Origin: Candidatus Neomarinimicrobiota bacterium | GTDB taxonomy: Bacteria > Fidelibacterota > Marinisomatia > SCGC-AAA003-L08 > TS1B11 | Reading direction: 5' to 3' | DNA: 40,199 nt | Assembly (NCBI GenBank): GCA_022560655.1 | Contig: JADFSS010000013.1 | Location: 1-40,199, forward strand | Shown: positions 1-40,199 of the stretch, piece by piece | Position numbering within the stretch: position 1 is the first letter of the stretch | How the letters are laid out: each line of letters starts with the position of its first letter | The notes under the pieces: generated by a model | The model's input: the letters and a program-made list of their open reading frames with translations, nothing else | Databases searched by the model: none | Told to the model about the DNA's origin: nothing | Position numbers and translations under genes: made by a program

Positions 1-396
1 GACCCCAACCCCGGCCAGCGTCTGCAATCGGCCAGGATTCTGGGCAGCGCCTCCGAGCTGGCCAAGAAGGAGCGTACCATGATGGCGCTCATCTCTGCCC
101 TGCTCACCGACGAGAACGCAGGCGTTCGATTGTCCATCGTGCAGAGCCTCCAGGGGGTGCAGACGCCGCTGGTCAAGGACGCCTTCATCAAGGTGGTGTT
201 GGAGGACGACAACGAGGGGGTACGCCTAGCTGCTGTGGAGAACCTGGCGTCGTTCCTGGATGATTTGTCGGTGCGCACCGCCCTGCTGCTGGTCTCGCGC
301 ATGGACCCCATGGAGAGTGTTAGCTACCGGGCCTATCAGATTCTGTCCAACGCGCCCGACGCTCGGGATGATGAACGCTTGGATTCCCGACTATGA
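1..396 (+). CDS. HEAT-repeat protein, C-terminal part (5' end outside window)
   Basis: The reading frame is open from the first base, so the N-terminus lies outside the window. The visible 131 residues are two to three HEAT-like helical repeats: the pattern 'L-D-N-GVR-A-V--L' occurs around residues 35-50 (TDENAGVRLSIVQSL) and again around 68-83 (EDDNEGVRLAAVENL). HEAT repeats are protein-binding scaffolds with no catalysis. The stop codon TGA overlaps the ATG of the next gene (ATGA), so the two are probably translationally coupled. In some bacteria a zf-HC2 anti-sigma domain followed by HEAT repeats sits between an ECF sigma factor and DUF4097 genes. That would make this the tail of an anti-sigma-like protein, but the needed N-terminus is not visible. 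Confidence 0.8.
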   Translation, partial: DPNPGQRLQSARILGSASELAKKERTMMALISALLTDENAGVRLSIVQSLQGVQTPLVKDAFIKVVLEDDNEGVRLAAVENLASFLDDLSVRTALLLVSRMDPMESVSYRAYQILSNAPDARDDERLDSRL

Positions 397-1688
397 TGCT
401 GAAACTGATCCTCATCGTGCTCATCACTGGGGTGCCGCTTGGGGGGCAGGTTGACATAGTCCTTGCCCAGAAAGTGGTACTGAAGGTCCAGCCAGCTCGC
501 CGGGGCCCGCAGCTGAGACAGCATCACGGCAGATATCAGGCGGTTATTATCCATCGTCTGGAAGTAGCTCCCGGTGCCACCCTGATCATGAAAGCCCTCC
601 GGGGTGACGTTGTCATGCTCGGTACGGATGTCCACCGTATCGTTATTGAGGAGAAAATATCGGTAAGGACTCGGCACAAAGATCATGCGCTGGAGACCAT
701 CGAGAGGGTTAAGGGAGAACTGACCGCGGTAAAGGGGAAGGAAGCTTCCTATGTCTTCAAAGTGGGGCAGTGGAGTGAGCGCAACGTATACTTCGACTAT
801 AAAGTGAAAATTCCGAAAAAGTTCAACCTTCTCATCCAGTCCTACGGCGGCGACTTCGACATGAGCGACCTGCACGGCGACCTCGAGGCTAAAACCGGGG
901 GCGGCGACATCGCCCTTTCCAAGTCGGGCGGGAAAGTCATGCTGCGCACAGGTGGCGGTGACATCGACCTGTATCAAATCGAAGGTCAGGTAAGCGTATT
1001 CACCGGCGGTGGGGACATTGAGGGCCGCACGATACAGGGCCAAGTAGAAGCTCACACCGGCGGTGGGGACATTGAATTTTGGCGCTGCAAGGGTAACTTC
1101 ACCTTCAATACCGGTGGCGGGGATATTGAAGTACAGGATCTTGAAGGCACCGAGCTGGATGCCCGTACGGGAGGGGGCGACATCATCATTGAAGACATTG
1201 TCGCCCGGGTGAATCTCTTGACCGGGGGTGGCGACATTGTCGCTGAAGCCATCGATGGCGCCATCGAGGCCGCGACCAGTGGTGGCGATGTTGATCTGAG
1301 GCGGGTCAATGGCGATGCCATCCTCTATAGCGGAGCGGGAGATATCAGTATCCGACGCATCGCGGGAGCCGTGCAGATTCGCAACAACAGTGGCGACATC
1401 AGCGTGGAAGAAATGACGCTGGCGAAGCTTGGACGGGACAAGTCCACGATCACCACCTCCTACGGAGATGTGTGGATCAGCCTGAGCACTGCCCTCCCGG
1501 TGGCCATCACTGCCAAACTACTGGGGGTCTCGCCCCACTATGCCGTCGACCGCATGCATACCAATCTGGACTTCAAATTTCGCAAGAGTGACGGCTATAC
1601 GGTGGCCAGCTTCATGCCCGCTAAGCCGGTCCACACCATTACCATTGAGACTCACGGCAAAATCGAGATAAGCCAAGGAGATGAATAA
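393..1688 (+). CDS. DUF4097-family secreted beta-solenoid protein
   Basis: This 431-residue protein has an N-terminal hydrophobic signal (residues 1-18, LILIVLITGVPLGG), a roughly 130-residue beta-rich head, then eleven rungs of 18 residues (one of 19) from about residue 150 to 348. The rung core is TGGGDI, drifting to TSGGDV, SGAGDI and NNSGDI in the last coils. Such regular turns fit the DUF4097 ('putative adhesin') fold, a right-handed beta-solenoid. No catalytic residues are evident, and export to the periplasm or surface is inferred from the signal. The ATG overlaps the stop of the HEAT gene; a second ATG three bases later is an equally possible start. The next gene overlaps its end. Members of this family are often found beside ECF sigma/anti-sigma genes, which suggests an envelope-stress or surface role. 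The exact function is unknown. Confidence 0.85.
   Translation: MMLKLILIVLITGVPLGGQVDIVLAQKVVLKVQPARRGPQLRQHHGRYQAVIIHRLEVAPGATLIMKALRGDVVMLGTDVHRIVIEEKISVRTRHKDHALETIERVKGELTAVKGKEASYVFKVGQWSERNVYFDYKVKIPKKFNLLIQSYGGDFDMSDLHGDLEAKTGGGDIALSKSGGKVMLRTGGGDIDLYQIEGQVSVFTGGGDIEGRTIQGQVEAHTGGGDIEFWRCKGNFTFNTGGGDIEVQDLEGTELDARTGGGDIIIEDIVARVNLLTGGGDIVAEAIDGAIEAATSGGDVDLRRVNGDAILYSGAGDISIRRIAGAVQIRNNSGDISVEEMTLAKLGRDKSTITTSYGDVWISLSTALPVAITAKLLGVSPHYAVDRMHTNLDFKFRKSDGYTVASFMPAKPVHTITIETHGKIEISQGDE
840..1436 (+). repeat. 54-bp tandem coding repeats of the DUF4097 solenoid
   Basis: Eleven consecutive units of 54 bp (one of 57 bp) each encode an 18-residue solenoid coil. The most conserved nucleotides encode Gly-Gly-Asp (ggcggtggggacattgag-like). 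The central units are most alike and the outer ones have diverged, as expected for growth by internal duplication followed by drift. Confidence 0.85.
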
Positions 1689-3249
1689 GACCATGAATGC
1701 CCAATTATTGCTTGCGCGTACACTTTTACTGACCGTTCCTTGGGTGCCCGCCTGGTCCCAGACTGCCGAAAATTCCGAGCCCGAGCCGCGCGCACAGAAA
1801 GAAACGGTGTCGGGGGGCGAAATCAAGATTTTCGACGACCTGGTGATCCCGGAAGGAGAAGTCCGTGCGGGTGCCGTGCGGGTGATTGGGGGGCACCTGA
1901 CTGTAGCAGGGCGGGTCACGGGTCGGATCACCGTCCTGGGGGGGGATGTGGACCTCCTTTCTACCGCCGTAATTGAGGGTACGATTGCCACCATCGGCGG
2001 ACGCATTAACCGCCACCCTGATGCGCAGGTGACGGGCCGGATACTGGAGGTAAACCGTGGCAAGGTGAGCCTGTCCAGGGAGGAGAACCGGGAACTGTTC
2101 GGCATCGATGACGACCGGGCCGAGAGCCTCGACCGGATTGATAACGGCGATGATTGGCGGACCCGCAGGGTTGACCGCCATCGCGGGACCGGTGGGCGCC
2201 GGTGGGATAGCAGGTCCAAGCAGCCCGACTTTGAGGTCGTTGACGGTGTCACCATCCGCTACAACCGCTCCGAAGGGTTGGCCCTGTATTTCCCGTTCAG
2301 CCCCAACACCGGTGATATTCCCGGGTTCAAGGTACATGGCTATGCGGGACGGGCTTTTGGTGCCCGAAAGTGGTTTGGCCGCCTCGGCGTGGGCGAATAT
2401 CTGTGGCGGGGGCGCATGGGTCTCCTGCTGGAAGGCCACAGCGAAGCCCGCCACGATGATGGCTGGCGCGTGAGTCCCACCGAAAACACTCTGGGTGCCC
2501 TGTTCATTAACAGCGACTGGTACGACTGGTATCAGGCCGAGGGCTTCGGCGGCTCACTGGTCCTGGCACTTCCCAACCTGTTTGAGCTCAAAGCCCGCTA
2601 CCGAAATGAAAATCACCGCATCATGGACGTGGTTACCAACTGGAGCCTGTTGGGTCAGGCCGGGGAGTTCCGGCCCAAATACCTCATCGATGAGGGCCGG
2701 GACGCCAACCTGCAACTCCGTTTGGCTGCCGGTGCGCCGCTGGGCCCGTTTCCGGGCCGCTTCCAGGGGAACTTTGCCTATGCCCAGACTCAAAGCATGT
2801 CCGGCAGTGACTTTGACTATCTGCGCGAGGACCTTAGTCTTGCTGCCTTCGTCCCCCTGCACCGCCGGCTCGGCCTCACCGTGAGCGGCCGCACCGGTAC
2901 CATCACCGGCAGCAATTACGGCCTTCAACATCAGGTGGCCGTGGGGGGAATCGGATCGGTTCAGGGCTATGCCTACAAGAGCTTGGGTACCGGGAATCAC
3001 TATGCCATCATCCAGGCGGCCATTACCCTGCGGGATTTCGACAAGTTCTACAGCCTGATGGGCCACCTGGGCGGAGTCTGGGACGCCAGCGCGGGGCTGC
3101 TGACGGGCGAGCACCTGCGCGCTAGCTCGCAGAACAATTCGGCCGCCTTGGGCCTGGCGTATGGCGGTGAGAGCTTCAGGTTGGAGTTTTTTAAGCCCGT
3201 CACCAGTGGGGCGGACTGGACAATTTATTTAAGAATTCTGGACCAGTAA
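1681..3249 (+). CDS. Bactofilin-like N-terminal domain fused to an outer-membrane beta-barrel
   Basis: There are 522 residues. A signal peptide (residues 5-26, ending PAWSQ) is followed by a short polymer-forming/bactofilin-like segment at about 45-125 (GAVRVIGGHLTVAGRVTGRI, GTIATIGGRI), an acidic and basic linker, and from about residue 180 a long alternating aromatic/polar region that looks like an outer-membrane barrel. Near the C-terminus GIGSVQGYAYKSLGTG resembles the RGY region of D15/BamA/TamA-type barrels, with Gln in place of Arg. The protein probably sits in the outer membrane with a periplasmic beta-helix. Start choice is uncertain: AAGGAG abuts ATG 1681 with no spacing, whereas ATG 1693 (residue 5) has a 12-base spacing and may be the true start. 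It overlaps the DUF4097 gene and probably belongs to the same operon. Confidence 0.7.
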   Translation: MNKTMNAQLLLARTLLLTVPWVPAWSQTAENSEPEPRAQKETVSGGEIKIFDDLVIPEGEVRAGAVRVIGGHLTVAGRVTGRITVLGGDVDLLSTAVIEGTIATIGGRINRHPDAQVTGRILEVNRGKVSLSREENRELFGIDDDRAESLDRIDNGDDWRTRRVDRHRGTGGRRWDSRSKQPDFEVVDGVTIRYNRSEGLALYFPFSPNTGDIPGFKVHGYAGRAFGARKWFGRLGVGEYLWRGRMGLLLEGHSEARHDDGWRVSPTENTLGALFINSDWYDWYQAEGFGGSLVLALPNLFELKARYRNENHRIMDVVTNWSLLGQAGEFRPKYLIDEGRDANLQLRLAAGAPLGPFPGRFQGNFAYAQTQSMSGSDFDYLREDLSLAAFVPLHRRLGLTVSGRTGTITGSNYGLQHQVAVGGIGSVQGYAYKSLGTGNHYAIIQAAITLRDFDKFYSLMGHLGGVWDASAGLLTGEHLRASSQNNSAALGLAYGGESFRLEFFKPVTSGADWTIYLRILDQ

Positions 3250-3258
3250 GGAGCCGGC

Positions 3259-4137
3259 ATGACCCGCACGATGCAATCCGTTATCATGATCCTGGGACTG
3301 CTGGCGAGCACCGCCTGGGCCGGTCAGGGCGATGGTCGCGCCATTCTGACGATCGACGAGGACCTGGATAAAAATGTGACGCTACTGGAAATCAGCGTGG
3401 AGTTCAGCTTCGGCGAGATTCGCGTCGAACGGGGCAACCCCGGCAAAGCCGTCACTGGTTATGTCCGCTACGACGAGGAATATCTGCGGCCCCGGATCGA
3501 GTACGGGGTCAGTGGCGGCATCGCCCGCTTCGAACTCACAACCAGGAGCAGGCACAAGCGGTGGGGCGTAGATCTGATCCGACGCGACATGGAATCGCCC
3601 GAAAGTGAACTCTACTTCACCACCCGGGTCCCGCTGCATCTGGATTTCACAACGGGAATGGGGGAAGCCAGGCTGGACCTGGGCCAGCTCAAAGTTGCGG
3701 AGCTAAACCTGGACAACGGTATGGGTGAGACGGAGCTGAACTTCTCCAGCCTCAATGGTGTGCAGCTGAGCCGCATATCTGTGGACAATGGACTGGGGGA
3801 GCTGGTGGCGCGAAATCTCTCGAATGCACGTACCCGGCGCCTGCACTTCGATTGCGGGCTGGGTTCTGCCGAGCTCGACTTTGACGGTGAGGAGTTTCGA
3901 GACATGTCCGTGGAGGTGAACGTGGGGCTGGGCAGCGTGGTACTATGGATTCCTCGGGGCTACAATGTCACGATGGAGGCGGAGGAGAACTTCCTCTCCA
4001 ACGTCGACGCCCGGGATATGATCCAAAAGGGCCGGGGCTACTATCTCAGCGAAAATTATGATCCTTCCAAGCCCACGCTGGAAATCACCGCATCGGTGGG
4101 CCTGGGCAATATCGATCTGAGGTGGATTGAGCCTTAG
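3259..4137 (+). CDS. Toast-rack-domain secreted protein (DUF2154/LiaF-like)
   Basis: There are 292 residues with a clear signal peptide (1-21, GLLASTAWAG). The mature part is all-beta with repeats that end in Gly-x-Gly-(E/S): FTTGMGEARLDLG, LDNGMGETELNF, VDNGLGELVARN, FDCGLGSAELDF, VNVGLGSVVLWIP and SVGLGNIDLRW. This pattern matches the toast-rack fold of LiaF/DUF2154-type C-terminal domains, which sense or scaffold at the membrane surface. Here there are no transmembrane helices after the signal, so the protein should be soluble in the periplasm or exposed. It starts 9 bp after the barrel gene, preceded by AAGGAG, and closes the four-gene operon. The family assignment rests on repeat style, so it is moderately certain. 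Confidence 0.75.
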   Translation: MTRTMQSVIMILGLLASTAWAGQGDGRAILTIDEDLDKNVTLLEISVEFSFGEIRVERGNPGKAVTGYVRYDEEYLRPRIEYGVSGGIARFELTTRSRHKRWGVDLIRRDMESPESELYFTTRVPLHLDFTTGMGEARLDLGQLKVAELNLDNGMGETELNFSSLNGVQLSRISVDNGLGELVARNLSNARTRRLHFDCGLGSAELDFDGEEFRDMSVEVNVGLGSVVLWIPRGYNVTMEAEENFLSNVDARDMIQKGRGYYLSENYDPSKPTLEITASVGLGNIDLRWIEP

Positions 4138-4152
4138 CCGGCGGAACCACGG

Positions 4153-4401
4153 CTACATGACCGCGTCTACCCAGGGCTGAACCCCTCCCTCGTCGATTCC
4201 TTCCTCAAAACGCACGGCCTCCACCGTTTCCTTGTAGAATACCATCTTGGCCTGGCCATCATGACGGATCAGGTGCAAGGCATCACTCTGCCGCTGTAGG
4301 CGATAACCGGTGGGATCATCGGAGTCCGTAAGCAAGAAGTGGTAGTCGCGCCCTGACAGGGTGCGGACAATACACAAACGCCTGAGAACTTTTGGCGGCA
4401 T
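4153..4401 (-). CDS. Small hypothetical protein (82 aa)
   Basis: This protein has 82 residues, no signal peptide and no recognised domain. The sequence is mostly short beta-strand-like segments (CIVRTLSGRDYHFLLTDS, GYRLQRQSDALHLIRHDGQ), which suggests a small barrel or PH-like fold, but that is only an impression. It starts 32 bp after the LON-domain gene and ends 15 bp from the stop of the convergent toast-rack gene. It is therefore probably the last gene of the minus-strand Rieske-LON transcript. Function unknown. Confidence 0.6.
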   Translation of the reverse strand: MPPKVLRRLCIVRTLSGRDYHFLLTDSDDPTGYRLQRQSDALHLIRHDGQAKMVFYKETVEAVRFEEGIDEGGVQPWVDAVM

Positions 4402-4433
4402 TTAGAGGGCCTGATCAGACAGGGCGCACCCGG

Positions 4434-5123
4434 TCAATTCCAGGTGGGATTCGTGGGCAGGATGGGATCAAATGGCCCCATGGCGTCGATGCTGTGCAGG
4501 CCGCTCTCCAGGAAGTTCAGCAAAATGTCTATCCGCAGTTCCAGAGATTGCAGCTCCAGCATCTTCTGTTTCTCCGCCGCAGCGACCGGTAAGGCACTTA
4601 TCACCACATGTACGAGCATCTCCAGGGGAATCATCTCCTGCTGCAGCGCCGCCAGATTACCTTCCAACTGCGATTTTTCCAGGATTGATTCGAATCTGCT
4701 CAAAATACTTTTCCGCTTCTGCTCCCCGTCAGTTACCTGGCTGAATTCCTTGAGTGGCGTTACCGCCCCCCGCCGATAAGGCTTGTCCGAATCCAGCTCC
4801 TCAATGCGTACTTTGACCAACCCCGTTACCAAAATATCGAATTTGTTATTCTCGTGCGGCTGAACATTGTTGAGGTACCCCATCGTAGCAATTTTCCGAA
4901 TGGCAGGAACCTCCACCCGCTGGCCCTTGCCAGCCTCAGCCAGCAGAGGAATGGTTATGAGGCGCTCGCCCGCCATGGCATCCTTCACCATCTGCACATA
5001 GCGGGGCTCAAAAATGTGAAACGGCTGGACTGTCTGGGGGAAGAATACAAAATCGGGCAGTGGAAACAGCGGGGTAGTTCCCGAGAATGAGTCCAACAGT
5101 TCCTTAACGGTCGCCATCGCCAT
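4434..5123 (-). CDS. LON substrate-binding-domain protein (stand-alone)
   Basis: There are 229 residues. The N-terminus PLFPLPDFVFFPQTVQPFHI followed by FEPRYVQMVKDAM (about 18-50) is the signature of the LON N-terminal substrate-binding domain (PF02190), and the remainder is the helical extension of that domain. There is no AAA+ ATPase or Ser-Lys protease part, so this is not a Lon protease but one of the short Lon-N-like proteins whose role is poorly known. The start codon overlaps the stop of the Rieske gene by one base (TAATG), which indicates translational coupling. A second in-frame ATG two codons downstream is also possible. Confidence 0.85.
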   Translation of the reverse strand: MAMATVKELLDSFSGTTPLFPLPDFVFFPQTVQPFHIFEPRYVQMVKDAMAGERLITIPLLAEAGKGQRVEVPAIRKIATMGYLNNVQPHENNKFDILVTGLVKVRIEELDSDKPYRRGAVTPLKEFSQVTDGEQKRKSILSRFESILEKSQLEGNLAALQQEMIPLEMLVHVVISALPVAAAEKQKMLELQSLELRIDILLNFLESGLHSIDAMGPFDPILPTNPTWN

Positions 5124-5524
5124 TACCTGTGCTGCCCGGACTCATCGTAGAGTGGCCCGTAATCAGGGTGCTGGAGCCCGGGGTCAAGGCGAACCTGAAT
5201 GGCCCCCTCACGAATCCGCACCGGATAGCTTCTCAGCCGGGCCTCCGGATTATCCACACAGCGGCCACTATCGATATGATACTCCCAATCGTGCATGGGG
5301 CAGGTCACCTTGCCGTTGCTTACTCGCCCATCCCCAATGGATCCTCCCCGGTGTACGCAGCGGTTGTCCAAGGCATAAATGCCCCCTTTGCCGCCCGGAG
5401 TATCGGCGGGGGACAGGTGAAAAACGGCAATGGCCAGATCGCCCCGTTCAATGATAATGCGCTGGCTCCCCGGCGGCAAATCCGCCAGGCGTAACACGGT
5501 CCGGTAATCTTGTTCATCATCCAT
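5123..5524 (-). CDS. Rieske [2Fe-2S] ferredoxin-like protein
   Basis: There are 133 residues forming a single soluble Rieske domain. The cluster ligands are C56-x-H58 (CVHRGG) and C75-x2-H78 (CPMHDW), spaced as in NirD-like and dioxygenase-type ferredoxins. It has no transmembrane anchor and no twin-arginine signal, so it should be a cytoplasmic electron carrier or the small subunit of an oxidoreductase. No oxygenase or nitrite reductase large subunit is nearby, so its partner is unknown. It is followed directly (TAATG overlap) by the LON-domain gene. The 178 bp between it and queG hold no convincing gene. Confidence 0.9.
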   Translation of the reverse strand: MDDEQDYRTVLRLADLPPGSQRIIIERGDLAIAVFHLSPADTPGGKGGIYALDNRCVHRGGSIGDGRVSNGKVTCPMHDWEYHIDSGRCVDNPEARLRSYPVRIREGAIQVRLDPGLQHPDYGPLYDESGQHR

Positions 5525-5702
5525 TGCTCACGACCCAAGCACTTTGCAGGCTAACCATACTCGCTCAATATGGTGTCCCGCAACCAGGTGGGCAGTCCAA
5601 CCATGCCGCTGCGCCCGCCCACAAGATCGCGGCTCCTGGCAGCGCTCTCAAGCAGACGGTGCCCTCTCCGGCGCCTCTCCGAACAGGCGCAACGAAACAA
5701 AG

Positions 5703-6710
5703 TTAGACGCCCCCGTTTCGATTTGTCAACTGCTTTGCCGGGAGCCCGTTCAGCGCCCCGCCTGCTGCCGCAATCCGCTTTAGCCCCTGATAGCCCGGTC
5801 GCCGCGCCGCGCTGCCCCGCAGCAGGCGGTCCCACGTCCCAAAACTCAACCCGGCCCAATCGGACCAGCTGTAGGTGCTGATGAATTCCCGGGGCTGGAA
5901 GGCTTGTTCCGGTGACGGCTGGGCAAAGCGGACATTCCAGGGACACACATCCTGGCAAACGTCACAACCGTACAGCCACCCGTCCAGCCGGGCCCCGTCA
6001 TCCGGATCCACGCCCTCGGGGTGCTCGATCGTCAGGTAGGAAATACACCGGGTGGCGTCCAGCTGGTAGGCGGCGGTAAGGGCCTGGGTCGGGCAGGCTT
6101 CCAGACAGGCGGTGCAGCTGCCGCACAGGTCTTCCTCGAAGGGCGGGTCGGGCTCCAGCGCAATGTCCAGCAAAAGCTCTCCCAGAAACACCCACGAGCC
6201 GTAGTCCCTGGTGATGAGGTTGGTGTGCTTTCCCTGCCAACCCAGCCCCGCCCGCTGCGCCCACACTTTTTCCATGACGGGCGAGGTATCCACGCTGGCG
6301 ATGCCGTTCACATCGGGATGAACCACTGTGAGTTCCCGGAGCAACGCCCTCAGCCGCTTTTTCAACAGGCGATGGTAGTCGTCACCCCAGGCGTACCGGG
6401 ACCAGCGGGGTGAACCGTCCGGTTGCTGCGGCGCAGGGGTATGATAGTTCATAGCCAGCGCCACAACGGTCTGAACCGGGGGAAAGTAGACGCAGGGATC
6501 GCTGCGCTCAGCCTGCCTGCGGGCCATCCAGTCCATGGCGCCGTGGCGCCCTTGCCGAAGCCAGTCCTGCAGATCCTGGCCCTGCTGCCCAAGCGCGCCC
6601 GCTTTCGCGAAGCCCACCTTCTGGAAGCCCAGCCGGAGCGCGGCCTGGCGAATGAACTGCTTCAGATCGGGAGCGGCGGCAGCGGGGTCCGATACCAGGG
6701 GGTGAGACAT
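5703..6710 (-). CDS. queG: Epoxyqueuosine reductase QueG
   Basis: QueG performs the last step of queuosine synthesis, reducing epoxyqueuosine in the tRNA wobble position with a cobalamin cofactor and two [4Fe-4S] clusters. The 335-residue length fits, although many homologues are somewhat longer. D141 in the DTSPVMEK motif corresponds to the catalytic Asp. Cluster cysteines are C196-C199-C202-C206 (CGSCTACLEACP) and C222 plus C249-C252-C256 (CDVCQDVCPWN). The enzyme is cytoplasmic. A GAGG lies only two bases before the ATG, closer than usual. It sits about 100 bp after the TPR gene and may share its transcript. No other queuosine genes are in the window. Confidence 0.95.
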   Translation of the reverse strand: MSHPLVSDPAAAAPDLKQFIRQAALRLGFQKVGFAKAGALGQQGQDLQDWLRQGRHGAMDWMARRQAERSDPCVYFPPVQTVVALAMNYHTPAPQQPDGSPRWSRYAWGDDYHRLLKKRLRALLRELTVVHPDVNGIASVDTSPVMEKVWAQRAGLGWQGKHTNLITRDYGSWVFLGELLLDIALEPDPPFEEDLCGSCTACLEACPTQALTAAYQLDATRCISYLTIEHPEGVDPDDGARLDGWLYGCDVCQDVCPWNVRFAQPSPEQAFQPREFISTYSWSDWAGLSFGTWDRLLRGSAARRPGYQGLKRIAAAGGALNGLPAKQLTNRNGGV

Positions 6711-6810
6711 TACCTCATGACCGCAGATGGAGGCACTCTGTGGTCGGCACGCTGGGAAGTCATGGGTGGCCTGTTAGCGAGGGGTCCGAAAGCGCCCCAC
6801 GGCCCGGGAG

Positions 6811-7587
6811 CTAGAGCTTTCCCAGCAATGCCCGGGCCTCCTCCTGGAGAATGGTATCGCTGTCGGAACCGGGCGGCAGGCTGACGGCGATTTCCAGGCT
6901 GGCCTTGGCCGCTGAATCGTTTTCCAGCTGCAGCTGACTCTTGCCGAGCCACAGAAAGTGGCGCACGTCATCGGGGTCCAGTTCGCCGGCCCGCTTGAAG
7001 TAGCCCGAGGCCTCTGCAAACGACGCCTGCGGTGGTGTGGCGTAGATCAGCGCGGCAATATTGCGCTCAATCCAGCTCAGATCGGCCAGCGTGAAGTGCC
7101 ACTGCCCCATGACATGCTGCCAGGAGTCGTTGATCGGGTCCAGCTCGATGGCCCTCAGGGTATGATCCCGCACGGCGTAGGAGTTCTTGATTTTCTGCTT
7201 GGTACCTTCGATCTGCCCCACCCGGCCAATGAGGATGGCGTAGTAGCCGTGGGCGAACGCATTGGCGGAATCGGCGGCCAGCGCCTTCTGCGCCTGATCG
7301 AAGCCGGCGTAGAGCTCCCGCTCGATGACCTCCTCATCGGCCGTGTTGTCGGACACGTTGAAGTGGTGCCGGGCCATGCGCCACAGATAGTCGACCTTGT
7401 CGCGCTCTGCGCTGCCCACCCGTATCAGCAGGGCATGGGCGCCGTCAAAGTCCTTCGCCGCATTGAGCGCGTCAATCTGCGTCCAGGTCGGCGCATTGCC
7501 CTGGGATGCACCGGCTGCTCCGCCCCACAGGGGCAGTGCCGCCACCAGTAGCACCAGCAGTGTACTGGGCCCAATCTTCGGTGCCAT
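6811..7587 (-). CDS. Secreted TPR protein, RMD-like
   Basis: The chosen start gives 258 residues. GGGGGAG lies 6 bases before ATG 7587, so this is preferred to the in-frame TTG 21 bases upstream. A signal peptide covers about 1-28 (LLVLLVAALPLWGGAAGA). The rest is a helical TPR-like array with DPxN/DPDD loop motifs (LRAIELDPINDSWQHVMGQW, AGELDPDDVRHFLWLGKSQL). The layout resembles the regulator-of-microtubule-dynamics-type TPR proteins also seen in bacteria. It is a periplasmic scaffold by inference. It starts 23 bp after the YjbH-like barrel gene, so the two are likely cotranscribed and may act together in the envelope. Confidence 0.75.
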   Translation of the reverse strand: MAPKIGPSTLLVLLVAALPLWGGAAGASQGNAPTWTQIDALNAAKDFDGAHALLIRVGSAERDKVDYLWRMARHHFNVSDNTADEEVIERELYAGFDQAQKALAADSANAFAHGYYAILIGRVGQIEGTKQKIKNSYAVRDHTLRAIELDPINDSWQHVMGQWHFTLADLSWIERNIAALIYATPPQASFAEASGYFKRAGELDPDDVRHFLWLGKSQLQLENDSAAKASLEIAVSLPPGSDSDTILQEEARALLGKL

Positions 7588-7610
7588 CAGCAACTCCCCC
7601 GCTGTCAAGT

Positions 7611-8444
7611 TCAGAAAATCTCGCTGTAGACCACCTTCAGCTCCCGGCTGAAATACTGCACGCCCCCGCCCTTGTTAACCAGGATGTCGTTCAGGTCCAC
7701 CTCCATGTAGAAATTGCTGGCAAGGTGCCAGCGGATGCCGGCATTCAGGTAGCCCTTCCCCTTCCCTACGGTCAGCTCCTTCAGTTTATCCCTGGTAATC
7801 TTGGCTTCGTAACCGTTATCATCCAGGGCGGCGTTATATTCCAGGAAAACACCCAGACCTGGAGCGATATCCTTATCGAAGCCCACAAACAGATTGAGGC
7901 CGTTCTCGACGTCATCGCTCTCCCACACGTTCTTGCTCAGGCCCAGGTGGCTGCCGAAATTGCCGAAGATCTGCCAGTTCTTACTCACCACCAGGTATAG
8001 TCCAATGGCCTTCACATCGTACCGGGCCATGGCAATCTGTGGGTTCCCGTTGGCCGAATCGATCGTGGCCTCCCAGAATTCGCCCCGTCCCTGGCTGTCC
8101 AGCCCGATGGCGATGGCCGGCAGCGAGAAGCTCTCATCGATGACGCGGTATTTCAGCTGGGCCTCAGGCAGCGGTTGGAAGCTGATCGTATCGTCCCCAA
8201 TGAAGCGCTGCACGGAGTAGCTCAAACCCAGGGAGAAGCGGTCGGAGAACCCGACCCCCAGCCGGCCCAATACGCCCCCGTCGCGCTGCATCAGCAGTTC
8301 CACCTCGAACATGCCCCGCTGGGGCGTACCTGCCGTGGGCACCGTGACCAGATTGGCGGGCGGCAGGGGCACCTGCCCCCACAGAGAACCTGTCAGGCCC
8401 AATAGCCCGATGATCAGCGGGCGAGTAAGTCGTATCCCTGCCAT
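7611..8444 (-). CDS. Outer-membrane beta-barrel protein, YjbH-like
   Basis: This is a 277-residue protein with a signal peptide (1-23, GLLGLTGSLWGQ) and a mature part of alternating hydrophobic strands (MFEVELLMQRDGGVLGRLGV, LGLSYSVQRFIG, LGVFLEYNAAL), ending in an aromatic residue (VVYSEIF) as barrel proteins often do. The conserved-looking start PPANLVTVPTAGTPQRGMFEVEL resembles the YjbH/DUF-type lipoprotein-like barrels of exopolysaccharide clusters, but without a lipobox cysteine. It is probably an outer-membrane channel or barrel, and its substrate is unknown. It is the first gene of the minus-strand group with the RMD-like TPR protein. Confidence 0.6.
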   Translation of the reverse strand: MAGIRLTRPLIIGLLGLTGSLWGQVPLPPANLVTVPTAGTPQRGMFEVELLMQRDGGVLGRLGVGFSDRFSLGLSYSVQRFIGDDTISFQPLPEAQLKYRVIDESFSLPAIAIGLDSQGRGEFWEATIDSANGNPQIAMARYDVKAIGLYLVVSKNWQIFGNFGSHLGLSKNVWESDDVENGLNLFVGFDKDIAPGLGVFLEYNAALDDNGYEAKITRDKLKELTVGKGKGYLNAGIRWHLASNFYMEVDLNDILVNKGGGVQYFSRELKVVYSEIF

Positions 8445-8653
8445 CTCTTATACCTTAACCTTGCCAGGATAGCTCCTGAAATTTGAGTGGAACATCGAAC
8501 CATCATCGGGTCACACAGAATCTACGTGTCGCGGTCGCCGAAGTCCAGCGCAGCGTATTGATCGCGATGGGCGCCCTGTGGTCCCCCACGCCGTTCGATG
8601 CCTATGCCCTTCGGGTGGTGGTTCGAGCCGCTAACCGGTCTGCCCGGGGCCGT

Positions 8654-9442
8654 CTAACGGCCTGCGCTATCTGGGGGCGTTGCTTCTAGCAGCTGCTCAG
8701 GTTTTATGCCCAGGCCGTAGCCTGGAACCTGATGGGGGTCGGTCTTGATGCGGACGTGACTCACCACCTGGCCCTCCCTCCCCCGCTCGATGATTTCCTG
8801 CTCCCCGGTATCGCGGTGGAAGCGGTACATGAACTCCCGCACGCGCTTCATCTCAGCACCCTGAAACCAGGTCTCATTGGTCAGATAGCCCAGACTGTCG
8901 TAGTCCAGAAATACGGCCCCGATGAGCTCTCCTTGGGTGCTTACGATCCGGTAGGATGTGGTTCGCAGGGCCGAATCCACCCGCACCTCGGTGAACCGGT
9001 TGCGAAAGTCCGATACGAATGCTACGCCGAAGGCATACTCAATGAATTCCCGGGACTTGGCTTCATCGCCGAACATCACTTCGCGGATAATCAGGCTGTC
9101 GGCTGTGAGCTCCAACATACGCTTGATCGATCCGCTCGGGCCAGGATGTCCCGGAGGATCATCCCAATATTCGTACGAACGGGTCATCAGCAGCGAATCG
9201 GTGCGGGAATACCAACTCAGCAGCGTCACAAAGCCAAGCCCGTCAGAGACCACTTTCAGGTAGCCGTCCTCATGGATTTCAAAGGGGAACAGTTTGATGC
9301 CCGCTCGAAAACCGGCCTCGTCGCGGTAGTATTCCGTGCGCGACGGTGTTTGCTGCGCCGCCAGCAGCCCCAGCAACAACCCCACGGTGATCCAGAGCAC
9401 CAACGGCCTGCCGATATGAATCTGTGTCTTGCTAGCCTTCAT
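8654..9442 (-). CDS. Hypothetical anchored or secreted protein
   Basis: The ATG at 9442 (262 residues) is preferred to the in-frame TTG at 9493, because residues 1-32 then form a compact signal or anchor (basic MKASKTQIHIGR, then PLVLWITVGLLLGLLA). The remainder has no recognised domain. It is rich in Tyr, Asp and Arg with many short strands of the form 'TRSYEYWDD', 'TTSYRIVSTQGELIG' and 'GYLTNETWFQG'. That repeated style is like MORN or RHS-type beta-hairpins reporting on a text-like layout, but no period is clear. It is transcribed alone and the neighbours give no clue. Function unknown. Confidence 0.6.
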   Translation of the reverse strand: MKASKTQIHIGRPLVLWITVGLLLGLLAAQQTPSRTEYYRDEAGFRAGIKLFPFEIHEDGYLKVVSDGLGFVTLLSWYSRTDSLLMTRSYEYWDDPPGHPGPSGSIKRMLELTADSLIIREVMFGDEAKSREFIEYAFGVAFVSDFRNRFTEVRVDSALRTTSYRIVSTQGELIGAVFLDYDSLGYLTNETWFQGAEMKRVREFMYRFHRDTGEQEIIERGREGQVVSHVRIKTDPHQVPGYGLGIKPEQLLEATPPDSAGR

Positions 9443-9870
9443 CCAGAGTCTGGTGCGCAAACGCAAAATAGATGCAGACGGAAATCTAACCAATACCGCA
9501 GGTCAAAAGTATCTCTCGTGGAAAACCTTTCCAGCCCGGATCAGGATCCGCCCGCAGCCTTCACCGCGCGACAGGTGGCGTCGGCATGGGGGAGCGCTCG
9601 TCGGCTGCCGCTGTGAATAGATGGGCTGGGTGATCCGGGGTCAACCGCGTAAAGCCGCGACTCCCCATCCTTGAATAGGCCTGAATTACCTGCAAAATCA
9701 CTCAACATAACGATTGCCTTCAGGCGGGAGAGGCTTTATCTTATTCGTTGCACTGAAATTGGAGCCAGTTCCGAGCATGCCGTGGGACGCTCGAGATAAG
9801 TAACTGGTACCCGATATAGCAGAACAGGTAACCAACTCAAGTATCGGTTTAATCATGAGGGGGCTTAGGG
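9443..9870. other. Intergenic region between divergent genes
   Basis: About 430 bp lie between the unknown minus-strand gene and the two-TM protein. I see no gene or RNA here. The only signals are a candidate plus-strand sigma70-type promoter at 9714-9742 and, just before ATG 9871, a GGGGG-rich ribosome binding site. Confidence 0.5.
9714..9742 (+). promoter_or_regulatory. Candidate sigma70 promoter for the two-TM protein
   Basis: TTGCCT (-35) and TATCTT (-10) are separated by 17 bases, each matching four of six consensus positions. It lies about 130 bp upstream of ATG 9871 in otherwise gene-free DNA. Confidence 0.4.
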
Positions 9871-10497
9871 ATGAGTGCCGATTCGATGAAAAGTAATGGC
9901 CCAGGGCCGGGGTTCGATACAGGAACAGCGCTAAAATTACTGGATCCCCGGGGAACTGGCATTGCCCTGGTACCCCTGGCGGATGTTGAGCAACACCAAT
10001 CCACCTTTTTCTGGGCAGCGGTCTTCTTCGGACTTTTCGCTGCCGTCATGGGGTCGCTCGTATCACTGCTGACAACGACCTATGAAAACAGCCCGGTGAT
10101 CTTCCTGCTGGGCATGTTTCTGGCGTCTTACTTCGTTTTCTTCATTGTCTTCTCGACGCGTGGCATGCTGCGCTGGAAGGCCCTCAAGCGGCAGTCCATG
10201 GGGCCGGGTGCCATCAGCAAGGAATCGCTGGCGGAACGAGTGGGAGCGTTGGAGCGCAGGATACAGCTGTTCAAGATTCACCGGGATTTGGGCATGTTTG
10301 TCTTCAACGGCGTTTATACGCTTTCCATGGAGGAGTTCGACCAGAGAGTGGACTCCCTGCTGCCCTTTGAAAAAGATGATCCTCGTAGAAAGAAGTTCAA
10401 TCAGAAGCTCATGTCCGAGGGGCTCGTGTCTGTGGATAAATCTGACCCTGATAACTGGACCATCAGTTTCGAAGCGGAATACGACGTCACTGAGTAG
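9871..10497 (+). CDS. Two-TM membrane protein of unknown function
   Basis: There are 208 residues. A soluble N-terminus of about 45 residues precedes two hydrophobic helices (about 48-70 FFWAAVFFGLFAAVMGSLVS and 77-97 VIFLLGMFLASYFVFFIVF). A cytoplasmic-looking C-terminal domain follows, containing a likely short coiled coil (ESLAERVGALERRIQLFKIH) and a helical segment ending in acidic residues (EFDQRVDSLLPFEKDDPRRKK). No catalytic motif is visible. It stands alone, with a candidate promoter before it and a strong terminator after it. That indicates a monocistronic gene. Confidence 0.75.
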   Translation: MSADSMKSNGPGPGFDTGTALKLLDPRGTGIALVPLADVEQHQSTFFWAAVFFGLFAAVMGSLVSLLTTTYENSPVIFLLGMFLASYFVFFIVFSTRGMLRWKALKRQSMGPGAISKESLAERVGALERRIQLFKIHRDLGMFVFNGVYTLSMEEFDQRVDSLLPFEKDDPRRKKFNQKLMSEGLVSVDKSDPDNWTISFEAEYDVTE

Positions 10498-10581
10498 CTG
10501 AGTAGCCACTGATTGCCCTGGCTCACGGGGTTCACGAGCTGATTATCGTTGGCCGGGCCATTAGCTTGGCAGTGTAATCTC

Positions 10582-10621
10582 AATCGCCTCTGTCCGCGCA
10601 CTGCGGGTGAAGGCGATTTTT
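10582..10621 (+). terminator. Rho-independent terminator
   Basis: The perfect 8-bp stem aatcgcct / aggcgatt (10582-10589 with 10611-10618) encloses a smaller ccgc/gcgg hairpin and is followed by TTT. It ends the transcript of the two-TM gene. It lies directly at the 3' end of the minus-strand DUF4097 relic and may work in both directions (the opposite strand carries A/T-rich flanks only on one side). Confidence 0.7.
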
Positions 10622-10622
10622 G

Positions 10623-10955
10623 CTACAGGCTCAAAATACGGATGGAGCCACCGGAGCTACGGACGTAAAGCTCTGGACCGCCGCCATTTCCTGCCATTTT
10701 TGAATTCACCCCAGACGAATACGTCGTCTCCCGACTGCTTATATCTGATCCCAAAGTCAGCCCCAAAATTCTTGTCGCCGCCCAACGTACCCTCCGGGAA
10801 ACCATAACGGTTACTTCCTCGATTGCAGCGGTCTGAACCTCAACCGAGCCACGGTTAGACCTAAGCGTGAGCGTGCCCCCCTTTGCCGCCCTAAAACTGC
10901 GGCTGATCTCGTCGCCTTCACGGGCACCTGCTGCCCCGAGCGGTAGGGACAGCAT
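10623..10955 (-). pseudogene. Frameshifted and truncated DUF4097-type gene
   Basis: From ATG 10955 the frame starts with a short signal-like stretch (MLSLPLGAAGA), then FRAAKGGTLTLRSNRGSVEV, which is the typical DUF4097 N-terminal motif. After ATRILG the homology moves to the +1 frame: ADFGIRYKQSGDDVFVWGEF and KNGRKW. It then returns to the first frame for LYVRSSGGSIRI before a stop beside the terminator. The first switch lies at the homopolymer pair TTTTGGGG near 10760. A normal protein of this family would continue for 100 or more residues with solenoid rungs. I infer a decayed gene with at least two indels and a lost 3' part. Sequencing error could explain one shift but not the missing end. 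Confidence 0.6.
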
Positions 10956-11794
10956 GCCCAGCAGCGCCTGTGGTGGAGCTGTCAAGTTTATGATGCGTCT
11001 CAAAATGGCCCTTTGCGGACCCCTTGGTGACCTCATTGAATCCCACGACCCTACCCCATGACTCAAAACTCGGCTGCGGTCGACAAGTCAGACGGGAACG
11101 GCGCCCAATTTGTTGCATCGACAGTCACGCAACTTGGTCGCAGTGCCAAACTTAGAAGTCAATCTGGAGGTAAAACTTGCCGGATAGGGGTCGGGAGGCA
11201 GCCGAACTAGGCCAGTCGCAGCTGAGGTGTTGCGGTCGACCGCCCCCCGGTCATCAACGATCATCTGTACATGTGTAACCGTGCGATAATGTACAGTACT
11301 ATCTACCTTGTGGTGCCCGTCAATTTACATTCGCAATGCACTCCGCGCAAGACCGTATTCAGTAGCGGCAAATAACTTGACGTGGCTGGACCCCACCCGA
11401 GCACCTGCCTAGCGCCACTGGATGCTGCGACATCAAGTGGAGCCACAGGCGGCGACGGGTGTTAAGTTTAGGCTTCGTGGTGAACCAAATGGGGAGTTTA
11501 CACCTACGAAGTGCGCCTTCATGCTCGAGTAAGGTTTTGACCAGTGGCGGGGGCGTGATCGTGCGCGTCTCTGCAGACCCCGCGGCTGCCGCGTGACAGA
11601 CTTTTGCCCAGCTGCCGGCCTGCAACGGGTCGTGGGAAGGGTGGGTTCACTGGGTCGCGCCAGTGAGTCCCGCGCCCCTTCCCCGGATCTTCCGCCAGGC
11701 CTGCGCCTCCACCGATGGCGGTCCACCGCACCCTTTCCGCGCGCTCCCCGGCCGATTCAAGGCGCCCTGGCTGCCTGACTTCAGCGCTGGCACG
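10956..11794. other. Gene-free region upstream of the OPT transporter
   Basis: About 840 bp hold no convincing gene on either strand; open frames here are short and of odd composition. An inverted repeat TGTACAT/ATGTACA lies at 11266-11295. The frame of the OPT gene is open back to GTG 11663, but the added 44 residues are Pro/Arg-rich and look non-coding. This may be decayed DNA belonging with the DUF4097 relic. Confidence 0.5.
11266..11295. repeat. Inverted repeat TGTACAT-N16-ATGTACA
   Basis: Two perfect 7-bp arms, each containing the palindrome TGTACA, are separated by 16 bp; GTACAGTAC follows directly. The spacing of about two helix turns is compatible with a dimeric regulator binding site, but no regulator gene is nearby. 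Confidence 0.4.
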
Positions 11795-13507
11795 ATGCTA
11801 TCCGCTTCTACGCTGAAAATCCTGTTCGTCACGCTGCTCGTCACTCTATTCCTGTTTTTCACGAGCGCCTTTATCTCGCTGAAACTGGGCGCCATGCCGT
11901 GGCCCATTGTATTTTCCATTGTGGTTTCGGCGGGCTTGCTGCGCCTTATTTCACGCCAGCCCAACATGCACGACGTGAACATGGCTCAGGCTGGGGGCAC
12001 CATGGGCGGACTCGTAGCTGCGGCGGTGGTGTTTGTCCTGCCGGGGATGTATCTGCAACCGCTTGCAGACATCCCATCCGTGGGCCTGCTCAGTCTGCTG
12101 GCCGGGACGGCCGGCCTGCTGGGGGTCATGCTTTCGGACCGCGTGCGGCACCGCTATGTGGAGCAGCTGGGACTGCCCTACCCTGCGGGGCAGGCGGGTG
12201 GCGAACTCATCCGCGAGGGATTCGACCGCGGTGCCCTGTTCAGACTGGTGCTGCTGGCGGGTCTGCTTACCGGCGCCTTGACCCTTTTTCGCGATCACCT
12301 GGACCTCTATGTTGTGCCCGTTGCACTGGGTGGCGGCCTGGTGCTCACATTCCTCATCGCACCCATGGGCGTGGGGGCGGGCTATATCCTGGGTCCCAAA
12401 ACCGGACTTAATTGGCTGGCCGGCGCCGTCCTGGGCATCGCTGTGTTGATGCCTTTGGGCGCGATTGTGACCGAGCAGCTGATCGACATTTCCAAGTTCA
12501 CCCCCCAGCTCTGGAGCCAAAACGTGGGTATGGGCCTGGTGCTGGGGTCTGGGCTGGCGCAGCTGATCTTCCACGGCCGGTTGGCAGGGCTTACCGACCT
12601 GTTTCGTCGGAACCGCTTTCAATGGCCCGTGCTGGCTCTTTCGGTTGCCGGGCTGGGCCTGCTGATGGCTGCCGGCATCAGCTGGTGGGGCGCGCTTCTG
12701 ACCATTGCTTTGGCCTGGCTGCTGGTCCCTGTGGCCGCCCAGCTGACGGGTGCCACTAATCTCGATCCGCTGGAACAGTTCGGCATTCTGGCCGCCTTTC
12801 TCATCGCGGCTGTTTACGGTATCTTCAGCCTGCCATTGCCCGGTTCGGCCCGCTACGTCATCGCCTTTTTTGTCGCCGTAACCACCGCAGTGGCCGGCGA
12901 CATTGGACACGATTTCAAGTCCGCGCAGGTGGTCGGCACTCCCAGCCGCTACATTGTTCGCGGCGATCTCTTTGCCGTGCTTGCCATTGTTCCCGCTATG
13001 CCCATTCTATTGGCGATGATCCGGGATACTTTCCTGCCGCAGCTGTTTACCCCCGCCTTGCCTGCGCCACAGGCCAAAATGGTCTACAACGCATTCGCTG
13101 GCCTCATCCACCTGCCTACATTTTTCGGTAGCTTGGGGCTGGCGCTGCTGGCGGACGGCTTGCGCTGGTGGAGCCGGGGTGTCGCCGCCAAATCCGGCGA
13201 GCCGCGGGTGCAGTTGATACCCCTGGGCATCGGAATATTCCTCGGTTGGCCCTTGAGCTTTGTCATTGCACTGGGCGGCGTCATGCGCGCATGGATTAAC
13301 CGTCGTCGCCCCGCTTGGGTGCGGGCGGGTGTGGTTCTGGCAGCGGGGATCATGGGGGGCGAGGGCCTGGCCGGGTTTGTCACCGCAGCGCTTGACGCCG
13401 CCACCTCTCTTGATGTTACCCTATTCAGGCTCGTGGGTGCGGGCGTGCTGGCGGTCATTGCCGCAACCCTGGTGGTCAGACAGAGCTGGTCGCCCAAGAG
13501 CTCCTGA
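11795..13507 (+). CDS. OPT-family oligopeptide/metal-chelate transporter
   Basis: The ATG at 11795 gives 570 residues. This start is preferred over the upstream GTG 11663 because the protein then begins just before the first membrane helix (MLSASTLKILFVTLLVTLFL). The protein is almost entirely hydrophobic, with some 14-16 predicted helices. It carries OPT-type features: an early KLGAMPWPIVFSIV segment, the glycine-rich helix NMAQAGGTMGGLVAAA, and a later DIGHDFKSAQVVG motif, which is characteristic of this family. OPT proteins import oligopeptides or metal chelates with protons across the inner membrane. The substrate cannot be read from the sequence. It is convergent with the TPR gene, with only 57 bp between their ends. 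Confidence 0.85.
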   Translation: MLSASTLKILFVTLLVTLFLFFTSAFISLKLGAMPWPIVFSIVVSAGLLRLISRQPNMHDVNMAQAGGTMGGLVAAAVVFVLPGMYLQPLADIPSVGLLSLLAGTAGLLGVMLSDRVRHRYVEQLGLPYPAGQAGGELIREGFDRGALFRLVLLAGLLTGALTLFRDHLDLYVVPVALGGGLVLTFLIAPMGVGAGYILGPKTGLNWLAGAVLGIAVLMPLGAIVTEQLIDISKFTPQLWSQNVGMGLVLGSGLAQLIFHGRLAGLTDLFRRNRFQWPVLALSVAGLGLLMAAGISWWGALLTIALAWLLVPVAAQLTGATNLDPLEQFGILAAFLIAAVYGIFSLPLPGSARYVIAFFVAVTTAVAGDIGHDFKSAQVVGTPSRYIVRGDLFAVLAIVPAMPILLAMIRDTFLPQLFTPALPAPQAKMVYNAFAGLIHLPTFFGSLGLALLADGLRWWSRGVAAKSGEPRVQLIPLGIGIFLGWPLSFVIALGGVMRAWINRRRPAWVRAGVVLAAGIMGGEGLAGFVTAALDAATSLDVTLFRLVGAGVLAVIAATLVVRQSWSPKSS

Positions 13508-13564
13508 GAGGTAATCCGGCCACCACCCTCCGGCACTCCAGGCCGATCCGACCCCTAGCCGCGG

Positions 13565-15310
13565 CTACGGCCGGTCCCCTTCGTCAAGGTAGAGGCTGGC
13601 CGACAGGGTCGTGTCCCCCAACGCGACGGCTCTGCGGAAATTGGCCCGGGCCCGGCTGAGGTTCTCCTGCCGGAGATAGTGCCAGCCCAGATCACGGTAG
13701 TGCCTGGGGTTGCGGCGGTCGAGTCTGATGCGCAATTCCAGACGCTCAAGCTCCCTGCGCTGGCTGTGCAACTGCCAGAACTGGTCCCGATACCTGTTGG
13801 CGGCGGCGCTGTCACCCGCAGCCCGCGCTGCCCGGCCGAGCCGATAGAGCGCCTCCTCATTGCGGGGTTCGCGCTCCAGAGTCCTGAGCAGTTCAGCCCT
13901 GGCTGGTGCCCACTGGCGGGCTCGGATCAGCGCGGCAACACGCTTGCCTCTCGCCGTCCTATTTTCCGGCGACAGACGCAGCACCATGTGATAGTAGTAG
14001 CTGGAAAAATCGTCCTCGCCCACAGCGGCGGCAATGTCTCCCAGTAAATGATAGATGGCCACCGAGCTATCTTCGCGCATTAGGGCGAAGAAGAGCTGCG
14101 CCTCCGCCTGGCCATAGTCCTCCTGGAGGTAGAGCGCCAGCGCCCGGCGCTGATAAGCCTCCCAGCGTTCCGGGTCGAGATTCTGAGCACGCGTGTACTC
14201 GGCAATGGCCAGTCTGAAGCGGTTGGCCTTCAGGTCCAGGTTGCCCCGCTCAATCCACCCATCATAAAAGGTTGAGTCCCTTTCCAGCAGCGTATCCAAA
14301 ACCGCACTGGCCAGGGAATCCATGTCCAGGGCGCTGAGCGACCGGCCGAGGTACAGCTGGCCTTTGAGCAGGTCCGGCAAGCCCTGCGAAATCACCGTGA
14401 GGTGAGCCACGGCCTCTTCGTACGCACCTGTTTCGAATAAAGCCAGTCCATAGTTGTACCTGGCCGCCAGATTGTCCTCCCGCTGGCTCACATATCCGCG
14501 CAGCAAATCTTCCGCACGTGCATAGTTCCCCACTTCGACGTGTGCAACGCCCAGCCAGAAGCGGGTTACCTCCGTCTCCGAGGCCGAAGCCAGCCCCCGT
14601 TCCAATACCGTCACTACTTCGGGCCAGCGGTCCTGTTGTAGGAGAATGTTGGCGGCGAACTCGTAGGCCAGTGAATACTTGGGGTACCGTTCATAGGCTG
14701 ATCGAAACCGCGTGAGGGCCGAATCGAGGGAATCGGATTTGAAAAAGACCATGCCCAGTTGAAAATGGAATTTCGCTGCGGTGCTATCAAGGGCCAGTGC
14801 GGAATGGTAATGTGCCTTGGCCTGTGCCAGGGCCTCCAGGTCATACCAGACATTGCCCAAGGCAAAGTAGGTCTCGCCGCTGGTGGGGTTCAGCTGCAAG
14901 CTATACTCCAGATCGTCTATCGCCTGCAGCAAGTCGCCGGCGCGATGCTCGGCGAACCCCAGCTTCTGGTAAAGGGTGGGATTATCAGGCTCACTGACCA
15001 GCGCCTGGCGGTACCACACCGCAGCCAGACTGTCATTACCCCGCGAGGTTGCTACCCTGGCCAGGAGGTCATAGCATTCACCGCACTCGGGCTCCCGCTC
15101 AAGGATGTCCTGAAGTATGTTCGTAGCCCGGTCATACCTACCCAGCTCGAACGATCTGAGCGCATCCGCGTAGGGGTCCCTGATCTGACCAGGCAGCAGC
15201 TGCGGCAGCCAGCTCAGGATCCCAGCCAGCGCCCAAATGAGCGTTCGCCCGGGGCCTGTCGCTGCTGGCGTGGCCCGCCGCTCTACAGCTTTGGCTGTAT
15301 CCGGATTCAC
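13565..15310 (-). CDS. Large TPR-repeat protein paired with UnbV
   Basis: The start is taken as GTG 15310, which overlaps the TGA of the upstream UnbV gene (GTGA), giving 581 residues. A signal or anchor helix lies near residues 22-42 (LIWALAGILSWLPQLLPG). The rest is a superhelix of roughly a dozen or more TPR units, recognisable from recurrent patterns such as LYQKLGFAEHRAGDLLQAID, TYFALGNVWYDLEALAQAK and EALYRLGRAARAAGDSAAA. TPRs bind proteins. UnbV/FG-GAP and TPR proteins are often adjacent in environmental bacteria and are thought to work together outside the cytoplasm, but their biochemical role is unknown. The extension to 15391 is Pro/Arg-rich and is rejected. Confidence 0.85.
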   Translation of the reverse strand: MNPDTAKAVERRATPAATGPGRTLIWALAGILSWLPQLLPGQIRDPYADALRSFELGRYDRATNILQDILEREPECGECYDLLARVATSRGNDSLAAVWYRQALVSEPDNPTLYQKLGFAEHRAGDLLQAIDDLEYSLQLNPTSGETYFALGNVWYDLEALAQAKAHYHSALALDSTAAKFHFQLGMVFFKSDSLDSALTRFRSAYERYPKYSLAYEFAANILLQQDRWPEVVTVLERGLASASETEVTRFWLGVAHVEVGNYARAEDLLRGYVSQREDNLAARYNYGLALFETGAYEEAVAHLTVISQGLPDLLKGQLYLGRSLSALDMDSLASAVLDTLLERDSTFYDGWIERGNLDLKANRFRLAIAEYTRAQNLDPERWEAYQRRALALYLQEDYGQAEAQLFFALMREDSSVAIYHLLGDIAAAVGEDDFSSYYYHMVLRLSPENRTARGKRVAALIRARQWAPARAELLRTLEREPRNEEALYRLGRAARAAGDSAAANRYRDQFWQLHSQRRELERLELRIRLDRRNPRHYRDLGWHYLRQENLSRARANFRRAVALGDTTLSASLYLDEGDRP

Positions 15311-17193
15311 TGCTGCTCGACCTGCCGGACGACATCGTAATAGCGATTCAGCTGGCGAATGCGGTAGCGGTCTTGGTGCCCGTCCGGCCACTGCATCGCC
15401 ACCTCCACCCGTCGCACACGGCGCGGCAGGTAAAAGATCTGTGGATTTGCATGGGTCAGCAGCATCCGCCGCTCGTAGCCCACCCCGGACACCGTCAAGC
15501 GCGCACCCACCACGGTCCGCTGACCTGTTCCAGGCCTCGGCCTCAGGCCCAGGAATCGGGGCGGCCGCGGCACGACGCGCTGCCAGACCCGGAACAGACC
15601 CGCCCGGTAAATAGCGATGATCTCCTGAAGCCCGTCCCCCGTCAAATCGGCCACCACATAGTGGCTTGCCTCCTGCCGCACCGCCAGCGTATCAAGCTCA
15701 ATGCCCCGAAATTTCACACCGGGATCGGGCTGCAGGTCCCCGACGAGGGACGCGGCCACCAATGGCGATACTGGGGCGTCGCCCAGGTCCAGTTCGAACC
15801 CGCCGGCAGCGAGGTAATCCTCGGAATCATCTGCTGATGAGCTTACCGGCAGCTTGGGAATCAGCAGGCTGGTGTCCAGCACCATGGGCACCGTTTCGCT
15901 CGCAGGATAAAAACGGTGGGCCTTATCTGATAGCATGATGCGCCGCGTCATACCGCGATCAGGTGGAGCAGCCGTGGCTGGCTGGCTGCCTGAGCTGTCG
16001 GCGGCCATAGAATCGTTGCCATCCGGGCGCGTTACATGGTTTTGGTCCACAAGTAGCAGGTCCAATGAGCCGTTGAAGTCCAGATCCAGGATCGCTGCGC
16101 CGGTAGCCGCATAGGGAAAACGTGGATGCACCAGCCCCGCTTGGTATCCGCCCTCAAAAAAGGTTCCGCTGCCATCGTTGAGGAGCAGCACAAGTTCCCC
16201 GTCATGCCGGGTGAGGATGAGATCGATGTGCGTGTCGTCGTTGGCATCCAGGGTCAACGCCTGGCTCCAGCTGGGCTCCGATCCATCCGGCGCCAGAGCC
16301 ACACCGGAGAGAATCCCCGACTGCACAAATCCTGAGTCGCCGTCGTTGAAGTACAACAGGTTTGGAGATCGGTCTGACAGCACCAGCACATCCAGGAGGC
16401 CGTCGCTGTTGGCGTCCAGCAGCGTGACGCCCAGGGACCGGCTGGTGGAATCGGCCAGACCCAGGCTGGCAGTAAGGTCGTGAAAACGCCCGTAGCCGTC
16501 ATTGATCATGAGTTTGTTGGGCGCCGGTGCGTAAAGTAAAGGATTACAAATGGTGCGCAAACCGGTTTCCGGCTCGATACATATCACCGTGTCCGCAGCC
16601 TGATAGGCCACGTAATTGGCAACGTACAGGTCCAGCGCACCGTCCCCATTGGCGTCGAAAAACACAGCTTCGGTGGCCCAGGCACCGTTGGAGATTCCTG
16701 CGGATTCGGTGATGTCGTGCCAGGCTTGGCCTTGGTCGTTGTGCAACAACCGGTCCGCGCCGAATAGGCACAGGTAGAGGTCCGGATAGCCGTCGCCGTC
16801 CACATCGCCCACAGCGGCGTGGCTCGCCGGGGGGAAACGGGCCAGCCCTGTCGCGGCGGTCACATCTACCCAGCCGGAATCATCCTGGCGGTACAGCCGG
16901 TTGAGCCCCGAATAGAGTGAGTCGGCCGGCTGCGGGCCATAGGTCAGGAGCAGGTCCAGGTCGCCGTCAACGTCGTAGTCAAAGGGTACGGCCCTGCCGG
17001 TAAAATTTTCTGTCAGCGAATAACTCCCTGAACGCGGCAGGCGCTCGGGGGAGCCAATGCCCAGCACGTCGGTGATGTCCTGCCATTGTACATCAGTTTG
17101 ACCGGCGGAAGGGTCCGGAAACAACACCAGGAGGAAAGCACACAGTATGGCCTGGATCACATTATCTCGGGTGGTTGCTCGGTAATTTCTCAT
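15307..17193 (-). CDS. CRTAC1/UnbV family protein (FG-GAP/VCBS propeller with ASPIC domain)
   Basis: There are 628 residues, with a signal peptide at about 12-31 (ILCAFLLVLFPDPSAG). The body is a beta-propeller of FG-GAP/VCBS blades with repeated calcium-binding loops: FDYDVDGDLDLLL, GDVDGDGYPDLYL, FDANGDGALDLYV, LDANSDGLLDVLV, LDANDDTHIDLIL, LDLDFNGSLDLLL and DLTGDGLQEIIA. The C-terminal ~80 residues are an ASPIC/UnbV domain (VVGARLTVSGVGYERRMLL, AMQWPDGHQDRYRI). It is secreted or surface-exposed and may bind glycans or proteins; no enzyme activity is known for bacterial members. It is translationally coupled to the TPR gene downstream. Its region before the start is a 320-bp intergenic space shared with the divergent MBL gene. 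Confidence 0.93.
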   Translation of the reverse strand: MRNYRATTRDNVIQAILCAFLLVLFPDPSAGQTDVQWQDITDVLGIGSPERLPRSGSYSLTENFTGRAVPFDYDVDGDLDLLLTYGPQPADSLYSGLNRLYRQDDSGWVDVTAATGLARFPPASHAAVGDVDGDGYPDLYLCLFGADRLLHNDQGQAWHDITESAGISNGAWATEAVFFDANGDGALDLYVANYVAYQAADTVICIEPETGLRTICNPLLYAPAPNKLMINDGYGRFHDLTASLGLADSTSRSLGVTLLDANSDGLLDVLVLSDRSPNLLYFNDGDSGFVQSGILSGVALAPDGSEPSWSQALTLDANDDTHIDLILTRHDGELVLLLNDGSGTFFEGGYQAGLVHPRFPYAATGAAILDLDFNGSLDLLLVDQNHVTRPDGNDSMAADSSGSQPATAAPPDRGMTRRIMLSDKAHRFYPASETVPMVLDTSLLIPKLPVSSSADDSEDYLAAGGFELDLGDAPVSPLVAASLVGDLQPDPGVKFRGIELDTLAVRQEASHYVVADLTGDGLQEIIAIYRAGLFRVWQRVVPRPPRFLGLRPRPGTGQRTVVGARLTVSGVGYERRMLLTHANPQIFYLPRRVRRVEVAMQWPDGHQDRYRIRQLNRYYDVVRQVEQQ

Positions 17194-17514
17194 CGGCTGT
17201 GCAGCAAGATTCCAGCGACAACGTTGTCAGGTCTTCCAACTCATCGGACTCACCATCGCGGCCGGCCATTCGTCGACCCGGCTATACGATGTCCCCGGGT
17301 ATCCCCGACCATCAGGTGCGAACGTCAAAATTACCCTCTAAAGCGCACGAGGGAGCCAGCAAAGTGTATCCGCATACTGATCTGGCAGCTGCGCACAGCC
17401 CACACCCACTTTTCGACAAAGGCATTTACAAGCTACCCTCATTATGGTTATTTTGCTGTCCGTTGCAGCAATAAGTATCCTTCCCGGGAGTGCGAGTCGT
17501 AAAGAGTACTGACA
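17194..17514. other. Divergent promoter region
   Basis: This 321-bp space between the UnbV and MBL genes has no convincing gene. It becomes locally AT-rich toward the MBL gene. A weak candidate plus-strand promoter is TTTACA at 17425-17430 and TTATTT at 17448-17453, spaced by 17 bp. No hairpin or repeat stands out. Confidence 0.35.
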
Positions 17515-18390
17515 TTGTCCACTGACGAATTCATAAACAACGGTGTTTCCCAGCTCCGTTTCTGGGGGGTGCGGGGCTCGATTCCAACGGCCGATGCGGA
17601 CAAGCATCGCATTGGGGGTAACACGGCCTGCGTCGAATTTTCCCCCACCGATGGGACTCACATCATTTTCGATGCTGGCACCGGGATTCGCCCCCTGGGC
17701 AACCTCATCGCCCGCTCCAATGAAAAGCCTTATGAAGTGCATCTGTTCCTTTCCCATACCCACTGGGACCACATTATCGGGCTGCTGTTTTTTGCACCGT
17801 TACACCAACCGCACGCCCACCTTATCATCTACGGCCCCAAACGGAAAGAGAACTCGTTGCAGGGCAGCATCGAAGGGTTATTCAGGCCACCCTACTTCCC
17901 GCTAAGTCCTGGTGACCTGCCCGCCAAGCTCACTTACGTGGAGCTGGAACCGGGCCGGCATCCATTCGGGAATGGCCACCTGGTGGAGTGCGCGCTCCAT
18001 CCCCATCCCAACGGCGCCATGAGCTACCGGGTGGAGGCTGAAGGCCGGGCGGTGGCTTACATCACCGACATTGAGCATACCGTCAAAGATTTGGTGCCGG
18101 CCACCATAGAAATCAGTCGGGGCGTCGATGCCCTCATCCACGATAGCCACTTCCACCGCGAGGATCTGGCCGCCCATCGCACGTGGGGCCACAGCTCCTG
18201 GGAAGAGAGTGTGGCGGTAGCCATGGGAGCCAAGGCCAAACGCCTGTTCCTGTTTCACTACAGCCCCAACTACTCCGACGATGATGTCTTTGATATGGAG
18301 CAGCGGGCGCGCCATGAGTTTGCGAACACCACCGCCGCGTTCCAGGGTCTTACCATCGATTTTCCCCGCCTTTCGCCCCCAAATGGTTGA
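17515..18390 (+). CDS. MBL-fold metallo-hydrolase
   Basis: There are 291 residues. The zinc motif is H81-x-H83-x-D85-H86 (LSHTHWDHI), with further ligands likely in AYITDIEHT, IHDSHFHRED and the C-terminal FLFHYSP. The start RFWGVRGSIPTADADKHRIG with GGNTACVEF is typical of the subfamily annotated as RNase Z/PhnP-like or cyclic-nucleotide-phosphodiesterase-like MBL proteins. It is cytoplasmic. TTG 17515 is the only start: an in-frame stop lies at 17500 and no ATG or GTG precedes the conserved RFWGVRG. A weak AAGAG lies eight bases before it. It is followed by the desulfurase gene after 117 bp. The substrate is unknown. Confidence 0.88.
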   Translation: MSTDEFINNGVSQLRFWGVRGSIPTADADKHRIGGNTACVEFSPTDGTHIIFDAGTGIRPLGNLIARSNEKPYEVHLFLSHTHWDHIIGLLFFAPLHQPHAHLIIYGPKRKENSLQGSIEGLFRPPYFPLSPGDLPAKLTYVELEPGRHPFGNGHLVECALHPHPNGAMSYRVEAEGRAVAYITDIEHTVKDLVPATIEISRGVDALIHDSHFHREDLAAHRTWGHSSWEESVAVAMGAKAKRLFLFHYSPNYSDDDVFDMEQRARHEFANTTAAFQGLTIDFPRLSPPNG

Positions 18391-18507
18391 GACGGTCAGG
18401 CTCACGCGCTAACTTTGCCCACCGCTGGGTCCCGCCCTGCACGCCGGGGAGCAGTTCGCCCGGTCGGTTAATTTCAATACACGGCTCTGGCTGAAACAAT
18501 ACTCAAC

Positions 18508-19737
18508 ATGCCGGGAACAACGCCAAGCATCTATTGCGATTACGCCGCCACGGCCCCCCTCATGCCTGAGGTCCGCCAGGCCATGGCCGAGGCTGATGAC
18601 CGGTTCTACGGCAATGCCTCCAGTGTCCACAGACCCGGCCAGGCGGCCAAAGTCGCACTCGAGCGGGCCCGCAAAACGCTGGCGCAGGCCCTGGGTGCGG
18701 CAACCCGGGAAATCATCTTTACCTCCGGTGCTACCGAGTCTAACAATTTGGTTCTGTGCGGTCTTTTCGGCGACCGGCTTTCGCCGGGAGATCACGTGGT
18801 CACCTCCAGGATTGAGCACCCCTCCGTTCTCCGGCCCCTGGAGCGGCTGGCGAAATGGGGTGTGGAGGTCAGCAGGGTAGCGCCCGAGCCTACCGGCGAA
18901 ATCTCATCCGGTCGCGTGGCGGCAGCGCTGCGTCCCAACACCCGGCTCATTTCTATTATGGCGGCCAACAATGAGACCGGCGTGCTCAACGACGTTGCGG
19001 CCCTTGGCGCGCTGGCGGCGGACCGCGGCATCCTGTTTCATACCGACGCCGCACAGGCCTTTGGCAGGGTAGCCCTGGATGTTGCCGCCAGTGGCATTCA
19101 TTTTCTGTCGGCATCGGCCCACAAGCTGGGCGGACCCAAGGGCGTCGGCCTGCTCTATGCCCGCAAGGACGTGCCCTTCGAGACCCTCCACCTGGGAGGT
19201 TCACAGGAAAACAACCACCGCGGCGGCACCGAGAACGTGAGCGGGGCCATCGGATTTGCCCGGGCAGCCGAAATTACTTTCCAACACCGCCAAACTCTCT
19301 GGCACCGGTTGACAGACTACCGCGAGACCTTCCTGGCGGAGCTTGACCGTCTCGGCGTGACATATCAAGTGAACGGCGACCACGGTTACCCGGGGCTCAT
19401 CAGCCTGCGCTTCCCACCAGCTGCAGGCGGCACACCGGAGCACCAACCCGACGATGGCTACGGTCAGTCACTGATGATGAATCTGGACTTGAACGGCGTG
19501 GCCGTCTCCTATGGCTCGGCCTGTGCATCGGGATCGGTTGAACCGTCCGGGGTGCTCATGGCTATGGGCCTCAGCGAGGCCCAGGCCGCTAGGTCGGTGC
19601 GCTTTTCTTTCGGTTATGCCACCACGGAGCAGGAAGTCCTGGCTGTGGCCCACGTTGTTGATGAAGTGGTTCAGGGGTTATCCCAGCGGTTGAGGTCACC
19701 TGAAATGACGGTGCCGGCCGTGGATACCGGCCCATGA
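18508..19737 (+). CDS. Cysteine desulfurase (NifS/IscS class)
   Basis: This PLP enzyme removes sulfur from cysteine and passes it on as a persulfide. Of 409 residues, the PLP lysine is K206 (SASAHKLGGPKGVG), TSGATESNN near residue 73 binds the cofactor phosphate, and HTDAAQAFG gives the cofactor-ring Asp/Gln. The catalytic cysteine is C339 in YGSACASGSVEPSGVL. That C-terminal pattern and the overall length fit the IscS/NifS-type class I rather than SufS. The last four bases overlap the start of mnmA (ATGA), so this enzyme is most likely the dedicated sulfur donor for tRNA 2-thiolation. No IscU-like scaffold gene is near. Confidence 0.95.
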   Translation: MPGTTPSIYCDYAATAPLMPEVRQAMAEADDRFYGNASSVHRPGQAAKVALERARKTLAQALGAATREIIFTSGATESNNLVLCGLFGDRLSPGDHVVTSRIEHPSVLRPLERLAKWGVEVSRVAPEPTGEISSGRVAAALRPNTRLISIMAANNETGVLNDVAALGALAADRGILFHTDAAQAFGRVALDVAASGIHFLSASAHKLGGPKGVGLLYARKDVPFETLHLGGSQENNHRGGTENVSGAIGFARAAEITFQHRQTLWHRLTDYRETFLAELDRLGVTYQVNGDHGYPGLISLRFPPAAGGTPEHQPDDGYGQSLMMNLDLNGVAVSYGSACASGSVEPSGVLMAMGLSEAQAARSVRFSFGYATTEQEVLAVAHVVDEVVQGLSQRLRSPEMTVPAVDTGP

Positions 19738-20831
19738 GCTCGCGCGTGCTGGTGGCCATGTCCGGTGGCGTGGACAGCTCCGTGGCCCTCCTGAAGACCT
19801 TGGAGGCCGGCTACGACGCCATCGGCGTCACGATGAAACTGTGGGAGTATCGAGACGCGGGTGGCCATATCGTGGGCGAGAGCAACTGCTGCCCGGTGGA
19901 GGCCATCAACGACGCCCGCGACGTCTGTTATAGCCTGGGCGTACCCCACTACACCCTTGACTTTCAGGAGGTGTTTCGGACCCAGGTAGTGGACCACTTT
20001 GTGGACGAGTACCTGGGTGGCCGCACCCCCAATCCCTGCGTGCGCTGCAACAGTTTTGTCAAGTGGGACGCCCTCATGGCCCAGGCAGACCAGCTCGGCG
20101 CGCGCTTCATCGCCACGGGCCACTATGCCCGCATCGAGGCTGGACCTGACGGCGCCCCCCGCCTGCTCAAGGGGCTGGACGCCAACAAGGACCAGTCCTA
20201 CGTGCTGTGGGCCATCAACCGCCATACGTTGGCCAGGACCCTTTTTCCCCTGGGCGGCATGACCAAAGCCCGGGTGCGGCAGGTGGCCAGCGAGCACGAT
20301 CTTGCCACGGCCCAGGCCCCTGACAGCCAGGATATCTGCTTTGTGGCCGACAACGACTACCGGCATTTCCTGCGCCAACAGGCACCTGACCGCCTGGCCG
20401 ACATCGGTGCGGGCGAGATCGTCAATGAGGCCGGCGAGGTGCTGGGTACCCATCCCGGATATCCCTACTTTACCTTGGGCCAGCGCCGCGGCCTCGGTCT
20501 GTCCAGCCCCGAGCCACAGTATGTGACTGCCCTTGATGCGGACAACAACCGCATCACCGTGGGATCCCGGGCTGCCCTGCTGAGCTCCCGCTGCACTGTG
20601 GAGCAAGTCAACTGGCTGGTGGAGCCCCCTGCCGCACCCTGTGACATTGATGGACGCGTGCGCTACAACGGGACCGGTACGCCGGCCCGGCTCACTCCCA
20701 CCGGTGGCGCCACGGCACAGCTGGAGTTTGCAGAGCCGCAGCTGGCCATCACGCCCGGACAGTCGGCCGTATTTTATGCTGGCGAGGTAGTTCTGGGGGG
20801 CGGGATCATTCAGAGCGGTGGCATCGCGTGA
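19734..20831 (+). CDS. mnmA: tRNA 2-thiouridine synthase MnmA
   Basis: MnmA adenylates U34 of tRNA-Lys, -Glu and -Gln and replaces O2 by sulfur. The 365 residues show the PP-loop SGGVDSS (10-16), the nucleophile C102 in NPCVRCN, and C202 in DSQDICFV, which carries the persulfide. GHYAR after the ATPase core and GQRRGLGLSSPEP near the C-terminal domains are also typical. It is cytoplasmic. It overlaps the desulfurase gene by four bases and is itself overlapped by the nucleotidyltransferase (GTGA). A complete sulfur-transfer pair is thus cotranslated. The CVRC motif keeps a second cysteine (C105), as in many homologues. Confidence 0.97.
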   Translation: MSSRVLVAMSGGVDSSVALLKTLEAGYDAIGVTMKLWEYRDAGGHIVGESNCCPVEAINDARDVCYSLGVPHYTLDFQEVFRTQVVDHFVDEYLGGRTPNPCVRCNSFVKWDALMAQADQLGARFIATGHYARIEAGPDGAPRLLKGLDANKDQSYVLWAINRHTLARTLFPLGGMTKARVRQVASEHDLATAQAPDSQDICFVADNDYRHFLRQQAPDRLADIGAGEIVNEAGEVLGTHPGYPYFTLGQRRGLGLSSPEPQYVTALDADNNRITVGSRAALLSSRCTVEQVNWLVEPPAAPCDIDGRVRYNGTGTPARLTPTGGATAQLEFAEPQLAITPGQSAVFYAGEVVLGGGIIQSGGIA

Positions 20832-21571
20832 CCGGCGACCGTAAGCTGGCAGCCATCATTCTTGCAGCCGGGCGGGGCAAGCGCATGCGCTCGAAGCTTC
20901 CCAAGGTGCTCCACGACTTGCACGGCCAGCCCATGATCCACTGGGTGGTGGCCACGGCCCAGGAGGTGGGCGCGGACCCCATCGTACTGGTGGTGGGGCA
21001 CGGCCAGCAGCGCGTGAAGGCTTCTCTCAGGGGCATCAAGTTATCCTTCGTGGAACAGGAGCAGCAGCTGGGCACGGCCCACGCCGTTGAGCAGACCCGA
21101 CCCATGCTGGGCGCTATGGACGGCGATATCGTTGTGCTTTCCGGGGACGTCCCCGGCGTGGCGCCGGATACGGTGCACGCCCTGTGCGACCGCCACCGAA
21201 CCACGGGTGCCAGGGCCACCATGCTCACCGCCCAGCTGCCTGACCCCACCGGCTACGGTCGCATCCTCAAGGACGACCAGGGGCACTTGCTGCGGGTGGT
21301 GGAGGAGCAAGATGCCACGGCCCGGGAGCGTGCCATCCGCGAAATCAACGGCGGCATCTATGTCTTTGATGCCCAAACCCTGTTCGCTACCCTGCCGTTG
21401 GTGAAAAATCATAACCGGCAACACGAATATTACCTGCCCGATGTGCTCACCCTTCTGCGGGAACAAAATCAAATGATCGCTATTGAAAAGGCAAGAGATT
21501 ATAAGCAAATTCTGGGAGTTAACACCAAAGCCGAGCTGAGGAGGGTCCATGCCGAAGCATTCAATGAGTAA
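20828..21571 (+). CDS. GlmU-type nucleotidyltransferase, stand-alone N-terminal domain
   Basis: There are 247 residues, matching only the uridylyltransferase half of GlmU. LAAGRGKRMRSKLPKVL (12-28) is the nucleotide-binding signature; VEQEQQLGTAHAVEQT, LSGDVPGV and GYGRILKDDQGHLLRVVEEQ are further GlmU motifs, and EINGGIYVFDA lies near 175-185. The left-handed beta-helix acetyltransferase domain is absent because the frame stops after the VNTKAELRR linker. It is likely a UDP-N-acetylglucosamine pyrophosphorylase, with the acetyltransferase supplied by another gene, or a related sugar-nucleotide enzyme. The GTG start overlaps the mnmA stop (GTGA). It ends inside the next gene by 23 bp. Confidence 0.9.
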   Translation: MTGDRKLAAIILAAGRGKRMRSKLPKVLHDLHGQPMIHWVVATAQEVGADPIVLVVGHGQQRVKASLRGIKLSFVEQEQQLGTAHAVEQTRPMLGAMDGDIVVLSGDVPGVAPDTVHALCDRHRTTGARATMLTAQLPDPTGYGRILKDDQGHLLRVVEEQDATARERAIREINGGIYVFDAQTLFATLPLVKNHNRQHEYYLPDVLTLLREQNQMIAIEKARDYKQILGVNTKAELRRVHAEAFNE

Positions 21572-22067
21572 TCGGGGCACATTTGCGGCTGCCTTACTGC
21601 TGCTTGTCAGCGCCGCAGCCGGCCAGCTGCGCTACGATCTGCCCGCCACCTCTGCGGCTACCCCGCTGAAGTCCATCGCCAGCCCTTCCTGGCTCGACCC
21701 CCAGCGGTTCAGCATGAGCCACAACTTTTCCTTTTCTGTCGCCTCGGGTATCGGCCTGCCGGCGGGGGCCTCCAGCCTCAGCATTTACACCAATCAGATG
21801 CGCTACCTGGTGGCCGACAATATTGTGCTCACCAGTCACGTTCATTTTGTCCAGCCCAACATCGTGAGTGCACAGCAGTTGGGCACCAACCCGCTCCAGG
21901 TTTATTATCAGGCCAGGATGAACTGGCAACTGCTCCGCAACTTCAACATACAGGTGGGCTTCTCCAACCTGCCCCGCCGGTCACGGTATTCATCTTTGAG
22001 CGGCTTCGGCTACCTGCCCTACCAAACCTATTCCCCTGGCGGCGGGCTCAATACGGCCGGCCAGTAG
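21549..22067 (+). CDS. Small secreted beta-barrel-like protein
   Basis: There are 172 residues. The start at 21549 is supported by GAGGAGGG three bases upstream; this overlaps the previous gene by 23 bp. A signal peptide (about 10-26, AAALLLLVSAAAGQ) is followed by FSMSHNFSFSV and amphipathic strands (SSLSIYTNQMRYLVADNIVL, QVYYQARMNWQLLRNFNIQV) suggesting an outer-membrane or periplasmic barrel fragment. The last 25 residues are Gly/Pro/Tyr-rich and unstructured. I recall similar 'F-MSH-S-S' proteins beside LytR_C genes in FCB-type genomes, but cannot check this. Function unknown. The TAG stop is in the same frame as the following LytR_C gene. Confidence 0.7.
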   Translation: MPKHSMSNRGTFAAALLLLVSAAAGQLRYDLPATSAATPLKSIASPSWLDPQRFSMSHNFSFSVASGIGLPAGASSLSIYTNQMRYLVADNIVLTSHVHFVQPNIVSAQQLGTNPLQVYYQARMNWQLLRNFNIQVGFSNLPRRSRYSSLSGFGYLPYQTYSPGGGLNTAGQ

Positions 22068-22196
22068 GAGTCTGCCGTTACGCGACGCCAACGGCGCCCC
22101 CGACCCCGTTACCGACCTACCAACCCCACACATCGACCTTGGAGCAGACGCCGGTTCGAATTCCAGCGTTGGCTCTTTAACCTGGCCCTGGCCGTC

Positions 22197-22673
22197 ATGG
22201 GATTGCTGGTGCTGGGCTTCGTCATTTCCGCCCTCACTACCCGGTCCGGCGTGCAGGTAACCGTCTCCGGCGAGGGCCTGGCAGAACGGGCCCGGCTGCT
22301 GTCTGTCCCGCCCGGGTCTCCCGGTGGAGCGACGGGGGGCTTGACCGCCACTGGCCAGCACGTTCAGATCGAAGTGCTGAACGGCTGCGGCGTGCCGGGG
22401 ATCGCCAACCAGTTCACCGATTACCTCCGGGGCTACGGCTACGACGTGGTGCGGTTCACCAATGCGCGCCGCTACGACTATCCCCGCACGCTGGTGGTCA
22501 ACCGCGGTAAAAACTTTGAGCGCGCCCGCCAATTGGCCCAGGCCCTGGGCGTGGAACCCAGCGCCGTGGAAAACCTCCCCGACCCCGCACTGCAACTGGA
22601 TGTAACGGTGGTCATCGGGCAGGATTACGAATCGTTGACCGCCTTCCGGGACATGCAGAATTCAGGCCGTTAG
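22197..22673 (+). CDS. LytR C-terminal-domain protein with membrane anchor
   Basis: From ATG 22197 the product has 158 residues: a hydrophobic start (MGLLVLGFVISAL), a linker, then a LytR_C domain (about 57-150) starting VQIEVLNGCGVPGIANQF and containing VVNRGKNFERARQLAQALGV. The catalytic LCP domain of LytR-CpsA-Psr enzymes is absent. The true protein is probably longer: the same frame is open back to the TAG of the previous gene and encodes a very basic stretch (RRQRRPRPRYRP, then WSRRRFEFQRW). That is just what precedes a type II anchor, but no ATG, GTG or TTG occurs in it. AGGAG at 22066-22070 sits 6 bases before GTT 22077. The domain probably sits in the periplasm at the cell wall. Confidence 0.8.
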   Translation: MGLLVLGFVISALTTRSGVQVTVSGEGLAERARLLSVPPGSPGGATGGLTATGQHVQIEVLNGCGVPGIANQFTDYLRGYGYDVVRFTNARRYDYPRTLVVNRGKNFERARQLAQALGVEPSAVENLPDPALQLDVTVVIGQDYESLTAFRDMQNSGR

Positions 22674-22724
22674 GCCCCGCTCCTTGCCTCGCCTGCGCGC
22701 TCCCAGCTGGTCGCAATATGAAGC

Positions 22725-23105
22725 ATGATTGATCGCCCGCCTGGCGCGGTGCTCAGCTCGTCCGAACTGGCAGCCCGGTCGGCCGCGCTGATGCTCGACA
22801 AGAAGGCCCGGGAGGTTGTCATTATGGATTTGCGCGGTCTTACCACCATGACCGACTTCTTCGTCCTGGGGTCGGGGGAATCCGACGTGCAGGTGAAGGC
22901 CATCGTGGATCATATTGATCACTCTCTGCGAGCCGAGCATAGCCGCCCCTACCACATCGAGGGAGCCCGACAACTTTCCTGGGTGCTCATGGATTACATT
23001 GATGTCATCGCCCATGTTTTTCTGTCGGAGGCGCGCGAATTCTATGGGCTGGAACGCCTGTGGGCCGACGCAAAGATGTCCACCATCGATGAGCCCCGCC
23101 CGTGA
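22725..23105 (+). CDS. rsfS: Ribosomal silencing factor RsfS
   Basis: RsfS binds ribosomal protein uL14 on the large subunit and blocks 70S formation under starvation. The 126 residues are the normal family length and show the hallmark KKAREVVIMDLRGLTTMTDF, then FVLGSGESDVQVKAIVDHI, and WVLMDYIDVIAHVFLSEARE with YGLERLWADA. It is cytoplasmic. Its stop overlaps the GTG of argS by four bases (GTGA), so the two translation genes are coupled. It lies 51 bp after the LytR_C gene. Confidence 0.95.
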   Translation: MIDRPPGAVLSSSELAARSAALMLDKKAREVVIMDLRGLTTMTDFFVLGSGESDVQVKAIVDHIDHSLRAEHSRPYHIEGARQLSWVLMDYIDVIAHVFLSEAREFYGLERLWADAKMSTIDEPRP

Positions 23106-24733
23106 TCGACCAGCTGCGCACTCAACTCGCCGGGGCACTGCAACAGCTGGACATCGAACCGGATGACATGGTGCTGAAACGCCCGAAACGTGCTGCCCAC
23201 GGCGACCTGGCCAGCAATGCGCCCCTGGTCTACGCCAAACAGGCTGGCCGGCCCCCCATGCAGCTGGCTGAAGCGCTCAAGGAGCGGCTCACCTTGGACC
23301 CAAAACTCATTGCCAAGGTCGACGTCGCGCCGCCCGGTTTTCTCAACTTCACCGTGGCCGATCAGTTCCTGCGCGGCCAGCTCCTCACCGCCCTGGACCA
23401 GGCTGGCGACTACGGCAAATCCGGAATCGGAGCGGGCCAGCGCGCGCTGGTGGAGTTCGTCAGCGTCAACCCCACCGGACCCTTGACGGTGGGGCATGGC
23501 CGCGGCGCCATTCTAGGCGACGCGGTGAGCAACATTCTGGCCTGGAATGGCTACCACGTGGAGCGGGAGTATTACTACAACAATGCGGGGCGGCAAATGC
23601 GGCTGCTGGGCGAATCGGTGCAGGCCCGCTACCGGGAGCTGCTCGGGCTGGAGGCCAGCTTCCCTGAAGATGGCTACGAGGGCGATTACATCCGTGAGAT
23701 CGCCCAGGCCCTGATTGCCGGCAATGGTGTGGACCAGGCCGACGCAGATGACAGCAAACCGTTTACCGCGGCAGCGGAACGGACCATTTTTGAGGACATC
23801 AAGTCTACGTTGAAACAACTGGGCGTTACGCTGGATTCTTACTTTAACGAGAACCGTCTATACGAATCGGGTGCGCTGGAGAACGTCCTCACCAAGCTTC
23901 GGGAGCACCAGCTGGCCTACGAGCAAGATGGCGCCACTTGGCTGAAGGCCACCGCTCTGGGCCGTGCCGACGACCGCGTATTGGTCAAGCAGACCGGTGA
24001 GCCCACCTACCGCCTGCCCGACATCGCCTACCACGCCCACAAGCTGGACCGCGGCTTTGACCTGATCGTGGACGTTTTCGGGGCCGACCATCAGGACACC
24101 TATCCCGATGTCCTGGCGGGGCTCCGTGGGCTGGGCTATGACACCACCCACATCCGGGTGCTCATCCACCAGTTTGTCACCCTCACCCAGGGCGGGCAAA
24201 CGGTGAAGATGTCCACCCGCAAGGCGACCTTCGTCACCTTGGAGGAGCTCATCCAGGAGGTGGGCCCGGATGTGGCCCGGTACTTTTTCATCATGCGGAC
24301 CATGGACTCACACCTCCAGTTTGACCTGCAGCTGGCCCGCAAGTCCTCCGATGAGAATCCCGTCTACTATCTGCAGTACGCCCACGCGCGGATGGTCAAT
24401 GTCGCCCATCATGCCGCGGCCAGTGGCCACGTCCTCGACCCCGGCCGGGCGCAGCTGAGGCTGCTCACCCTTCCGGAGGAGCGCGCGCTCATGGTCACGC
24501 TGTGGCGGTTCCCCGAAGTGGTGTCCCAGGTTCTCGACTCGCTGGAACCCCAGACGGTGGCGGCTTATCTACAGGAGTTGGCGGCGGACTACCACCGCTA
24601 CTACGCCGCAGGCCGGGTGGTCACCAAGGACGAGGCGCTCACCGCCGCGCGGCTGGTGCTTACCGCCGCCTGCCGCCAGACCATGGCCAACGGCCTGGCC
24701 ATTCTGGGCGTCGCTGCGCCGGATAGGCTGTAG
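23102..24733 (+). CDS. argS: Arginyl-tRNA synthetase
   Basis: This is a class I synthetase of 543 residues. The N-terminal Arg-N domain (about 1-90) includes RAAHGDLASNAP. The HIGH signature is T129-V-G-H132 in NPTGPLTVGHGRG, with Thr where His is usual in the first position. The KMSKS equivalent is K369-M-S-T-R. DQDTYPDVLAGLRGLGYD and QYAHARMVNV are family motifs, and the C-terminal DALR anticodon-binding domain follows from about 430 and contains YYAAGRVVTKDEALTAARLVL. The GTG start overlaps the rsfS stop. It ends four bases before the MarC-like relic. Confidence 0.97.
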   Translation: MIDQLRTQLAGALQQLDIEPDDMVLKRPKRAAHGDLASNAPLVYAKQAGRPPMQLAEALKERLTLDPKLIAKVDVAPPGFLNFTVADQFLRGQLLTALDQAGDYGKSGIGAGQRALVEFVSVNPTGPLTVGHGRGAILGDAVSNILAWNGYHVEREYYYNNAGRQMRLLGESVQARYRELLGLEASFPEDGYEGDYIREIAQALIAGNGVDQADADDSKPFTAAAERTIFEDIKSTLKQLGVTLDSYFNENRLYESGALENVLTKLREHQLAYEQDGATWLKATALGRADDRVLVKQTGEPTYRLPDIAYHAHKLDRGFDLIVDVFGADHQDTYPDVLAGLRGLGYDTTHIRVLIHQFVTLTQGGQTVKMSTRKATFVTLEELIQEVGPDVARYFFIMRTMDSHLQFDLQLARKSSDENPVYYLQYAHARMVNVAHHAAASGHVLDPGRAQLRLLTLPEERALMVTLWRFPEVVSQVLDSLEPQTVAAYLQELAADYHRYYAAGRVVTKDEALTAARLVLTAACRQTMANGLAILGVAAPDRL

Positions 24734-24736
24734 CCC

Positions 24737-24844
24737 GTGGACGTGCCGTTCTTTCTACTGGCGCTATCCTCGCTGTTCACGCTGGTCAACCAGTGGGCAT
24801 CAGCCCGCCACGCGCCTGTGGACAACCGCCGCTGTCGCCTGTAA
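24737..24844 (+). pseudogene. N-terminal relic of a MarC-family membrane protein
   Basis: GTG 24737 opens a 35-codon frame whose first 19 residues (MDVPFFLLALSSLFTLVN) match the first helix of MarC-family proteins. In the family the next residues are normally P-x-G. In the +1 frame directly after VN the DNA encodes PVGISPP, as expected. A one-base deletion after the Asn codon therefore seems to have broken the gene, and the remaining ~180 codons are gone, since the 96-aa gene follows within 60 bp. The MarC match is from memory and rests on one helix, so it is moderate. A genuine 35-aa small membrane protein remains possible. Confidence 0.5.
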
Positions 24845-24902
24845 CATTGGCGGCGGGCTCACCCCCCAGCAACGTCACACATCACCAGCGAGAGGACCTG
24901 CC

Positions 24903-25193
24903 ATGGAAAGATTCCTGATCGAGGTGCCCCACGACCGGAAGGACTGCGCTCAGGCCGCCAAGATTTTTATGGAGAGCGGCTCCCACTTTATGACCCACGC
25001 CGACTACGGCTGCGAGGACGGCGAGCACAAGGCGTGGATGATCGTGGAACTGGATGACAAGGCGGCGGCCCGGGCGGTGCTGCCCCCGGCCTACCGGGCC
25101 CAGGCCAAAATCGTGAAACTCGCCAACTACTCCGATGTGCTTAGGGGCATAGAGGATATGCATGAGGGCATAGAGCGCCACTTCAGCGGCTAG
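24903..25193 (+). CDS. Conserved hypothetical protein (96 aa)
   Basis: There are 96 residues with a GAGAGG ribosome binding site at 24890-24895, 7 bases upstream. It looks like a small ferredoxin-like (beta-alpha-beta) or dimeric barrel protein: FLIEVPHDRKDCAQAAKIFM, SGSHFMTHADYGCEDGEHKA, WMIVELDDKAAARAVLPPAY, QAKIVKLANYS. The conserved-looking His, Cys and Asp in THADYGCEDGEHKAWM could bind a metal. It is probably cytoplasmic. It is the last gene of the 17.5-25.2 kb plus-strand series. I do not know its function. Confidence 0.75.
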   Translation: MERFLIEVPHDRKDCAQAAKIFMESGSHFMTHADYGCEDGEHKAWMIVELDDKAAARAVLPPAYRAQAKIVKLANYSDVLRGIEDMHEGIERHFSG

Positions 25194-25370
25194 GCGTGCA
25201 GCCCGGTGAGCCCCCTACAGCTCTGCCGGAGCCCGGCATCCCGGCCACCTCAACCCCACCCCAGCAGGGCTCTCCAGCCATCGGGCCGCCCATTTTCATC
25301 TACAGGGCGGGTCAGAAACAATAGTTCAGCACCCAGGCCGTTAGGTTTTGCAAGCATGCAGGACCTATTG

Positions 25371-25379
25371 TGGTATACT
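25371..25379 (+). promoter_or_regulatory. Extended -10 promoter of the MDR-DUF4386 pair
   Basis: TGGTATACT fits an extended -10 (TG-n-TATACT, five of six consensus positions), 43 bp before ATG 25423. A suitable -35 is not evident at 17 bp, as is common with extended -10 promoters. It lies exactly where the DNA becomes AT-rich. Confidence 0.5.
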
Positions 25380-25422
25380 TAACTGAAAATGGCCGCATCA
25401 AAGTAATCTTGGAGCAATACCT

Positions 25423-26409
25423 ATGAAAGCGATTGTATGCACAAAATACGGACCACCGGATGTTCTTCAGCTCCAAGAGGTAGAAAAACCTGTTCCTAAA
25501 GATAATGAAGTACTCATAAAGGTTCACGCAGCAACAGCAACAACATCGGGTCTCTCCGGTCGAAAAGGTGAACCATTTATTGCTAGACTATTCACTGGTC
25601 TCACAAAACCTAAAAAAAACATACTCGGGATTGAGCTAGCCGGGGAAATTGAAGTCGTTGGAAAAGATGTAAAATTATTTAAAATCGGTGACCAAATTTT
25701 GGGACATGCCGGGCTCGGCTTCGGTGCTTATGCTGAGTTCATTTCTCTGCCTGAAAACGCGGCATTGGTCATAAAACCTACCAATATGTCTTATGAGGAA
25801 TCTGTCGCTGTTGTTGAAGGGACATTAACAGCATTACATTTTTTTAGGGGTAAGGGAACTATTCAGAGTGGACAAAAAGTACTTATCAATGGCGCTTCTG
25901 GATCTGTAGGTACTGCTTCGATACAGGTTGCCAAGTACTTTGGGGCAGAAGTGACCGGCGTCTGCAGCACAACAAATATAGAACTGGTGAAATCTCTGGG
26001 CGCCGATACAGTCATTGATTATACCCAAGAGGATTTTACCAAAGGTGGTGCTACCTATGATGTTATTTTTGACACGGTAGGCAAGAGTTCATTTTCACGT
26101 TGTAAAGGCTCGCTAAAGCAAAAGGGTGTCTATCTTGATGCCGGTAGGGCCGCAACTATATTTCCAATGTTATGGACTTCAATATTCGGCAGTAAAAAAG
26201 CCATTATTAAGGCCACGTATGTGAGGCCACCAGAGAAAATCAAGAAAGATTTAGTTTTCCTCAAAGAGCTGATTGAGACGGGAAAGATAAAGCCGGTCAT
26301 CGATAGACGCTATCCGTTGGAACAAACTGCCGAGGCTCACCGGTATGTTGAAAAAGGGCACAAAAAGGGGAATGTGGTCATAACTGTGGAGCATAATAAC
26401 AAAACCTAA
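25423..26409 (+). CDS. MDR-family NAD(P)-dependent oxidoreductase (quinone-reductase-like)
   Basis: The 328-residue medium-chain dehydrogenase/reductase starts [17 protein letters not shown] and has the Rossmann motif [20 protein letters not shown] (157-176) and [12 protein letters not shown] near 69-80. No catalytic zinc cysteine/histidine set (GHE, or a four-Cys lobe) is present, so it is of the zinc-independent quinone oxidoreductase type. It is cytoplasmic and reduces quinones or enones with NADPH by analogy. It is followed after 19 bp by the DUF4386 gene; this pairing recurs in Bacteroidota-like genomes as I recall. Codon use is much more AT-rich than that of the argS operon, which suggests horizontal transfer. 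Confidence 0.9.
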
Positions 26410-26428
26410 TAAATCAGGAGAAATTGAA

Positions 26429-27157
26429 ATGACAAACCGTATCGCTGATATATCACTACGCCAAGCTGCCCTGGTCGCAGGGTTCGGGTATCTAATCATT
26501 TTTATATTCGGTGGCTTCGCTAGTTTCTCTGGGATTTCTGTGCCGGGGAATGCAGCAGCAACAGCCGATAATATTATGGCTTCTGAGTCACTATTTCGCA
26601 TGGGTATTGCTAGCTGGCTATTCGCGCTTACGGCTGATGCGATTGTAGCTTGGGCGCTCTATGTTTTCCTCAAACCAGTAAGTAAGAGTCTCTCGCTGCT
26701 CGCGGCGTGGTTGCGGTTGGTGTTTGTCGCTGTTTTTGTACTCAATCAGCTCAATCTTGTTTTTGCTTGGCAACTTCTAAGTGGTTCGGACTATGCCACA
26801 GTATTTGAACCCAATCAGTTGCATGCTCAAGCGATGCTATTTCTTAATGCGTACGAATATGGAATGCATATTTCATTCATATTTTTTGGCCTGCATATAT
26901 TTGTCCTTGGTTATTTGATTTTCAAGTCGGACTACATTCCCAGAATTTTGGGCGTCCTGTTGATAATTGCATCTGTAGGCTATCAAATAGATAGTTTTGG
27001 AAATTTTCTTTCATCCCGCTACGCCAACAACGAAGCATTATTTTTAGTGTTTGTTGCCGTGCCTGCGGTTATTGCGGAATTTTCACTTAACTTGTGGCTT
27101 TTGATTAAAGGTGGAAAGGACGAACAGCAGGAGAAACGTGCTCTTGAATCTGCCTAA
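26429..27157 (+). CDS. DUF4386 integral membrane protein
   Basis: There are 242 residues and six to seven predicted membrane helices. The N-terminus ISLRQAALVAGFGYLIIFIF with FGGFASFSG and a middle SLSLLAAWLRLVFVAVFVLN are typical of DUF4386, an uncharacterised family. GAG AAATTGAA lies before ATG 26429 (AGGAGAAATTGAA, spacing about 8). It is cotranscribed with the MDR gene and shares its AT-rich codon use, so the two were probably acquired together. Role unknown; a membrane partner of the oxidoreductase is only a guess. Confidence 0.88.
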   Translation: MTNRIADISLRQAALVAGFGYLIIFIFGGFASFSGISVPGNAAATADNIMASESLFRMGIASWLFALTADAIVAWALYVFLKPVSKSLSLLAAWLRLVFVAVFVLNQLNLVFAWQLLSGSDYATVFEPNQLHAQAMLFLNAYEYGMHISFIFFGLHIFVLGYLIFKSDYIPRILGVLLIIASVGYQIDSFGNFLSSRYANNEALFLVFVAVPAVIAEFSLNLWLLIKGGKDEQQEKRALESA

Positions 27158-27267
27158 CCTAACCCATGCCGAAGGGATAAGGAGTTCGTTTTCGAGCCAG
27201 CGCCCGGCGGCACCGTCAAATCTGTTGGGTGCGGGAGCCGGTCAATCCGGGGTGCACCGACGCCGCG

Positions 27268-27963
27268 CTACCAGGCCAACTCCAACGCCCGGGCCAGGTA
27301 GGCCGCTAACGGGGCCATAGCGCGGTAGCTGCTGGCCGCCTGCTCCACGAATCCCGGCGACGTCACTTCCCTGCTGCTCAGCCGTACGGACGCGGTAAAA
27401 TCCTTCCGGCGCAGGTCATCGGCAAAGGGGTGGTCGGGGCCGAATTCTTTGGGTACCCGCTTGAGCTGCTCGCCCTCCACGCCGTTGGTAGTGCTTAAAA
27501 ACGCCTGCCCGGTTGTCGCTTTGCGCCAATCTTCAGGGTGCGCGGCGATGTGGTTGCGGATTTGATAGGCCGAGGGGGTCGCCGGACGCCATACGCCACA
27601 GCCGAGCAGACTTTTCTCCGGACCCAGGTGCACATAAAATCCCAGGGAGTGGGCATCGCCGCTACTGCTGTGCTGAAAGTGGGCAGCGGCGTGGGTCTTG
27701 TAGGGCGTTTTGTCCTTGGAGAAACGGGTGTCGCGGTAAATTCGGAACATGGAACCGCCCACCGGCTTCGGGCTGGCCACGATGTGGGCCGAAAGCTCGG
27801 CCAGCGGCGCTTGCATCATGACGATGAACTGGAGCATGGGGTCGCGCACATCTGAGTGGTACCGCTCCTTGTTGGCATTGAACCACTGGCGGTTGTTATT
27901 CTCGCTGAGTTCCTTGAGAAAGTCAAACAGCGCAGGCGAAAAGGGTGACTTCGAACTGCTCAT
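27268..27963 (-). CDS. DUF2461-family protein
   Basis: There are 231 residues. The family signature is clear: FDFLKELSENNNRQWFNANK with ERYHSDVRDPM at the start, then FRIYRDTRFSKDKTPYKTHA, GFYVHLGPEKSLLGCGVWRP and LKRVPKEFGPDHPFADDLRR. There is no signal peptide, so it is cytoplasmic. DUF2461 proteins are widespread but have no established function. GC content is back to the genome norm, so it marks the right end of the AT-rich block. It is monocistronic; the bases upstream of its ATG are AT-rich and may hold its promoter. Confidence 0.93.
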   Translation of the reverse strand: MSSSKSPFSPALFDFLKELSENNNRQWFNANKERYHSDVRDPMLQFIVMMQAPLAELSAHIVASPKPVGGSMFRIYRDTRFSKDKTPYKTHAAAHFQHSSSGDAHSLGFYVHLGPEKSLLGCGVWRPATPSAYQIRNHIAAHPEDWRKATTGQAFLSTTNGVEGEQLKRVPKEFGPDHPFADDLRRKDFTASVRLSSREVTSPGFVEQAASSYRAMAPLAAYLARALELAW

Positions 27964-28101
27964 GAAATATCCCTGTTGATGCTGTTATTACAGGCAAAAT
28001 GGATGACAAAATAAGAGTGGCAAGAATTCGGCTTGATACTTGATACTAAAATACCCGGCCCATCCATTCCCGGAAGGTGGTGGTACACTCTTGGGTATGG
28101 T

Positions 28102-28151
28102 GTGGAGGCGGCCTTGGCCTGTTGGCCTACGGCCGGAGGGAGGGAGTCGAA
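28102..28151. repeat. Split copy of the tmRNA 3' end
   Basis: GTGGAGGCGG (28102-28111) and GGGAGTCGAA (28142-28151) both recur, in the same order and direction, at 28205-28214 and 28216-28225 in the 3' end of the tmRNA gene. Here 30 bp separate them instead of one. This could be a decayed second attachment site or a chance match of two 10-mers. Confidence 0.4.
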
Positions 28152-28182
28152 GGCTCGCCGTAGGCAGTAGCCTGCTGGCTAC
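28125..28182. repeat. Tandem inverted repeats downstream of ssrA
   Basis: A 9-bp perfect stem GCCTACGGC/GCCGTAGGC (28125-28133 with 28157-28165) is followed by a 6-bp hairpin GTAGCC-TGCT-GGCTAC (28167-28182). On the tmRNA strand they lie just beyond the 3' end and could serve as its terminator, though no T-run follows. They may also be part of a dispersed palindromic repeat. Confidence 0.5.
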
Positions 28183-28205
28183 GCTGAGGCCCCCCGATCA
28201 GATAG

Positions 28206-28559
28206 TGGAGGCGGGGGGAGTCGAACCCCCGTCCGAAGAAGTGGTCCAGGCGGCGTCTACACGCATAGTCCGCTGATGGGTCTCACCGCTTCTTGGTCAA
28301 CGGACAAACGCCGAAGCGGCCAGCCTGAAAAGGTCTCGTTCCTGCCCCTCAGGCGCAGACAGGAACCAGTCTGCAGCGATGACGCCGAGACCCGGGAGGG
28401 CAGACACCCCCCGGGGCGACGGGCCTATGCTATTTAAGCGTAGGCCATGCCGTAGTTATCGGCACTTGTTGGTCTGCCCGGATGATTTGACGAGGTGACC
28501 AGACATCCTCGACGCGCAACCACGTGCACCTGCCAATCCGTCGAAACCGTTTCGCCCCC
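28206..28559 (-). ncRNA. ssrA: Transfer-messenger RNA
   Basis: tmRNA rescues stalled ribosomes: it acts as alanyl-tRNA, then as mRNA for a degradation tag. The 5' end GGGGGCGAAACGGTTTCGACGG and the 3' end GGTTCGACTCCCCCCGCCTCC with discriminator A are canonical. The 5' GGGGGCG pairs with 3' CGCCTCC over seven bases (one G-U). CCA is not encoded (CTA follows). The resume codon is GCC at 28461-28463, and the tag reads ADNYGMAYA before TAA. The length is 354 nt in one piece, not permuted. It has its own promoter on the minus strand. The partner SmpB is not in the window. Confidence 0.97.
28434..28463 (-). other. tmRNA tag reading frame ADNYGMAYA
   Basis: Ten codons from GCC (28463-28461) to TAA (28436-28434). 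The start is set by the AGU just before GCC, which matches the usual position of the resume codon. The C-terminus is -Tyr-Ala rather than the -Leu-Ala-Ala or -Val-Ala-Ala of most bacterial tags. Confidence 0.8.
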
Positions 28560-28612
28560 AATGTCAAAGAGCGCCCAGCGAGGCACCCCAAGGGTGCTTT
28601 TGGGCCGCTGGT

Positions 28613-28641
28613 AATATAATTTGTCACCCGGCCAATCCCAA
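28613..28641 (-). promoter_or_regulatory. ssrA: ssrA promoter
   Basis: On the minus strand TTGGGA (-35, 28641-28636) and TATATT (-10, 28618-28613) are separated by 17 bp. Transcription would begin near 28606, giving a leader of about 47 nt before the mature 5' end, to be removed by RNase P. The leader contains the nested hairpin CCAGCG...GCACCC-TTG-GGGTGC...CGCTGG. Confidence 0.65.
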
Positions 28642-28694
28642 CACTTAGTCGTGCCGGACCAGCACCTGCAGATTTCAAACATCAGGAGGCGCCC

Positions 28695-29900
28695 ATGACC
28701 AGAATCAGTGCCGAAACGCTGCCCAAGTTCCAGAAGTTCCTCTCGGATCAGGGGTTGGATGCCTGGCTGCTGTATGACTTCCAGGGACTCAACACCTTCG
28801 CCCGCCAGTTCGTGCCGCTGGATGAGGGGCTGATCACGCGCCGCTGGTTCTACCTGCTGCCTGCCACCGGCAGCCCCGCGGCCCTGGTCCACCGCATTGA
28901 GGAGCACTACTTTGAGGGGCTGCCGGGCAAACGGATTCCCTACAGCGGCTGGCAGGAACTCCACCATGCCCTTGGTGAGCTGCTGGCCGGACACCATCGG
29001 GTGGCCATGGAGTACTCCCCGGAATGTGCCCTGCCGTATGTGAGCAAGATCGACGCAGGCACCCTGGAGCTGGTGCGCAGCTCCGGCGTAGAGGTGGTCT
29101 CATCCGGCGACATCATCCAGTACTTCCACTCCCGCTGGAGCCACAAGGGCTATACCGCCCACATGGCTACCGTGGCGCTTATGCATCAGATTCGGGAACG
29201 GGCCTTCGCCACGGCGGCCAAGGCTGTGCGCGACGGGCAGAAGCTCTCTGAATACGAGCTCCAGCAGGCGATGATGAGCGACATGACTGCTGCGGGACTG
29301 TACGCGGATCATCCGCCCATTGTGGCCGTGGATGCCCATGCTGCCCTGCCCCACTACTCGCCCACCGAGAGCAATCCCAGCCCCATCGAGGCTGGCAGCC
29401 TGCTCCTCATCGACATGTGGGCCAAACAGAGCGACGAGCCGGAAGCCACCTACGTGGACATCACCTGGACCGGGTATGCCGGGGAACAGGTGCCCGGTAA
29501 AATCGCCCAGGTTTTTAGCGTTGTCAAGGAGGCGCGGGATGCGGCGGTGGGGTTTATGGAGCGGCGCCTGGCTGCGGGCCAGCCGGTGGCGGGCTGGGAG
29601 GTGGACGAGGCCTGCCGGGCGGTGGTCACTGAGGCCGGATATGGTCCCCATTTTACCCACCGCACCGGCCACAGCATCGACGTTGAAGTGCACGGCGCGG
29701 GGGTTAACATCGATGCCTTGGAGGTGCGGGACGACCGCCAATTGATCCCCGGTGTGGGCTTCAGCATCGAGCCGGGTATCTACCTGCCGGGCGAGTTCGG
29801 CATCCGCAGCGAGATCGACGCCTACATCAGCGACACAGGTGTGGAAGTGACGACGACTCCTTCGCAGGAAGAAGTGCTGCCGCTGCTGGCCATGTTCTAG
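28695..29900 (+). CDS. M24-family metallopeptidase (Xaa-Pro peptidase type)
   Basis: There are 401 residues. An N-terminal creatinase-like domain (about 1-150) precedes the pita-bread catalytic domain. The five metal ligands are all visible: D240 (LLIDMWA), D255 (YVDITWTG), H326 (RTGHSID), E359 (FSIEPGIYL) and E373 (RSEIDAYI). The enzyme should cleave peptides at X-Pro bonds with two Mn or Zn ions in the cytoplasm; no signal peptide is seen. The first Asp lies in DMWAK rather than the more usual D-G-x-Y, as in the Xaa-Pro dipeptidase subgroup seen in this kind of bacteria. AGGAGG lies five bases before the ATG. It is divergent from ssrA, with 135 bp between them. Confidence 0.93.
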   Translation: MTRISAETLPKFQKFLSDQGLDAWLLYDFQGLNTFARQFVPLDEGLITRRWFYLLPATGSPAALVHRIEEHYFEGLPGKRIPYSGWQELHHALGELLAGHHRVAMEYSPECALPYVSKIDAGTLELVRSSGVEVVSSGDIIQYFHSRWSHKGYTAHMATVALMHQIRERAFATAAKAVRDGQKLSEYELQQAMMSDMTAAGLYADHPPIVAVDAHAALPHYSPTESNPSPIEAGSLLLIDMWAKQSDEPEATYVDITWTGYAGEQVPGKIAQVFSVVKEARDAAVGFMERRLAAGQPVAGWEVDEACRAVVTEAGYGPHFTHRTGHSIDVEVHGAGVNIDALEVRDDRQLIPGVGFSIEPGIYLPGEFGIRSEIDAYISDTGVEVTTTPSQEEVLPLLAMF

Positions 29901-30027
29901 AGGGAGCCTCCGGCCGCGCAGCAAGCGTGGTATCCCTTGCTATTGGGGGGCCGCAACCCTTAAAATGTTGCCGGCTATCGCTAACCATATTGCACTTCAT
30001 TAACCCGCAGCGCTGGAGGAGCAAGAC

Positions 30028-30462
30028 TTGATCAACTTGGGGAGACCCACAAAACTGGTCGCTTTAGGCCTGGTTCTGATCTGGGGCCTGGTCTTGGTGA
30101 CGCCGGCTCGCGCCAACATCATATTCTTCACCACCATCATGAGGAACTGCCAGCACTACCGGGTATCGGCGGACATGGTGCAGATGAACCTGGAAAAGAA
30201 TGAGAACGGCGAGCTTGTATTTTACCTGACCTTGCCCAGCCGCCGGAACAATTTTGAAGAAGTGATACTGGTTGGGTATGTGGCTACCAGCCACGCCATC
30301 GCGCGCACCGGTTTGAACGTGATCGATATTTATGTAGCCGCGGTTTCCAGGACGGATGATGTGCAAATGACGACCCGGGCCAAAACGACGTTGGCTGAAA
30401 AGCTCCGCCAAGGCGAGATCAAAACACATGAGTTCATGCGTCAAATTGAGTGGGTTGAATAA
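30028..30462 (+). CDS. Small secreted protein of unknown function
   Basis: There are 144 residues starting at TTG 30028, supported by GGAGGAG about 8 bases upstream; no ATG occurs before the signal peptide. The signal covers about 8-29 (LVALGLVLIWGLVLVTPARA). The mature 115 residues are unrecognised: NIIFFTTIMRNCQHYRVSAD, then VQMNLEKNENGELVFYLTLP, with Arg/Asp-rich strands and a helical end. It has one cysteine. It lies 11 bp before the DUF350 gene, so the two form a small operon. Confidence 0.7.
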   Translation: MINLGRPTKLVALGLVLIWGLVLVTPARANIIFFTTIMRNCQHYRVSADMVQMNLEKNENGELVFYLTLPSRRNNFEEVILVGYVATSHAIARTGLNVIDIYVAAVSRTDDVQMTTRAKTTLAEKLRQGEIKTHEFMRQIEWVE

Positions 30463-30473
30463 GGAGGATTGAC

Positions 30474-30701
30474 GTGCTGTCATTTGGTGATACCCTGGTC
30501 CTTTACCTCAGAACCATCGGCTGGGCGCTGGCAGTTTCTATCGGCTTTTCGCTGGGAACAGCCATTGCCGTCCTGATTTTTGCGCTCATATCGCGTGACA
30601 TCGACGAGTGGGCAGAAATCAGAAACAAGAATTATGGTGTGGCGGCGATCTTCGTCGCATTGATCGTCATGATCGGCCTGCTGGTGATGAGCGTGGTCTA
30701 G
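30474..30701 (+). CDS. DUF350 two-TM membrane protein
   Basis: There are 75 residues: two helices (about 13-38 and 53-75) linked by the diagnostic DIDEWAEIRNKNYGVAAIFV. The DEWxEIxxxN loop is the DUF350 hallmark. Some family members carry four helices, so this is a short form. The GTG start has AAGGAGG six bases before it. DUF350 is of unknown function and is often adjacent to DUF1190, DUF4178 or spermidine-synthase-like genes; none of these is present. It pairs with the secreted 144-aa protein. Confidence 0.88.
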   Translation: MLSFGDTLVLYLRTIGWALAVSIGFSLGTAIAVLIFALISRDIDEWAEIRNKNYGVAAIFVALIVMIGLLVMSVV

Positions 30702-30887
30702 CGGCCGGCGACCCACTTCCCACACCGGTTTTCGTACCTGCCCACGGCGTCCGCGCGACGCCAAAATTGTCGTGTTGCCGCGGGCGTCCGTCCTCAGCAG
30801 CCTGCCGACGGGCTAGCCAGTGACGTCTCACCGTTCATACACCTGAAGTAACCCCTAACTCAGGACGGTTTTCCCTGCTTGGGGCTT

Positions 30888-30916
30888 TTGATTTGAGTCC
30901 AGGCAGGGGGTAAATT
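30888..30916 (+). promoter_or_regulatory. Promoter of tRNA-Lys
   Basis: TTGATT (-35) and TAAATT (-10), spaced by 17 bp, place the start within a few bases of the tRNA 5' end at 30925, so the primary transcript would have almost no leader. Confidence 0.5.
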
Positions 30917-30924
30917 TGCCCGCC

Positions 30925-30997
30925 GCGCCACTAGCTCAACTGGTAGAGCAGCGGACTCTTAATCCGTTGGTTGCAGGTTCGAGTCCTGTGTGGCGCA
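30925..30997 (+). tRNA. tRNA-Lys (anticodon CTT)
   Basis: The 73-nt cloverleaf has a perfect acceptor stem GCGCCAC/GTGGCGC, a D-arm GCTC/GAGC with GG in its loop, an anticodon stem GCGGA/TCCGT around the loop CTCTTAA (anticodon CTT), and a T-arm GCAGG-TTCGAGT-CCTGT. Discriminator A follows; CCA is not encoded. It reads AAG. MnmA acts on the UUU isoacceptor, not this one. Confidence 0.97.
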
Positions 30998-31143
30998 CGC
31001 CTCCGTTCCCGTCGGCAAGCCCCCGAAATAGACCCAGAACAGCTCCCAAGCCCCTCGTCCAAACTCCCGCAAAGAACCGCAAGAACCGCACCCACAGGCG
31101 GATACGGAACCGGATACGGTGGGAGCCATCGTCCCCCGGGCGG

Positions 31144-31195
31144 CCGCCGCCTCCCGAATCCCGAAGCTTCGGGACGGGACAAGTTATGGCGGGGC
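31144..31195. repeat. Palindromic repeat element, copy 1
   Basis: CCGCCGCCTCCCGA, a central inverted repeat CCCGAAGCTTCGGG, then GGGACAAGTTATGGCGGGGC. The outer arms CCGCC/GGCGG can pair as well. The same frame without the central palindrome recurs at 31414-31453. Confidence 0.65.
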
Positions 31196-31313
31196 AGGTG
31201 TCACGCTCCCCGACGAGAGCGGTGACCGGCTCGCCGTGGCGGACTCCCCGAGGCGGTTACGCCCAAGGTCTACGGCCTGGGACGGCCAGGGCCGAGGCCC
31301 CCTCCCCCCTGGC

Positions 31314-31357
31314 GGTATCACGCCCACCGACGGAAGGGGTGATACCGAAGTGATACC
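31314..31357. repeat. GGTATCAC/GTGATACC iteron cluster
   Basis: GGTATCAC at 31314-31321 is inverted relative to GTGATACC at 31339-31346, which repeats directly at 31350-31357 with an 11-bp period. One helix turn between the direct copies is typical of cooperative binding sites. Confidence 0.55.
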
Positions 31358-31413
31358 AAGATGACTCGTCGGGCGGGGCGGGGTGCGCGTGAAAATTGTC
31401 AAAGAGCCGGGGC

Positions 31414-31453
31414 CCGCCGCCTCCCGATGGATCGGGACAAGTTCCGGCGGGGC
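31414..31453. repeat. Palindromic repeat element, copy 2
   Basis: CCGCCGCCTCCCGA-TGGA-TCGGGACAAGTT-CC-GGCGGGGC. The ends match copy 1 base for base over 14 and 11 bases plus the GGCGGGGC tail, while the centre is shorter. The fold is CCGCC/GGCGG outside and TCCCGA/TCGGGA inside. Confidence 0.65.
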
Positions 31454-31670
31454 GAAGGAAGGTAAGGCGGTGCCGCTGGTCGGGGTAGGGTGAGGATTGA
31501 CGCGGGGGGCTAGCTCGGTCGAGGTGGAGTGGGACTTTCAATGGGCCTGAATCCCTCGAGAAGCCCCGCACCGGACTGTCATCCAGAGTGGCCGCTGCAG
31601 CCGCAGCTAAGTATTCCCGGACAAAGTGAGTGCTGCTTTGCCCCCTGCCATGCAGCCTTTAGCAACGACT

Positions 31671-31735
31671 TACCAGCGCCAGGATTTGAACCTACGAGGC
31701 CCTGCTCCCCAAGTTGCAGACGCGACTTCCGATAC
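31671..31735 (-). other. tRNA-like 3'-half fragment
   Basis: On the minus strand AGGTTCAAATCCT forms a T-arm-like hairpin with loop TTCAAAT, followed by GGCGCTGGTA. The T stem is imperfect, and no 5' partner for the acceptor strand (ACCAGCG) occurs within the required distance. It is probably a decayed tRNA or chance. Confidence 0.3.
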
Positions 31736-31743
31736 AAATAATC

Positions 31744-31771
31744 TTGACAAGCAAGAATAAGGCAGGATAAG
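31744..31771 (+). promoter_or_regulatory. Candidate promoter of the cyclitol cluster
   Basis: A perfect TTGACA (-35) is followed after 16 bp by GATAAG (-10, four of six). It lies about 220 bp before the kinase gene and would transcribe through the LacI-like relic. Confidence 0.5.
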
Positions 31772-31908
31772 TTGGCGCAACCGATTGCATTGAAATCATG
31801 GCCGCCAACGCCGTAGATCTGCTCCTGTCAAGAATTGAAAGCGGGAACAAACCGTCCTTTGTGACCACTAAACTCGATGCAGAGTTTATACTGCACAGTT
31901 CCACCGGA
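31771..31908 (+). pseudogene. C-terminal relic of a LacI-family regulator
   Basis: The translated stretch IEIMAANAVDLLLSRIESG, then NKPSFVTTKLDAEFILHSSTG closely follows the ending of LacI/GalR sugar-binding domains (A--LL--RIE-G---P-------E-I-R-STG). An in-frame stop at 31768-31770 lies just before it, and no helix-turn-helix or upstream part of the domain is present in any frame. The frame runs on past the homology into the kinase gene start. I infer that a LacI-type regulator once stood upstream of this cluster and was deleted except for its last ~45 codons. An intact short protein from ATG 31798 is less likely. Confidence 0.55.
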
Positions 31909-31990
31909 GCCTTGAACCAGTGTAGTGGCCGGCAAGCAGGGATCGTTCTGCCTTCCGGCAGCAATTTGTTAAAGCAGGATAAGGTAAATC

Positions 31991-32893
31991 ATGCGCGAAC
32001 TGAGTTTTGACATAGTCGTACTGGGGCAAATCACCAAGGATAAGCTCGTTATGCGCGGCATCGAGACGGAAGCGCCGGGTGGTGCCGTGTACTATTGCGG
32101 ATTGGCGCTGTCCAAGTTGGAAATCAAAGCCGGGGTCATAACCCTCATCAATAAAGACGATGATCACTATTTGGATGCCTTCAGAAATAATGGTGTCGAT
32201 GTCTTCTCGTTCGAAACAGCCAGAACAACCGAGTTCACGAATACGTATCCGTCCAAAGATCTTGACAAAAGAATATCTGAGGCCACGGCATTTGCAGGCC
32301 CATTTACGACCGCACATATTCCGGCGATTGAAACGAAGATCCTTCATATCGGATCGCTGATGGCAGGCGAAGTTCCAGATGATCTGGTTCATTATATCGT
32401 GGAGCGATTTCCCAAAGTGTCTCTTGACCTGCAGGGCTTTCTTAGAGTTCCTGAGGAAAAGAATCTGGTGTTTAAGGATTGGCCTGCCAAAAAGGATGCC
32501 TTAAGGAATATTCACACCGTTAAGGCGGATAGGGTGGAGGCAGAAGTGATTACTGGTGAGAAGGATATGGCCAAAGCAGCCAAAATCATCGTGAGCTGGG
32601 GTCCGCGTGAAGTCGTTATTACCTATGCGGACGGCGTCCTGGTTTATGCGGACGAAGAAATATTTGAGGTTCCTTTTGTGATCGAGTCGCTGAAGGGGCG
32701 AACCGGACGCGGGGATACCTGTATTTCCGCCTATCTTGCCAGCCGTCTCAAGTGGTCACCAGGTGACTCTGCCAAGTTTGCTGCTGCCATGACATCGCTG
32801 AAGTTGGAAAAAGAAGGACCCTTCGATCGATCATATCAAGATGTCATTCATAAATTGGCATCCGACTATCATTACCAGGGACCGACCGCATGA
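31991..32893 (+). CDS. PfkB-family sugar/cyclitol kinase
   Basis: There are 300 residues. The C-terminal signature GRTGRGDTCISAYLASRL holds the catalytic Asp (GxGD, in GRGDT), and the N-terminal GGAVYYCGLALSKLEIKAG is the substrate-side motif. It is a ribokinase-fold enzyme using ATP in the cytoplasm. In the canonical inositol pathway the kinase (IolC) phosphorylates 2-deoxy-5-keto-gluconate, but IolC has the motif GGSPANIA and is longer. This protein is closer in size and style to archaeal/plant myo-inositol-kinase-like PfkB members. The substrate is therefore uncertain. AAGG lies six bases before the ATG. Its stop overlaps the next ATG (ATGA). It heads the cluster. Confidence 0.88.
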   Translation: MRELSFDIVVLGQITKDKLVMRGIETEAPGGAVYYCGLALSKLEIKAGVITLINKDDDHYLDAFRNNGVDVFSFETARTTEFTNTYPSKDLDKRISEATAFAGPFTTAHIPAIETKILHIGSLMAGEVPDDLVHYIVERFPKVSLDLQGFLRVPEEKNLVFKDWPAKKDALRNIHTVKADRVEAEVITGEKDMAKAAKIIVSWGPREVVITYADGVLVYADEEIFEVPFVIESLKGRTGRGDTCISAYLASRLKWSPGDSAKFAAAMTSLKLEKEGPFDRSYQDVIHKLASDYHYQGPTA

Positions 32894-33864
32894 GCCCCAT
32901 TAGAACGGGTTTCATAGGTGCCGGAGAAATCGCCCGCAGCCATGCTGGTATTCTAAAGGCAAATCCGGATGTAATCCTGGGGACGGTGTATGATATCAAA
33001 GATGATATTAGCGTGCAGTTTGCCTCAGAGCATGGCATGCAGTGTCTCTCGAGCATGGAGGCGGTGATTGATGATTCCGATGCCATATATATTGCTTCCC
33101 CCAATAGATTTCATGCGGAATTGACCTGTCAGGCTTTAGGGCAAAATAAGCATGTTTTTTGCGAAAAGCCCTTTGCCCTGAACCTTTCCGATGCCCAGAG
33201 GATCATCGAAGTCAGTGAAGGAAATGGGCAAATCTACCAGTTGGGGTTTAATCGCCGATTTGCACCGGTCTATTTGAAAATGAAGCAATTGATTGCGGCG
33301 GGTGAAATCGTCCCGCAGTCTTTCAATATCAAAATGAACCGGGGAGAGCTCCAGGTACCCGCATGGGCAAGTAACCCGGACGTAACGGGAGGATTTCTTT
33401 TCGATACGACCCTTCATCTGGTAGATATTGTCAGATATCTGTTTGGAGAGGTAACAAAAGTAACCGCCGTAGGATCGAAATCGATCTATGCATGTGTCGA
33501 TGATTTCTCCATGATATTTGAATTGGAAAGCGGCGTTCATGGTGTCTTTTCTTCAACGGCGCATGCCACCTGGCTATTCCCCTTTGAAAGGCTTGAAATC
33601 TATGGGGATCACAGTTCGATCTATAATGATGAGATGGAAGCAGTCTCCTATTGCCCGAATTTGGAAGCCGAGACGGAAAAATTGGAATACTCCCAGTTGC
33701 CCATTGAAGACAGGTGGGGTTATAGACGGGAGAATAAGGCGTTTATAGATCGCATTCGTGGCAAGAAGTCAGAGGATAGCTCCCTGGTTGCAACGCAGAT
33801 GGACGGGTATAAGAACATCGAGCTGCTGGAATCTATCTACGATCAGATCGGGTTGGGGCGCTGA
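32890..33864 (+). CDS. Gfo/Idh/MocA-family dehydrogenase, IolG-like
   Basis: There are 324 residues. The Rossmann start is GFIGAGEIARSHAGIL (about 7-22) and the catalytic lysine lies in the family motif CEKPFALNL (near 92-100). A substrate-site His is in FDTTLHLVDIVRYLFGEV (DxxxH). The likely reaction is NAD-dependent oxidation of myo-inositol or a stereoisomer to the inosose, which is the substrate of IolE two genes downstream. Assignment to inositol rests on context because the family is very broad. It overlaps the kinase stop by four bases and is followed by iolD after 23 bp. Confidence 0.9.
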   Translation: MSPIRTGFIGAGEIARSHAGILKANPDVILGTVYDIKDDISVQFASEHGMQCLSSMEAVIDDSDAIYIASPNRFHAELTCQALGQNKHVFCEKPFALNLSDAQRIIEVSEGNGQIYQLGFNRRFAPVYLKMKQLIAAGEIVPQSFNIKMNRGELQVPAWASNPDVTGGFLFDTTLHLVDIVRYLFGEVTKVTAVGSKSIYACVDDFSMIFELESGVHGVFSSTAHATWLFPFERLEIYGDHSSIYNDEMEAVSYCPNLEAETEKLEYSQLPIEDRWGYRRENKAFIDRIRGKKSEDSSLVATQMDGYKNIELLESIYDQIGLGR

Positions 33865-33887
33865 CGATCAAATGGAGCGTTTAGAGT

Positions 33888-35753
33888 ATGGGCCATAGTA
33901 TACGATTAACAACCGCCCAGGCAATTGTCAGGTTCCTTAAAGCCCAGTGGGTTGAATTCGATGAGCAAAGCCACCCGTTTTTTGCGGGCATGTTGGGGAT
34001 ATTTGGCCACGGCAATGTGGCCGGTATTGGGCAGGCACTGGAGCAAGATGGCGAGTTCACGCACTATTTACCGCGAAGTGAACAAGGCATGGTGCATATC
34101 GCCGCAGCATTTGCCAAGCAGCATCGGCGTCTGAAGGCCTTCGTCTGTACTTCCTCGGTGGGACCGGGCGCCACCAATATGGTTACCGGCGCCGCGGGCG
34201 CGACCATCAATCGATTGCCAGTACTCCTACTGCCGGGGGATACATTCTCAAACCGAAGCGTTGCCCCGGTGCTGCAGCAATTGGAGCATGCTCAAAGCCA
34301 GGATATATCGGTGAATGACAGCTTCATATCCGTAAGCCGGTATTGGGACCGAATCAACCGACCGGAGCAGATCCTGTCCGCATTTCCGGAAGCGATGCGG
34401 ATTCTTACCAGCCCGGCGGAGACAGGCGCAGTCACCATCGCGCTACCGGAGGATGTACAGGCGGAAGCATATGACTTCCCACAGCAGTTTTTTGAAAAAC
34501 GCATCTACTCGATTGCCAGGCGAGAGCCGGATGAAGCGGTACTCACCCGGTCGGTGGAGTTGATTGTGCAATCCAGGAGGCCCATGGCCATCGCCGGCGG
34601 AGGGGTGCTCTACTCCCAGGCGGAGGCTAGCCTGGCCCAATTTTGTGAAGCGACGGGCATACCCGTAGGAGAAACCCAGGCAGGCAAAGGCTCGCTACCC
34701 TGGAAGCATGGACAGAATCTCGGTGCCGTTGGCGCGACGGGCACCCTGGCGGCCAACCGAACGGCCCTGGAAGCAGACCTGGTTATCTGCCTGGGAACGC
34801 GGTTGTCCGATTTCACGACTGCCTCGAAGACTCAATTTCAAAATCCGGATGTAAAATTCATAAGCATCAACGTGAACGATTCGGACGCCCATAAGCACTC
34901 CGCGTTACCGGTTGTCGCCGACGCGAAGGCTACCCTGACCGGCATGGGTGCGAGGCTGGTTGAGCGTGGCTACCATGTGTCGAAGTCATACGCCGAATCC
35001 ATCGCCGCATTAAAAGCTCAATGGGACCAGGAGGTCACCAGAATAGTTGCCCCCCGAGAAGATCAGCGGCTCACGCAGGGCGAAGTCATCGGGCTGGTGA
35101 ATGACTTCATGACGGAGCGCGACACGGTGGTGGCGGCGGCGGGAAGCCTGCCAGGGGATATGCATAAACTGTGGCGCATCGATAATGGCGATCAGTATCA
35201 CATGGAATATGGTTACTCATGCATGGGCTATGAAATAGCCGGCGGGTTGGGTGCGCGCATGGCCAAGGAAGACGGCGATGTGATCGTCATGGTGGGTGAC
35301 GGCTCCTACCTTATGATGCACACGGAACTGGTAACTTCAATCCAGGAGCGTCATAAGATGATTGTGGTCCTGCTGGACAACCAAGGATTTGGCAGCATTA
35401 ACGCTCTGGCCGGTAGTCTGGGGAGCCTGGGGTTTGGTAATCGGTACCAGGTGCGCGACCCCAAGACGAAGAAATTGACAGGTGAATATATGAAAATTGA
35501 CTTTGCGCAGAACGCAGCATCCCTGGGTGCCCATGGCATTGAGGCCCATACGCGCGAAGAAATCAAAGCGGCCCTTGAACAGGCGAGATCCAACCAGAAG
35601 ATCACACTCATTCATATTGCTATCGGGCCGTCAGACGTGCCCGGCTACGATACCTGGTGGGAAGTGCCAGTGGCAGAGGTGTCCGATATGCCGTCTGTGA
35701 AGCAAGCCAGGGACGAGTATGACAAAAGCCTTCAGAAGAAGCGGCAATTTTAG
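33888..35753 (+). CDS. iolD: 3D-(3,5/4)-trihydroxycyclohexane-1,2-dione hydrolase
   Basis: IolD opens the ring of the diketone formed by IolE to give 5-deoxy-glucuronate, using thiamine diphosphate and Mg. The 621 residues fit the family. The cofactor-activating Glu is E65 in LPRSEQGMVHIA. The TPP-binding motif runs from G470-D471-G472 to N498 (VGDGSYLMMH ... LLDNQG). LTTAQAIVRFLKAQ at the N-terminus and AVGATGTLAANR, plus PGYDTWWEVPVAEVS at the C-terminus, are IolD hallmarks. It is a cytoplasmic enzyme, likely dimeric or tetrameric. It is separated from iolE by 77 bp, the largest gap in the cluster. Confidence 0.97.
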   Translation: MGHSIRLTTAQAIVRFLKAQWVEFDEQSHPFFAGMLGIFGHGNVAGIGQALEQDGEFTHYLPRSEQGMVHIAAAFAKQHRRLKAFVCTSSVGPGATNMVTGAAGATINRLPVLLLPGDTFSNRSVAPVLQQLEHAQSQDISVNDSFISVSRYWDRINRPEQILSAFPEAMRILTSPAETGAVTIALPEDVQAEAYDFPQQFFEKRIYSIARREPDEAVLTRSVELIVQSRRPMAIAGGGVLYSQAEASLAQFCEATGIPVGETQAGKGSLPWKHGQNLGAVGATGTLAANRTALEADLVICLGTRLSDFTTASKTQFQNPDVKFISINVNDSDAHKHSALPVVADAKATLTGMGARLVERGYHVSKSYAESIAALKAQWDQEVTRIVAPREDQRLTQGEVIGLVNDFMTERDTVVAAAGSLPGDMHKLWRIDNGDQYHMEYGYSCMGYEIAGGLGARMAKEDGDVIVMVGDGSYLMMHTELVTSIQERHKMIVVLLDNQGFGSINALAGSLGSLGFGNRYQVRDPKTKKLTGEYMKIDFAQNAASLGAHGIEAHTREEIKAALEQARSNQKITLIHIAIGPSDVPGYDTWWEVPVAEVSDMPSVKQARDEYDKSLQKKRQF

Positions 35754-35830
35754 AATGTTCAGGTCCCGGTCATCCAGTCCCGGCAGGGCGTGGTCGCGCA
35801 GACGACCCATACAGAGGGAACGGCCAAGGA

Positions 35831-36724
35831 ATGATTTGGAATAAAATCAAGTTTGGGATAGCCCCCATCAACTGGAGCAACGATGATCTGCTTGAACTGG
35901 GAGCGGATATCACGCTTGAGCAATGTCTTGGGGACATGCAGAAAGCCGGGTTTTCCGGCACGGAGATGGGCCACAAGTATCCAACGGAAGCCCAGCGGCT
36001 CAAACCCATACTCGATGCCTATAATTTGGATCTGGCCTCTGGCTGGTTCTCAACCTACTTTGTCCAAAACACCAACCCGGAAGAAGAATTGGACCGGTTG
36101 GGAAAATCGCTCCAGTTTCTCTCCGCCATGGGAACGAAGACCATTAACCTCGCGGAATGCAGCGGAGCAGTGCATAATGCGAGGCATATTCCCCTTTCAC
36201 AAAAACCGGTGTTCGATGATAAAGATTGGGACCGCCTTATCCAGGGATTGAGTAAAGCTGGGCAGTTATGCCATACCTATGGAATCCAGGCCGGGTACCA
36301 TCATCACATGGGTACCGGAATAGAAACCTATGAAGAAATTGAGCGGTTAATGAAATCGACCAACCCTGACACGATCTCCCTGTGCGCCGATACGGGTCAC
36401 CTCCGTTATGCCGGTATGGATCCGCTAGACGTATTTAAGAAATTCAGTGATCGTATCATACATATTCACCTCAAGGATGTCCGCAGGAATATCTTAGAGT
36501 CAGGACCAAGCGACAAAAGCTCATTTCTCGATTCAGTCCTGGAGGGGGTATTTACAGTGCCTGGTGATGGCATGATTGATTTTGTGCCTATCTTTGAGGT
36601 GGTCGTCGAATCCGTCTACGAGGGTTGGATGATTGTGGAAGCGGAACAGGATCCGGCCAAAGCCGATCCTCTTCAATATGCTCAAATGGCCGCTGAATAT
36701 TTAGGCAGCATCTTCTCATCATAA
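35831..36724 (+). CDS. iolE: myo-Inosose-2 dehydratase IolE
   Basis: IolE removes water from 2-keto-myo-inositol to give the diketone used by IolD. It is a xylose-isomerase-like TIM barrel of 297 residues. IKFGIAPINWSNDDL at the N-terminus and FSGTEMGHKYP (with a metal-side Glu) are IolE signatures. Further metal ligands lie in YHHHMGTGIET, CADTGHLRYAG, IIHIHLKDV and the terminal VEAEQDP. It is cytoplasmic and Co/Mn-dependent in known members. It follows iolD and precedes the unknown secreted protein by 18 bp. It fits the order of the pathway. Confidence 0.95.
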   Translation: MIWNKIKFGIAPINWSNDDLLELGADITLEQCLGDMQKAGFSGTEMGHKYPTEAQRLKPILDAYNLDLASGWFSTYFVQNTNPEEELDRLGKSLQFLSAMGTKTINLAECSGAVHNARHIPLSQKPVFDDKDWDRLIQGLSKAGQLCHTYGIQAGYHHHMGTGIETYEEIERLMKSTNPDTISLCADTGHLRYAGMDPLDVFKKFSDRIIHIHLKDVRRNILESGPSDKSSFLDSVLEGVFTVPGDGMIDFVPIFEVVVESVYEGWMIVEAEQDPAKADPLQYAQMAAEYLGSIFSS

Positions 36725-36742
36725 AACCGGGAGATTTGAACG

Positions 36743-37792
36743 GTGGCCATTAATCTCGTCCGATTTGTGCCGCTAATTCTGGTTGTTAGTGCTCCGATTG
36801 TGCCGACTACCGGGGAGCAAATGAGCGCTACTTCTGCTTTAACGGAAGATATGATTTTGCCTCAGCCGCAATCACGACCGGGATCATATTTTGATGAGGG
36901 CGACAAGTACCTTGATCTGTTCAGAGTGGGTGGGAAGGCAAAAAGAGAGAATTTCAAGCTAGCTACGGAGCACTACATCAAGGGCCTTGAACAGGGAACG
37001 GGTGACAGGGCCTACTACACAAATCGCCTGGGCTATGCTTATCATTTGGAGAGGCGCCTGAAGGAGGCCAGCGAAAGATATCATCAGGTCCTGGCCATGG
37101 ATCCGCCTGCAGTGCTGACGTCCGCTGAATTTGACCTGGTGGTTCGATTGGCGCCAAGGCTGTATGTTCATGCAGCTGAATACTTTGAGCTGGAAGATGT
37201 GGCCGTCATATTGCACCCGGAAAAACCCATCATTGAATATAGTCTGTTTTGGGATGATGACATCGATTTCCCGGCCGACAACGACCCCACCGACCATGAA
37301 AAGGTCTGGATTGAATATGATCCTGCCGCCGGTGAATTTGTACAGCTCTTCACCTATTTCCACAGGGCCATCCTAAGCACGGACGAAGCCAGGCAGGAGG
37401 CCAGGCAAAACAACGGCAGGGCACGAGTCAATGTACAGTGGGGCGGGCATGGATCATTACCGGTTGGGTGGGAAAAAATAAAGCCTGAGCAAATAGCGGT
37501 AAAATATGAGTATGTTGATAAGCCCGCTACCATCGACGATATGCGCACCAGGTTTGATAGGCATGAAAAGAGCATCAAGAGCCCGGATCATCCCCTGGCA
37601 AAAGGGTGGCCCACCTTTTTTGACGGAGACTGGGAAGATTATGTCACCTTCGACAAATACATCGATTTGCCCACTCTAATGCGGGAAAAGAAAATGGCCA
37701 TGAAAAGTCAATGGCCGAATGCAGTTATAGACCAGTACTTTCTTGATTACCAGTTTTTTCCCAAAAGGGAGTGGCCTTTTCTTAGTCCATGA
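36743..37792 (+). CDS. Secreted TPR-containing protein of unknown function in the cyclitol cluster
   Basis: There are 349 residues starting at GTG 36743 with GGGAG nine bases upstream. A signal peptide covers about 1-25 (LVRFVPLILVVSAPIVPTTG). Residues ~75-115 form one or two TPRs (YYTNRLGYAYHLERRLKEAS). The remaining ~230 residues are unrecognised but have a strikingly acidic, aromatic core: EYSLFWDDDIDFPADNDPTD, then HEKVWIEYDP and FTYFHRAILS, then VNVQWGGHGSLPVGW. The clustered Asp, His and Glu suggest a metal- or carbohydrate-binding enzyme-like domain. It is linked to iolE by 18 bp, so it may process or bind a substrate outside the cell. Confidence 0.7.
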   Translation: MAINLVRFVPLILVVSAPIVPTTGEQMSATSALTEDMILPQPQSRPGSYFDEGDKYLDLFRVGGKAKRENFKLATEHYIKGLEQGTGDRAYYTNRLGYAYHLERRLKEASERYHQVLAMDPPAVLTSAEFDLVVRLAPRLYVHAAEYFELEDVAVILHPEKPIIEYSLFWDDDIDFPADNDPTDHEKVWIEYDPAAGEFVQLFTYFHRAILSTDEARQEARQNNGRARVNVQWGGHGSLPVGWEKIKPEQIAVKYEYVDKPATIDDMRTRFDRHEKSIKSPDHPLAKGWPTFFDGDWEDYVTFDKYIDLPTLMREKKMAMKSQWPNAVIDQYFLDYQFFPKREWPFLSP

Positions 37793-37988
37793 CCTCCTTG
37801 TCATGAAGGGTTACGGACGTTGGCAGGGGGCCGTGACAGTAGGCAAAATGAGGCCCAGGGGAACATCATGACGTTGGGTAAGTATGCTCTCAGTTTCTTT
37901 GCCCGACTTCATAGGCGCTTCAATTTCCAACTTTCCAATTTCAAAGGGCCACTTTTCAAGCTAGTGCTATGTTTCCTCCCTTGCAAAA

Positions 37989-39374
37989 TTACCGGAATTC
38001 TGCCAAAGGTGGGACCGCCAATTGTCGGGTAATATCACCATTCCAAAAAGCTACCATGGGTATACCGGTCGATTCGATACTGTCCAATAATTCTTGATTA
38101 ATCGTGATATGGGCAGCGCTTCGTAACTCCGTAATCTTATCGGCAATCATTGCGGGCAGAGTCAATGTTGTATCCCTCTCTGCAAAAGTTTTGACCCCCT
38201 GCTGATATAGAAAATACCGCGCCCACATCTGAACGTTGCTCTCGACACGCTGCTTGGATTCCAAACCCAACTGTTTGGCTCGTTCCGCTAAATATTGATC
38301 ACGGACAGCTGCTTTTAAAAACCGCGTAAGCGTCGCCCGTAATGTCTTGGAACTCTTTGAATTGATGCGAAAATTGTATTTCCTCAGAATACTCAGTACG
38401 TCCCGGCCGGTCCAGGTATAATCCGGCGTTTCCACTACTGGTAGCTCCAAATTATAGTTTTTACGAATATTGATTTCATTCCCGGGAAGGGGGGGATGAG
38501 GGAGTGTATCCTCCGAAATAATTCCTAACCTAGCTTCAATATATCGCGAAATTTCAAGAAATCCAGTGGCTCTTTGGGTTATGCCTAGGGGAGTTAAATA
38601 TCTGTCCACATACTCATTGGCTAGGCGGAGTTCGGTGCGTGCTTGAAGCACTTGTTTGATTCTTTGCCATTTTAAGGAATACTCATATTCGGTGATAATA
38701 ACATCTTGCTCCATACTTCTAACTGCAAAAATAAGATAAACGTTGTTTAATTCTAATAAATCTGAAGATTCACCCAGCTCCAACTGGTAGGCAATATTTT
38801 CAATGCTGATCGGTACCGTTCCATCGCCCCAGTGAAACGATGAATTGTTCACGTGAATAAAGGGATTATCTGTTGATTCATTTACCAGGTCGGTAAATGT
38901 TTTTCCGGCGTGTATGGAATGACGCCACATTTCGCTTATCGCTTGATTTTCAGTAAATAGAGTCTGAATTGATAATTGCCGAGTAGATTTCAAGACAGCC
39001 AGCTGAATATATTCGGAATCGGGCTCCGCACTTTTTCTAAATATCTCAAAGAACAGTTCCCGAATAAGCGCTTGTTGTTTAACAAAATCCAGCGCTTCCT
39101 GGTAATCTGGCGACGCTGTGAGACCCTCATTCTCAGCCCATTCACTCACAACCAGTTCATCAATCAGGATATCTAATACTTGATTATTCCTGCCCTTCAA
39201 TTCGTGAAATTCCGGCAGTATCGTTAACTCTAACCTGTTCACTAATTCTTCTTTGGTAATCGGAACCCCATTCACATGGGCTACCGTTTGGGCCGGGAGC
39301 GGAGCTGTCTTCTCCGCGCAAGAGATTATTAGAAAAGTAGCAATTAGTGGGAGATAACTTAGCAGCTTGGGCAT
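37989..39374 (-). CDS. SurA/PpiC-like peptidyl-prolyl isomerase lipoprotein
   Basis: The start ATG 39374 gives 461 residues. It begins directly with a lipoprotein signal (MPKLLSYLPLIATFLIISC, lipobox I-I-S-C), which the longer frame to 39476 would bury. An N-terminal SurA_N-like helical region (VAHVNGVPITKEELVNRLEL) is followed by a parvulin-like domain at about 150-240 (SIQTLFTENQAI, GKTFTDLVNESTDNPFIHV, LELGESSDLLELNNVYLIFA) and a helical C-terminus. Lipid-anchored PpiC proteins chaperone outer-membrane proteins in the periplasm. The prolyl-isomerase motifs are weak, so it may be chaperone-only. Codon use is AT-rich compared with the left part of the window. It is convergent with the cyclitol cluster. 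Confidence 0.8.
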   Translation of the reverse strand: MPKLLSYLPLIATFLIISCAEKTAPLPAQTVAHVNGVPITKEELVNRLELTILPEFHELKGRNNQVLDILIDELVVSEWAENEGLTASPDYQEALDFVKQQALIRELFFEIFRKSAEPDSEYIQLAVLKSTRQLSIQTLFTENQAISEMWRHSIHAGKTFTDLVNESTDNPFIHVNNSSFHWGDGTVPISIENIAYQLELGESSDLLELNNVYLIFAVRSMEQDVIITEYEYSLKWQRIKQVLQARTELRLANEYVDRYLTPLGITQRATGFLEISRYIEARLGIISEDTLPHPPLPGNEINIRKNYNLELPVVETPDYTWTGRDVLSILRKYNFRINSKSSKTLRATLTRFLKAAVRDQYLAERAKQLGLESKQRVESNVQMWARYFLYQQGVKTFAERDTTLTLPAMIADKITELRSAAHITINQELLDSIESTGIPMVAFWNGDITRQLAVPPLAEFR

Positions 39375-39768
39375 ATCTGGAGTTATTAACGGGAGTGGAT
39401 GCGATCGATTAGGTTCATCGCCTGGCCAAAGACCAAGGGGGCGTGTAGAGTGAAACGATAGTAAGGGAAGCCGCATTGACGGCCTGGAATGGATCTGGGT
39501 CTGAGGATATTTGAAGCGTAGGTTGACTGCAATGTGCGAAATACAAAGAGTAAGGCACCCCCGTTACTTGAGTCAATACGCGTGGCGTAATCCCGCGGGA
39601 ATCCCTTCGGTACACGTATCACAGGGGGAGTATGACTGCCAGCACAAACAATTACCTCAGCTACTTGAGAGGGTTAACGCTTAGTGGTTTCAAGACTTTA
39701 GACTAGCAGTCTTCAACAGGGGTCGCTTTGGCGCTAACAAAGACCCTATTGCAAGTAAAGGGGATAAA
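39375..39768. other. Gene-poor region between two minus-strand genes
   Basis: Nearly 400 bp contain only short frames of unconvincing composition. A hairpin GGGT-CG-CTTTG-gcgctaa-CAAAG-ACCC at 39720-39746 sits just downstream of the PorV-like gene and may stop its transcription, though it lacks a T-run on that strand. No promoter is obvious. Confidence 0.4.
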
Positions 39769-40199
39769 TCAAAACTCTACAGCAATGGAGAATCTCGTCA
39801 CGTTTTTGAGTCTCCCAAAGTCGGAGTAGGCATAGTCCAAGATGATTTTGGATCCATCCATATTCAGATTGAGACCACCGCCACCAGTAAACCCTTCCTC
39901 GGAGTCGGCCTTAAAAAGGGATTTATAGCCAAACCTGATTGACGCAAAATCAGAGAATACGTATTCCATTCCTGCGTTGACGCTTTCGGCGTTATCGCTG
40001 GGATTGAAGGCCTCAAGAGAGACTGTCAACCGGCTGCCTTTGATTCTTAAGACATCCATCGCAATTCCAGCTCTAAAAGCTAATGGTAAATCAAAGCTAC
40101 CAGTCTGAATTTCAGAAACAATTCTATCATTACTGCCTTCATTAGCCTGTGCTGGGTCTGTCGGGTCTACAAGAGTGATAAGGTCTCGGCCCCTCAACC
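39769..40199 (-). CDS. PorV/PorQ-like outer-membrane protein, C-terminal part
   Basis: The frame is open to the right window edge; the TTG at 40197 is only the first possible start within the window, and the gene surely continues beyond. The visible ~143 residues look like the end of a UPF0164/PorV-type outer-membrane barrel: FDLPLAFRAGIAMDVLRIKG, LTVSLEAFNPSDNAESVNAG, EYVFSDFASIRFGYKSLFKA, GGGLNLNMDGSKIILDYAYS, and a terminal phenylalanine (FSIAVEF), which fits barrel assembly. In FCB bacteria such proteins serve type IX secretion or sit alone. The neighbouring PpiC-like lipoprotein would suit barrel folding. Confidence 0.8.
   Translation of the reverse strand, partial: LRGRDLITLVDPTDPAQANEGSNDRIVSEIQTGSFDLPLAFRAGIAMDVLRIKGSRLTVSLEAFNPSDNAESVNAGMEYVFSDFASIRFGYKSLFKADSEEGFTGGGGLNLNMDGSKIILDYAYSDFGRLKNVTRFSIAVEF

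Follow-up and report, generated by a model that had tools for sequence, protein, structure and literature searches.

A putative ECF-controlled envelope-stress operon of Neomarinimicrobiota encoding a bactofilin-like/Omp85 barrel protein and two toast-rack proteins

The bactofilins known so far are cytosolic polymers. The phylum Neomarinimicrobiota, to which the locus described here belongs, is mostly marine and, to our knowledge, almost no genetics exists for it. Operons joining toast-rack proteins to a linked sigma factor have been noted alongside Lia and other toast-rack-centred PSP-like systems, and an intracellular place has been argued for the toast-racks (PMC11237479). The Omp85 superfamily comprises ten subfamilies, some of them without POTRA domains (PMC4104836). 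ECF sigma/anti-sigma pairs, toast-racks, Omp85 barrels and bactofilins are therefore known ingredients, but our literature search, which had few subscription papers within reach, found no published description of their combination.

The stretch of DNA analysed (the window, 40,199 nucleotides) forms the left end of contig C13 in a genome from this phylum. As a sequence-only reading had proposed, it opens with four plus-strand genes that overlap or, in one case, lie 9 bp apart, and these encode the following features:

1..396, + strand: predicted membrane anti-sigma factor, C-terminal HEAT-repeat part, truncated at the contig start (HEAT_2, E=1.2e-11; homology to family f1)
393..1688, + strand: secreted DUF4097 toast-rack beta-helix protein, 431 aa, 18 residues per rung (Pfam, AF2, Foldseek)
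1681..3249, + strand: fusion protein of 522 aa, bactofilin-like beta-helix plus Omp85-type outer-membrane barrel (Pfam, AF2, Foldseek)
1801..2052, + strand: bactofilin-like beta-helix of the fusion protein, residues 41-124 (AF2 model; Pfam stretch 46-121)
2251..3237, + strand: barrel of the fusion protein, residues 191-519, with the GGIGSVQGY loop at 422-430 (AF2, BamA/TamA matches, motif comparison)
3259..4137, + strand: LiaF-like toast-rack protein, secreted, 292 aa; final gene of the operon (LiaF-like_C, Toast_rack_N, 4QRK)

Downstream of the operon, on the minus strand (window 4434-8444), there are genes for a LON substrate-binding protein, a Rieske-like protein, a QueG-like protein, a TPR protein and a probable outer-membrane protein of 277 aa, and the same set flanks the operon in L030. 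For the TPR protein (6811-7608, minus strand; 265 aa, secreted) Pfam gives PF21033 at E=1.5e-22; this family, Regulator of microtubule dynamics 1-3, takes its name from proteins of eukaryotes.

In our view the operon is probably a self-regulated module dedicated to envelope stress, with a beta-helix assembly of the outer membrane and periplasm as its effector core. Its composition and wiring are well supported computationally, and its signal, protein contacts and activity are inferred.

The composition was established by comparing loci across the phylum, where the barrel family is present in 73 of 245 genomes; 55 loci were examined in context and every ORF in them was scanned against profiles of the five families concerned. 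An alignment-based query was needed for this purpose, a single-sequence search of the genome contigs having given nothing. The order ECF sigma factor, HEAT protein, DUF4097 protein and barrel protein recurs in about 40 loci, spread over more than ten Neomarinimicrobiota families, although protein identities to the window fall as low as 22-33%. The check for conservation of this order in other genomes was therefore positive. Where the contig extends further, the barrel gene is followed by the toast-rack gene, with family f23 (L130-L132) as the exception; most junctions are overlaps or lie within about 15 bp, and the operons hold only the five families. An apparent absence of the DUF4097 gene from L035, L097, L119 and L120 was traced to gene calling.

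The fifth family, an ECF sigma factor, had been suspected to lie to the left of the four genes, and in relatives its gene indeed directly precedes the HEAT gene. The identity of these sigma proteins is given by TIGR02937 (115 bits against a cut-off of 42.9, in relatives only, the window copy being off the contig), and both Sigma70_r2 and r4_2 were matched in L022 and L032. Because the contig start cuts the HEAT gene, the window's sigma gene cannot be read in its own genome, and the same break removes the promoter; a search across that genome returned a best match of 36% identity, which is not an orthologue. In genome G010 (L025, L207) no sigma gene stands beside the operon, where masked bases occur, and a closely similar sigma gene with the promoter motif lies about 1.5 Mb away.

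The HEAT tail recognised in the window's first gene corresponds to the C-terminal 131 aa of a protein of about 305 aa, being 70-80% identical over this length to the C-termini of family f1 proteins of that size. In the complete proteins a cytoplasmic segment is followed by a single hydrophobic stretch and, at the C-terminus, by HEAT repeats. In one relative (L096) the cytoplasmic segment matches the anti-sigma domain RskA_N with E=6.5e-6 and 26.7 bits, just under the cut-off of 27.0, and comparison with the PDB gave weak matches to 3HUG and 4NQW. The segment is shortened in the window's own family, and an anti-sigma function there would therefore rest on homology, position and topology. A zf-HC2 domain, which the sequence-only reading had suggested looking for, is not the general anti-sigma type: the zinc motif HxxxCxxC, characteristic of zinc anti-sigma domains, does occur in the cytoplasmic segment of L130-L132, where Pfam reports no zf-HC2, but the Cys and His ligands are absent at that place in most lineages.

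Seven loci (L098, L099, L100, L102, L111, L112 and L126) carry no intact sigma or anti-sigma genes and yet retain the DUF4097 and barrel genes. Broken remnants of the regulators can still be seen ahead of the intact pair at L111:4090-4940 and L112:6070-6880. The barrel family is also found in a second phylum (around L053, labelled Bacteroidota), in 73 of 82 genomes; among 20 loci examined there, 13 have a toast-rack gene, and eight a DUF4097 gene, adjacent or close to the barrel gene, and a search for ECF and HEAT anti-sigma genes in them found none. Around L059 (labelled Longimicrobiales) the barrel profile matched in only 8 of 395 genomes of that phylum at the threshold used. Since the DUF4097 and barrel genes outlive the loss of the regulators, and since the core occurs without the sigma factor in the second phylum, it is reasonable to regard this pair as an effector core separable from its regulator, and sensing is then not the core's only role.

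The second protein of the window had been described as a solenoid with an 18-residue period, and this is confirmed: it matches Pfam DUF4097 above the cut-off (E=8.9e-17), its GD[ILVF] repeats recur every 18 residues with a lag-18 glycine autocorrelation reached by none of 2000 shuffles, and its AlphaFold2 model (pLDDT 90.9) is a beta-helix with strands every 18 residues. This locus is the only one with DUF4097 in the window's genome. The toast-rack assignment of the fourth protein is confirmed by a match of its family profile to the solved toast-rack 4QRK (E=1.1e-23). It has, however, to be extended to the second protein, whose model has 4QRK, 3PET and 3LJY as Foldseek relatives and which belongs to the same superfamily. 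The suggested link to Lia-type sensors is visible in remote NCBIfam matches to LiaG (DUF4097 protein) and LiaF (fourth protein).

For the third protein, a bactofilin-like segment joined to a D15-like barrel had been claimed. In the window itself the bactofilin match scores 22.0 bits against a cut-off of 27.9, and the Omp85/D15 match, at 20.9 bits, is just below the Pfam cut-off; Omp85 is above its cut-off in homologues, and a 754-aa homologue from another phylum (L272) far exceeds the cut-offs for both domains (bactofilin 50.8 and Omp85 52.0 bits), which indicates that the fusion is real. The AlphaFold2 model of the window protein (mean pLDDT 70.9, pTM 0.59) shows a beta-helix of about five rungs at residues 41-124, disorder at 125-185 and 15-16 strands (countable as 16) at 191-519, and the best 50 PDB matches listed for it are all BamA or TamA; structure prediction thus returned the barrel on which the earlier proposal depended. 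The GGIGSVQGY loop, between strands 11 and 12, occupies the place of the Omp85 loop 6 (L6) motif. The arginine of that motif (RGF/RGY) is retained in families f4, f23, f25 and f31, is absent from the window protein (QGY) and has been lost in most other lineages.

Several further observations concern this barrel family. In the second phylum (L272:1568-3832, and also L271-L278) the fusion proteins reach about 750 aa and carry several bactofilin stretches ahead of the barrel. At L036:6967-9450, outside any such operon, a member of the family has its barrel fused to a caspase-like Peptidase_C14 domain (E=6e-20). A C-terminal F or other hydrophobic residue is the usual outer-membrane signal; most relatives end in this way, and the window protein ends in Q (3238-3246).

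The main rival to a stress module is that the operon chiefly encodes machinery for assembly or translocation, of the TAM or two-partner type, in which the barrel would insert or export proteins, the toast-racks would be chaperones or substrates, and the sigma factor would set the dose only. An Omp85-type barrel with BamA and TamA as its best structural matches, the persistence of the DUF4097-barrel pair without regulators and the general function of the superfamily (PMC4104836) all speak for such a machine. We nevertheless regard it as unlikely, given that no POTRA domain was found in the window barrel protein either by Pfam or in the AlphaFold2 model, that most operon lineages, including the window's family, have lost the L6 arginine, and that the genome encodes at least eight other Omp85 proteins above the cut-off.

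The self-regulation that we propose is suggested by a promoter-like motif, TGACAACC-N16/17-GTC, found upstream of the sigma gene in 32 of 38 loci (0.14% in shuffled upstream stretches) and mostly located 20-24 bp upstream of the start codon. The motif occurs in none of nine upstream stretches from loci without an upstream sigma gene, a contrast that is supporting only, since two of these stretches (L101 and L129) run into a contig edge and coding sequence makes up part of several. At the genome scale, the exact site is present in 12 of 14 genomes of other families, and in nine of these 12, which are smaller genomes, it is the single exact site and lies at this operon. It persists even ahead of the decayed operon of G126, where a deletion (L288; G126:C36:17792) has joined the start of the sigma gene (~32 residues) to a frame further on, directly before the barrel gene. 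Genomes G132 and G164 carry exact sites elsewhere than at the operon, one of those in G164 preceding a protein whose start resembles CBM9/DUF5916 proteins.

Three larger genomes, from one genus of the window's family, have 10, 15 and 15 sites, compared with 1, 3 and 1 for a reversed-pattern control. In all three the genes behind these sites include those for DUF4097 proteins (some of them lipoproteins), a DrrA-type ABC ATPase and MacB/FtsX permeases; DUF5916 proteins follow sites in two of the three, and there are single cases of an HlyD adaptor, a TonB-dependent receptor and a CsgG-like lipoprotein. The likeness of the sites to the sigma factor's own promoter suggests that it may use them. 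In the window's genome the motif is not enriched, the loose promoter pattern giving 11 matches against 19 for its control, and no regulon is therefore claimed there.

These predicted additional targets bear on a second rival, according to which the products would have a structural role, as a scaffold in the periplasm or a surface layer, with bactofilin-like segments that polymerise, toast-racks that extend the lattice, a barrel that anchors it and a sigma factor that answers growth state rather than damage. The operon does encode three beta-helical proteins, one of them from a polymer-forming family, but the bactofilin match of the window protein is below the cut-off and covers only about five rungs, and the extended targets include ABC exporters; we judge this reading to be less likely again than an assembly machine. 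That the genes are neighbours by descent only, without joint function, as might be supposed of a locus inherited within the phylum and often found beside a dehydrogenase-type gene, is very improbable in view of an order kept at 22-33% identity while other neighbours change, a shared promoter, joint loss and the renewed clustering of barrel, toast-rack and DUF4097 genes in another phylum.

As an envelope-stress module, the operon could work as follows. The single-pass anti-sigma factor, as its homology and topology suggest, would use its cytoplasmic segment to hold the ECF sigma factor at the inner membrane and would expose its HEAT-repeat domain to the periplasm. The sigma factor would transcribe its own operon from the conserved ECF-type promoter motif, which it presumably recognises. 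The products, as judged from sequence and models, are an outer-membrane Omp85-type barrel with a bactofilin-like beta-helix in place of POTRA domains and two secreted toast-rack beta-helix proteins. The beta-helical parts may dock on each other in the periplasm, and the resulting assembly may stabilise or service the outer membrane. The HEAT domain would then read disturbance of the assembly, closing a feedback loop in which envelope disturbance is the signal. More tentatively, it is possible that the Omp85-derived barrel, having lost the loop 6 arginine and carrying a bactofilin-like rod, serves at the outer membrane as anchor for a chain of beta-helices through which the inner-membrane HEAT anti-sigma factor is informed of that membrane's condition, and that the core of barrel, toast-rack and DUF4097 proteins is an old envelope device of at least two phyla placed under different regulators. 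The first interpretation of these genes, a self-assembling envelope structure or damage-sensing module, is thus partly supported: it keeps its upstream ECF sigma factor, conserved order, predicted barrel and Lia-like components, and loses zf-HC2 as the rule.

If this scheme is correct, the poorly understood toast-rack proteins gain a clear partner, and an outer-membrane protein becomes linked to an ECF sigma factor that has a predicted promoter and, in many genomes, a single exact target. With so small and well-defined a set of parts (sigma factor, anti-sigma factor, promoter, effectors), the scheme is testable by reconstitution in a laboratory host.

Compared with described systems, the locus appears to be an ECF-controlled envelope stress operon containing a new Omp85 architecture. 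With Lia (LiaIHGFSR) and the toast-rack-centred PSP-like systems (PMC11237479) it shares a LiaG-like (DUF4097) and a LiaF_C-like toast-rack protein encoded in one operon with a membrane stress regulator, but the ECF sigma/HEAT anti-sigma pair stands in place of LiaS/LiaR, the transmembrane part of LiaF, LiaI, PspC and PspA are missing from the operon, the toast-racks are secreted and an outer-membrane barrel is added. Pairs of the RpoE-RseA, SigK-RskA and SigW-RsiW kind likewise have overlapping genes for a sigma factor and a single-pass anti-sigma factor, with an AAC-type -35 and a GTC-type -10 motif upstream, whereas here the extracytoplasmic domain consists of HEAT repeats, the effectors are a bactofilin-like/Omp85 barrel and toast-racks, and many genomes have one exact site. 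The barrel resembles the Omp85 superfamily (BamA, TamA, FhaC, PlpD) in its 16-strand type and in GGxGS-x-x-GY at the place of the loop 6 motif, and differs in the loss of the L6 arginine from most operon members and in its bactofilin-like N-terminus, which adds an architecture absent from the ten of the 2014 superfamily survey (PMC4104836). Related barrels with other N-termini match both Omp85 and DUF5686 (PF18939), but the N-terminus of DUF5686 is of the CarboxypepD_reg type and that of the operon protein is a bactofilin-like beta-helix. Finally, the segment has in common with bactofilins (PF04519) a short beta-helix with GG-containing rungs, and is distinguished from them by following a signal peptide and being fused to a barrel.
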